A stretch of DNA of 44,637 nucleotides from Bacteroidales bacterium Bact_11 (GTDB lineage Bacteria > Bacteroidota > Bacteroidia > Bacteroidales > UBA932). A model generated the notes under the pieces. It made no database searches, had not been told where the DNA came from, and was given only the letters and a program-made list of their open reading frames with translations. The position numbers and the translations under genes were made by a program. The DNA is taken from contig LUZC01000002.1 of the NCBI GenBank assembly GCA_001603505.1, forward strand, positions 1 to 44,637, in the 5' to 3' direction. Position 1 is the stretch's first letter. Every line of letters starts with the position of its first letter. Positions 1-44,637 of this stretch are shown here, one piece after another.

Positions 1-735
1 AAAGAGGCGCCAGCCGGGCACAAGCTCGGCCCCGAGCTTGTGGAGGGCGGCGCCCACGCCGCCCGCCGCGCCGCCGCCCTGGAGGGCGGTGTCGAGCCCG
101 GCTTCCGCCGCCCAGCGTTCCATCCGCCGCTCCAGGCGTTCCAGCATGGCCGGATCCGCGCCCTTCTGGGGGCCATACACCATCGTCGCCCCGTTGGGAC
201 CCAAAAGGGGATTATCCACGTCGCAGGCTACGGTGATAGACACGTCATGCCCGACCTGACGGAGTGCGCGGAAGATTCCTTCGCCCCCATCGTTCGTGGC
301 GGAGCCGCCAATACCCACCACGATCTTCCGGCAACCGAGCCGGGCCGCCTCGGCAATCAGCACGCCAAGTCCGTAGGTCGTGGTCTTTTCCGGATTCCGT
401 TCTTCGGGTTTGAGCATCGCCAGTCCGCAGACCTTCGCCATCTCGATGAACGCCCCGCGCCCTTCGTCAAAGAGCAGGATCGGCGCCGAAACCGGCCGCA
501 TCAGGGCATCGTACGTCTCGACCTGAATACGCCGGCAGGTTCCTCCCAAAGCCGTCTCCACTACTTCCATCGACCCGTCGCCGCCATCGGCCATGGGCAG
601 CTTTACGACCTGTGCCTGCGCTCCTCCTACAAGGTGACGCCGCACCGCCACTTCAAGTGCATCGGCTACGCCGGAAGCCGAAAGAGACCCTTTGAATTTA
701 TCGGGAACAATCAGGATATTTCGTATCTTTGTCAT
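1..735 (-). CDS. glxK: Glycerate kinase, GlxK/GarK type (3' end cut by the window)
   Basis: Phosphorylates D-glycerate with ATP in the cytoplasm, feeding glyoxylate/serine-derived carbon into glycolysis. The 245 visible residues begin [20 protein letters not shown], the typical family N-terminus. They continue with a PMADGGDGS motif and a [13 protein letters not shown] motif, both hallmarks of the glycerate kinase type-1 family, and then the [13 protein letters not shown] region. The family is usually about 370-380 residues, so roughly a third of the C-terminus lies left of the window. The ATG at 733-735 is chosen because the family start aligns there. The gene is divergent from the Mrp ATPase with only 37 bases between start codons. 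A -7 element (756-763, minus strand) would give a leader of about 16 bases. The product family is clear; the exact substrate stereochemistry and product (2- or 3-phosphoglycerate) is not visible. Confidence 0.9.
724..731 (+). promoter_or_regulatory. -7 element of the mrp promoter
   Basis: TATCTTTG matches TAnnTTTG and would give a leader of about 37 bases before the ATG at 773. It sits within the first codons of the divergent glycerate kinase gene. No -33 TTTG is at the expected distance; the nearest, at 691-694, is 29 bases away. Confidence 0.4.
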
Positions 736-755
736 CTACGTAAACGCGAATCATA

Positions 756-763
756 CAAAAATA
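756..763 (-). promoter_or_regulatory. -7 element of the glycerate kinase promoter
   Basis: Reads TATTTTTG on the minus strand, matching the Bacteroidetes -7 consensus TAnnTTTG. No TTTG is found 19-21 bases upstream, so the -33 box is missing or weak. Transcription would begin near 751. The element lies inside the 5' leader of the divergent Mrp gene. Confidence 0.4.
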
Positions 764-772
764 CGAAATATT

Positions 773-1675
773 ATGAATCCCTACGACATCAAAGGTCCCT
801 ATAACCCCAATCCGCCGAAGCCGCAGCCCAAGAAGCGTCCGCTGGAACTCGGCATGGAACAGCTGGCGGAAGTCAGCCATATCATCGCCGTGGCCTCCGG
901 CAAAGGCGGCGTCGGCAAATCCACGGTCGCCGTGAACCTGGCTATCACCCTTGCCCGACAGGGCTACCGGGTAGGCCTTGCCGATGCCGATGTCTACGGC
1001 CCTTCGATCCCGAAAATGACCGGTACCGAAGGCGAGATGCCCGATGTCGAGGTGTACGACGCGATGGGTGAACCGCTTCCGGAAGAGGCGGAAATTACCG
1101 AAGACTGCAAGGAAATCATGGTTCCCATCGAAAAATACGGTGTGAAATGGATGAGCATCGGCTATTTTGCCCGGCCGGAACAGGCGCTTATCTGGCGTGG
1201 CCCGATGGCCTGCAACGCCCTCAAGCAGATGCTTCTGCAGGTAAAATGGGGAGAGCTGGACTATCTGCTCATCGACCTGCCGCCGGGAACCGGTGATATC
1301 CATATATCGCTGGTGCACGATATTCCGCTCACCGGTGCTGTCATCGTCACTACGCCCCAGGCTGTCGCGCTGGCAGATGTTGAAAAGAGTGTCAACCTGT
1401 TCCGCAATCCCCAGGTCGACAAGCCGATCCTGGGCATCATCGAGAATATGTCGTGGTTCACGCCGGCCGAATTGCCCGACAACCGATACTACATCTTCGG
1501 CCGCGATGGCGGCCGTGCCATGGCCGAAAAATACGGGCTGCCGCTGCTTGGTCAGATTCCGCTTGTGCAGAGTGTCCGGGAGGGTGGCGACGAGGGTGTT
1601 CCCGCCGCTCTGAAAGAAGGTCCGGTGTTCGATGCGATGAGTGCCGCCGTGGAAATGATCCGGATGCCCGAATAA
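773..1675 (+). CDS. mrp: Mrp/ApbC-type P-loop ATPase (iron-sulfur cluster carrier family), short form
   Basis: A 300-residue Mrp/NBP35 family ATPase, a cytoplasmic family that carries and transfers Fe-S clusters. The deviant Walker [12 protein letters not shown] lies near residues 40-50. [10 protein letters not shown], the IWRGPM segment and the IDLPPGTGD motif are all present and typical. Two usual features are absent. There is no N-terminal MIP18/DUF59 domain (about 80-90 residues in long forms); instead there is a proline-rich tail ([10 protein letters not shown]). The CxxC cluster-binding pair normally found after the ENMS segment is also missing: here the segment is [20 protein letters not shown], without cysteines. 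From memory, Bacteroidales relatives also lack this pair. The ATG at 773 is preferred over an upstream in-frame ATG at 692, which lies inside the divergent gene and ahead of the -7 element at 724-731. Cluster carriage is therefore inferred from family only. Confidence 0.88.
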
Positions 1676-1679
1676 CCCC

Positions 1680-1710
1680 TTTGAGATATTAAAAAGATTC
1701 TCTACATTTG
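1680..1710 (+). promoter_or_regulatory. Full Bacteroidetes promoter of the EF-G2-like gene
   Basis: A -33 TTTG at 1680-1683 and a -7 TACATTTG at 1703-1710 are separated by 19 bases, the consensus spacing. Transcription should begin near 1715, giving a 40-base AT-rich leader. It starts five bases after the mrp stop codon, so mrp has no room for a separate terminator. Confidence 0.75.
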
Positions 1711-1734
1711 CAGGCTATTCCAACGAAATCAATA

Positions 1735-1750
1735 ATATAAACGTTTATAT
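1735..1750 (+). repeat. Perfect 16-bp palindrome in the EF-G2 leader
   Basis: ATATAAACGTTTATAT is its own reverse complement and is centred about 12 bases before the ATG at 1755, in the predicted 5' leader. A palindrome of the same length with the same AAACGTTT core lies at 34001-34016, also just before a start codon. It could be a DNA operator or simply the AT-rich leader that Bacteroidetes ribosomes favour. With no loop it makes a poor RNA hairpin. Confidence 0.55.
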
Positions 1751-1754
1751 CGAT

Positions 1755-3872
1755 ATGAAGAACTACACCACTGAACAGATCCGGAACGTCGTCCTGCTTG
1801 GAGGTACGCGGTCGGGCAAGACCACTTTGGCGGAAGCCATGCTCTATGAGGGCAAAGTGATTGACCGCCGCGGAACCATCGAAGGTAAGAACACCGTCTC
1901 CGACAACACGGAAGTCGAACAGCTCTACCAGCGTTCCATTTATTCCACGCCGCTTTATGCAGAGTACAAAGACCACAAGATCAACGTGATCGACGCTCCT
2001 GGAGCCGATGATTTCGTGGAAGGCGCGGTCCTGGGCCTCAATGTCTGCGAATCGGCTATCATGCTGGTCAACGCCGGTCAAGGCGTTGAGGTGGGCACCG
2101 AGATCCACGGTCGCTACGCCGAGCAGTACAAGAAGCCGGTGATCATCGCCGTCAACCAGCTCGATACCGAGAAGTCCAACTGGGACAACACGCTCGACAG
2201 CCTGCATCAGGCTTTCGGCGGCAAGCCGGTCGTGATTCAGTTCCCCGTGAACGCAGGTGTGGCTTTCGACAGCATCATCGACGTGCTCAAGATGAAGATG
2301 TTCAAATTCAAGGACGACAATGGCGGCTTTGAAGAGTGCGACATCCCGGGCGACCTCAAAGGCAAGGCCGAAGACCTCCGCGCCGAGCTGATGGAGAAGG
2401 CCGCAGAGGGCGACGAAGAGCTGATGATGAAGTATTTCGACGAAGGAGAACTCAGCGAAGAGGAAATGCTCCAGGGCCTCCGCGAAGGTTTTGACAAGGG
2501 TGAATCCTATCCGGTGTTCTGTGTCTGTGCGAAGAAAGACGTCGGCGTGCGCCGTCTCATGGAATTCGTCACGGAATTCTGCCCGGCTCCGAAGCAGGAT
2601 CCTGCCGGACAGACCTCCCTGTTCGTGTATAAGACGGCCCTCGAGCAGCATCTGGGCGATGTCACCTACTTCAAGGTGATGTCGGGCAAGATTACCGAGG
2701 GTCAGGATGTAATCAACATGACCAGCGACACCAAGGAGCGCATCACCACGCTTTATGCCGTGGCCGGCAAAAAGAAAGAGCGCGTGACCGAAATCGTGGC
2801 CGGCGACATGGGTTGCACCGTGAAGCTGAAGGCTGTGAAGACCAACCAGACGCTCAATGCTCCGGGTTACGACAAGGTCGTCGATCCGATTACTTTCCCG
2901 CCGTTCAAATACCGTTGCGCCATTAAGGCCACCGATGAAAAAGACGAAGAGAAGCTGGGCGAGGCCCTCAGCCGCGCCGGTGCAGAAGATCCGACCCTCC
3001 GCGTCGAGTATTCCCGCGAACTGAAGCAGACCATCATCAACGGCATGGGTGAGCAGCAGATCAACATCCTCAAGTGGAATCTCAACAACAACTACAAGAT
3101 TGACGTCGAGTTCATCGCGCCGAAGATTCCGTACCGCGAGACCATCACCAAGGTCGCGAACGCCATGTACCGTCATAAGAAACAATCAGGCGGCGCCGGT
3201 CAGTTCGGTGAGGTCCACCTTTTGGTTGAGCCGATCGTTGAGGGTGTCGACACGACCGCGAAGTTCAAAATCGACGGCAAGGAGACCCAGCTCAACATCA
3301 AGGGCCGTGAGGAATTCGAGCTCCCTTGGGGCGGCAAGTGGGAATTCATCAACTGCGTGGTCGGCGGTGCCATCGACGCCAGCTTCATGCCTGCCATCAA
3401 GAAGGGTATCCAGCAGCGTCTGGAAGAGGGCCCGCTTACAGGTTCCTACGCCCGCGACATCCGCGTGTTCGTGTACGACGGTAAGATGCATCCGGTGGAC
3501 TCCAAGGAAATCGCCTTCATCATCGCAGGTCGTAATGCCTTCCGTGAGGCTTTCAAAAACGCAGCCCCGAAGATCCTCGAACCGATCTACATGGTGGAAG
3601 TGATGGTTCCGGCCGACTGCATGGGCGACGTGATGAGCGACATCCAGAACCGCCGCGGCATGATCGAAGGCATGAACTCTGAAAAGGGCTTCCAGATCCT
3701 TCGCGCCCGCGTTCCGCTCGCCGAACTCTACAAGTATTCGACGACGTTGAGCTCGCTGACCTCCGGCCGTGCTACGTTCACGCAGGAATTCATCGAGTAC
3801 CAGCAGGTTCCGGCCGACGTTCAGGACAAGCTCCTCAAGGCCTACGAGGCAGAGCAGCAGGAAGAGGACTAA
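1755..3872 (+). CDS. fusA2: EF-G paralogue with degenerate GTPase motifs (EF-G2 type)
   Basis: A 705-residue, full-length elongation factor G with GTPase, beta-barrel and C-terminal domains III-V. The GTPase motifs deviate from canonical EF-G. G1 reads GGTRSGKTT at residues 16-24 instead of AHIDAGKTT. G3 reads DAPGADDF at 80-87, so the catalytic histidine of DTPGHVDF is alanine 84. G4 reads NQLD at 134-137 instead of NKxD. The canonical versions of all three are present in LepA in this same window. A paralogue of this kind in Bacteroides thetaiotaomicron (EF-G2) has been reported to support translation under starvation and gut colonisation while lacking GTPase activity; equivalence here is inferred from the motifs. 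It has its own consensus promoter and is followed 11 bases later by a LolD-like ATPase, probably in the same transcript. The start ATG at 1755 follows an AT-rich leader with a perfect palindrome. Confidence 0.9.
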
Positions 3873-3883
3873 TCCCCGTCCTG

Positions 3884-4534
3884 ATGATTCAGGCCCTTCA
3901 CATCGACAAATCCTTCGGGACCCTCAGGGTCCTGAAGGATGTTTGTTTTACGGCCGCTCCGGCCGAAGTGGTGAGCATAGTCGGCGCCTCAGGCGCCGGC
4001 AAGAGCACCCTGCTCCAGATTCTGGGATCGCTTTCGCGGCCCGACAGCGGCTCCGTCACCATCGACGGGACCGACATTTTTTCGCTCTCCGACAAGGCGC
4101 TGGCCGCGTTCCGCAACCGGAAGATCGGATTCGTGTTCCAGTTCCATCACCTGCTGCCGGAGTTCACGGCAGTGGAAAACGTGATGATTCCGGCGCTGAT
4201 TGCCAAGGTGCCGCGGGCGGAAGCCCGTTGCAAGGCCGAAGAGTTGCTGGTGCTGCTCGGATTGGGGGAGCGTCTCACGCACAAGCCTTCCGAGCTCAGT
4301 GGCGGCGAACAGCAGCGCGTAGCGATTGCACGGGCGCTGGTCAATCAGCCCAAGGTGCTCTTTGCCGACGAACCTTCGGGCAATCTCGACAGCAAGACAA
4401 AAGGAGAGCTGCACCGTCTGTTCTTCGACCTGCGCGACCGCTTCGGCATCACGATCGTTATCGTGACGCACGACAAGGAATTGGCCGCAATGAGCGACCG
4501 TACCGTCGAAATCCGCGACGGACAAATCCTATAA
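3884..4534 (+). CDS. lolD: LolD-like ABC transporter ATP-binding protein
   Basis: A 216-residue ATPase of the LolD/MacB/FtsE class. Walker A is GASGAGKST (residues 34-42). The signature [15 protein letters not shown] and the Walker [13 protein letters not shown] are followed by an H-loop VTHD. Length and the GNLD variant fit LolD, which powers release of outer-membrane lipoproteins from the inner membrane with LolC/LolE. No permease gene lies beside it, so it would have to work with partners encoded elsewhere; other ATPases of this class cannot be excluded. It begins 11 bases after the EF-G2 stop. Its TAA (4532-4534) abuts the stop codon of the convergent rhaD gene, leaving no space for a terminator. 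Confidence 0.8.
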
Positions 4535-5347
4535 TTACTTCGGCAACCCGAAAGCCCGGCTCAACTCCTGCATCTGCGCATCGGTCATGCCGTCGGGTTC
4601 GAAACCCATGCCCCGGGCGGCGATATAGATCTGCGTCGCCTTGTTCAGCACATCCACCTGGTCAAAGGCGTCCATGATGTCGGTATCCACGGCAAAGACG
4701 CCGTGTTTTTCCCACATCACCACGTCGTAGTTGTCGGCGAGGGTGCGGATGGTGGCCTCCGCCAGTTCCACGCTCGACGGCATCATGTACGGCACGATGC
4801 CCAGGCCGCGGGGACAGAAAGCCTTGGTCTCGGGAATCATCGACCAGAGCATCCGCGTGGCGGCGTCCTTCTCCAGCCACTTCCGGTTATGGGTGAGCGC
4901 CACGAGTTCGATGGGGTGGGTATGGAGCGAGGCGCGGTAGGGGGAACCCTTGGTAAGCAGCCAGTCGTGGACGGCCAGGTGCGAGGGGAGTTCGGACGTC
5001 GGAGCTACGGGCAGGTCGGCGACGATTTCGTAGTGGGCGCAGTCGGGTGTGATGCGGATCACGGAACCATTGGCCATCGGGTCGCGGGCCAGGTCGCGCA
5101 TCCGCCGTCCGGTGCCCTTGCAGTAGAACCAGCATCCTTTCAAATGGGGCAGCGTCTTGCCGATAGGATGCGGCCCGCCAATGGCGGGCAGGCCCCGCAG
5201 GGCATCGTCAATCTGCTCGGTGATATTGACGGTGATGTTGCCGCCGTTGCGTTCGGCCCAGCCTTTTTGCCAGAGGTATCCGGCCACTTCGGCCACCTGT
5301 CCGATCTGCAGCCGGAGCTCCGGCTTGTTGTCGAGAATGCTTTTCAT
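4535..5347 (-). CDS. rhaD: Rhamnulose-1-phosphate aldolase
   Basis: Last step of L-rhamnose breakdown in the cytoplasm: cleaves L-rhamnulose-1-phosphate to dihydroxyacetone phosphate and L-lactaldehyde. The 270 residues match class II aldolase/RhaD. By alignment to the E. coli enzyme the zinc ligands are H142 and H144 (in LHTHP) and H215 (in WEKHG), and E119 (in SELPSH) corresponds to the catalytic glutamate. The ATG at 5345-5347 is chosen; an in-frame TTG two codons upstream is less likely. Last gene of the six-gene rhamnose operon, 6 bases after the permease stop. Its stop touches the convergent lolD stop. Confidence 0.93.
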   Translation of the reverse strand: MKSILDNKPELRLQIGQVAEVAGYLWQKGWAERNGGNITVNITEQIDDALRGLPAIGGPHPIGKTLPHLKGCWFYCKGTGRRMRDLARDPMANGSVIRITPDCAHYEIVADLPVAPTSELPSHLAVHDWLLTKGSPYRASLHTHPIELVALTHNRKWLEKDAATRMLWSMIPETKAFCPRGLGIVPYMMPSSVELAEATIRTLADNYDVVMWEKHGVFAVDTDIMDAFDQVDVLNKATQIYIAARGMGFEPDGMTDAQMQELSRAFGLPK

Positions 5348-5353
5348 GGTCAA

Positions 5354-6697
5354 TCAATAATTATCGCCATAACGTTCGCGGGTAATCTGGGAAAGCGATT
5401 TTCCTCGCGTATCCGGGCATCCGATGACCCCTACGACCAGCGAAATCAGCAGAAGCGCGATCATGCAATAGGCGGCTACGGTGAAACCCTCGCCGTTTTC
5501 GCCATAAATGAAAGTAAACACGAGTCCCCACACTGCCGAAAGGCCGCGGACGATGAAGAACATCAATCCTTGTGCACCGGCCCTGAACTTGGCGGGGAAC
5601 AGTTCCGACCCCCACAGGGCATAGAAAATCTGCACGGACATTCCGCCCTCGATGCCCCAAAGCAGGGTGAACAGCCAGAGCCCCGCCTTCCCGTTTACGC
5701 CGACGGTCACGATGATGACCCAGGCGCTGATGGCGAAAAGCAGGCCCAGGATGTAGATCAGCTTGTGGCTGGTCTTGTCGATGAACTTGGAAAGGAGGAA
5801 CGTCACGCCTACGATGATGGCCCACTGAAGGCAGTTCATCCAGTTTGCCTGCTCGTTGCTCACACCACCGGCCGTTTCGTAGATGTGGGGCTGGAAGAAA
5901 CCCAGCACGGAGGCGACGAGGTTCCAGGTCAGGTAGATGACCGCCAGGAAACACACGGTCCGGATGGCGGTTCGGTTGGAAAACAGCACCTTGATGGCGT
6001 GCAGGATGCCGGCGTTCTCCCCTTTGTCGCGGGAGGCGGCCCGGCTGGCCGTCCATTCGGCGCTCTCGTCCAGCCTGCGCTGCATCATCCAGGCTATGAA
6101 GGCTACGACCAAGAGGGAGAAGAACACGATGCGCGAACTGAAAACACCGACGGCTTCCGGCGAAAGGTCACTGCCGCCGATGGTGCGGGCAATGTTTTCC
6201 ACCCATCCGGACAGGTAACCGTCGGGGGCGAACAGCATGCCCAACAGCAGGATGAACATCGGACCGAAACCCCATGACATCTGCGAGATGCAGATGTTGC
6301 GGCCGCGCTTGTCGTTTTCGGAACTTTCGGAGATATAGGTCCACGAAGCCGGCACGCCGACGCCTACCGAGATGCCGGTTACGAGGAATCCGGCCAGCAG
6401 CATCGGAAAACTCGAGGAGAGAATGATGAGCAGGATGCCCAGCATATATACCAGCAGGTTGTAGGTATAGATGAACTTCCGTCCGTAGCGGTCGGCGAGG
6501 AATCCGCCGATGATGGCTCCGACGGCGGCTCCCAGGCAGTTGGCGCTGATAAAATTGAGCCAGCCCAGGTGTACCTCGGACAGCCCCAGGTAGTGCTGCC
6601 AGAGCGTCAGGCCGCTGGCGCCGGCCACGATGGCGCCGGCATCGAGATAGTTGGTCAGTGAAACGGCTATCGTACTTTTCAGACTTCCTTTGCGCAT
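5354..6697 (-). CDS. MFS sugar permease, probable L-rhamnose/H+ symporter
   Basis: A 447-residue membrane protein with about twelve hydrophobic segments and the MFS loop 2-3 signature GGFLADRYGRK (residues about 64-74). A sugar-porter-like ESSENDKRGR motif follows the fifth segment, and a long hydrophilic central loop lies around residues 210-230. It is not of the RhaT (drug/metabolite transporter) fold. Because it sits between rhaA and rhaD with gaps of only 6 bases on each side, the most economical role is uptake of L-rhamnose, or of a rhamnose-containing product released by the upstream enzymes, across the inner membrane. Substrate is inferred from context only. Confidence 0.8.
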   Translation of the reverse strand: MRKGSLKSTIAVSLTNYLDAGAIVAGASGLTLWQHYLGLSEVHLGWLNFISANCLGAAVGAIIGGFLADRYGRKFIYTYNLLVYMLGILLIILSSSFPMLLAGFLVTGISVGVGVPASWTYISESSENDKRGRNICISQMSWGFGPMFILLLGMLFAPDGYLSGWVENIARTIGGSDLSPEAVGVFSSRIVFFSLLVVAFIAWMMQRRLDESAEWTASRAASRDKGENAGILHAIKVLFSNRTAIRTVCFLAVIYLTWNLVASVLGFFQPHIYETAGGVSNEQANWMNCLQWAIIVGVTFLLSKFIDKTSHKLIYILGLLFAISAWVIIVTVGVNGKAGLWLFTLLWGIEGGMSVQIFYALWGSELFPAKFRAGAQGLMFFIVRGLSAVWGLVFTFIYGENGEGFTVAAYCMIALLLISLVVGVIGCPDTRGKSLSQITRERYGDNY

Positions 6698-6703
6698 GTC
6701 GGG

Positions 6704-7954
6704 TTATCTTTTTGAAGTGACTTCTTGTTCATATTGGCAGATGCTGTCGATGTACGCCTCGCCCACTGGGACGCCGTTCTTGAGGTTGAACCAGTCGTAC
6801 ACGGCGCCGAAAGGCAGGGTCTTGGCTTCTTCGAGGAGGGCCAGCCGCTGGAATCCCTTGCCGGCGTCTTCGTATTCGCGGAGTTTGGCAAGCGGCTCGA
6901 GCAGGGCGCTCAGCAGGCACTTCTGCGTGGCGCGGGTTCCGATGACGTAGGCGCCGATGCGGTTGATGGACGCGTCGAAATAGTCGAGGCCGATATGGGC
7001 GCGGTGCAGGGCACCGGCCCGCACAATTTCCTTGAAGAGGTCGAGCGTCTGGTCGTTCATGATGGTCACGTGGTCGGAATCCCAGCGTACGGGCCGGCTG
7101 ACGTGGAGCATCAGTTCCGGCACGAAAAGCAGGAGCGAAGCGACCTTGTCGGACACGTTTTCCGTGGGTTCGTAGTGTCCGGTGTCGAGCGTGTAGATGA
7201 CCTTGCGGGAAGCGCAGTAGCCTTCGAAGAAATCCATCGAGCCGACCGTGTAGCTTTCCAGGCCGATGCCGAAGAGTTTTGCCTCGACGCAGCTCTTCAT
7301 GTGGGGCAGGTTTTCCGCCAGGATCTCGTCGAGCGAGGCGGCCAGCAGTTCCCGGTAGCGCAGGCGTTCTACGGTGAGGTCTTTCGAGCCGTCGTGCACC
7401 CAGATATTCATCATGCAGGGATCTCCCTGGGCCTTTCCCATCGCGTCGGCGATACGGCGGCAACGCTTGGTATGTTCGATCCAGAAGGAGCGGATGGCCG
7501 GATCTGGATTAGAGAGCGACAGGTCGCCGCTCTTCGGGTGGCCGAACGAGGTGGAGTTGAAGTCGAGTTTCATCCCATTCTCGCGGGCCCACTGCATCCA
7601 GCTCTCGAAATGCTTGACTTCCACCTGGTCGCGGTCCACGAACTTGCCGCCGAAGTCGCCGTAGATTTCATGGAGGTTGAGGCGGTGGCTGCCGGCGATA
7701 AGGCTTTTGGCGAAGCGCACGTCGGCGCGCACTTCGTCGATGTTGCGGGCGCGGCCCGGATAGTTGCCGGTGGTCTGGATGCCGCCCGAGAGGCCTGCTG
7801 CGCTCTCGAAGCCGATGACATCGTCGGTCTGCCAGCAATGCAGGGAGATGGGGGTCTTCTCGAGGATTTCAACCGCCTTGTCGGTATCGACGCCGATGGC
7901 GGCGTAGCGCTCGCGCGCGATTTCGTAGGCTTTGCGGAGGGAGGTTTCGTTCAT
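6704..7954 (-). CDS. rhaA: L-rhamnose isomerase
   Basis: Converts L-rhamnose to L-rhamnulose using divalent metal ions (Mn2+/Zn2+), first step of the pathway. The 416 residues are full length for RhaA, with recognisable family segments: ISLHCWQTDDV near the N-terminus, GGIQTTGNYPGRAR, LNLHEIYG, DFNSTSFGHP, NIWVHDGSKD, LDTGHYEPTENVSDK and ALHRAHIGLDYFDASINRI. The conserved metal-binding E/D/H residues lie in the middle blocks. Order in the operon is rhaB, rhaA, permease, rhaD, with 9 bases between the rhaB stop and the rhaA side of the transcript. No oddities. Confidence 0.96.
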   Translation of the reverse strand: MNETSLRKAYEIARERYAAIGVDTDKAVEILEKTPISLHCWQTDDVIGFESAAGLSGGIQTTGNYPGRARNIDEVRADVRFAKSLIAGSHRLNLHEIYGDFGGKFVDRDQVEVKHFESWMQWARENGMKLDFNSTSFGHPKSGDLSLSNPDPAIRSFWIEHTKRCRRIADAMGKAQGDPCMMNIWVHDGSKDLTVERLRYRELLAASLDEILAENLPHMKSCVEAKLFGIGLESYTVGSMDFFEGYCASRKVIYTLDTGHYEPTENVSDKVASLLLFVPELMLHVSRPVRWDSDHVTIMNDQTLDLFKEIVRAGALHRAHIGLDYFDASINRIGAYVIGTRATQKCLLSALLEPLAKLREYEDAGKGFQRLALLEEAKTLPFGAVYDWFNLKNGVPVGEAYIDSICQYEQEVTSKR

Positions 7955-7963
7955 ATCAGAGAT

Positions 7964-9373
7964 TTATTTTGTCGGAAGGAATGTCTTGACGGAGAAGGCG
8001 TCGGCGATGAGCCGGCGCATCTGCCAGCGGTCGGCCACTAGGCCGGCGGCCTTGGCCTGGACCATCACATTGCCGATGGCTGTGGCTTCGGTAGGTCCGG
8101 CGACCACGGGGATGCCGACGGCATCGGCTGTCCACTGGTTGAGCAGGTCGTTGGCGCTGCCACCGCCGATGATGTGGATTTTCTCGATAGGGAACGGCGC
8201 GAAGCTCCGTAGCAGCGCCAGCACTTCCCTGTAGCGATCGGCCAGCGAGTGGTAGATGCAGCTGACGATCTGCGCGTCGGAAACCGGGCCGGTGACGGCC
8301 GTGATCTCCGCCACCATGTCCGCCGGGTTGGCGAAACGCGGGTCGTCAGGGCCTATGCGTCCCGGGAAGTTGGCGTCGGCGCGGGCCATTTCCACAAGCT
8401 GCGGATAGGTGTAGTCGCGTCCTGCGGACTTCCAGACCTTGCGGCACTGCTCCAGCAGCCACATGCCGGTGATGTTCTTGAGGAACCGTGTGGTGCCTTC
8501 GATGCCGCCCTCGTTGGTAAAGTTTGCGGCGGCGGAAGCATTGCTGATGATCGGTCCGGGGACCTCGATGCCCATCAGGCTCCAGGTACCACTGCTCAGG
8601 TAGGCGAAGCGTTCATCGGTGGCCGGCACGGCGGCAATGGCCGAAGCGGTGTCGTGCCCGGCCACGGCAATTACCGGTACAGGCCCCAAGCCCGTTTCGG
8701 CGGCAATCTCCGGCTTCAGCGGTCCGATCACCGTTCCGGGTTGCACGATGGGCAGCAGCACGTCGGTACGGATGCCCAGCCGCTTGAGCAGCCCTTTGTT
8801 GAACTGCCGCGAGGCCTGGTCCATCATCCCGGAGGTGGAGGCGTCGGTGTATTCGCACACCTTCCGGCCGGTCAGCATATACGACAGCAGGTCGGGCATG
8901 AACAGGATGCAGTCCGCGCTCTCCAGTGCAGGGTCTCCGGAAGCGGTCTGCGCCGCCAGCTGGAAGAGGGTGTTGAAATCCATGATCTGGATGCCCGTGG
9001 TGGCATAGAGTTCCTCGCGTGGGATGGTCCGGAACACCTTTTCCGGGACGCCCGCGGTGTAAGGGTCGCGGTAGGCGCGCGGCAGGCCTGTCAGCGAGCC
9101 CTCGGCCGCCACGCAGCCGAAGTCCACGCCCCAGGTGTCGATGCCGATGGAATCGGGCCGGACGCCGCGCTGCCCCAGTTGCCGCAGGCACGTCAGGAAG
9201 TGCTCATAGATCGACCATACATCCCAGCAGTACCGACCGCCGTTCTCCACCGCCTGGTTCGGGAACCGGTACACCTCTTCCATCGAGAAGGATCCGTCCT
9301 CGAAAGTAGCCAGCATGGCGCGTCCGGATGTGGCGCCGCAGTCGAAAGCCAGGAACGTATGTCTGTCGGTCAT
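7964..9373 (-). CDS. rhaB: Rhamnulokinase
   Basis: Phosphorylates L-rhamnulose to rhamnulose-1-phosphate with ATP. This is a 469-residue FGGY-family kinase: the N-terminal phosphate loop is DCGATSGR (residues 11-18), the IDTWGVDFG block supplies the likely catalytic aspartate, and a C-terminal ATPase domain carries VAGHDTASA, YLSSGTWSLMG and HIIGGGSANDLLNQ. The ATG at 9371-9373 is chosen over an in-frame TTG at 9377-9379, which overlaps the stop codon of the preceding GH3 gene. The gap to that stop is only 2 bases, so translation is probably coupled. Confidence 0.95.
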   Translation of the reverse strand: MTDRHTFLAFDCGATSGRAMLATFEDGSFSMEEVYRFPNQAVENGGRYCWDVWSIYEHFLTCLRQLGQRGVRPDSIGIDTWGVDFGCVAAEGSLTGLPRAYRDPYTAGVPEKVFRTIPREELYATTGIQIMDFNTLFQLAAQTASGDPALESADCILFMPDLLSYMLTGRKVCEYTDASTSGMMDQASRQFNKGLLKRLGIRTDVLLPIVQPGTVIGPLKPEIAAETGLGPVPVIAVAGHDTASAIAAVPATDERFAYLSSGTWSLMGIEVPGPIISNASAAANFTNEGGIEGTTRFLKNITGMWLLEQCRKVWKSAGRDYTYPQLVEMARADANFPGRIGPDDPRFANPADMVAEITAVTGPVSDAQIVSCIYHSLADRYREVLALLRSFAPFPIEKIHIIGGGSANDLLNQWTADAVGIPVVAGPTEATAIGNVMVQAKAAGLVADRWQMRRLIADAFSVKTFLPTK

Positions 9374-9375
9374 GG

Positions 9376-11484
9376 TCAATAACGATAGGGGATTTTCTGA
9401 AGCGACTCCTCGGCCGAACTGCCGCCGTAGAGGAGTTCCCAGTCTCCCTTGAGCGGGACCATCTTGCTGGCTTCGGGCGACCAGGAAAGGAAGGTTTTGT
9501 CCGTCAGGGGGATCTTCACGAGTACGGTCTCTCCGGCCGGGATGCGGACGCGACGGAAGCCGCGGAGCGATTTCAGCGGCCCTTCGGGGTCGGCGGGACG
9601 GCGGACGTAGAGCTGGACCACCTCGTCGGCGTCGCTGTCGCCCGTGTTCGTCACAGGAATTTCCAGCGCGTCTTTGCGTACGCGGGCCTCCCCGTATGCA
9701 AACGACGTATAACTGAGACCATATCCGAAAGGATAGAGCGGATCTCCTTCAAAGTAACGGTAGGTGCGGCCCTTCATCGCATAATCCTCATAGTCGGGCA
9801 CCTGGCTGATGTTCCGGTAGAACGTGACGGGCAGTTTCCCGGAGGGTGCTGCATCGCCGAACAGGATATTGGCCAGGGCGGTGCCGCCTTCTTGACCGGG
9901 ATACCACGCCTGGACGATGGCGTCGCAGGTTTCCGTCTCGGGCTCCAGGCCCATTGCCGAACCGGAGAAATTCACCAGCACGACTTTCTTGCCGGCTTGG
10001 TGGAGCGCTGCCAGCAGCTGCCGCTGGATGGCGGGCAGTTCGATGTCGGTGCGGTCGCCGCCCCGGAATCCGGGCAGTTCGACCGGCATTTCCTCGCCTT
10101 CGATCCGCGGCGAGATGCCGCCGGCGAAGACCACGATGTCGATGCCTTCCAGCTGCTTGAGAATGGCGGCGATATCCTTGTCGGACAAGGGTTCCGGGCT
10201 GACGAGTTCACAGCCGTGGATTGTCGGCAGGTCGGGAATCCGGTCCCGGAGCGCATCGGCCAGCGTGACGGTAAACTCGGGGATGGCGTTGTAGTTGCCC
10301 CAGAGCATCTCCCGGTCGTCGGCGTTCGGGCCTACGAGCGCGATCCGGGCATCGGCCGCCAGCGGCAGGATGCCGTCCCGGTTCTGCAGCAGGACGATGG
10401 ATTCTTCCGCCATCTTGCGTGCCAGCGCCCGGTGCTCCTCCCCTTCCAGAATATCGTCGTCCAGCCCGGCCCAGGGCTCATTGTTGCGGTCGAGTTCTCC
10501 CAGCCGGATACGGGCAGCCAGGATGCGGGTCAGCGCAGGATCCAGCTCCGATTCGTCGAGCAGGCCCGCGGCGACCGTTTCGGGGATGTGCCGGTACGAT
10601 TCTCCGCAATTGAGGTCGGTTCCGGCACGGACAGCCTCGGATACGGCGTGTTCCACATCTTCGTTGTAACCGTGACGTCCCGGCATGAAGAAGTCGTGGA
10701 TGGCCCAGCAGTCGGAAACCACCAGGCCCTTGAAGCCCCATTCTCCGCGGAGCAAGGTATCGATCAGATAGGTGTTGGCGCCGCAGGGAACACCGCGGAA
10801 GCGGTTGTAGGCGATCATTACCTCCTGTACGTTTGCTTTGGTCACCAGATCTTTGAAGGCGGGAAGATAGGTCTCCCGCAGGTCGCGTTCGCTCACTTCG
10901 GCGTCGAAACTGTGCCGGTTCCATTCCGGTCCCGAGTGGACGGCGAAGTGTTTGGCGCAGGCGTGCGTCTTGTGCACAGGCGCATCCGGGTCGCCCTGCA
11001 GGCCCCGGACCACAGCCATGCCGAGCTGTCCGGTGAGATAGGGATCTTCTCCGTATGTCTCCATGCCGCGTCCCCAGCGCGGGTCACGGAAAATGTTGAT
11101 GTTGGGTGTCCAGAAGGTGAGTCCCTGGTACCAGCCGGATTCTCCGTCGGCAAGCGCCTGGCGGTGCTTAATGCGTGCCTCGTCGCTCACGGCCGTGAAA
11201 ACTTCCTTCAGGAGCGGCTCGTCGAAAGAAGCCGCCATGCCGATGGGTTGCGGGAAGGTGGTTGCCTTGCCGTTGCGGGCCACGCCATGCAGCGCTTCGT
11301 TCCACCAGTTGTAGGGCAGGATGCCCACCGATTCGGCGCCCGGGGAGTCATAGCGCATCAGGGCGGTTTTCTCTTCAAGGGAGAGTTTGGGAATGATCAG
11401 CCGGGCCTGTTCTTCCGGCGTGGGGTTGTGGTGACAGGCTGCCGCCGCGAAGGCCAGTGCCGCGAGAAGGAGTATCTTTTTCAT
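9376..11484 (-). CDS. Glycoside hydrolase family 3 lipoprotein (beta-xylosidase/beta-glucosidase-like)
   Basis: A 702-residue GH3 enzyme. It begins with a lipoprotein signal peptide (MKKILLLAAL..., lipobox AAAC, cysteine 17), so it is anchored in the periplasm or outer membrane. The N-terminal TIM-barrel has YNWWNEALHG, DPRWGRGMETYGEDP, the KHF substrate-binding triad (178-180) and VVSDCW, in which D258 is the expected nucleophile. The (alpha/beta)6 domain and a C-terminal fibronectin III-like domain (about 620-702) follow. The NWWNEALHG pattern is most like the bacterial beta-xylosidase branch, but GH3 also covers beta-glucosidases and arabinofuranosidases, so the substrate is open. The start at 11484 overlaps the esterase stop (ATGA). 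It is encoded second in the rhamnose operon, suggesting it acts on rhamnose-bearing glycosides. Confidence 0.9.
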   Translation of the reverse strand: MKKILLLAALAFAAAACHHNPTPEEQARLIIPKLSLEEKTALMRYDSPGAESVGILPYNWWNEALHGVARNGKATTFPQPIGMAASFDEPLLKEVFTAVSDEARIKHRQALADGESGWYQGLTFWTPNINIFRDPRWGRGMETYGEDPYLTGQLGMAVVRGLQGDPDAPVHKTHACAKHFAVHSGPEWNRHSFDAEVSERDLRETYLPAFKDLVTKANVQEVMIAYNRFRGVPCGANTYLIDTLLRGEWGFKGLVVSDCWAIHDFFMPGRHGYNEDVEHAVSEAVRAGTDLNCGESYRHIPETVAAGLLDESELDPALTRILAARIRLGELDRNNEPWAGLDDDILEGEEHRALARKMAEESIVLLQNRDGILPLAADARIALVGPNADDREMLWGNYNAIPEFTVTLADALRDRIPDLPTIHGCELVSPEPLSDKDIAAILKQLEGIDIVVFAGGISPRIEGEEMPVELPGFRGGDRTDIELPAIQRQLLAALHQAGKKVVLVNFSGSAMGLEPETETCDAIVQAWYPGQEGGTALANILFGDAAPSGKLPVTFYRNISQVPDYEDYAMKGRTYRYFEGDPLYPFGYGLSYTSFAYGEARVRKDALEIPVTNTGDSDADEVVQLYVRRPADPEGPLKSLRGFRRVRIPAGETVLVKIPLTDKTFLSWSPEASKMVPLKGDWELLYGGSSAEESLQKIPYRY

Positions 11485-13154
11485 GGATGATAGATGAGTT
11501 TCTTGGTCTGAGGATCGCGGCTGTAATGCTTGAAGAAGTCCCATGCGATGCGGGCGGCGGGCATGAAGTTCCAGTGGCCATAGTCCATCACGGCCACGAG
11601 TTTGATGAGCGGCACCTCGCCCTTGTAGAGCTGGCCCGTTTCCATCACGATGCCCTCGCCTTTGTTGGTGCGGATGGTCTCGCGGTCGCGCAGCGGCTGG
11701 CCGAATACCGGCCAGGTGGCGAAGTCCATCTGGTCCACGACTTCCATCCCGTTCATCTGTTCATACGCATTCCAGGCGTTGAGGTAGCTGTTGCCCTTCC
11801 AATTGTCGGGGGTCATATAGGGAACGGTGGTGTCCATCGTGCCGAACACCGAGCAGTAGGCCGTCTCCACAGCGCCGCGCTTTTGGGTGGCCTCGCTCCA
11901 GATGGCCTCGAAGGTCGGGAACGGCCCGATCCAGTGGCCCGTGAACAGCGCGCCGGAATTGCCGCCGACAGCCGCAAAGACGTGCGACTTCTTGACGCCC
12001 AGCGCCGTGGCGGTCATCGACCCGGCCGAGAGCCCGTGCGCATAGATGCGCGAAGGGTCGAGCTGGGGATACTGGGCAAGCAGGATGGCAAGTACGCTCT
12101 CAATGCCGTCGTGGCCCATGGCCTGGTAGTTCGGCGTGCCCTGCCATTCCATCTCCACCACGAAGAAGCGGTCTTCCGCGGCTACCTGCAGGAAGCCCGA
12201 GGTTTCGGCCTGGGTGCGCGGGTCGTTGGTGTTTCCGTGGAGCAGCACGACCACCGGGACGCTGTGTTCCGGTGCGCCTTCCATCAGTTCCTCGGGCCAG
12301 TATTCGTACCAGAGGTACTTCGGTCCGTCAAGCGTGCGCTGGCGGAACACGGCGGAATACTCCACGATCTTGCGCTGGATGCCCAGCCGCTCCCATTCCA
12401 GATAAGGCTCGAGTTCGTAGGGTCCGTATTGGCCGAACTTCGCGCCTTCGTAGTGCGTATGCTTGTAGTTGTTGAAGCGGAAATTGTGCGAGAAGAGTCT
12501 TTCCCACGCCTCGGCGAAGAAGGCGCCGGGCTCCGTGGCGTCGGAAACAACCACTCGGAGCAGCGGCTCGTCCGCCGCCTTTTCAGCGTTGAGGGCTTTG
12601 TATTGTTTGGCGACCTTGGCCGCATTCTTTCCGCTCACGAAGGCCGGCACGCCGTAAGATGAGAAGCCCTTCGGCAGTTTGGCCGGCTTGCCGTCGAGCG
12701 TGGCAATGCCGGCGATGTGGTCGCCCGCCCTGAGGGCCAGCACCTGGTTGACGAAGGTGGCGCCGTTGCCCAGCCCGATGACTTTCAGATTGCCGCTCCG
12801 GGCCCGGTTGAACAGTTCCACGAATGCTTCGAAATCCTTCCCGGCGTCATACGTTTCGCCGACAGGATTGATGACGAAAGCCGTGCCGAAGTTTTCGTCG
12901 AGCACGGGCTGCATCCCGAACGCATCGATCAGCGCCTCGGCGGCATCCTTGTCGAGCGCCGTATCGGGATAGATGAAGAACGTCGGCGCATTGTTGTACG
13001 ACCGTCCTTCAGCCCGCGTCGGCCCGCCGAACGACACGGCAATCGTCCCGCGCCGGACGCAGGCCACTTGTTCCGGAAGGCCCCCCGGTTGTGCCGCCGC
13101 CGACGTCAAGGAAAGCAGTGGGAATATCAGCAGTAAATAGAGGACTTTTTTCAT
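11481..13154 (-). CDS. Secreted esterase/depolymerase-like alpha/beta hydrolase with a degenerate first domain
   Basis: A 557-residue exported protein with a type I signal peptide (about 1-21, ending SAAAQ). The C-terminal half resembles the PHB-depolymerase/feruloyl-esterase class: VVVLLHGN near 301-308, nucleophile elbow GLSAG with S376, GTMD with D441 and YGH with H527 form a plausible catalytic triad. The N-terminal half (about 35-210) has an alpha/beta-hydrolase-like pattern but its elbow reads GLGNG (127-131), a glycine in place of serine, so it is probably non-catalytic. It is the first gene of the rhamnose operon and overlaps the GH3 start by 4 bases. A role in removing acyl groups from plant glycans or glycosides is an inference. 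The ATG at 13152-13154 is chosen because the signal peptide begins there. Confidence 0.78.
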   Translation of the reverse strand: MKKVLYLLLIFPLLSLTSAAAQPGGLPEQVACVRRGTIAVSFGGPTRAEGRSYNNAPTFFIYPDTALDKDAAEALIDAFGMQPVLDENFGTAFVINPVGETYDAGKDFEAFVELFNRARSGNLKVIGLGNGATFVNQVLALRAGDHIAGIATLDGKPAKLPKGFSSYGVPAFVSGKNAAKVAKQYKALNAEKAADEPLLRVVVSDATEPGAFFAEAWERLFSHNFRFNNYKHTHYEGAKFGQYGPYELEPYLEWERLGIQRKIVEYSAVFRQRTLDGPKYLWYEYWPEELMEGAPEHSVPVVVLLHGNTNDPRTQAETSGFLQVAAEDRFFVVEMEWQGTPNYQAMGHDGIESVLAILLAQYPQLDPSRIYAHGLSAGSMTATALGVKKSHVFAAVGGNSGALFTGHWIGPFPTFEAIWSEATQKRGAVETAYCSVFGTMDTTVPYMTPDNWKGNSYLNAWNAYEQMNGMEVVDQMDFATWPVFGQPLRDRETIRTNKGEGIVMETGQLYKGEVPLIKLVAVMDYGHWNFMPAARIAWDFFKHYSRDPQTKKLIYHP

Positions 13155-13297
13155 AGAAAACAAATTCAGACTACCAAGTTACGAGTAATTTTGCAAATGC
13201 GGCTTTATTTTTGCGACTTTCCGTGCCCGAAACCGCCGTTCATGTTGTTCTATAAAATCCGGACGCAAGTTTTCGGGGTTTTCTGCATTATAAGAGT
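13155..13297. other. Divergent intergenic region, rhamnose operon / DUF4249 gene
   Basis: 143 bases between the divergent starts of the esterase and the DUF4249-like gene. On the plus strand there are two -7-like motifs (TAATTTTG 13186-13193; TATTTTTG 13206-13213) but no well-spaced -33. On the minus strand the best candidate, TAACTTGG, deviates from consensus. A weak core promoter would fit an activator-dependent sugar operon, but I see no clear operator repeat. Confidence 0.4.
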
Positions 13298-14443
13298 ATG
13301 AATCGTTTTGTTTTCCTCCTTCTGATCGGATTGGCGGAACTGTGTCCCGCTTGCGTGGAATATGTCAATCTCAATACGGAGGATCCGCGGGAGGTGGTGG
13401 TAGGCTGCATCCTGCGCGATACGACCGTGCAGGAGCTGGAGTTGCTCTGGACGGCACAAAATGACGATAGAGGTCCGTTGGAGCGGATTCGCGAGGCGGA
13501 TGCGGTGCTGGTGCGGCTGGGTTCCGACGGCGAGCGGGAAATGGGCGCATTTGCTTGCGGATCGGATGGCATCTGGCGCTTGGATTATCGTCCGGAAGCG
13601 GGTGTTTCATACAGGCTGAATGTATCTGTCGCAGGGCAGTCGGTTTCGGCGGAAACCCGGATGCCGCACGGGTTCCGCGTCGAGACAGTCCCGAACCCCA
13701 TCCTGATTGCTTTTCCGAGTTACGTTTCAAGACATCATTATCCTTCCCGGCAAATCACGGCGGACGACGCGGAGGCTTTTCCCCTTGTAGCTTGGTTCAC
13801 AGGGGAAGAGGGGTTGGTTCAGCGGGTAGTTTCTTCCCACGAACAGACCGATTGCTTCAACAGCCTCAATGAAGGCAACCGTTTCCTGTTGGGCGTGATG
13901 GAATGGGAAATGAACGGAACTATCTATCTGGTCGATAAGAGCCCGGAACTATTGGAAGAAAGCGATTACATAAAACGACCCTTTCATGACAAGATAGCCG
14001 TCATTTCACAGAATAAGGGGTACGAAAACAACTACTATCATCCTGCGGTACAAACGGGTTTTTCCAGTACGGCGGACCAAGGGCATATTCGTACCCTTAT
14101 CAGACGCCATCCCGAATACGGCGCATACGAGAAAGACTGGATGGTCTGGGGACCGGATTTCGATATCTGGCCCGCCACCGGAGAATCAGCCTCTGTATTG
14201 CATATCCAGCGTCCTTCCGCGGAATTGCTGGCTTATCTGAAAGAGGTCGTCTCCATGACGGCCAAGACGGATGATATCGATTTCACCCAAGTCTTCTCTC
14301 AGAAAACGCCCTATACCAACATTCGTGGCGGCCGAGGCATCTTCGGCGCCTCGACCGAATACGTGGAAGACTATTCGGACTATGACGAGCGGATGACGGC
14401 GTTTTACCAAAAAATCTTCGATGATGAGTTCCCGAATCTATAG
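13298..14443 (+). CDS. DUF4249-like lipoprotein paired with a TonB receptor
   Basis: A 381-residue exported protein with a hydrophobic N-terminus ending in CPAC, a possible but atypical lipobox with cysteine 19. After it comes a pattern typical of the Bacteroidetes DUF4249 family: a VVVGCILRD strand, a domain with NVSVAGQSVSAETRMP, and a long C-terminal region of mixed strands. Such proteins are regularly encoded next to TonB-dependent receptors and are presumed to be surface partners; no biochemical function is established that I know of. The reading frame overlaps the downstream receptor by 23 bases, so the two are translated together. The family call rests on general pattern and context. 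Confidence 0.65.
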   Translation: MNRFVFLLLIGLAELCPACVEYVNLNTEDPREVVVGCILRDTTVQELELLWTAQNDDRGPLERIREADAVLVRLGSDGEREMGAFACGSDGIWRLDYRPEAGVSYRLNVSVAGQSVSAETRMPHGFRVETVPNPILIAFPSYVSRHHYPSRQITADDAEAFPLVAWFTGEEGLVQRVVSSHEQTDCFNSLNEGNRFLLGVMEWEMNGTIYLVDKSPELLEESDYIKRPFHDKIAVISQNKGYENNYYHPAVQTGFSSTADQGHIRTLIRRHPEYGAYEKDWMVWGPDFDIWPATGESASVLHIQRPSAELLAYLKEVVSMTAKTDDIDFTQVFSQKTPYTNIRGGRGIFGASTEYVEDYSDYDERMTAFYQKIFDDEFPNL

Positions 14444-16514
14444 TCTTGGTATCCCGGCGGGATGCCTTTTGTTCCTGTGCCTGCTGCTCCCGGCAGGCAG
14501 CGCATGGGCGCAGGAACCGGTAACCCGTCGCGACACGCTGGTGGAATCCCAGATCGTCGCCCGCCGCTCGACGGAAGGCCTGTCCTTCTACCGCATCGAC
14601 GCAGCTCGGCTTTCCCGTCTGATTACCCCCATGGGAGAAGCAGATGTTGTCAAGCAGGTCCAGCGCCTGCCGGGTGTTTCGTTTACAATGGAAGGGACAT
14701 CCGCCTTCAGCGTCCGGGGCGGCAATATGGGCAACAACCAGCTTTCGCTCGACGGCGTAACGCTGTACGGCATCTCGCATCTGCTGGGCCTGACGACCGT
14801 CGTCCCTTCCGAGATTCTCTCCGATACGGAGTTCTGTGTCGGCGGTTTTGAAAGCGGAGACGGGAACCTCCTGTCGTCGCATATCCGGATGAAATCGGCC
14901 GACGGCGATTTCCAACGCGTCAAGGGAACGCTGTCGCTCAGTAATCTCATGGCTTCCTCGTTCGTCACAACTCCCATCGTGAAGGAGAAATTGTCAGCCA
15001 CCGTATCTGCCCGCTGGTCGCCCGTCCAGCTGGAATACAATGCACTTGCGAAGCGACTGATTAAAGAAGAAAGCGGCCTTCCGCGCTCCATCCGGGCCGG
15101 GGTCTACGACCTCTATGGAAAATTGGACTGGCGGCCTGCGGAGCATCACCAGCTTTCCCTGTCCTGGCTGCGGACGGACGACAACTACGCCTTTGCCGGC
15201 GCCGGCGGCGCGTCCCGGGACAACCTGGAATGGAGCAACAACTTGATTCTCCTGCATTGGAAGGGTGAAATGAACCGACGGCTGTCCCTCTCGGCCGATG
15301 TGTCGGCCAATATATTCGGATCGATACAGATGCAGGACCGGACCCTCAATGCGAATGTGCAAAACACTTCGCTCGGTGTCCAGTCCCGCGTCCAGGAATA
15401 CCGGGCTGCTGTTACGGCCGACCTGGCATTGACAAAGCCTTGGTCGATTCGCATGGGCGCGGATTTCCGCCGTACCGCTTTCAATCCCGCCGTCATGAAG
15501 TCAGTCGGAAGCCATGCTGACGATTGGACGGGTGCCGACCGAAGCAATCTGGCCGTCCTCCACGGCCAGCTATCCTACGAAACGTCCCGTATGCTGGCCC
15601 GTCTGGCGCTCCGGCTCAATGGTTTCCAGTCAGACGACGGATTCCGGCTGCTCGTGCCCGAATGGCGTCTCCGTCTCAATTACTATTTCAACAACTGGCT
15701 GGGCGTGGAAGGCACCTACGACCGGATGGCGCAGTTCTATCATACGCTGGAAGGTACGCCCACGGGCATCACGCTCGATATGATCGTTCCCGCCGGAGCG
15801 TATGCGGAGCCCGAAAAAGCGGACCAGGTTTACCTGGGCCTGATGGCACACGATAACCGGGGCTGGTCGTTTTCTGCCGGCGGCTATGTGAAATGGATGT
15901 CCGGCCTGGTGTATTACGCAGATGCTGGACAGTTCTTCAATCTGGGAACCCTGGGGTGGGAAGAAAACCTGGACATCGGAACCGGACGCTCGTACGGCCT
16001 GGAACTGCTGCTGCAGAAGAATGAGGGACCTCTTACAGGACATCTGGCCTACACGCTTTCCAAGACCGACCGTACCTTCCCCGGCATCAACGACGGGCAG
16101 CCGTTCCCCTACAAATTCGACCGCCGGCACATGCTCAATGCTGACGCCGGCTATCGTTTTGCCGAAAAACAGGCTTTCTCGCATGGCGTCTCCGCGGCCT
16201 TTACCTGTACGAGCGGGCACTATGAAACCCTGCAGGCAGGTTGGTATCTCCCTTATGGGCTTCCGGTCGATAAGGCCTTGACTTATTACACGCATCCCAA
16301 CAATTACCGGCTGCCGGCCTACATCCGGCTCGACCTCTCCTACAACATGACGATCAAAGGGGAACATGCCCGGCACGACATCACGGTGGGCGTGTATAAT
16401 GTCCTGAACCGGCACAATGCCTATTCTCTCACTTGGGACGCGGAAGCCGGCCGCTGGAAGCAGTTGAGCATCCTCCCCATCATGCCCAGCTTGAAGTACG
16501 CCCTGTCCTTCTGA
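14421..16514 (+). CDS. TonB-dependent outer-membrane receptor partnered with the DUF4249-like protein
   Basis: A 697-residue receptor with a signal peptide (cleavage after SAWA, about residue 30) and a plug domain containing VVKQVQRLPGV, FSVRGGNMGNNQLSLDG and VYGIS-like segments. A long beta-barrel follows, rich in alternating aromatic/polar strands and ending in LKYALSF, whose terminal phenylalanine is the outer-membrane insertion signal. There is no N-terminal carboxypeptidase-like domain, unlike many Bacteroidetes receptors of this group. Two ATGs in a row (14421 and 14424) are possible starts. It overlaps the preceding gene by 23 bases. The substrate cannot be read; this is not a SusC/SusD pair. 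The gene ends directly before an AT-rich inverted repeat. Confidence 0.85.
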   Translation: MMSSRIYSLGIPAGCLLFLCLLLPAGSAWAQEPVTRRDTLVESQIVARRSTEGLSFYRIDAARLSRLITPMGEADVVKQVQRLPGVSFTMEGTSAFSVRGGNMGNNQLSLDGVTLYGISHLLGLTTVVPSEILSDTEFCVGGFESGDGNLLSSHIRMKSADGDFQRVKGTLSLSNLMASSFVTTPIVKEKLSATVSARWSPVQLEYNALAKRLIKEESGLPRSIRAGVYDLYGKLDWRPAEHHQLSLSWLRTDDNYAFAGAGGASRDNLEWSNNLILLHWKGEMNRRLSLSADVSANIFGSIQMQDRTLNANVQNTSLGVQSRVQEYRAAVTADLALTKPWSIRMGADFRRTAFNPAVMKSVGSHADDWTGADRSNLAVLHGQLSYETSRMLARLALRLNGFQSDDGFRLLVPEWRLRLNYYFNNWLGVEGTYDRMAQFYHTLEGTPTGITLDMIVPAGAYAEPEKADQVYLGLMAHDNRGWSFSAGGYVKWMSGLVYYADAGQFFNLGTLGWEENLDIGTGRSYGLELLLQKNEGPLTGHLAYTLSKTDRTFPGINDGQPFPYKFDRRHMLNADAGYRFAEKQAFSHGVSAAFTCTSGHYETLQAGWYLPYGLPVDKALTYYTHPNNYRLPAYIRLDLSYNMTIKGEHARHDITVGVYNVLNRHNAYSLTWDAEAGRWKQLSILPIMPSLKYALSF

Positions 16515-16530
16515 TTTTTTGTAAAAAATC
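16513..16530. repeat. AT-rich inverted repeat overlapping the TonB receptor stop
   Basis: GATTTTTT and AAAAAATC are perfect 8-base arms around GT. The left arm includes the last bases of the TGA stop. Together with the next repeat this may act as a weak terminator. Confidence 0.4.
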
Positions 16531-16539
16531 CAAAAAGAC

Positions 16540-16556
16540 GAGAATCAATAATTCTC
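16540..16556 (+). terminator. Possible weak terminator hairpin after the TonB receptor
   Basis: GAGAAT and ATTCTC arms around CAATA, with a T-run (16566-16571) nine bases further on. The gap to the T-run and the 6-base AT-rich stem make it a poor intrinsic terminator, so it is listed with low confidence. Confidence 0.3.
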
Positions 16557-16589
16557 ATATCCGAGTTTTTTCTTGAAAAGACTCCGGGT

Positions 16590-16597
16590 TACCTTTG
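16590..16597 (+). promoter_or_regulatory. -7 element of the RhuM-like gene
   Basis: TACCTTTG matches TAnnTTTG; the -33 position is occupied by TTTT (16567-16570) rather than TTTG. Predicted leader is about 16 bases. Confidence 0.5.
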
Positions 16598-16617
16598 TCG
16601 GCACTTAATGGTCTATT

Positions 16618-17466
16618 ATGGAAAAGACAGTGTATCCGACAAAGGTCGAAGAACAGCGTGGGGAAGTTATCCTGTATCAACCGGACGATACGATTCGTCT
16701 GGAGGTCAGGATGGCTGATGAAACGGTGTGGCTGACTCAGGCGCAGATGGCGGAATTGTTTCAGACGACAAGAAGCAACATCACGCTTCATATCGGTCAT
16801 CTCTTTAAAGAAGGAGAGTTGGATCGGTTATCAGTATGTAAGGAATCCTTACTTACTGCTTCAGACAACAAAGTTTACAGAACCACACTGTATAATCTGG
16901 ATGTCATCATTTCTGTCGGTTATCGTGTCAAGAGTATTCAAGGCACTCGTTTTCGCCAGTGGGCCAACCGCGTATTGAAAGAGTACCTTTTGAGGGGATA
17001 TGCCGTAAACCAAAGGGTTGAGCGGTTGGAACAGAGGATGTCGGTCGCAGAAAACAAGATTGACTTTTTCGTCCGTTCTGCGCTTCCGCCGGTTGAGGGT
17101 GTCTTCTACGACGGACAGATCTTCGACGCTTTCCATTTCGTCTCCAATCTGGTCCGTTCTGCCAAAAAAAGAATCATTCTGATTGACAATTATGTGGATG
17201 ATTCCGTGCTTACGCTGCTCGATAAAAGGAAGGTTGGCGTCAGTGCAGAAATCATCACTCGGCCCATTTCCAATCAATTGAAACTCGATCTGACCCGGCA
17301 TAATGCACAATATGCTTCCATAACCCTCAGCCAGAGCTTGCGATACCATGACCGATTCCTTATCATTGACGATGTCGTCTATCATATTGGATCTTCGTTG
17401 AAAGATCTTGGTAAAAAGTTGTTCGCCTTTTCGAAAATGAGTATTACTGTGTCAAACCTGATCTGA
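16618..17466 (+). CDS. RhuM-family DNA-binding protein with phospholipase-D-like C-terminus
   Basis: A 282-residue protein of the RhuM family. The N-terminal winged-helix/ORF6N-like part (about 10-125) contains WLTQAQMAELFQTTRSNIT, then YNLDVIISVGYRV and FRQWANRVLKEYLLRGYAV. The C-terminal part (about 150-275) contains FYDGQIFDAF, IILIDNYVDDSVLTLL and HDRFLIID...YHIGSSLKDLG, a PLD-like fold whose HxK motif is HDR, so classic nuclease activity is uncertain. Such genes occur sporadically in Bacteroidetes and on mobile elements; the Salmonella namesake lies on a pathogenicity island but has no settled function. Base composition is visibly more AT-rich than the neighbours and it stands alone between two unrelated operons, consistent with horizontal acquisition. 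The start ATG at 16618 fits the family N-terminus. Confidence 0.8.
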   Translation: MEKTVYPTKVEEQRGEVILYQPDDTIRLEVRMADETVWLTQAQMAELFQTTRSNITLHIGHLFKEGELDRLSVCKESLLTASDNKVYRTTLYNLDVIISVGYRVKSIQGTRFRQWANRVLKEYLLRGYAVNQRVERLEQRMSVAENKIDFFVRSALPPVEGVFYDGQIFDAFHFVSNLVRSAKKRIILIDNYVDDSVLTLLDKRKVGVSAEIITRPISNQLKLDLTRHNAQYASITLSQSLRYHDRFLIIDDVVYHIGSSLKDLGKKLFAFSKMSITVSNLI

Positions 17467-17485
17467 CAGAACCGGATACTCTCCA

Positions 17486-17516
17486 TTTGAATTCTTGGGA
17501 ATGTTTCGTAACTTTG
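17486..17516 (+). promoter_or_regulatory. Full promoter of the transketolase/sigma operon
   Basis: -33 TTTG (17486-17489) and -7 TAACTTTG (17509-17516) are separated by exactly 19 bases. The predicted start near 17521 gives a 27-base leader to the ATG at 17548. Confidence 0.8.
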
Positions 17517-17547
17517 TTTATTCGTTACGGAAACAATTCTCTCGATT

Positions 17548-18393
17548 ATGGAATACACCCTTCAACAGATCGCTTCGCAGGTGCGGAGGGATATCGTGCG
17601 TATGGTAACGGCCGCCGCTTCGGGCCATCCGGGCGGGTCGCTCAGCAGCACGGACATCCTGACACGCCTCTTTTTCAAAGAAATGAACGTCACGCCTGAG
17701 ACGTGGACCCGGAGCGGGGAAGGCCTCGACCAGTTCTTCCTCTCTGCCGGCCACATTTCTCCGGTGCTCTACAGCGTCCTTGCCCGCAGGGGATACTTCC
17801 CGGTGGCTGAACTGGCCACTTTCCGCCGTTTCGGCACCCGGCTTCAGGGCCATCCGTCGGTGCGGAAAGGCCTGCCGGGCGTAAACCAGGCGGCCGGTTC
17901 GCTGGGGCAGGGCCTTTCGGTGGCCCTCGGTGCGGCGCTGGCCAAGAAGATGTCGGGCGACCCGCACACCGTGTACGTGCTGCTCGGCGACGGCGAAAGC
18001 GAGGAAGGGCAGGTGTGGGAGGCTGCGATGAGCGCCGCCCACTATAAGGCGGACAATCTCATCGCGATGACCGACTGGAACCACCAGCAGATCGATGGCA
18101 CCACGGAAGACGTGGCGGGCCTCGGCGACCTGCGCGCCAAGTGGGAAGCCTTCGGGTGGACGGTCCTGGAAGGCGATGGCCACGACTTCGCCGACATCGA
18201 AAAGACCTACGCAGCCGCGAAGGCGGCCCTGGGCAAGGGCAAGCCCGTGATGATCCTGTGGCACACCGAGATGGGCCACGGCGTCGATTTTATGGCCGGC
18301 ACCTGCAAGTGGCACGGCAAGAACCCTTCCGTGGAGCAGTGCGCGGAAGCGATGAAACAACTCGAAGAAACGATGGGAGACTTTGCCTTATGA
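17548..18393 (+). CDS. Transketolase, N-terminal (TPP-binding) subunit
   Basis: Cytoplasmic pentose-phosphate enzyme transferring two-carbon units, here the first half of a split transketolase. The 281 residues include SGHPGG (25-30), the GHISPVLY block with H69 and the thiamine diphosphate motif starting GDGE (147-150) and ending in NHQQIDG. The next gene supplies the pyrimidine-binding and C-terminal domains. Two-gene transketolases are common in Bacteria and Archaea, and the pair should form an A2B2 enzyme. The TGA overlaps the start of the second subunit (ATGA, 18390-18393), which helps fix the ratio of the halves. It has a consensus promoter. Confidence 0.93.
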   Translation: MEYTLQQIASQVRRDIVRMVTAAASGHPGGSLSSTDILTRLFFKEMNVTPETWTRSGEGLDQFFLSAGHISPVLYSVLARRGYFPVAELATFRRFGTRLQGHPSVRKGLPGVNQAAGSLGQGLSVALGAALAKKMSGDPHTVYVLLGDGESEEGQVWEAAMSAAHYKADNLIAMTDWNHQQIDGTTEDVAGLGDLRAKWEAFGWTVLEGDGHDFADIEKTYAAAKAALGKGKPVMILWHTEMGHGVDFMAGTCKWHGKNPSVEQCAEAMKQLEETMGDFAL

Positions 18394-19334
18394 AAGAATA
18401 CATAGATACCGGTAAGAAAGACACCCGTTCGGGCTTTGGCGCAGGCCTCGCCGAACTTGGCAACAGCAATCCGAAGGTTGTGGCGCTGACCGCCGACCTC
18501 AAGGGCTCGCTCAAGATGGACCAGTTCGCCGCGGAGCATCCCGAACGCTTCTTCGAAGTGGGCATCGCGGAAGCCAACATGGTGGGCATGGCGGCGGGCA
18601 TGGCCCTCTCGGGCTACATCCCCTTCATCGGCACCTTCGCCAATTTCGCGAGCGCGCGCGTGATGGACCAGATCCGCCAGTCGGTGTGCTATTCGCAGAC
18701 CAACGTGAAGATCGCCGCATCGCACGCCGGCATCACCCTCGGCGAAGACGGCGCCACGCACCAGACGCTCGAAGATATCGGCATCATGCGGATGCTCCCC
18801 GGGATGGTGGTCATCAACCCCTGTGACTACAACCAGACGAAAGCCGCGACCATCGCCGCGGCGGCGTGGAACGGCCCGGTGTACCTGCGCTTCGGTCGTC
18901 CCGGCGTGCCCAACTTCACGCCCGCCGACCAGAAGTTCGAAATCGGCAAGGCCGTCAAGCTGAACGACGGCGAGGACGTAACCCTCATCGCTACGGGCCA
19001 CCTCGTGTGGGAAGCCATACTAGCGGCCAGGGAATTGGAGGCACGTGGCGTGAGCGTCGATTTGCTCGACATCGCTACCATCAAGCCGATCGACAGGGAG
19101 GCGGTACTCTCCTCGGTGCGCAAGACCGGCCGCGTGGTGGTGGCGGAAGAACACCTGATCGCCGGCGGTCTTGGCGAGGTTGTTGCAGGCCTGCTTGCGA
19201 CGACCTGCCCCGCGCCCATGCGTTTTGTGGCCATCGACGACAAGTTCGGCCAGAGCGGAAAGCCCGCTGAACTGATGTCGGCCTACGGACTCGACGCAGC
19301 CCATATTGTCGAGGCAGCGCTGTCGCTGCGATGA
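18390..19334 (+). CDS. Transketolase, C-terminal subunit
   Basis: A 314-residue partner of the preceding protein, with the pyrimidine-binding domain (TADLKGS, FFEVGIAEANMVGMAAGMA, IPFIGTFANFASAR, SHAGITLGEDGATHQTLEDIG) and the transketolase C-terminal domain (VTLIATGHLVWEA, VSVDLLDIATIKPID, VVVAEEH). In FEVGIAEANM the glutamate activates thiamine diphosphate. The ATG at 18390 is chosen because it overlaps the first subunit's stop and aligns with the family start; the open frame extends further upstream but only as shadow sequence. Its own stop overlaps the ECF sigma factor start by 4 bases (19331-19334), an unusual coupling of a central-carbon enzyme to a regulator. Confidence 0.93.
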   Translation: MKEYIDTGKKDTRSGFGAGLAELGNSNPKVVALTADLKGSLKMDQFAAEHPERFFEVGIAEANMVGMAAGMALSGYIPFIGTFANFASARVMDQIRQSVCYSQTNVKIAASHAGITLGEDGATHQTLEDIGIMRMLPGMVVINPCDYNQTKAATIAAAAWNGPVYLRFGRPGVPNFTPADQKFEIGKAVKLNDGEDVTLIATGHLVWEAILAARELEARGVSVDLLDIATIKPIDREAVLSSVRKTGRVVVAEEHLIAGGLGEVVAGLLATTCPAPMRFVAIDDKFGQSGKPAELMSAYGLDAAHIVEAALSLR

Positions 19335-19873
19335 CGACCGATCGGGAAATATTGCAACTGTTCAAGGAAGGCGGACGCGAAGAAGCGTTCCGCCTTCTCG
19401 TACAATCGTATAAGGAACGGCTCTACTGGCACGTTCGTCGCATGGTGCTCGACCATGACGACGCGGACGACTGCCTGCAGAACACGTTCCTGAAAGCCTG
19501 GCGCTCGCTGCCCGGATTCCGGGGCGACTCTGGACTCTATACCTGGCTCTACCGCATCGCCACCAACGAGACGCTGACCTTCCTGTCGAAGCAGCAGACC
19601 CGTGGCGACCAGACCGTCCTCGCAGCGGCCGAACGGCTTCCCTCCGACGCCTGGTTCGACGGCGACGCGCTGCAGGAGGCGCTTCACCGCTCCATCGCCA
19701 AGTTACCGCCCAAGCAGAAAGCGGTGTTCAACCTCCGCTACTTCGAGGAGATGCCTTACGAAAAGATCGCCGAAGTGCTGGATACCTCGCAGGGCGCGCT
19801 GAAAGCCTCCTATCACCACGCCTATGAAAAGATCAAGGCCTGGATGAAGGAAGAGATGGATGCGAAATATTAA
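19331..19873 (+). CDS. ECF-type RNA polymerase sigma factor
   Basis: A 180-residue sigma-70 family protein of the extracytoplasmic function group. Region 2 (about 20-90) has DADDCLQNTFLKAWRSLPGFRG and TWLYRIATNETLTFL. Region 4 (about 115-170) has LPPKQKAVFNLRYFEEMPYEKIAEVL and an SQGALKASYHHAYEKIK recognition helix. It redirects RNA polymerase to a dedicated promoter set. It is followed by a one-TM protein (probable anti-sigma) and a Spy/CpxP-like periplasmic protein, so it probably responds to envelope conditions. Its ATG lies in the ATGA overlap with transketolase, so basal supply would follow the housekeeping promoter at 17486-17516; I see no separate promoter in front of it. Confidence 0.92.
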   Translation: MTTDREILQLFKEGGREEAFRLLVQSYKERLYWHVRRMVLDHDDADDCLQNTFLKAWRSLPGFRGDSGLYTWLYRIATNETLTFLSKQQTRGDQTVLAAAERLPSDAWFDGDALQEALHRSIAKLPPKQKAVFNLRYFEEMPYEKIAEVLDTSQGALKASYHHAYEKIKAWMKEEMDAKY

Positions 19874-19906
19874 ACCTTTGCACGACTTGAAAGTCTAAAT
19901 GTCTGT

Positions 19907-20344
19907 ATGAACGAAGAAAAGGATATCTTGAGCGGCATTGCGAGCCACGACAGTCCCTTCCGGGTGCCCGAAGGATACTTCGAGACGATGGAGGACCGGG
20001 TGATGGCCCGCATTGCTGAGGAAAGTGCCGTCGTGGAGGTGAAGCGGCCCGTGTGGCGGATCCTGAAACCCGCCCTGACGCTCGCTGCCACGTTCGCACT
20101 GATCTTCGGCATGGGTTATGGCGTCCTCTCGCTTACCCATACGCTTCATCGTGGCGCCGGTTCCCTCGAAGAGTCCGGCTATGCCACGGCTGAGGAAGAA
20201 CTGATCAGCCCTGTTTCGCTCATCAACTATTATCAGTCCAGCCTTCCGGAAGACACGGAACTCGACGAAGACACCATCATCAACTACCTGGCGTCTGAGC
20301 TCTCCTTCTCCGACCTGGCTGAGATTTATGCACAATCCTATTGA
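19907..20344 (+). CDS. Single-pass membrane protein, probable anti-sigma factor
   Basis: 145 residues: a short cytoplasmic N-terminus with FRVPEGYFETMEDRVMARI (18-36), a motif common in small Bacteroidetes proteins encoded after ECF sigma factors, one hydrophobic segment (about 54-76) and an acidic periplasmic tail (IINYLASELSFSDLAEIYA). No canonical zinc-binding HxxxCxxC anti-sigma motif is present. The position 33 bases after the sigma gene and the topology suggest it holds the sigma factor at the membrane, but this is inference. It is followed after 2 bases by the Spy-like gene. Confidence 0.6.
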   Translation: MNEEKDILSGIASHDSPFRVPEGYFETMEDRVMARIAEESAVVEVKRPVWRILKPALTLAATFALIFGMGYGVLSLTHTLHRGAGSLEESGYATAEEELISPVSLINYYQSSLPEDTELDEDTIINYLASELSFSDLAEIYAQSY

Positions 20345-20346
20345 TC

Positions 20347-20859
20347 ATGAAGAGAATCATCATTGTAGCGGCCTGCCTGCTGTCGGCAGTTGTCCTGTTC
20401 GCCCAGCCGCAGGGCCACAAGCAGAACGAAGAGCAGCGCAAGAAGGAATTCGAACGCATCCAGTCGGAAAAGATCGCCTTCATCACCCAGGAACTCGATC
20501 TTTCGCCGGAAGAGGCCCAGGTGTTCTGGCCGGTGTACAACCAGTGCTGGAAAGAGGCGCTGCAGGCTCACAAGGAAATGCGTGACGCTTTCGACGCAAT
20601 CCGGGGCAAGAAGGCCGACGACCTCTCCGAGGCGGAGCTCGAGAAGAAACTCGACAGCTATATCCAGGCCAACGAAGCCTCCAATCAGGTGATGGCCCAG
20701 TGGTACCCCAAGTTCAAGAAAGTGCTGCCCATCCGCAAGGTGGCCAAGCTCTACCAGGCAGAAGAAGCCTTCCAGATGCGGATGATCAACAACCTGAAGA
20801 AGCATCCGCAGCGGCCTCCCCAGGACGGCGCCCCGAAAGAAGGGAAAGACAAGAAATGA
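20347..20859 (+). CDS. Spy/CpxP-like periplasmic protein
   Basis: A 170-residue exported protein with a signal peptide ([12 protein letters not shown]..., cleavage near FAQ|PQ). The mature part is mostly helical and highly charged ([18 protein letters not shown], then [19 protein letters not shown], then an [18 protein letters not shown] segment). The LSPEEA...FWPVY and KVLP...KLYQAE blocks are typical of Bacteroidetes proteins resembling Spy/CpxP, which in E. coli bind misfolded periplasmic proteins and damp the Cpx response. With the sigma/anti-sigma pair it forms a plausible envelope-stress module. The ATG at 20347 is used; an in-frame TTG two codons earlier is less likely. Followed at once by a terminator. 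Confidence 0.7.
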
Positions 20860-20862
20860 AAG

Positions 20863-20885
20863 AAGCGGCTTCAGGCCGCTTTTTT
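20863..20885 (+). terminator. Intrinsic terminator of the transketolase/sigma operon
   Basis: Perfect 7-bp stem AAGCGGC / GCCGCTT around a TTCAG loop, with a T-run to 20885. It begins 4 bases after the Spy-like stop codon and ends 2 bases before the -7 element of lepA. Confidence 0.85.
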
Positions 20886-20887
20886 CT

Positions 20888-20895
20888 TATCTTTG
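20888..20895 (+). promoter_or_regulatory. -7 element of lepA, giving a leaderless or near-leaderless mRNA
   Basis: TATCTTTG ends 4 bases before the lepA ATG (20900). With usual Bacteroidetes geometry, transcription would begin at or within a base or two of the ATG. The -33 position falls inside the terminator stem. Confidence 0.55.
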
Positions 20896-20899
20896 CAGC

Positions 20900-22687
20900 A
20901 TGAAGAACATCCGCAACTTCTGCATCATTGCGCACATCGACCACGGCAAGAGCACCCTGGCCGACCGCATGCTTGAGCGCACCCATACGCTGGAGCAGCG
21001 GGAAATGGAAAACCAGGTGCTCGATTCGATGGATCTGGAGAAGGAGAAAGGCATCACCATCAAGAGCCACCCCATCCAGATGGAGTATGTGTACAAGGGT
21101 GAAAAATATATCCTCAACCTGATCGACACCCCCGGCCACGTGGACTTCTCCTACGAGGTGTCGCGCGCCATCGCTTCGTGCGAAGGGGCGTTGCTGGTGG
21201 TCGATGCCACGCAGGGCATCCAGGCGCAGACCATCTCGAACCTCTACCTGGCCATCGAGCACGACCTGGAGATCGTGCCGGTGCTCAATAAGATCGACAT
21301 GGAAGCGGCGATGGTCGACGTGGTGCGCGACCAGGTGGTGGACCTGCTGGGCTGCGACCCCGACGACGTGCTGCTGGCCTCGGCCCGCACGGGCGAAGGC
21401 GTGGACGCGGTGCTCGAAGCCATCGTGGAGCGCATTCCGGCGCCTAAGGGCGATCCCGAAGCGCCGCTGCAGGCCCTGATCTTCGACTCGGTGTTCAACT
21501 CGTTCCGCGGCATCATCGCCTATTTCAAGGTGTTCAACGGCTCGATCCGCACGGGCGACCGCGTGAAGTTCGTGAATACGGGCAAGGAGTACACCGCCGA
21601 CGAGGTGGGCGTGCTCAAGATGAAACTCTGTCCCACGGGAGAGATCCCCTGCGGCTCGGTGGGCTACATCATCTCCGGCATCAAGACGGCCGTTGAGGTG
21701 AAGGTGGGCGATACCATCACGCACGTGGCGAATCCGTGCCGGGAAGCGATCGCAGGCTTCGAGGACGTGAAGCCGATGCTCTATGCGGGCATGTTCCCCG
21801 TGACGGCCGACCAGTACGAGGACCTGCGCGCCTCGCTCGAGAAGTTCCAGCTCAACGACGCCTCGCTGGTGTTCGAGCCGGAGAGTTCGCTGGCGCTGGG
21901 CTTCGGTTTTCGCTGCGGCTTCCTGGGCCTGCTCCACATGGAGATCGTGCAGGAGCGCCTGTTCCGCGAGTTCGACATGGACGTGGTGACCACCGTCCCC
22001 AACGTGTCTTATAAGGTATATACTACGCAGGGCGCCGTCATTGACGTCCACAACCCGTCGGGACTGCCAGCGCCGACGCTCATCGACCACATCGAGGAGC
22101 CGTTCATCCAGGCGCAGGTCATCAGCAAGAGCGAGTTCTACGGACCGATCATGAAACTCTGCCTCGACAAGCGGGGCATCCTCAAGAGCGAGCACTACCT
22201 CACGGCCGACCGCGTGGAGCTGACCTACGAGATGCCGCTGTCGGAGATCGTGTTCGACTTCTACGATAAACTGAAGAGCATTTCCAAGGGCTACGCCTCG
22301 TTCGATTACCACGTGATCGGGTTCCGCCCGGCCAAACTGGTGAAGCTCGACATCCTGCTCAACGGCGAGCCGGCTGACGCGCTCTCGACACTCATCCACC
22401 AGGACCACGCCTACGAGTTCGGCCGAAAGATCTGCGAAAAACTCAAGGAACTGATCCCGCGCCAGCAGTTCGACATCGCCATCCAGGCCGCCATCGGGGC
22501 AAAGATCATCGCCCGCGAAACTGTGCGCCAGGTGCGCAAGGACGTAACGGCCAAGTGCTACGGCGGCGACATCACCCGCAAGCGCAAACTGCTCGAGAAA
22601 CAGAAGCAGGGCAAGAAGCGCATGCGCCAGATCGGCCAGGTGGAGGTGCCGCAGTCCGCTTTCATGGCGGTACTCAAGCTCGATTAG
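20900..22687 (+). CDS. lepA: Elongation factor 4 (LepA), back-translocating GTPase
   Basis: A 595-residue cytoplasmic/membrane-peripheral translational GTPase that acts on ribosomes under ionic or temperature stress and in ribosome assembly. All canonical GTPase motifs are intact: AHIDHGKST (G1), DTPGHVDF (G3) with the catalytic histidine, and NKID (G4). The LepA-specific C-terminus follows ([20 protein letters not shown]). The start [18 protein letters not shown] matches the family N-terminus, so the very short leader is not a mis-called start. The intact motifs contrast with the degenerate EF-G2 at 1755-3872. Confidence 0.97.
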
Positions 22688-22728
22688 AATCGCAGAATAC
22701 TATAGATAATAAAATATTTTGAAAAATT

Positions 22729-22762
22729 TTGGTACTTTGTGATACAAGGTACCAATTTTTTT
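22729..22762 (+). terminator. lepA terminator hairpin; alternatively an operator for the exporter operon
   Basis: Arms TTGGTACTTTGT (22729-22740) and ACAAGGTACCAA (22744-22755) form a 12-bp stem with one G-U pair and a GAT loop, followed by seven Ts, a good intrinsic terminator. As DNA it is also a near-perfect palindrome covering the expected -33 region of the exporter promoter, a place where a repressor such as the operon's own PadR could bind. The sequence alone does not separate the two roles. Confidence 0.75.
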
Positions 22763-22765
22763 ATA

Positions 22766-22773
22766 TATCTTTG
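22766..22773 (+). promoter_or_regulatory. -7 element of the MacAB-TolC-like operon
   Basis: TATCTTTG three bases after the T-run of the preceding hairpin. Transcription would begin near 22778, which rules out a GTG at 22776 as start and supports the ATG at 22797. No TTTG at the proper -33 distance. Confidence 0.5.
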
Positions 22774-22796
22774 CGGTGTCAAAAACCAAACACTGT

Positions 22797-23519
22797 ATGC
22801 TGATAGAACTCAAAGGTGTCCACAAGACCTACGACAACGGGCAGCCGCTGCACGTACTCAAGGGCATCGACCTTCAGATCGAAAAAGGTGAATTCGTGTC
22901 GATCATGGGCGCATCCGGCTCCGGCAAGTCGACCCTGCTCAACATTCTCGGTATCCTCGATAACTACGACGAAGGTGAATATCATCTCGCCGGCAAGCTC
23001 ATCAAGAACCTGAGCGAGCGCGAAAGCGCCACCTACCGCAACCGGATGATCGGGTTCGTGTTCCAGAGTTTCAACCTCATCGGATTCAAGACCGCTGTCG
23101 AGAACGTGGAACTGCCTTTGTTCTATCAGGGAGTTAATCGCCATCGCCGTCATGAGGCGGCGATGGCCTATCTCGAAAAGATGGGCCTCACCGACTGGGC
23201 TTCGCACTATCCCAACGAGATGTCGGGCGGCCAGAAACAGCGTGTGGCTATCGCCCGCGCCCTGATCACGCATCCCGAAATCATCCTGGCCGACGAGCCG
23301 ACGGGCGCGCTCGATTCCAAGACCTCGGTGGAGGTGATGGAACTGCTCACCCGGCTCAACCGCGAGGACGGTGTGACCATCATCGTGGTCACCCACGAAA
23401 GCGGTGTGGCCAACTGCGCCGACAAGATCGTGCACATCAAGGACGGCCTGATTGAGCGCGTCGAAGACAACCGCCTGCACCACGCTTCGCAATTCGGCAC
23501 CGATACCATTATGAAATAA
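22797..23519 (+). CDS. MacB-type ABC exporter, ATP-binding subunit
   Basis: A 240-residue ATPase of the LolD/MacB class. Walker A is GASGSGKST (38-46), the Q-loop is FVFQSFNLIG, the signature is [15 protein letters not shown], the Walker B is IILADEPTGALD, and the switch histidine lies in VTHE. It energises the two permeases that follow at 8-base and 1-base spacings. Together with the adaptor and TolC-like channel it should form a tripartite mechanotransmission pump moving substrates from the periplasm or outer leaflet to the outside. Unlike E. coli MacB, the ATPase and permease are separate proteins. Confidence 0.9.
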   Translation: MLIELKGVHKTYDNGQPLHVLKGIDLQIEKGEFVSIMGASGSGKSTLLNILGILDNYDEGEYHLAGKLIKNLSERESATYRNRMIGFVFQSFNLIGFKTAVENVELPLFYQGVNRHRRHEAAMAYLEKMGLTDWASHYPNEMSGGQKQRVAIARALITHPEIILADEPTGALDSKTSVEVMELLTRLNREDGVTIIVVTHESGVANCADKIVHIKDGLIERVEDNRLHHASQFGTDTIMK

Positions 23520-23527
23520 ACAAGGCG

Positions 23528-24799
23528 ATGAGAGACCTCTTCATAGAAATCTGGGAGTCCATCCGGCGCAACAAGGTGCGCACCAGCCTGACCGGCCTGG
23601 CCGTGGCGTGGGGCATCTTCATGCTGATCGTCTTGGTGGGCGCCGGCAACGGCCTGCTCAACGCCTTCCTCAGCGACAGCGACAGTTTCGCTTCCAACAC
23701 CATGATGGTGGGCGGCGGCCGGACTTCCAAGGCGTACGACGGTCTGAAGCAGGGACGCCGCATCCACGTCAAGGACGGTGACATGGACATCCTGCGCAGG
23801 CAGGAGTTTTCCGACAGGGTCGACCTGATTTCGACCTCCCTCAGCAAGAATGGTTATACCATGACCTACGGCCGCCGCTACTTTACCAACGTGTCGCTCA
23901 ACGGAACCTATCCGAGCGACGTCGAAATGAACCGGGTGAAAATGGAGGCCGGCCGCTTCATCAACCAGAAAGACATAACCGACAAACGCAAGGTCATCAT
24001 CATCACCCATCTCCACGCCAAGAACTTCCTCGTCGGCAGTACCGACTACGACCGCCTGCTGGGACAGAGCGTCAAGGTGGGCAACCTGTCGTTCACCATC
24101 ATCGGCGTGCGGCACGGCGATGAGAATCGGGATGACCGCGAACTGTATGTGCCCTATACGACGCTCAAGTCGATATTTGGCCTCAGCGACGAGGTGGATG
24201 ACATCACCTTCTCGTTCCACGGACTTACGACGCAAGCCGAAAGCGACGCCTTCGAGAAAGAGGTGCGCACGGCCTTCAATGCGGCGCACCGGGCGGCTCC
24301 CGACGACAACAGCGCCGTATGGATCTGGAACCGCTTCTCCCAGAACCTGCAGATGGAGAAAGCCCAAAGCATTCTGATCACGGCGCTCTGGATCATCGGC
24401 CTCTTTACGCTGGTAAGCGGCGTGGTGGGCGTCAGCAATATCATGCTGATCACGGTGAAGGAACGCACCCACGAGTTCGGTATCCGCAAGGCCCTCGGCG
24501 CCAGGCCGGGCAACATCCTGAAACTGATCGTCGCCGAGAGCGTGCTGATCACCGCCTTCTTCGGCTACATCGGCATGCTGCTGGGCATGATCGCCTGCCA
24601 GATCCTGGACGCGACGGTCGGCCAGTCGAAAATGGAGATCTTCGGCCAGAGCGTCAAGATGCTCGACAATCCGACGGTCGGCCTCGGCACAGCCATCGGT
24701 GCCACGGTTGTCCTGATCGTCGCCGGCACCATCGCCGGCATATTCCCGGCCAGCCAGGCTGCCAAAGTCAAACCTATAGAAGCATTGAGGGCGGACTAA
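23528..24799 (+). CDS. MacB/FtsX-type ABC permease 1
   Basis: A 423-residue inner-membrane protein. TM1 lies around residues 18-38 (TGLAVAWGIFMLIVLVGAG) and is followed by a large periplasmic MacB-PCD domain (about 50-270). Three C-terminal TM segments form the FtsX domain, with the family motif ERTHEFGIRKALGA between them and AAKVKPIEALRAD at the end. This permease and the next one are homologous but clearly different, so the pump is probably a heterodimer. Encoded 8 bases after the ATPase. The substrate is unknown. Confidence 0.9.
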   Translation: MRDLFIEIWESIRRNKVRTSLTGLAVAWGIFMLIVLVGAGNGLLNAFLSDSDSFASNTMMVGGGRTSKAYDGLKQGRRIHVKDGDMDILRRQEFSDRVDLISTSLSKNGYTMTYGRRYFTNVSLNGTYPSDVEMNRVKMEAGRFINQKDITDKRKVIIITHLHAKNFLVGSTDYDRLLGQSVKVGNLSFTIIGVRHGDENRDDRELYVPYTTLKSIFGLSDEVDDITFSFHGLTTQAESDAFEKEVRTAFNAAHRAAPDDNSAVWIWNRFSQNLQMEKAQSILITALWIIGLFTLVSGVVGVSNIMLITVKERTHEFGIRKALGARPGNILKLIVAESVLITAFFGYIGMLLGMIACQILDATVGQSKMEIFGQSVKMLDNPTVGLGTAIGATVVLIVAGTIAGIFPASQAAKVKPIEALRAD

Positions 24800-24800
24800 T

Positions 24801-26039
24801 ATGAGACACCGTTTCGACTTCGATACCTTCCGTGAGATCGGTGATTCGCTGTTCCGCAACAAGCGCCGCACGATCCTCACCGGCTTCGGCATCTTCTGGG
24901 GCCTGTTCATGCTCCTGTTCCTGGTGGGCGGCGGCAAAGGCCTCAAACAGTCGCTCAGCCTGACCTTCGAGGGATTTGCCTCCAACACGATGGTGATGAT
25001 CTCGTCGAATACATCCAAGCCGTACAAAGGAATGAAGGAGGGCCGCTACTGGCAGTTGAACCGCAAGGACGTGGAGCGCCTGCGTCTGCTGATGCCCGAA
25101 CTGGACGTGGTGGCGCCGATGGTGAGCAACTGGGGCCTGACGGCCGAATACAAGGGAAATACCACCTCGTGTGCCATCAAGGGCATCTCGGGTAATTATC
25201 ATAAAGTAGAAGCACCGAAACTCAAGTACGGCCGCACCATCAGGGATGCGGACGTGGAGCAGGAGCGCAAGGTTTGTGTCATCGGCAAGCGCGTTTACAA
25301 CGACCTGTTCCCGCAGGGCGGCGACCCGTGCGGAACCTTCATCCAGGTGGGCTCGGTGTTCTTCCAGATCATCGGCGTCGATTTTTCGAGCGGCAATATC
25401 AGCATCAGCGGCAGCGCCTCGGAATCGGTGATGGTGCCATTCTCGGTGGCGGCAACGCTCTTCAAGCGCGGCAACAACGTGGACATCATCTGCGTCACCG
25501 GCAAACCGGGCATCAAGATGAGTTCGCTGGAACCCCGCGTCCGCAGCATCATGGCACGCGAGCATCTCTTTGATCCGACCGACGACCAGGCCATGGTGGT
25601 GCTCAACACCGAGCAGGTGTTCTCGATCATGGACAACCTCTTCCGCGGCGTGAACTTCCTCATCTGGCTGGTGGGTATCGGCACGCTGCTGGCCGGTGCC
25701 GTGGGCGTGAGCAACATCATGATGGTGACCGTTCGCGAGCGGACCATCGAAATCGGCATCCGCCGGGCCATCGGCGCCGTTCCGCGCGACATCCTCTCGC
25801 AGATTATCTGGGAGAGCGTCTTGCTGACGCTGACGGCGGGCAGTGCGGGCATCGTGTTCTCGGTGCTGATCCTCAATGTCGTGGAGAGGATCGTCCCGCA
25901 GGCCGTTACGTTCCAGATTTCGTTCTGGACGGCTGTCCTGGCGGCCCTGCTGCTCAGCGTGCTGGGCGTGCTCGCCGGCCTCGCTCCGGCCATGCGGGCC
26001 ATGAAAGTCAAGCCGGTCGACGCGATGCGCGACGAATAA
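24801..26039 (+). CDS. MacB/FtsX-type ABC permease 2
   Basis: A 412-residue paralogue of the preceding permease with the same architecture: TM1 (about 22-45, TGFGIFWGLFMLLFLVGGG), periplasmic MacB-PCD domain and FtsX C-terminus with RERTIEIGIRRAIGA and AMKVKPVDAMRDE. It begins one base after the first permease's stop, so translation is coupled. Pairs of distinct permeases per ATPase are frequent in Bacteroidetes exporters of this type. Confidence 0.9.
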   Translation: MRHRFDFDTFREIGDSLFRNKRRTILTGFGIFWGLFMLLFLVGGGKGLKQSLSLTFEGFASNTMVMISSNTSKPYKGMKEGRYWQLNRKDVERLRLLMPELDVVAPMVSNWGLTAEYKGNTTSCAIKGISGNYHKVEAPKLKYGRTIRDADVEQERKVCVIGKRVYNDLFPQGGDPCGTFIQVGSVFFQIIGVDFSSGNISISGSASESVMVPFSVAATLFKRGNNVDIICVTGKPGIKMSSLEPRVRSIMAREHLFDPTDDQAMVVLNTEQVFSIMDNLFRGVNFLIWLVGIGTLLAGAVGVSNIMMVTVRERTIEIGIRRAIGAVPRDILSQIIWESVLLTLTAGSAGIVFSVLILNVVERIVPQAVTFQISFWTAVLAALLLSVLGVLAGLAPAMRAMKVKPVDAMRDE

Positions 26040-26069
26040 AGAAGAAAAAAACAAAAACAATATCATACA

Positions 26070-27161
26070 ATGAAAAAAGTTCTGAAATACATGCTGGTTG
26101 CCCTGATCGCCATCATCTTCGTGGGCACGTTCATCTTCCTTTTCGTGAAGTCGAAGCCGAAGGAAGTCAAATATCACGAGCTGACCGCAGAAGTCAACGA
26201 CATTCAGCGTACCGCCGTGGTGACCGGCAAGATCGTTCCGCGCAACGAAGTGAACATCAAGCCGCAGATCAACGGCATCATCACCGAGCTCTACAAGGAG
26301 GCCGGCCAGAAGGTCGAACGCGGCGAAGTCATCGCCAAACTGACGGTCATCCCCGACATGAACTCCCTGAGCTCCGCGCAGAGCCGCGTCCGGCTGGCCG
26401 AGATCAACCTCAAGCAGGCCCAGACCAACTTCGACCGCGAGCAGGCGCTCTTCGAGAAGAACCTGGTGAGCGCGGAGGAGTATGACCAGGTCAAGCAGCA
26501 GCTCAGCCAGGCGCAGGAGGAGCGTGCAGCTGCGCAGGATGCCCTTGAAGTTATCCGCGACGGCGTGTCGAAGGCGAACGCCAAGTCAAGCTCCACGCTG
26601 GTCCGTTCAACCATCACCGGCCTGATCCTCGACATCCCCGTGAAGGTTGGCAACTCCGTGATCCAGGCCAACACGATGAACGAAGGTACGACCGTGGCCA
26701 CGGTGGCGAACATGAACGATCTGATCTTCGACGGCCAGATCGACGAGACCGAGGTGGGTTCCCTGGCCGAAGGCATGCCGGTGGTCATCACCATCGGCGC
26801 GCTCCAGGACTACTCGTTCGACGCGACGCTGGAATATATCTCGCCGAAGGCAGTGGAGAACAACGGTGCCAACCAGTTTGAAATCAAGGCCGCCGTCAAG
26901 GCCGATCCCGCACAGAAGATCCGTTCGGGCTACAGCGCCAACGCGGAAATCGTGCTGCAGCGCGTGGAGCAGGCGCTCTCGGTATCGGAAAGTGCCCTCG
27001 AGTTTTCCGGCGACTCGACCTTCGTGTGGCTGAAAGGCACCGACGGAACCTTCGCCAAGACACCTGTGACCACGGGCGTCAGCGACGGCATCAACATTGA
27101 AATCAAGAGCGGACTCCAGAAGGGCGACGTGGTCCGCGGCAACCAGATCATTGAGGAGTAA
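26070..27161 (+). CDS. MacA/HlyD-type periplasmic adaptor
   Basis: A 363-residue membrane-fusion protein. An N-terminal TM anchor (about 5-27) is followed by a lipoyl/barrel-sandwich half, a coiled-coil hairpin (about 95-165, LAEINLKQAQTNFDREQALF and its partner) and the second lipoyl half. A beta-barrel (about 215-290) and a membrane-proximal domain follow. It links the inner-membrane permeases to the outer-membrane channel. The 30-base AT-rich gap in front of it (AGAAGAAAAAAACAAAAACA) is a typical Bacteroidetes A-rich translation enhancer. Confidence 0.92.
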   Translation: MKKVLKYMLVALIAIIFVGTFIFLFVKSKPKEVKYHELTAEVNDIQRTAVVTGKIVPRNEVNIKPQINGIITELYKEAGQKVERGEVIAKLTVIPDMNSLSSAQSRVRLAEINLKQAQTNFDREQALFEKNLVSAEEYDQVKQQLSQAQEERAAAQDALEVIRDGVSKANAKSSSTLVRSTITGLILDIPVKVGNSVIQANTMNEGTTVATVANMNDLIFDGQIDETEVGSLAEGMPVVITIGALQDYSFDATLEYISPKAVENNGANQFEIKAAVKADPAQKIRSGYSANAEIVLQRVEQALSVSESALEFSGDSTFVWLKGTDGTFAKTPVTTGVSDGINIEIKSGLQKGDVVRGNQIIEE

Positions 27162-27166
27162 TCACC

Positions 27167-28510
27167 ATGAAAAAGATTGTTCTCACATTCATCCTGATGA
27201 CGTGCGGCCTGACCGGGCAGCTCGCCACCGCCGGAGCGCAGAGCGTGGCGAACGGGGCCCCCTGGACGCTGAACGACTGCATCCAGTATGCCCTCGACCA
27301 CAACCTCAGCGTGCAGCAAAGTGCGTTGCAGGTGGAACAGCGGGAGATCGAACTCAATACCGCGCTAAACAGCCGGCTTCCCGGCGTGGCCGCCAGCGCT
27401 TCGCAGAACTTCTCGTTCGGCCGCGGCCTGACCGCCGACAACACCTACGCCAACGCCAACACCACGAACACAGGGTTCAACCTCGGCGCCGACATGACGT
27501 TGTTCAACGGCCTGCGCACGCGCAACACCATCGAGATGGACCGCCTCAACCTGAAGGCGGCCACGCAGGATCTCGAGAAGATGCGCGACGACATCCGCGT
27601 GGCGGTGGCCCAGGCTTATGTGCAGATTGTATATAATCAGGAAATCCTCGAAGTAGCGCAGCGACAGGTAGAGATGGATTCCCTGCAGGTGGCGCGCCTC
27701 GAGGCGATGCAGCGCACCGGCAAGGCCGCTTCGGCCGATGTGGCCGTGCAGCAGGCGACGCTTGCACAGAGCCGCGTGACGGCCGTGCAGGCAGCCAACA
27801 ACCTGCAGCTCGCCCGGCTGGAACTCGCGCAGCTGTTGGAACTGCCCTCCCCGGAAGGTTTCTCGGTGGTGATTCCGGAAATCCGTGACATCCCTGCATT
27901 GACCGGAAGCCCCGAAGCGATCTACGAAGAGGCGCTCGGCATCAAGCCTTCCGTGAAGGCGGAGGAGACGCGGCTTGCCTCGGCGGAACGCGGCATCGAC
28001 ATCGCCCGTGCGGGATACTTTCCTTCGCTCTCGCTCAACGGCGGCCTGGGAACGAACTACTATACCAGTTCATCGCTTCCCGCTACCGCGTTCTTGACAC
28101 AGCTGAGCAACAATTTCAGCCAGTATGTGGGCCTCTCGCTCAGTGTGCCCATCTTCTCGCGGATGAACAACCGCAACCAGGTGCGCAGCGCCCGTGTCAG
28201 CTACGCGGCCCAGCAGGTGCAGCTCGACCAGGCCAAGAAGCAGCTCTATAAGGAGATACAACAGGCGTGGTTCGGTGCTGTGGCGGCCCGGTCCAAATAT
28301 GAAAGCAGCGTTCAGGCCGAGGAGGCAGCCTCTCAGAGCCTTTCCCTGATGCAGGCCAAATATGAGAATGGCAAAGCCTCCGTCACCGAATACAACGAAA
28401 CGAAAAACCAATACTTGAAAGCGGCTTCCGACCGGGCGCAGGCTCGCTGCGAAGCCCTCTATCAGGCCGGACTTCTCGAATTCTATCGCGGTAAAGATAT
28501 ACAACTATGA
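27167..28510 (+). CDS. TolC-like outer-membrane efflux channel
   Basis: A 447-residue outer membrane efflux protein with a signal peptide (about 1-24), two OEP repeats of long helices and beta-strands (NDCIQYALDHNLSV..., then AYVQIVYNQEILEVAQRQVE, then SVPIFSRMNNRNQVR) and no lipobox. It completes the MacAB-TolC-like pump. It begins 6 bases after the adaptor stop and its own stop overlaps the first PspC gene (ATGA, 28507-28510). Confidence 0.92.
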   Translation: MKKIVLTFILMTCGLTGQLATAGAQSVANGAPWTLNDCIQYALDHNLSVQQSALQVEQREIELNTALNSRLPGVAASASQNFSFGRGLTADNTYANANTTNTGFNLGADMTLFNGLRTRNTIEMDRLNLKAATQDLEKMRDDIRVAVAQAYVQIVYNQEILEVAQRQVEMDSLQVARLEAMQRTGKAASADVAVQQATLAQSRVTAVQAANNLQLARLELAQLLELPSPEGFSVVIPEIRDIPALTGSPEAIYEEALGIKPSVKAEETRLASAERGIDIARAGYFPSLSLNGGLGTNYYTSSSLPATAFLTQLSNNFSQYVGLSLSVPIFSRMNNRNQVRSARVSYAAQQVQLDQAKKQLYKEIQQAWFGAVAARSKYESSVQAEEAASQSLSLMQAKYENGKASVTEYNETKNQYLKAASDRAQARCEALYQAGLLEFYRGKDIQL

Positions 28511-29076
28511 AAAAGACCCTAACCATCAGCATTGGCGGAAAGAGCTTCATTATCGATGAAGACGCGCATGACCGCCTCAAGAACTACCTCGATACGTTCC
28601 GTTCGCGTATTCCGGACGGACAGGGAAGCGAGGTGATGAACGATATCGAAGCCCGCATCGCGGAGCTGTTCCAGGCCAATCTCGGCTCCAGTCAGCAGTC
28701 CGTGAGCCTGGCGCTCGTGAACCAGATTACAACCCAGCTGGGCATGCCCGATGGAAAACCTGAATTTGAAAACGAACAAGAACCTTTTAGGGAGGAAACA
28801 ACCATGAGTAATCCTGTCAAAAAACTCTATCTGGACGTCGAATCCAGAAAATTAGCCGGCGTGTGCAGCGGCCTGGCGGCTTATTTCGACATTGACGTGA
28901 CATTGATCCGGATTCTTTTCCTGGCCGGACTCTTTGCGGGAGGTTTCACCTTCTGGCTTTACATTATCATTTGGATCGTGGCTCCCAAGGCGTTGACGCC
29001 GGCCCAGAAGTGTGAACTCCGCGGCTGGGAGGTCAATGCGGAGAACATGGCCCGTTTTACCGACAGCAGTAAATAA
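28507..29076 (+). CDS. PspC-domain membrane protein 1, with possible internal start
   Basis: 189 residues in two parts. The N-terminal soluble domain (1-90, TISIGGKSFIIDEDAHDRLK ... EVMNDIEARIAELF) is the Bacteroidetes extension often fused to PspC. The C-terminal PspC domain (about 105-165, KLAGVCSGLAAYFDIDVTLI plus one or two TM segments) is present. In E. coli, PspC is a membrane sensor of envelope stress. Inside the gene an in-frame ATG (codon 100, 28804) is preceded by GGAGG at 28791-28795 with an 8-base spacer, a strong ribosome-binding site for this window, so a short product of about 90 residues (the PspC domain alone) is possible. It overlaps the TolC-like gene and precedes PadR by 7 bases. 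Confidence 0.82.
   Translation: MKKTLTISIGGKSFIIDEDAHDRLKNYLDTFRSRIPDGQGSEVMNDIEARIAELFQANLGSSQQSVSLALVNQITTQLGMPDGKPEFENEQEPFREETTMSNPVKKLYLDVESRKLAGVCSGLAAYFDIDVTLIRILFLAGLFAGGFTFWLYIIIWIVAPKALTPAQKCELRGWEVNAENMARFTDSSK
28791..28806 (+). promoter_or_regulatory. Internal Shine-Dalgarno site and start codon within PspC gene 1
   Basis: GGAGG (28791-28795), eight bases, then ATG at 28804-28806, in frame with the PspC gene. Shine-Dalgarno sites are rare in the rest of this window, which makes this one notable. The downstream product would start MSNPVKKLYLDVESRKLAG, the natural beginning of a stand-alone PspC domain. Confidence 0.5.
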
Positions 29077-29083
29077 GTAGCTT

Positions 29084-29413
29084 ATGGAACCCAATGCGGA
29101 AAACGTGCGTTCCCAGATGCGGAAAGGGGTGCTGGAATATTGCATCCTGAGTATCCTGGACAAGAAGGAAGCCTACGCTTCCTCGATCATCGACGAGCTT
29201 AAGGCCGCCAACATGATCGTGGTGGAAGGTACCCTCTATCCGCTGCTCATCCGCCTGAAAAACCAGGGATCGCTGACATATCGCTGGGAGGAATCCCCAC
29301 AGGGGCCTCCGCGGAAATACTATTGCATCAGCGAATCGGGCCGGGCGCTCCTCGGTGAGATGGACGCCTCTTGGATCGAATTGGTAGAAACCATCAAAAC
29401 TTTGAAGCAATGA
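29084..29413 (+). CDS. PadR-family transcriptional regulator
   Basis: A 109-residue winged-helix repressor. The PadR N-terminus (QMRKGVLEYCILSILDKKEAYASSIID) is followed by the wing and recognition region (VVEGTLYPLLIRLKNQGSLTYRW, then GPPRKYYCISESGRALL) and a short dimerisation helix. PadR proteins commonly repress exporter genes and are released by lipophilic drugs or stress. Encoded between two PspC genes and downstream of a complete exporter, it most likely controls this operon and itself. A candidate operator is the palindrome at 22729-22755. Its stop overlaps the second PspC start by 4 bases. Confidence 0.9.
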   Translation: MEPNAENVRSQMRKGVLEYCILSILDKKEAYASSIIDELKAANMIVVEGTLYPLLIRLKNQGSLTYRWEESPQGPPRKYYCISESGRALLGEMDASWIELVETIKTLKQ

Positions 29414-30402
29414 CGGAAGTACAGAATGTAAGCATCGGAGGATACGCCTTTACGCTCGAAGTGGAAGCGTATGCCATGGTCAAGCAATACCTCGACGAAC
29501 TGGAAGCCCACTATGCTCAGTTGGAAGGAGGAACCGAGGTGATGGAGGGCATCGAGGAACGGATGGCGGAACTGCTCTACGAAAAATGCGCCGACGACGG
29601 CGTGGCTTCCGTGGCGGAGGTGGGCGACATCATCGCTACGCTCGGCAAGCCTTCGGCCATCGAGTCGGAGAGCGACCCGGACCCGAAGAAGGCGGAGGCG
29701 CCTGCCGCAGGTCCGCACCGGGAAGGGAAGAAACGGCTCTACCGCGACCCGACCAACAAGATGATCGGCGGTGTGTGCAGCGGCCTGGCGGCCTATTTCA
29801 AAATTGACGTGGTCATCATCCGCATCATTTTCATCGGCCTGTTCATCCTGGGTCTTTCCGTCCATATCCACAACGGTCACTGGAATGTCAACGGCTTTGG
29901 CGGGATCGTGATGCTGGTGTATATCGCCCTCTGGATTGCGATGCCCGAGGCCAAGACGGTGAAGCAGCGCTGGGAGATGGGCATTACTAATCCGCCCTCC
30001 GGCGGGCAGCCGGCGGGCAGCGACCTGGGACGCGTGCTGCGCGTCATCATCGGCTTCCTCCTGTTGCTGATTGGCGTATCCGGCTTGACAGGCGGCGTGG
30101 CCGCCCTTTTCGGCCATTCGCTTTTCGGATGGGACTGGATGTCGGAACTGAAGGTGGATGTCTTCGACGAGATGCCGGAACTGATGCCGCTCCTGACATC
30201 GTATTTCTATAAAGTGACGCTGCTCCTGGTAGGTTTCCTGCCGCTGGTGGGCATGATCTACGGCGGCACCATGCTGGTGTTCGACTTCAAGTCGCCATCC
30301 TGGCGCCCCGGCCTGGTGATCTTCCTGCTCTGGGTAATGTCGCTGGTGGTCTTTATCGTGCTGACCCTGATGGGGGTGTTCCAGGCGGGAAACTTCGACT
30401 AG
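29410..30402 (+). CDS. PspC-domain membrane protein 2
   Basis: 330 residues with the same N-terminal domain as PspC protein 1 (VSIGGYAFTLEVEAYAMVKQ ... MEGIEERMAELLY) and a proline/lysine-rich linker. The PspC domain (MIGGVCSGLAAYFKIDVVII) is followed by three or four further hydrophobic segments, making it a multi-pass inner-membrane protein. The ATG at 29410 overlaps the padR stop (ATGA); a longer frame upstream runs through padR and is not used. Its TAG stop is shared, as the CTAG palindrome at 30399-30402, with the convergent gene. Probable role: envelope-stress sensing together with PadR and PspC 1. Confidence 0.85.
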   Translation: MTEVQNVSIGGYAFTLEVEAYAMVKQYLDELEAHYAQLEGGTEVMEGIEERMAELLYEKCADDGVASVAEVGDIIATLGKPSAIESESDPDPKKAEAPAAGPHREGKKRLYRDPTNKMIGGVCSGLAAYFKIDVVIIRIIFIGLFILGLSVHIHNGHWNVNGFGGIVMLVYIALWIAMPEAKTVKQRWEMGITNPPSGGQPAGSDLGRVLRVIIGFLLLLIGVSGLTGGVAALFGHSLFGWDWMSELKVDVFDEMPELMPLLTSYFYKVTLLLVGFLPLVGMIYGGTMLVFDFKSPSWRPGLVIFLLWVMSLVVFIVLTLMGVFQAGNFD

Positions 30403-31295
30403 AACCAGGTATCGTCGTCGCTGACGGCAATCAGTGTTTCGCCGGCAAGGAATGCTTTGTTGATTTCGGCTTCTCCGTTGGAGACGGTGCATCGACAGCT
30501 TTCCCTGCCGGTAATATCACGCGCTTTCACCTTGCCGAGCCGGTTGGCTGTGGTAATGCCTCCGATGTCGGTGATGGAATACACCCAGAACACATCGCCG
30601 CGCTCCACGTCGATATCGCTGCCGCAGCTCAGGAAAAGATCCTGCAGTTTGCCGCGCTTGTTGTATTCCCCGAGTTTGATGACTGAAGCCTTGAACCGGA
30701 AGTGGTCGGTAACCAGGTTGCGCGCCTTGGACCGGAACTCTTCGAACGCATAACGTTCGGCAAAGCGCGGATCGGAAGCGCCGGAATAATAGTTCTTCCA
30801 GCGGATGGGCCCCATGGTTTCGCCGTTCTCGGCGTCAAGCAGATAGACCTCTGCTTCAATTTCTGCCGTATAGTCGGTTTTTACCACCGGGTTGCCGTCT
30901 TTGTCCTTGCTGGTGTGATCCACCGGATAGTTTTTGAACCGCGACAGATAGACGGTTATATAGTAGCGGGAGGAAGTGTATTCGTTCATCAGGCGGACCG
31001 CCCTGTCGATATCAAAGGGGTGACCGTTGTTCCGATTGACGAAATTGAACGACGGATACACGATATCCGCGCGGCCGATGCCGTCCTTCTCTACGTCGAT
31101 TACATCGATGCGGCGATAGGCCAAGCCTTCGATGACGACTTGCCGGGCATATTGGTAAAAGCCGAGGGGGATTTCCGGTGCGGCGGTGAAGTTGTCGACA
31201 ACAACGGATTCTCGCTGTGGAATAACAGGATCCTCCTGGGCAAAAAGCGCGAGATTTCCGAGCAGTAGGCAGAGAATGAGAACGGTTCTTTTCAT
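30399..31295 (-). CDS. Secreted protein of unknown function
   Basis: 298 residues with a clear signal peptide (MKRTVLILCLLLGNLALFAQ, cleavage near 20). The mature part begins with a VVVDNFTAA segment and alternates strands and helices (YARQVVIEGLAYRRIDVID, SRYYITVYLSRFKNY, YTAEIEAEVYLLDAENG). The arrangement of a VVDNF-like strand and a DV(I/V) strand loosely recalls CsgG/LpoB-type periplasmic domains, but I cannot assign it. A C-terminal part with DVERGDVFWVYSI and GETLIAVSD may form a small beta-barrel. It has its own -7 element directly after the secG terminator and a leader of about 19 bases. Its stop shares CTAG with the convergent PspC gene. Confidence 0.7.
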   Translation of the reverse strand: MKRTVLILCLLLGNLALFAQEDPVIPQRESVVVDNFTAAPEIPLGFYQYARQVVIEGLAYRRIDVIDVEKDGIGRADIVYPSFNFVNRNNGHPFDIDRAVRLMNEYTSSRYYITVYLSRFKNYPVDHTSKDKDGNPVVKTDYTAEIEAEVYLLDAENGETMGPIRWKNYYSGASDPRFAERYAFEEFRSKARNLVTDHFRFKASVIKLGEYNKRGKLQDLFLSCGSDIDVERGDVFWVYSITDIGGITTANRLGKVKARDITGRESCRCTVSNGEAEINKAFLAGETLIAVSDDDTWF

Positions 31296-31318
31296 GAAAA
31301 TTTGTTTTGCTTGAAGGA

Positions 31319-31326
31319 CAAAGGTA
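31319..31326 (-). promoter_or_regulatory. -7 element of the unknown secreted protein gene
   Basis: Reads TACCTTTG on the minus strand, two bases after the T-run of the secG terminator; predicted leader about 19 bases. The -33 region is inside the terminator hairpin. Confidence 0.5.
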
Positions 31327-31328
31327 AT

Positions 31329-31361
31329 AAAAAAGCCGGTTTTCTCGAGGAACACCGGCTT
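31329..31361 (-). terminator. Intrinsic terminator of the secG operon
   Basis: On the minus strand, AAGCCGGT and ACCGGCTT form an 8-bp stem with a 13-base loop, ending in a run of Ts. It lies about 20 bases after the secG stop. Confidence 0.8.
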
Positions 31362-31383
31362 GAAAAATCAAACAGCTCTCCGA

Positions 31384-31716
31384 TTATTCTGTTTCGATCG
31401 GGGTGGTCATCGGAATCTCGGGAACGCCTTCCACCGGAACCGTCTGTTCAATCTGGTTCTTGATGTTGGAGTGGCGGGAGCTCCGCTGCGGAATCACGAA
31501 CGTGGCCGCGATGCAGAGCACGAAGATGGAGATGGCCAGGGTCCAGGTAGCCTTCTCAAGGAAATCGGCCGTCTGGCGGACACCGAAAGTCTGGTTGCCC
31601 GTCGCGAAGTTCGCGGCCAGGCCGCCACCCTTGGAGTTCTGCAGGAGGACGACGATGGTCAGAAGGATACTGGCAATCACGATCAGGATGGAGAGTGTGA
31701 TATACGCTGCTTGCAT
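31384..31716 (-). CDS. secG: Protein translocase subunit SecG
   Basis: A 110-residue SecG with two TM segments (about 4-24 and 58-76) and the conserved LLQNSKGGGLAANF region between them. A C-terminal hydrophilic tail is rich in proline and threonine (PVEGVPEIPMTTPIETE), longer than in E. coli. It helps the SecYEG channel move proteins across the inner membrane. Last gene of the activator-lptE-TPR-secG cluster, 3 bases after the preceding stop, followed by an intrinsic terminator. Confidence 0.95.
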   Translation of the reverse strand: MQAAYITLSILIVIASILLTIVVLLQNSKGGGLAANFATGNQTFGVRQTADFLEKATWTLAISIFVLCIAATFVIPQRSSRHSNIKNQIEQTVPVEGVPEIPMTTPIETE

Positions 31717-31719
31717 GGT

Positions 31720-32262
31720 CTATTGTTTTTTTTCTTTTACTTTTTCGATAAGAGACGCAAAGTAAGCACTTTTTTCTGGATATAACAAAATAAGTTTTTC
31801 GTAAATAGCGATGGATCGCTGGTAAAGTTCCTGCTGGCGATAGATTTCGGCGAGGGTTTCGCTGACCATGGTGCGTTCGCGGTCTACTTCTTCCACGGCG
31901 GCGGGCGCATATTCCACGCTGCCGGCTTTGGCCCCGAACACCGGCGTGGTGACCGAGAATCCTTCCCGCTCCAGCCGCTCGAAATCTTCCTGGCCGAAGT
32001 AATCGCCGCCCACCACGTAGTACCGGGGTTGTGCCGGCTGCTGCGTTTCAGATGCTGGCTGCGGTTGCACCTTGCCGGTAAGCAGGCGCAGCATCTCGTC
32101 GCGCGAGAGGAAAAAAATGGCATTGCGGCCGACGGCGCGACGGAGGGCCTCTTCGTCGTCGCCCATGCGGCCGATGGCTTCGCGGCGGGCGAGGGTGAAC
32201 CAGGGATGGTCTTCGAGGAGCTGTTGCAGCTCCTGGGAAGAGAGCGTGCGGACGTCTACCAT
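31720..32262 (-). CDS. Small TPR-like cytoplasmic protein between lptE and secG
   Basis: 180 residues without signal peptide. An N-terminal helical part (LSSQELQQLLEDHPWFTLARREAI ... NAIFFLSRDEMLRLL) and a low-complexity linker rich in Q/P/A precede a C-terminal single TPR-like unit (TLAEIYRQQELYQRSIAIYEKLILLYP). I do not recognise an established function. In Bacteroidales a protein of this kind regularly sits between lptE and secG. It overlaps lptE by 7 bases. A scaffolding or assembly role is possible but not shown. Confidence 0.65.
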   Translation of the reverse strand: MVDVRTLSSQELQQLLEDHPWFTLARREAIGRMGDDEEALRRAVGRNAIFFLSRDEMLRLLTGKVQPQPASETQQPAQPRYYVVGGDYFGQEDFERLEREGFSVTTPVFGAKAGSVEYAPAAVEEVDRERTMVSETLAEIYRQQELYQRSIAIYEKLILLYPEKSAYFASLIEKVKEKKQ

Positions 32263-32765
32263 TGGGCTACGGTTGCATTGAAAATGTCGTCGACGAGCTT
32301 CTCGATGATGGTTTCGCAGAGCTGGCCCTCCACCATATCGAGCGAATTGTTGGAATCATAGTCTTCGTAGGCGGCGAACGACTGCTCCACGTTGTCTTCC
32401 GGATGGAGGACGTTGGTGAACACAACCTTGCAGGTGACGGTAAGCCGGTTGAGGGCTGCGACTTCACCTGCGGTGACGGCGGTACCGCGTACGTCGTAGG
32501 ATTCGATGGTGACCAGCAGGTTGAGGTCGCCCGCTTCGGTAACCTGCTCCAGTTTGGTGAGCTTGCGGTATTTGTCGTTCAGGGCCTCAGTGAGCGAATT
32601 GGCCAGCGAGGGATTGACTTTCGTGGCCCTGTTGACCACCGGTTCGATACAGATGGTCTTGACGTCTGACTGGATGGAAGTGCCGCTGAAGGAATAGATG
32701 CCGCACCCGGCCATGAAGGCAAGGACGGCGACCAGTGTCAGGGCGATGCGCGACAGGCGTTTCAT
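32256..32765 (-). CDS. lptE: LptE-like LPS-assembly lipoprotein
   Basis: A 169-residue lipoprotein (signal peptide with lipobox MAGC, cysteine 21) starting GIYSFSGTSIQSDVKTI, the typical Bacteroidetes LptE opening. It goes on to a domain with LANSLTEALNDKY and VTIESYDVRGTAV. LptE plugs LptD in the outer membrane and guides LPS to the surface. Its ATG overlaps the stop of the sigma-54-type activator (32762-32765), and it overlaps the next gene by 7 bases. Confidence 0.87.
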   Translation of the reverse strand: MKRLSRIALTLVAVLAFMAGCGIYSFSGTSIQSDVKTICIEPVVNRATKVNPSLANSLTEALNDKYRKLTKLEQVTEAGDLNLLVTIESYDVRGTAVTAGEVAALNRLTVTCKVVFTNVLHPEDNVEQSFAAYEDYDSNNSLDMVEGQLCETIIEKLVDDIFNATVAQW

Positions 32766-33925
32766 TGGATGCCGAGTTCTTTGATTTTGCGGTAAAGGGT
32801 ACGTTCGGAGATGCCGAGTTCCTCAGCGGCAGGTTTGCGCCGGCCGCCGTGCCGCTCCAGCGCCTTGCGGATGAGTTCGGCGCTGACGTCCTGGATGGAG
32901 ACGGGTTCCTCCAGCGAGACGGCCGCCTCTTGTGCGGTGTCGGAGTGGACGTCTTCGGCGGAAATGAGCAGATGCTGTCCGGTGTGGTGGTCGGCTTGCG
33001 GGGCGGATTCGTGAAGGTCGTCGAGCCGGTCGCGAATCTCGTCGATGTCGTGGCGCAACTGGTAAAGGATCTTGAAGATGATATCGCGGTCGCTCAGGTA
33101 GTCGGCGCCCGCTTCGCCCGTTCGCACGGGCAGGGTCGACGCCCCTTCTGAAGGAAGATACCGCGAGAGGGTTTCAGCCGAGATGAGCCGGACGCTCTCG
33201 AGCACGGAGAGGCGATTGGCCACGCTCTGGAGCTGGCGCACATTGCCGGGCCAGCGGTAGGAGCAGAGCAGTTCCTGCGCCTCCGGCGTAAGCCGTACGG
33301 CGGGAACCATGTTCTGGTCGGCGAAATCAAGCGCGAACTTCTTGAACAGGAGCGGAATGTCTCCCTTACGTTCACGAAGCGGGGGCATGGTGATGGGAAC
33401 CGTGCAGAGGCGGTAGTAGAGGTCTTCGCGGAATTTGCCGTCGCGGATGGCGCCCTGCAGGTTTACATTTGTGGCCGCCACGACGCGGACGTTGGTTTTT
33501 TGTACCTTGGCCGAGCCGACCTTGATAAACTCGCCGGTCTGCAGTACGCGGAGCAGGCGCACCTGCGTGGAGAGCGGCAGTTCCGCGACCTCGTCGAGGA
33601 AAAGGGTGCCGCCGTCCGCTTCTTCGAAATACCCCTTGCGGGTCTCGATGGCACCGGTGAAAGAGCCCTTCTCGTGCCCGAACAGTTCGGAATCGATGGT
33701 GCCTTCGGGGATGCCGCCGCAGTTGAGGGCAAGGTAAACGTTATGTTTGCGCGCGCTGTACTGGTGGATGATCTGCGGGATGACCTCTTTGCCGGTACCG
33801 CTCTCGCCCGAGACCAGCACGGAGAGATTGGTTGGAGCCACCTGACGGGCGATTTCGAGCGCCCTGTTCAGTTCAGGATCATTGCCGATGATGCCGAAGC
33901 GCTGCTTGATCTGATTCAAATCCAT
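32762..33925 (-). CDS. Sigma-54-type transcriptional activator without receiver domain
   Basis: A 387-residue AAA+ enhancer-binding protein. Walker A is GESGTGKE (40-47), the sigma-54-contacting loop reads GSFTGA (87-92; usually GAFTGA), and the Walker B is GGTLFLDE. An RLLRVLQTGEFIKVGS segment and an R-finger region (FREDLYYRLC) are present, and the C-terminal Fis-type helix-turn-helix is RKPAAEELGISERTLYRKIK. No N-terminal sensory domain is present, as in PspF, so activity must be set by a partner or by level. It heads the operon with lptE and secG, hinting at control of envelope biogenesis. Its ATG lies within 6 bases of a -7 element, so the mRNA may be leaderless. Confidence 0.92.
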   Translation of the reverse strand: MDLNQIKQRFGIIGNDPELNRALEIARQVAPTNLSVLVSGESGTGKEVIPQIIHQYSARKHNVYLALNCGGIPEGTIDSELFGHEKGSFTGAIETRKGYFEEADGGTLFLDEVAELPLSTQVRLLRVLQTGEFIKVGSAKVQKTNVRVVAATNVNLQGAIRDGKFREDLYYRLCTVPITMPPLRERKGDIPLLFKKFALDFADQNMVPAVRLTPEAQELLCSYRWPGNVRQLQSVANRLSVLESVRLISAETLSRYLPSEGASTLPVRTGEAGADYLSDRDIIFKILYQLRHDIDEIRDRLDDLHESAPQADHHTGQHLLISAEDVHSDTAQEAAVSLEEPVSIQDVSAELIRKALERHGGRRKPAAEELGISERTLYRKIKELGIQ

Positions 33926-33926
33926 A

Positions 33927-33959
33927 TTTGCAAAGTTAAGAAAAAAAGTGTTATATTTG
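33927..33959 (+). promoter_or_regulatory. Promoter of the OmpA/TPR lipoprotein gene
   Basis: -33 TTTG (33927-33930) and -7 TATATTTG (33952-33959) with a 21-base spacer, within the accepted 19-21. Predicted start near 33964 gives a 51-base leader. Confidence 0.7.
33931..33938 (-). promoter_or_regulatory. -7 element of the activator/lptE/secG operon
   Basis: Reads TAACTTTG on the minus strand and ends 5 bases before the activator ATG (33925), so transcription would begin one base ahead of the start codon. It sits inside the spacer of the divergent promoter at 33927-33959. Confidence 0.5.
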
Positions 33960-34000
33960 TAAGATGTTATGCAGTACGCACAAAACCAATAAATTCACAA

Positions 34001-34016
34001 ATAAAAACGTTTTTAT
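34001..34016 (+). repeat. Perfect 16-bp palindrome touching the OmpA/TPR start codon
   Basis: ATAAAAACGTTTTTAT is its own reverse complement and its last two bases are the AT of the ATG at 34015. It shares the AAACGTTT core and length with the palindrome in the EF-G2 leader (1735-1750). Confidence 0.55.
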
Positions 34017-35661
34017 GAAAAAAATCATCTCTAACCTTCTGCTCATCGCAGTCTTTTCGTTCTCGCTGGTATCCTGCAACCAGGCCCAGAAGATGATTGA
34101 TGCGGCCGACCAGATCGACATCAAGTGCAATCCGGAAGTGCTTGAAGTCATCGCCGGCAACATTGACGCTACTGTCTCCGTGACCTTCCCGCCGGAGTAT
34201 TTCCTCCCGAAGGCTACGCTTGAAGTCACCCCTGTCCTCCTCTACATCGGCGGTGAAGCTGTCGGCACGCCGTTCGTGTACCAGGGCGAGAAGGTCGCTG
34301 ACAACTACAAGACGGTCACCAAGAATGGTGCTACCATTTCCGAGAAAGTCCACTTCGAGTATATCCCGGGCATGGAGAAATCCGAACTCGTGGGTCGTGC
34401 GAAGGTGTACTACAAAGGCCAGGAATACGAATATCCTGCCGACATCAAGATCGCCGACGGCGCCAACTGCACCTACATGCTCGCCGAGACCGAGGGTTCG
34501 TATCACTACATGGCCGACGGCTACCAGGAAGTGATTCCCGAGACCGCCGAAGCCCAGATCATGTATCTGATCAACAGTGCCGACGTCCGTAACTCCGAAC
34601 TCAAGAGCAACGACGTGAAAGACTTCCAGGAAGCCCTCAAGGCCCTGGCCGATGACAGCCGCCGTGAGGTGAAGGGCACCGAGATTCTGGCGTATGCTTC
34701 GCCCGACGGTCCCGACGCCCTCAACAACAAGCTCTCCGCCAACCGTGAGAAGAGCGCTTCGAAGGCTTTCGACAAGATCACCAAGAAACTCAACGCCGGC
34801 GAGGTGACCACCAAGTCGATCGGTGAGGACTGGGAAGGCTTCCAGGAACTGGTGAACAACTCCAATATCGAAGACAAGGAGCTGATTCTCCGCGTCCTGT
34901 CGATGTACAGCGACCCGAACGTCCGCGAACGTGAGATCAAGAACATGTCGGCCGTGTATCAGTCGCTGAAGACCAACATCCTCCCGCAGCTGCGCCGCGC
35001 CCGTTTCATCACCAACGTGGAGTACACCAACTACACCGCTGAAGAACTGGCTGACCTCGTGGAGAACAACATCGACGTGCTCGACGAGCCCGCGCTCCTG
35101 CGTGCCGCCGCCAATGCCAAGGACATTGACGCCAAGATTGCCATCTACAAGCAGGCCGTGAAGAAATACGGCACCGACAAGGCCAAGTACAACCTCGGCG
35201 TGGCATACCTCGACAAGGGCGACAATGCCGCTGCCAAGGACGCTTTCAGCAAGATGGAAAAGAAGGAAGGCAACTGCTACAACAACGTGATGGGTGTTCT
35301 CGCCATGCGCGACTGCAAGCTCGACGAAGCAGCCAAGTGGTTTGCCAAGGTCACCTGCAAGCACGGCAAGATCAATCAGGGTACCCTCGATATCCTCAAT
35401 GGCAAGTATGCTGATGCCGCCGCCAAACTGGCCGGTTCCGGCAACGACAACGAGGCGCTCGCCTACATCCTGACCAACCAGCTCGACAAGGCCTCTGAAG
35501 CCATCAAGTGCAACTGCCCGAAGGCCAACTACAAGAAGGCCATCATCGCCGCCCGCAAGGGTGATGTGAACGCCTACAATGCAGCGATGGAAATCGTGAA
35601 CAAGAACCAGAAGTTCGCAGACCGCGCTGAAAAGGATGTTGAGTTCCTGAAGTTCAGATAA
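34015..35661 (+). CDS. Lipoprotein with OmpA-like and TPR regions
   Basis: A 548-residue lipoprotein (lipobox LVSC, cysteine 21). The N-terminal part (about 30-170) is beta-rich (VTFPPEYFLPKATLEVTPVL ...). A middle region (about 180-255) resembles an OmpA/MotB peptidoglycan-binding core, with the ASPDGPDALNNKLSANREKS block (about 227-245). The C-terminal half is a TPR array (for example AKYNLGVAYLDKGDNAAAKD near 388). It probably anchors the outer membrane to peptidoglycan and may be a structural surface protein; Bacteroidetes encode several such fusions. Codon choice favours C-ending codons strongly, and with a consensus promoter and a strong terminator this suggests high expression. The start at 34015 is chosen because the signal peptide begins there; an upstream in-frame ATG (33964) lies at the transcription start. 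Confidence 0.8.
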   Translation: MKKIISNLLLIAVFSFSLVSCNQAQKMIDAADQIDIKCNPEVLEVIAGNIDATVSVTFPPEYFLPKATLEVTPVLLYIGGEAVGTPFVYQGEKVADNYKTVTKNGATISEKVHFEYIPGMEKSELVGRAKVYYKGQEYEYPADIKIADGANCTYMLAETEGSYHYMADGYQEVIPETAEAQIMYLINSADVRNSELKSNDVKDFQEALKALADDSRREVKGTEILAYASPDGPDALNNKLSANREKSASKAFDKITKKLNAGEVTTKSIGEDWEGFQELVNNSNIEDKELILRVLSMYSDPNVREREIKNMSAVYQSLKTNILPQLRRARFITNVEYTNYTAEELADLVENNIDVLDEPALLRAAANAKDIDAKIAIYKQAVKKYGTDKAKYNLGVAYLDKGDNAAAKDAFSKMEKKEGNCYNNVMGVLAMRDCKLDEAAKWFAKVTCKHGKINQGTLDILNGKYADAAAKLAGSGNDNEALAYILTNQLDKASEAIKCNCPKANYKKAIIAARKGDVNAYNAAMEIVNKNQKFADRAEKDVEFLKFR

Positions 35662-35686
35662 CAAAAACATTTTTGTTACAAAATTG

Positions 35687-35716
35687 GCCGATTGGAGTAC
35701 CAATCGGCTTTTTTTT
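35687..35716 (+). terminator. Strong intrinsic terminator of the OmpA/TPR gene
   Basis: Perfect 9-bp stem GCCGATTGG / CCAATCGGC with an AGTA loop and eight Ts. It ends 3 bases before the -7 element of nrdD. Confidence 0.93.
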
Positions 35717-35732
35717 GTTTACCTTTGTAAAC
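35717..35732 (+). promoter_or_regulatory. -7 element of nrdD embedded in an inverted repeat
   Basis: TACCTTTG (35720-35727) matches TAnnTTTG and lies within GTTTAC-CTTT-GTAAAC, perfect 6-base arms around 4 bases. A protein bound there would block the promoter. No -33 box; that region is the terminator stem. Leader to the ATG at 35773 is about 41 bases. The symmetry may be chance. Confidence 0.5.
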
Positions 35733-35772
35733 CCCGACACACATCACATTTACCCTCGTTGGGAACATAACT

Positions 35773-37914
35773 ATGGAATATACTGACCTTTACATCATCA
35801 AAAGGGACGGTAAACGCGCCCCTTTCTCTCTTGACAAGATCAAGAACGCCATCCGGAAGGCTTTTCTGGCTTCCGGCAGTTTTGCAACCGAAGAGACTTT
35901 GACCAACATCCTCAGCCGGGTTCACATTTCCAACGGGATGCATGTCGAGGACATTCAGAACCAGGTGGAGGTGTCGCTCATGAGTGAGCGTTACTTCGCC
36001 GTGGCAAAGGCGTTCATGTTGTATCGTCAGCACCATACCGAAGACCGTGAAGTCCGCGACAGGCTCAACTTCCTGATCGACTACTGCTCGGCCTCCAACC
36101 CGGCGACGGGCAGCAAGTACGACGCCAACGCCAACGTCGAAAAGAAGAATATCGCCACGCTCATCGGAGAGCTCCCGAAGGCCAGTTTCATCCGCCTGAA
36201 CCGTCGCCTGCTCACCGACCGTATCCGCGAGATGTACGGCAAGGAGCTTTCCGACCGCTACCTTGACCTGCTTAACAAGCACTTCATCTATAAAAACGAT
36301 GAAACAAGCCTGGCCAACTATTGTGCCAGCATCACCATGTACCCCTGGCTCCTGCAGGGCACCATCCCCGTGGGTGGCAACTCCACTCCCGCCAAGAACC
36401 TCAAGAGTTTCTGCGGGGGGTTCGTGAACCTGGTGTTCATTGTGAGCAGTATGCTCAGCGGTGCCTGTGCCACGCCGGAGTTCCTGATGTACATGAACTA
36501 TTTCATCGAGCAGGAGTTCGGTGACGACTACTACCTGCGGGCCGACGAGGTGGTCGATCTGTCGAAGAAGCAGCGGACCATCGACAAGATCATCACCGAC
36601 TGCTTCGAGCAGATCGTGTATTCCATCAACCAGCCGACGGGCGCCCGCAATTTCCAGTCGGTGTTCTGGAACATTTCCTATTACGACCGCTACTATTTCG
36701 AGAGCATCTTCGGCGACTTCATCTTCCCCGACGGCAGCCGTCCGCACTGGGATTCACTCAACTGGCTCCAGAAACGTTTCATGACCTGGTTCAACGCCGA
36801 ACGCACCAAGACCATCCTCACCTTCCCGGTCGAGACCATGGCCCTGCTTACCGAAAACGGCGACGCAAAGGATCCGGAATATGCCGACTGGACGGCCAAG
36901 ATGTACAGCGAAGGCCACAGCTTCTTCACCTACATGAGCGACAACGCTGACAGCCTTGCAAGCTGCTGCCGCCTCCGCAATGAGATTCAGGACAACGGCT
37001 TCAGTTACACCCTCGGCGCAGGCGGTGTGTCCACGGGCTCCAAGAGCGTGCTGACCATCAATCTGAACCGCTGTGTGCAGTATGCCTTCAAGAAGGGCAT
37101 CCCGTACATGGAATACCTCGAGGACGTGGTGGACCTGATGCACAAGGTGCAGCTGGCATACAACGCCAACCTGGCCGAGCTGCAGAGCAAGGGGATGCTG
37201 CCGCTGTTCGATGCGGGCTTCATCAACCTGGGCCGCCAGTACCTGACCATCGGCGTGAACGGCCTGGTGGAGGCCGCCGAGTTCCTGGGCATCCGCATTA
37301 CCGACAATCCCGACTACGTGGCCTTCGTGCAGGAAGTCCTTGGCATGATCGAGCGACTCAACAAGAAGTACCGCGGCAAGGACGTGATGTTCAATTGCGA
37401 AATGATTCCGGCCGAGAATGTGGGTGTGAAGCATGCCAAGTGGGACAAGGAAGACGGCTACATCGTGCCGCGCGACTGCTACAACAGCTACTTCTACATC
37501 GTGGAAGACGAGAACCTCACCATCCTCGACAAGTTCCGCCTCCACGGCAGCAAGTACATCGAACACCTGACGGGCGGCAGCGCGCTCCACATGAACCTCG
37601 AAGAGCATTTGAGCCAGGCCCAGTACCGCCAACTGCTCCGTGTGGCGGCCAAGGAGGGTTGCAACTACTTTACCTACAACATTCCCAACACCATCTGCAA
37701 CTCCTGCGGCCATATCGACAAGCGCTATCTCCACGAGTGTCCGGAGTGTCACTCCACCGATGTGGACTACGCTACCCGCATCATCGGCTACATGAAGCGC
37801 GTGAGCAGCTTCTCACAGCCGCGCCAGCAGGAGGCCGCCCGCCGCTACTACTACAACGGCAACAAGCCCGGCGCGGTGAAGCTGGTGCCGGAGCCGGTCG
37901 GCGAGGATGCTTAA
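35773..37914 (+). CDS. nrdD: Anaerobic ribonucleoside-triphosphate reductase (class III), catalytic subunit
   Basis: Makes deoxyribonucleotides from NTPs with a glycyl radical and formate under strictly anaerobic conditions. This is a 713-residue protein with an N-terminal ATP-cone (about 6-95, IIKRDGKRAPFSLDKIKNAI) that senses ATP/dATP, and a ten-stranded barrel. A C-terminal zinc site (ICNSCGH ... CPECHS) is followed by the glycyl radical region ATRIIGYMKRVSSFSQ, in which G672 is the expected radical site. The reading frame overlaps nrdG by 8 bases. Its position behind a very strong terminator and the inverted repeat over its -7 element suggest separate regulation. Confidence 0.96.
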   Translation: MEYTDLYIIKRDGKRAPFSLDKIKNAIRKAFLASGSFATEETLTNILSRVHISNGMHVEDIQNQVEVSLMSERYFAVAKAFMLYRQHHTEDREVRDRLNFLIDYCSASNPATGSKYDANANVEKKNIATLIGELPKASFIRLNRRLLTDRIREMYGKELSDRYLDLLNKHFIYKNDETSLANYCASITMYPWLLQGTIPVGGNSTPAKNLKSFCGGFVNLVFIVSSMLSGACATPEFLMYMNYFIEQEFGDDYYLRADEVVDLSKKQRTIDKIITDCFEQIVYSINQPTGARNFQSVFWNISYYDRYYFESIFGDFIFPDGSRPHWDSLNWLQKRFMTWFNAERTKTILTFPVETMALLTENGDAKDPEYADWTAKMYSEGHSFFTYMSDNADSLASCCRLRNEIQDNGFSYTLGAGGVSTGSKSVLTINLNRCVQYAFKKGIPYMEYLEDVVDLMHKVQLAYNANLAELQSKGMLPLFDAGFINLGRQYLTIGVNGLVEAAEFLGIRITDNPDYVAFVQEVLGMIERLNKKYRGKDVMFNCEMIPAENVGVKHAKWDKEDGYIVPRDCYNSYFYIVEDENLTILDKFRLHGSKYIEHLTGGSALHMNLEEHLSQAQYRQLLRVAAKEGCNYFTYNIPNTICNSCGHIDKRYLHECPECHSTDVDYATRIIGYMKRVSSFSQPRQQEAARRYYYNGNKPGAVKLVPEPVGEDA

Positions 37915-38365
37915 GTATTATAACTCGGACGTTGTTTTCCAGGAGATACCCGATGAGGTGACGTTGGCCGTCAATCTCACCGGGTGTCCTTGTCATTGCC
38001 CCGGCTGCCACAGCCCGCAGCTATGGGAAGACATCGGAGAGCCGCTTGACGAAGCGGCGCTCCGTGCCATGTATGAAGAATACGCCGGCGAGGTGACCTG
38101 CATCGCGCTGATGGGCGGTGACGCCGATCCGGGTGCGGTAGAAGGTCTCTGTGCGTTCATCAAACAGGATCTCGGGCTGAAGAGCGCCTGGTATTCCGGG
38201 CGGCAGGAAATCCCTGCCGGGACTTGTCTGACGCGTTTCGATTACATCAAGACGGGGCCGTACATTGAAGCCCTTGGCGGGCTCAAGAGTCCAACAACCA
38301 ACCAGCGCCTCTACCGTGTGACGGAAGGCCGGCTGGAAGAGATCACTTTTCGTTTCTGGCGATAA
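37907..38365 (+). CDS. nrdG: Anaerobic ribonucleotide reductase activating protein (radical SAM)
   Basis: A 152-residue radical SAM enzyme that uses a [4Fe-4S] cluster and S-adenosylmethionine to make the glycyl radical on NrdD. The cluster motif CxxxCxxC is C27, C31 and C34 (GCPCHCPGC), followed by HSPQLW and the GGD segment that contacts S-adenosylmethionine. Short length is normal for NrdG. It overlaps nrdD by 8 bases and its 3' end overlaps the convergent btuD by 23 bases. Confidence 0.95.
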   Translation: MLKYYNSDVVFQEIPDEVTLAVNLTGCPCHCPGCHSPQLWEDIGEPLDEAALRAMYEEYAGEVTCIALMGGDADPGAVEGLCAFIKQDLGLKSAWYSGRQEIPAGTCLTRFDYIKTGPYIEALGGLKSPTTNQRLYRVTEGRLEEITFRFWR

Positions 38366-39158
38366 GCCGCCGTGTGGCGGGGTCGAAAGTCAGGGTGTCG
38401 CTTCCGAAGAACCGGGAGAGCGACCCGTCGGCGACGAGATCCTCGGTTGTGCCGCAGACCATGGGTCCGGCCTCTCCTGTGGCTGGATCAAAGGCGGGCT
38501 GCAGCCAGAGCCGATCGGCCAGCTGAAGGGCGGTGTCGAGATCGTGGGTCGACAGGAGGATGGCTTTGTGCTGCCTGTGCGCAAGTGCCCGCAGCGTGAC
38601 CATTGTTTCGATGCGGCTGGTGATGTCGAGGAACGCCGTAGGCTCATCGAGCAGGATGATGGGGCATTCCTGGGCGAGGGTCTTGGCGATGAAGGTCTTC
38701 TGGCGTTCACCGTCGCTGAGTTCCGCAACATAGCGCTCCTGCTTGTCGGACAAGCCTACGCTCCGGATGGCCAGCCGGATAACTTCGTGGTCGCTTTCGC
38801 CGAGCGTTCCGAAAAAACCCGTGTGAGGATACCGGCCCAGGGAAACCAGCTCATAAACCGTAATGCCTCCGGCGTGGGTCTGTTCGGTCAACACGATGCC
38901 CACTTTCGCCGAAAGTTCGCCGGGCGTGTAGTTGCCCAGCAGCCGACCTTCGATGAGAATCGTCCCCGAAAGCGCCGGCTGCAGGCCGCAGAGCGTTCGC
39001 AGCAGCGTTGATTTACCGGCTCCATTGCGTCCCAGCAAAGCGGTGACTTCTCCCGCGAACAGCTTCAGGTTGAGGTCGGGATGTACGATCCGCTCGCCGG
39101 TTCGGGAAGTGTAGCCGATGCGGAGGTTGCGGGTCTCGATGGCGGGGACGCGTGGCAT
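38343..39158 (-). CDS. btuD: Cobalamin/iron-siderophore-type ABC transporter ATPase (BtuD/FecE-like)
   Basis: A 271-residue ATPase that powers the BtuC permease. Walker A is GRNGAGKST (43-51), the signature is LSDGERQKTFIAKTL (the LSDGE variant usual in this group), and Walker B is IILLDEPTAFLD. The H-loop lies in LSTHD. The ATG at 39158 overlaps the permease stop by one base (TGATG); the open frame continues upstream but only as shadow of the permease gene. The assignment to cobalamin rather than haem or siderophore rests on the operon context (BtuG-like propeller). Confidence 0.87.
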   Translation of the reverse strand: MPRVPAIETRNLRIGYTSRTGERIVHPDLNLKLFAGEVTALLGRNGAGKSTLLRTLCGLQPALSGTILIEGRLLGNYTPGELSAKVGIVLTEQTHAGGITVYELVSLGRYPHTGFFGTLGESDHEVIRLAIRSVGLSDKQERYVAELSDGERQKTFIAKTLAQECPIILLDEPTAFLDITSRIETMVTLRALAHRQHKAILLSTHDLDTALQLADRLWLQPAFDPATGEAGPMVCGTTEDLVADGSLSRFFGSDTLTFDPATRRLIARNEK

Positions 39159-40165
39159 CAGTTGAAATAATGGAGATTCTTGCGGTTGACGATAACGTAG
39201 ATGATGACCGGCGCGCCGAGGATGGGCGTGATGGCGCTCAGCGGAAGTACGGTGTTGCTGCCGGGCGTGACGGTCAGGATGCTGCACAGCTGTGCAATGC
39301 AACTGCCGGTCAGCAGTGTAACGGGCAGCAGATGTTTGTGGTTGGCACTGCCCAACAGCAGCCGGGCGATGTGCGGCACAGCCAGGCCGATGAACGAGAT
39401 GGGGCCGCAGAAGGCTGTGACCACGGCGGTCAGCACGCCGGTGCAGACCAGGATGGCCACCCGGGCGCGGCGGACGTGGATACCGAGGTTGGCAGCGTAG
39501 GATTCGCCGAGCAGCAGCGCGTTGAGCGGCTTGATGAGCAACAGCGAGCCCAGCAGTCCGGCCAGGGAGAATCCGGCCATCCAGGGCAACTTGGCTAGCG
39601 ACACGCCGCTGAAGTCGCCCATGCCCCACATCACATACTGGTGCACCTTGTCGGCGGAGGCGTGGTAGTTGAGGATGGAGATGACCGAGGAGGCCAGATA
39701 GCCCACCATGATGCCGATGATCAGCAGCATCACGTTGCTCGACACCTTACGGGAAAACCCGAGGATGATGAGCAGGACCACGGCGGCTCCGATCAGGGCG
39801 GCGATGATGGTGGTCAGGTAGCTGGCTGCCCCCAGATAGATCATCGCGATGGCGACGCCCAGGTTGGCGCCGTCGCTGATGCCAAGGATGGAAGGCCCGG
39901 CCAGCGGGTTCTTGAACAGCGTCTGGAGCATCAGGCCGCTGACGGCCAGCGAACCGCCGGCAAGTAGCGCCGTGACCGTTTGGGGCAGCCGCGATTCCAG
40001 CACGATGTGCCGCCAGGCTTCTTTCCCGTCGTAGGAGCCCAGCAGGATGCGGATCACGTCGCCCAGCGGAATGCGCACCGCTCCGTGGACGAGGCCTACA
40101 AAGAACAGGACCACGACGGCAACGCCCAGCGACGCATAGATCCAATGCTGTTTCTTCCTATTCAT
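39158..40165 (-). CDS. btuC: FecCD/BtuC-type ABC permease
   Basis: A 335-residue inner-membrane permease with about ten TM segments and the family motifs SGLMLQTLFKNPLAGPSILGIS and GPISFIGLAVPHIARLLLG. It imports cobalamin delivered by BtuF. The ATG at 40165 is chosen because it precedes the first TM by a short basic stretch (MNRKKQ); it overlaps the btuF stop by 8 bases. Confidence 0.88.
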   Translation of the reverse strand: MNRKKQHWIYASLGVAVVVLFFVGLVHGAVRIPLGDVIRILLGSYDGKEAWRHIVLESRLPQTVTALLAGGSLAVSGLMLQTLFKNPLAGPSILGISDGANLGVAIAMIYLGAASYLTTIIAALIGAAVVLLIILGFSRKVSSNVMLLIIGIMVGYLASSVISILNYHASADKVHQYVMWGMGDFSGVSLAKLPWMAGFSLAGLLGSLLLIKPLNALLLGESYAANLGIHVRRARVAILVCTGVLTAVVTAFCGPISFIGLAVPHIARLLLGSANHKHLLPVTLLTGSCIAQLCSILTVTPGSNTVLPLSAITPILGAPVIIYVIVNRKNLHYFN

Positions 40166-41294
40166 CAAGCGGAAAATAGTAGTGCAGTTCGTGTCCGGGC
40201 AGCAGGTCGGGATGATAGATGGCAATCAGGTCTTCCAGCACGCGGTCGGGATGCAGCGTGATGTCGTCGTAGTAGCTGGACGTGATCGTGTTGCAGGCGA
40301 AGATCCGATGCTCCTTCCAGGCCTGGAAATTGGCGTAGGGCTGGTATTCGCCGGCCAGCAGGCCGTAGGTCAGCGGCGTGCGGGTGTCGTATTTCAGGAA
40401 CCAGAAGTCTGCATTTCCGGCGCGGTCGTACACTTCTTCGAATGTCAGGTGGACGCTCCGGGTTCCCGGATAATCCCGGAAGATGTAGTCGGCCCCGGCG
40501 TCGGCGTGCATCACGCCGATGTAGCTGCCGCCCGAGGGGACGGCCCAGGAGTTCCCGTATTTGCGTTCCAAGACTACGGTCGGGCGTCTTTCACAGCCGT
40601 CGGTGAGCGACTTGAGTGCTAAGTAATGGTGTTCCGTGGCGGAGAACACGCGTTCGGCCTCCTCGCGGCGGTCCAGCAGCAATCCGTAGAAAAGCACCCA
40701 TTCCGTGCGTCCCAACGGATGGTTTTCCATATAGTCGGCGGCTTCCACGATGGGGATGCCCAGCTTTTCGGCGGAACCGTAGCCGCTGTTCTCGAAAGGC
40801 GAGGCGATGATCATTTCGGTACCGATATCAACGATCTTTTCCACGTTGGGCGAAGTCGACATACCCAGGTCGGCGATGCGGCCTTCTTCAATCCGCCGCA
40901 GCACTTCGGGAGAAGTGATGTATTGCGGCTCGCACACGCCGGCCACCTGGTCGAGCGCCCCGAGCTGCTCGGCGATGGCGGTATGGACGGAGGTGTAGAT
41001 TACGGCTTTTTCCACAGGGACGCGGATGATGATGCCGCTTTCGGGCAGATGGGCGGGCAAGGGTTTGTTGCGGTCCACAAGGACGTAATGCTGCCGCTGC
41101 CGGAGCGTGTCCCAGGGATCGCGGATGCGGACGGACGTATAGTCGTCGAAATATTCGATGCGGAGATTGCGTGCGTACCGGATGGTATCGGTTGCCAGCA
41201 TCGTAGCATCGCCTGCCGCCTGCTTGCCGCCACAACTAGACAGCAGGAGGGTGAGCGCGCATGCCAGCAGCGACAGGATGACCGGTTTTCTCAT
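40158..41294 (-). CDS. btuF: Periplasmic cobalamin-binding lipoprotein (BtuF/FepB-type)
   Basis: A 378-residue class III substrate-binding lipoprotein (lipobox LSSC, cysteine 21). The two lobes are linked by a helix, and the typical segments are VYTSVHTAIAEQLGALDQVAGVC, VEKIVDIGTEMIIASPFENSG and ERKYGNSWAVPSGGSYIG. It hands the substrate to the BtuCD-like transporter. Its start overlaps the beta-propeller gene's stop (ATGA, 41291-41294). Haem or siderophore binding cannot be excluded on sequence alone. Confidence 0.82.
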   Translation of the reverse strand: MRKPVILSLLACALTLLLSSCGGKQAAGDATMLATDTIRYARNLRIEYFDDYTSVRIRDPWDTLRQRQHYVLVDRNKPLPAHLPESGIIIRVPVEKAVIYTSVHTAIAEQLGALDQVAGVCEPQYITSPEVLRRIEEGRIADLGMSTSPNVEKIVDIGTEMIIASPFENSGYGSAEKLGIPIVEAADYMENHPLGRTEWVLFYGLLLDRREEAERVFSATEHHYLALKSLTDGCERRPTVVLERKYGNSWAVPSGGSYIGVMHADAGADYIFRDYPGTRSVHLTFEEVYDRAGNADFWFLKYDTRTPLTYGLLAGEYQPYANFQAWKEHRIFACNTITSSYYDDITLHPDRVLEDLIAIYHPDLLPGHELHYYFPLDE

Positions 41295-42436
41295 TGCAGG
41301 CGTTTCCGTGTAAAGACGATGCGGGAAGGAATGTCGCCCGTGTTGGCGTTCCACTTCAACTTTCCATCCGGCGAGAAGCAATACACTTTGCCGGGAGTGA
41401 TATAGTCGCGGGCGTCCGTCACGAAGATTTCCCGGGTATTGGGATTGACGGCAAGACCGTAGGGATTCTGGAACTGCTGCTCTGAGCCGTCGGTGATGAA
41501 ACGGCGGGTCAGCACCTGCCGGGTTTTCACGTCCACCACGGCATAGTTGACATCGGAGCTCTGGGTGAAGTAGTTCCAGGTGTTGCTGTACACATAGAGA
41601 GAATCGCCGCACAGCGTCATGTCGGTGCAGGCGAGCAGGTCCATCTGTTCGATGACCGAATCGGACTCCGTGCTGATGAGAAAAACCATCGACGGAATGT
41701 CGTAGTAGTCGCCGCGGCTCGACACCCAGATGTTCCCGTATGCATCGAGCTCCATGCGGTGGAGGTTGGGCGCCACGTCGATTTTCTTAATCTCCTTGAA
41801 GGACGACAGGTCGATCACGGAAACGGTATGGTCGTAGTTGGGCACGCGGTATCCGCCGGAATTGGCCACATAGAGCTTGTTGCCGGCTATCACCATTTCC
41901 TCGGGCTGGTAGCCCACCACGCAGGTATCCTTGACCTGCAGGGTGGTGGTGTCGATGCGGGCCACATAACCGAGCCGTGAGTTCGGGTCAATCTCTACGG
42001 GGCCGGCGTAGGAACTCACGTAGGCGTAGCCGTCCTTGAAAGTGATGTACCGGCAGTTGGGGATGGAAATCTGCCCAATGTGCCGGGCTGTGGCCACATC
42101 CATCACTTCCACCAGGTTGGAACAGTTTACCACGGCCCAGAGCTTGCTGCCGTAGATGGCCAGGTCGTTGCCCACGTCACCGAGTTCCTGCACCACGCCG
42201 GGGTTGCGCTCGGCATAGATGTTCTTGGAATAGATGCCGCTGGCGTAGTCGTAATAGTCGAGCGTGCATTTGTTGCTGCCCATGTTGCCTTCGTTGAGGA
42301 GGAAGAACCCGGCGATGTCGCCGGCGTCGCCGCCGCCCACATCCGTCTTGTCCGAAGGAATGATATCTTCGGGTTCCCGACAGGCCGAGAGCAATAACAG
42401 GGCCGCGAGAAGTACATAGGTTATTCTCATACTCAT
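41291..42436 (-). CDS. btuG: BtuG-like surface beta-propeller lipoprotein
   Basis: A 381-residue lipoprotein (signal peptide with lipobox LSAC, cysteine 19). The mature part has repeating YncE-like strands: ITFKDGYAYVSSY, MVIAGNKLYVANSG, DAYGNIWVSSRGD, TLCGDSLYVYSN and AVNPNTREIFVTDARD. In Bacteroides the BtuG propeller caps BtuB on the surface and binds cobalamin with very high affinity; the position directly after a TonB receptor and before btuF fits. The start at 42436 overlaps the receptor's stop (ATGA); a second ATG two codons later (42430) is possible. Confidence 0.75.
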   Translation of the reverse strand: MSMRITYVLLAALLLLSACREPEDIIPSDKTDVGGGDAGDIAGFFLLNEGNMGSNKCTLDYYDYASGIYSKNIYAERNPGVVQELGDVGNDLAIYGSKLWAVVNCSNLVEVMDVATARHIGQISIPNCRYITFKDGYAYVSSYAGPVEIDPNSRLGYVARIDTTTLQVKDTCVVGYQPEEMVIAGNKLYVANSGGYRVPNYDHTVSVIDLSSFKEIKKIDVAPNLHRMELDAYGNIWVSSRGDYYDIPSMVFLISTESDSVIEQMDLLACTDMTLCGDSLYVYSNTWNYFTQSSDVNYAVVDVKTRQVLTRRFITDGSEQQFQNPYGLAVNPNTREIFVTDARDYITPGKVYCFSPDGKLKWNANTGDIPSRIVFTRKRLQ

Positions 42437-44403
42437 AATACAAACGACAAAATTAATCGAAAATTCGTTCCTGGCATCGGATAACACTGCACAACTTCGT
42501 ATTGCTGGTTGAAGAGGTTGTTGACTTCGAGAGTGCTTCGCAGTTCGTGCGAGCCGATGATGAAGCTGCGTGCGAGCGACAGGTCGCTGGTGTACCAGGG
42601 CTGGGCGTGGTTCTCAGGAATGTTGGCCACGGACTCGTAGCGTTCGCCGGTATAGATGAAACTGTAGTTCAGGTGCCAACGCTTCCAATCGAAGCCGGCG
42701 ACCGCGGAGCCGCTGTGCCATGGGATGTAGGGAATCTGTCCGCCGTACCATGGGCTGTCCGGATCGGTGAAATCCTGTGCCTTCTGGTAGGTGTACGTCA
42801 AGCGCAGGTCGGCATTCACGGGGCCAAGGACAAAGGCGGCGCTGAGCGCGGCATCAATGCCGCGGATTCCCACAAGCCCCAGGTTTACCATCGTCCACTG
42901 GAACTGGTTGGAAGCGGGAGTGGCGATGATCTTGTTCTCCACCTCGTTGTAATACGCATCGAGGGTGAAGCCGACCTTCCTGACAGGACCCTTGACAAAA
43001 GCCTTGTCCCAGGTCATGCCGACGTCGTACTGGGTGGTGAATTCGGGCTTCAGGTATTTGTTGCCAATGAAGGTATAGTAAAGGTCGTTGAGGGTGGGCA
43101 TCCGGAAGATCCGCTTGTAGAACGCACGGAAGGTGAGGTTTTTGTCGCGCAGCGGGATGAACTGAACCACAGCGGTGGGCGTCCACTCGTCGCGGCTCTC
43201 CGCCGCGGCACCCGCTTCGCGGGCCTTGTCGTCCACGAAGGTGTACAGAAGGCTTCCCTGGAGTTTGACCTTCTCCCAGCGCATCGAGGTGGAGAGGGCG
43301 GCCAGCAGGGTGTGGCGGGAAGGATACACGAAGTTCACCAGATCGGCGTCGAGCGTGTTGAACTGGTAGTCCGCCGCCAGGTCCACGTCCCACCAGCTGT
43401 TGATGCGGTACTCCTGGGCGATCGAGAAATAGGCCTCCTGTTGCCGGTAGCGGTTGTCCACGTACATCGTGGTGACGTCGAGACGCGGGTCCGACAGGTA
43501 ATGCAGGAAATCGTAGGCGTATTTGAAACTGGCATTGAGGTGCCAGTCTCCCCATTCCTTGTAGAGGGATCCCTGCGTGAAGAAATCCGTGTCCCACTGC
43601 CGGTCTTCGTGGCGGAACTTTCCCGGTTCCTCGCGCACGAACGCACCCGGATAGCCGCGTTCGGAATCGTAGAAATAGAATTTGAGACGCCAGCTTCCGT
43701 CGGGGATGCGACCGAACAGTCCCTCTTCGACGCGCAGGGCGCGCACATCGCCGTTCTGGCGTACGGCCGTGGTATCGTAGCCGTTCTTCTTTGTATAGGA
43801 GAATTTATAACGGCCGGTGGTATAGAGAAATTCGGCGTTGAAGGAGCTGGCCACGCGGTCGCCCGCCTTCTGTTCCCAGAGCACGGACGGATTGACCGTA
43901 CCGAACGAACCGCCGGCAAGGGTCGCCTTCAGGTTGGTGCGGCGTCCGGCTTCAAAGACGGGCGTACGGGTCTGCAGATACACGGCGCTGGCCGAGGCAT
44001 AGTCCTTGGCCGACTGCACGGCGGTGCTCTTCTGGCCGTTGTAGAGCGTCACCGATTCCATGTTCTCGAGGGAGTACTTGCCCAGGTCGATCTGGCCGTT
44101 CTGCGCGTTGCCCAGCTGGATGCCGTCGTAGAACACGCCTACGTGCTGGGTGCCCATGCTTCGCACGTTGATGGTCTTCAGGCCGCCGATGCCGCCGTAG
44201 TCCTTGATCTGCACACCGGAAAAATAGCGGATGGCATCGGCCACCGACAGCGCGTTCAGTTTCTCGAGCCTTTCGCCCTGGAGCGTCTGCGCGGGGATGA
44301 TCTTCTCGGGTTGGCGGAAAGCCGTGACCACGGACTCCTTCAGGACTTCCGTGGTGTCCGGCGGTGGTGCGAGGAAAAGGAGGAAGATCAGCGCCCGGAT
44401 CAT
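42433..44403 (-). CDS. btuB: TonB-dependent outer-membrane receptor, BtuB-like
   Basis: A 656-residue receptor. A TonB-box-like KESVVTA near residue 22 is followed by a plug domain (LEKLNALSVADAIRYFSGV, INVRSMGTQHVGVFYDG) and a 22-strand-type barrel ending in FRLILSFVL. The N-terminal hydrophobic stretch (2-12) is short and lacks a clear cleavage site, so the true start could differ, but the ATG at 44403 overlaps the preceding stop (ATGA). It imports vitamin B12 or related corrinoids using TonB energy, with BtuG as surface partner. Confidence 0.8.
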   Translation of the reverse strand: MIRALIFLLFLAPPPDTTEVLKESVVTAFRQPEKIIPAQTLQGERLEKLNALSVADAIRYFSGVQIKDYGGIGGLKTINVRSMGTQHVGVFYDGIQLGNAQNGQIDLGKYSLENMESVTLYNGQKSTAVQSAKDYASASAVYLQTRTPVFEAGRRTNLKATLAGGSFGTVNPSVLWEQKAGDRVASSFNAEFLYTTGRYKFSYTKKNGYDTTAVRQNGDVRALRVEEGLFGRIPDGSWRLKFYFYDSERGYPGAFVREEPGKFRHEDRQWDTDFFTQGSLYKEWGDWHLNASFKYAYDFLHYLSDPRLDVTTMYVDNRYRQQEAYFSIAQEYRINSWWDVDLAADYQFNTLDADLVNFVYPSRHTLLAALSTSMRWEKVKLQGSLLYTFVDDKAREAGAAAESRDEWTPTAVVQFIPLRDKNLTFRAFYKRIFRMPTLNDLYYTFIGNKYLKPEFTTQYDVGMTWDKAFVKGPVRKVGFTLDAYYNEVENKIIATPASNQFQWTMVNLGLVGIRGIDAALSAAFVLGPVNADLRLTYTYQKAQDFTDPDSPWYGGQIPYIPWHSGSAVAGFDWKRWHLNYSFIYTGERYESVANIPENHAQPWYTSDLSLARSFIIGSHELRSTLEVNNLFNQQYEVVQCYPMPGTNFRLILSFVL

Positions 44404-44637
44404 TTGACCAGATTGAAGTCGACGACATCCATCACTTCGGTCGAGAGTTCGCCCAGCCAGCCGCTCTTGGCGTTAAGGCCTGTCTGGACCTTGATGAAGT
44501 CGATGTATTTCAGATTGGCCGGCTGGCCGTCGAAGGTCACCGCGTCGGAAATCCTGAAATGGTTGAATCCTTTCGTGGCGCCCGTCGCGCGTTCCGGCAG
44601 CATGTCGATTTCGCTATGGTTGTCGGCATAGCCCCAG
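44400..44637 (-). CDS. Surface protein of the cobalamin operon, C-terminal fragment (5' end cut)
   Basis: About 78 C-terminal residues are visible, open to the right edge of the window. The ending YIDFIKVQTGLN ... GWLGELSTEVMDVVDF resembles the end of Bacteroidetes cell-surface (DUF4465/PKD-like) proteins found next to TonB receptors in corrinoid loci. Its stop overlaps btuB by 4 bases. The operon promoter and any cobalamin riboswitch would lie upstream, outside the window. Confidence 0.5.
   Translation of the reverse strand, partial: WGYADNHSEIDMLPERATGATKGFNHFRISDAVTFDGQPANLKYIDFIKVQTGLNAKSGWLGELSTEVMDVVDFNLVK

Follow-up and report, generated by a model that had tools for sequence, protein, structure and literature searches.

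In-frame internal starts in bacterial genes give rise to N-terminally truncated proteoforms, as in the cases of the CheA short form, IF2-beta and the CcmM short form covered in the available text of PMC11005335. The nearest described setting for the gene considered here is the HAAS-PadR dyad (PMC11237479), for which the model is that the HAAS domain would relay a membrane signal to PadR. The available text of PMC11237479 makes no mention of internal starts, and the literature on PspC isoforms, as far as its accessible parts go, yielded nothing about the HAAS-PspC gene. Ribosomes of Bacteroidia are reported to fail to recognize Shine–Dalgarno (SD) sequences and to conceal their anti-SD in a pocket that bS21, bS18 and bS6 form; loss of bS21 increases the translation of strong-SD reporters, an effect that depends on pairing below −13 kcal/mol (PMC9976891, available text).

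The HAAS-PspC gene of Bacteroidales bacterium Bact_11, a gut bacterium, is a membrane-stress gene. The window, i.e. the whole stretch of DNA that was analysed (44,637 nucleotides of contig LUZC01000002.1), places it in a cluster with the neighbours listed in Table 1. The PspC domain of its product is matched by Pfam at residues 105–162 (E 1.4e-21). The HAAS family (PF22564) matches the window protein with an E value of 0.2 (12.5 bits, below the gathering score of 27), was matched in all 18 aligned members at a max_evalue of 10, with a best E value of 1.9e-11, and has its GxP motif represented in the window protein by GMP. An AlphaFold2 model calculated from 18 sequences (mean pLDDT 64) consists of a β-hairpin and three helices, a linker with pLDDT below 50 (residues 82–103) and then the PspC region. 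With a stand-alone PadR-like regulator (PF03551) adjoining the gene, the locus looks like the HAAS-PadR-PspC neighbourhood in the available text of PMC11237479. The ATGA overlaps at 28507–28510 (TolC/HAAS-PspC) and 29410–29413 (PadR/PspC2) suggest that translation is coupled from gene to gene in the operon. In the window sequence, GGAGG is absent at the gene starts of both HAAS-PspC and PspC2.

Table 1. Features of the HAAS-PspC locus (positions in the window)
Feature	Position	Strand	Remarks
TolC-like outer membrane efflux protein	27167–28510	+	ATGA overlap with start of HAAS-PspC gene
HAAS-PspC gene, full length, 189 aa	28507–29076	+	HAAS-like domain, residues ~1–80; disordered linker, 82–103; PspC membrane domain, 105–162
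Internal Shine–Dalgarno core GGAGG	28791–28795	+	Present in 15/16 clade genomes
Internal in-frame ATG	28804–28806	+	8 nt after GGAGG; ATG in 16/16 clade genomes
Predicted nested short gene, 90-aa PspC-only proteoform	28804–29076	+	From translation; production in cells presumed
PadR-like transcriptional regulator, predicted partner of HAAS domains	29084–29413	+	PF03551, E 2.9e-17
Paralogue (PspC gene 2): related N-terminal domain, PspC, LiaI-LiaF-TM	29410–30402	+	Overlaps PadR by ATGA; junction lacks an internal start

We consider it probable (roughly three chances in four) that the HAAS-PspC gene has two starts, one for the 189-aa full protein and one, led by its own SD, for a 90-aa PspC-only form. 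This reading, predicted from comparative sequence data, is based on the position of the internal signal, its fixed spacing, its conservation in the clade, which exceeds that of control sites, and its location at a domain boundary. The sequence-only reading had described GGAGG followed after eight bases by an in-frame ATG where the PspC domain begins, and this description is confirmed: the spacing is exactly eight, the frame is that of the gene, and within the 189-codon ORF the ATG stands at codon 100, five codons ahead of the Pfam PspC match. GGAGG and ATG both lie close to the end of the low-confidence linker in the AlphaFold2 model. An in-frame start codon with an initiation-type signal, a mark of in-frame internal starts, is found inside a longer gene. 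The 90-aa form still matches PspC family models and, as is also the case for the full protein, scores below the equivalog cut-offs.

In a single genome such a site is compatible with chance, and the case rests on conservation. The window contains four GGAGG-ATG patterns compared with 1.89 expected, a number reached in 15 of 100 shuffles, and in 251 kb of the genome GGAGG lies upstream (−18 to −5) of 18 of 1450 internal Met codons; the single-genome pattern is thus within chance. The same 251 kb, window included, has GGAGG in this interval at seven of 184 putative gene starts, an approximate figure since these starts are the first ATGs of ORFs of at least 100 aa; the view that SD sites are otherwise scarce here is borne out. 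Pairing of −8 kcal/mol or better is equally common at internal Met codons (64/1450) and at putative starts (8/184), which tells against the two-start reading, as does the reported failure of Bacteroidia ribosomes to recognize SDs (PMC9976891).

The window's clade comprises 16 of the 31 genomes of the genus that have a HAAS-PspC gene (73–100% identity); those of its genomes that bear names are MAGs. The GGAGG-N8-ATG arrangement is kept in 15 of the 16, and the ATG in all. The exception, L017, is the only member without the SD and sits on the longest branch of a four-gene tree. Among the 15 carriers, the distance from PD to the SD ranges from 32 to 44 nt and that from the ATG to KKLY is 12 or 15 nt, while the SD and the ATG are always separated by eight; in six carriers the ATG lies one codon nearer to PspC with this distance unchanged. 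Codons that encode at least three different residues across the carriers are overlapped by 188 gap-free stretches of 5 nt, of which one, GGAGG, is invariant. The sequence-only reading had named a GGAGG that is not conserved where the protein is as an observation that would count against it. In the clade the reverse holds, with GGAGG kept where the protein varies.

The best surviving alternative, which we nonetheless regard as unlikely, is constraint on the protein: the linker would require a Met beside PspC as well as an acidic pair, with GGAGG resulting from the choice of GAG GAA codons. Codons 97–98 indeed encode Glu-Glu in 14 of the 15 carriers (Glu-Asp in L007). The residue before the pair varies (codon 96: R, E, M or K), however, and its third base is always G; an invariant third base with four or more residues is found in four of 120 columns over four genes, codon 96 included. 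Codon 97 is GAG in 15/15 carriers. None of the other 32 conserved Glu columns, drawn like this one from the HAAS-PspC gene and from portions of TolC, PadR and PspC2 (33 columns in total), is GAG throughout; four are all-GAA, and GAG makes up a share of 0.40 of the codons in these 32. In a phylogenetic test with a FastTree tree and a simple two-state model, the probability of an all-GAG Glu column is 0.032 and that of a column of E, K or Q codons that all end in G is 0.15, with a joint probability for both synonymous columns of about 0.005. These values are not tiny, which leaves room for the protein-level explanation, and because of them the codon evidence alone is only moderate. It is strengthened by the unchanging spacing and by the variability of the first codon. 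Conservation at the nucleotide level thus appears to exceed protein constraint in the clade, to a moderate degree once phylogeny is corrected for.

Control sites also argue against a protein-level origin. As controls, three further in-frame GGAGG-ATG sites from the window were traced in the 15 clade relatives, with GGAGG anywhere in −18 to −5 plus ATG as the criterion; the set left out the in-frame site at 16711 and the minus-strand pattern at 883–898. The ATG by itself is kept at these sites in 12, 14 and 15 of the 15 relatives, GGAGG together with ATG in only 5, 9 and 6, compared with 14/15 at the internal start (20/45 for the pooled controls; Fisher p 0.0008, ignoring relatedness). At the corresponding junction of the paralogue, no Met is found at a distance of up to 12 residues from the anchor in any of the same 16 genomes.

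Alternatively, the SD-like stretch might pause elongating ribosomes between the two domains, aiding folding or membrane insertion, and not serve as an initiation site. Its place in a low-confidence linker right before the membrane domain would suit such a role. Pausing, however, would not call for an ATG at a constant distance of 8 nt, and the spacing is held whether the ATG lies four or five codons from KKLY; we regard this explanation as distinctly improbable. Two further observations speak for the internal start. The fold of the region (−25 to +25 of the internal start) is weaker than that of 81–96% of the segments of the same gene in the 15 carriers, and in L017, without the SD, weaker than that of 97%; this weak folding owes partly to the A-rich linker. 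Pairing of the internal SD with the 16S tail ranges from −9.3 to −14.0 kcal/mol in the carriers (−10.8 kcal/mol in the window) and is better than that at the gene's own start in 15/15, narrowly so in L010.

The sequence-only reading had left two interpretations open, a full protein accompanied by a short membrane sensor, or a record of the fusion of two once-separate genes. The first has gained comparative support; the second fares badly against the distribution of the fused gene. Among the 40 genomes of the genus, 33 gave a match (31 with the gene, two with stand-alone PspC only) and seven gave none; in the family, 159 of 199 genomes did so, a set that overlaps that of the genus. The family survey covers 158 homologues, fetched as the best match per genome with some weaker matches left out and orthology untested; in all of them the fused N-domain and PspC cover query residue 1 to at least 182. 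The fused form also occurs in the neighbouring paralogue and in eight of nine more distant Bacteroidota records (L057–L064), mostly without an internal Met. Removed before counting were L002 (the same gene region as L001), L048–L056 (clade species from another collection), L057–L065 (other families) and L106–L107 (stand-alone PspC), and L091, L109 and L125 could not be assigned to a class. The 155 classified homologues comprise 17 with SD and Met at the boundary (15 from the clade, L030 and L037), 14 with Met without SD and 124 with neither; outside the clade, an SD-led start is thus found in two of 139. The 15 genomes of the genus that have the gene and lie outside the clade divide into one with SD, four with Met without SD and ten without Met. 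L030 has AAGGAGG-N8-ATG and L037 has AAGGAG-N6-ATG at the same domain boundary. Since both branch away from the window's clade in a quickly built protein tree that carries no support values, the internal start may have had more than one origin.

A fusion relic would account for a signal resembling a ribosome-binding site at a domain boundary, and two genomes of the genus (G020 and G022) match only by a stand-alone PspC gene. Against this, the fused form is found throughout the 158 homologues and in the paralogue, and the internal start is limited to one clade and two scattered positions in the tree. With the fused form as the rule and fused genes without an internal start as the family norm, the internal start looks derived, and a relic of fusion is unsupported and very improbable. 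The stand-alone PspC matches of G020 and G022 (L106 and L107) are frames of 72–73 aa with no SD at the ATG. The least credible explanation is functionless chance in the window's genome, with which the pattern alone is compatible (GGAGG-ATG in frame at 18 of 1450 internal Met codons) and which its conservation in 14/15 relatives, compared with 20/45 at the controls, leads us to reject.

A Met at the linker–PspC boundary without GGAGG or AAGGAG was observed in L019, L026, L031, L040, L066, L067, L078, L080, L081 and L085. The SD-less Met cases span several separate lineages, and several have an A-rich upstream region; they are possibly non-SD internal starts.

The lineage has the parts needed for SD recognition under the control of bS21. 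A search with RF00177 located 16S rRNA in two of 21 genomes (G032, full length, and G030, partial) and none in the window's own genome; the full 16S tail used here is accordingly from one relative, G032, and has ACACCTCCTTTTT, with the anti-SD CCTCC intact. The rpsU gene was found in 18 of 21 genomes of the genus, and AAAAGGAGGTGT precedes its start in all 18; the rpsU SD pairs with the G032 tail over 13 bp at −19.6 kcal/mol (two loci computed). In the family, the extended SD AAAAGGAGGTG is present in 39 of 43 located rpsU loci (L146–L163 and L309–L335), and Tyr54 of bS21 is present in all 43 products, including those of the window's own genome and of loci that lack the extended SD. With 26 nt upstream scored against a generic tail, the pairing of rpsU passes a cut-off of −13 kcal/mol in 21 of 25 newly fetched located family loci (from the best-scoring 27 of 55 genomes with a match), as against none of 28 in the order's other families (located among the best-scoring 29 of 111 genomes with a match). 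Extended SDs on rpsU thus occur in this family of Bacteroidales, in an order for which the available text of PMC9976891 reports no genome under its criteria for rpsU autoregulation. This is a contrast only, because those criteria (rank among ribosomal genes and a genome's own 16S tail) differ from the measure used here. For rpsR in the genus clade (L212–L225), AAGGAG precedes the start in nine of 14 loci, is absent in four and is cut off in one.

In a more specific form, the internal start would be mostly silent on ordinary ribosomes and fire when bS21 is scarce, and the ratio of HAAS-PspC to PspC-only protein would then report the state of the ribosome to the envelope-stress circuit. We rate such a switch low and doubtful, since control by bS21 is tied to pairing below −13 kcal/mol in the available text of PMC9976891, a value reached by one of the 15 carriers (L006, −14.0 kcal/mol; the other 14 are weaker). 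The window's site falls short of an exceptionally strong SD in this sense. That the level of bS21 sets the ratio of short to full protein is therefore speculation, for which the lineage has the parts and in which the internal SDs are mostly weaker than required.

In the two-start reading, ribosomes entering at 28507 would make the full protein, in which the cytoplasmic HAAS-like domain is tied to PspC, and ribosomes entering at the second, SD-led start would make the PspC membrane domain alone. Because a conserved second start signal lies in the middle of the gene, one gene probably yields the sensor at full length together with a short product consisting only of the membrane part, and because the internal start splits the HAAS-like domain from PspC, the likely product is the PspC-only proteoform. 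The short form might mix with full-length PspC in the membrane and, lacking a HAAS domain for PadR, dilute or buffer the sensor. If it is translated, a small and easily overlooked membrane protein would join a stress-sensing module that was proposed on comparative-genomic grounds, the sensor would be separated from the transducer at the level of translation, and an SD would have been retained within a gene in a class whose ribosomes reportedly ignore SDs. Together with the extended SDs of rpsU, the internal SD makes the remaining role of SDs in Bacteroidales testable.

Compared with the bS21-controlled rpsU of Flavobacterium johnsoniae (PMC9976891, available text), the lineage is alike in its intact anti-SD, in Tyr54 of bS21 and in an SD before the start; it differs in that bS21 control is tied there to pairing stronger than −13 kcal/mol, whereas the internal SDs (−9.3 to −14.0 kcal/mol) are in the range of rpsR and only that of L006 reaches this strength. 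The locus shares with the HAAS-PadR dyads of PMC11237479 (available text) a HAAS-like domain fused to PspC with PadR next door, as well as a second gene that combines PspC with LiaI-LiaF-TM. The neighbourhoods described there include stand-alone pspC genes, whereas a stand-alone PspC would here arise inside the fused gene. With the CheA short form, IF2-beta and CcmM (PMC11005335, available text), the predicted arrangement has in common an internal in-frame start and the loss of the N-terminal part. It differs from them in that the host belongs to a class whose ribosomes normally ignore SDs and that the short product is predicted from sequence only. CheA is the signalling case among them, and in the gene described here the part dropped would be the HAAS-like domain proposed to talk to PadR.
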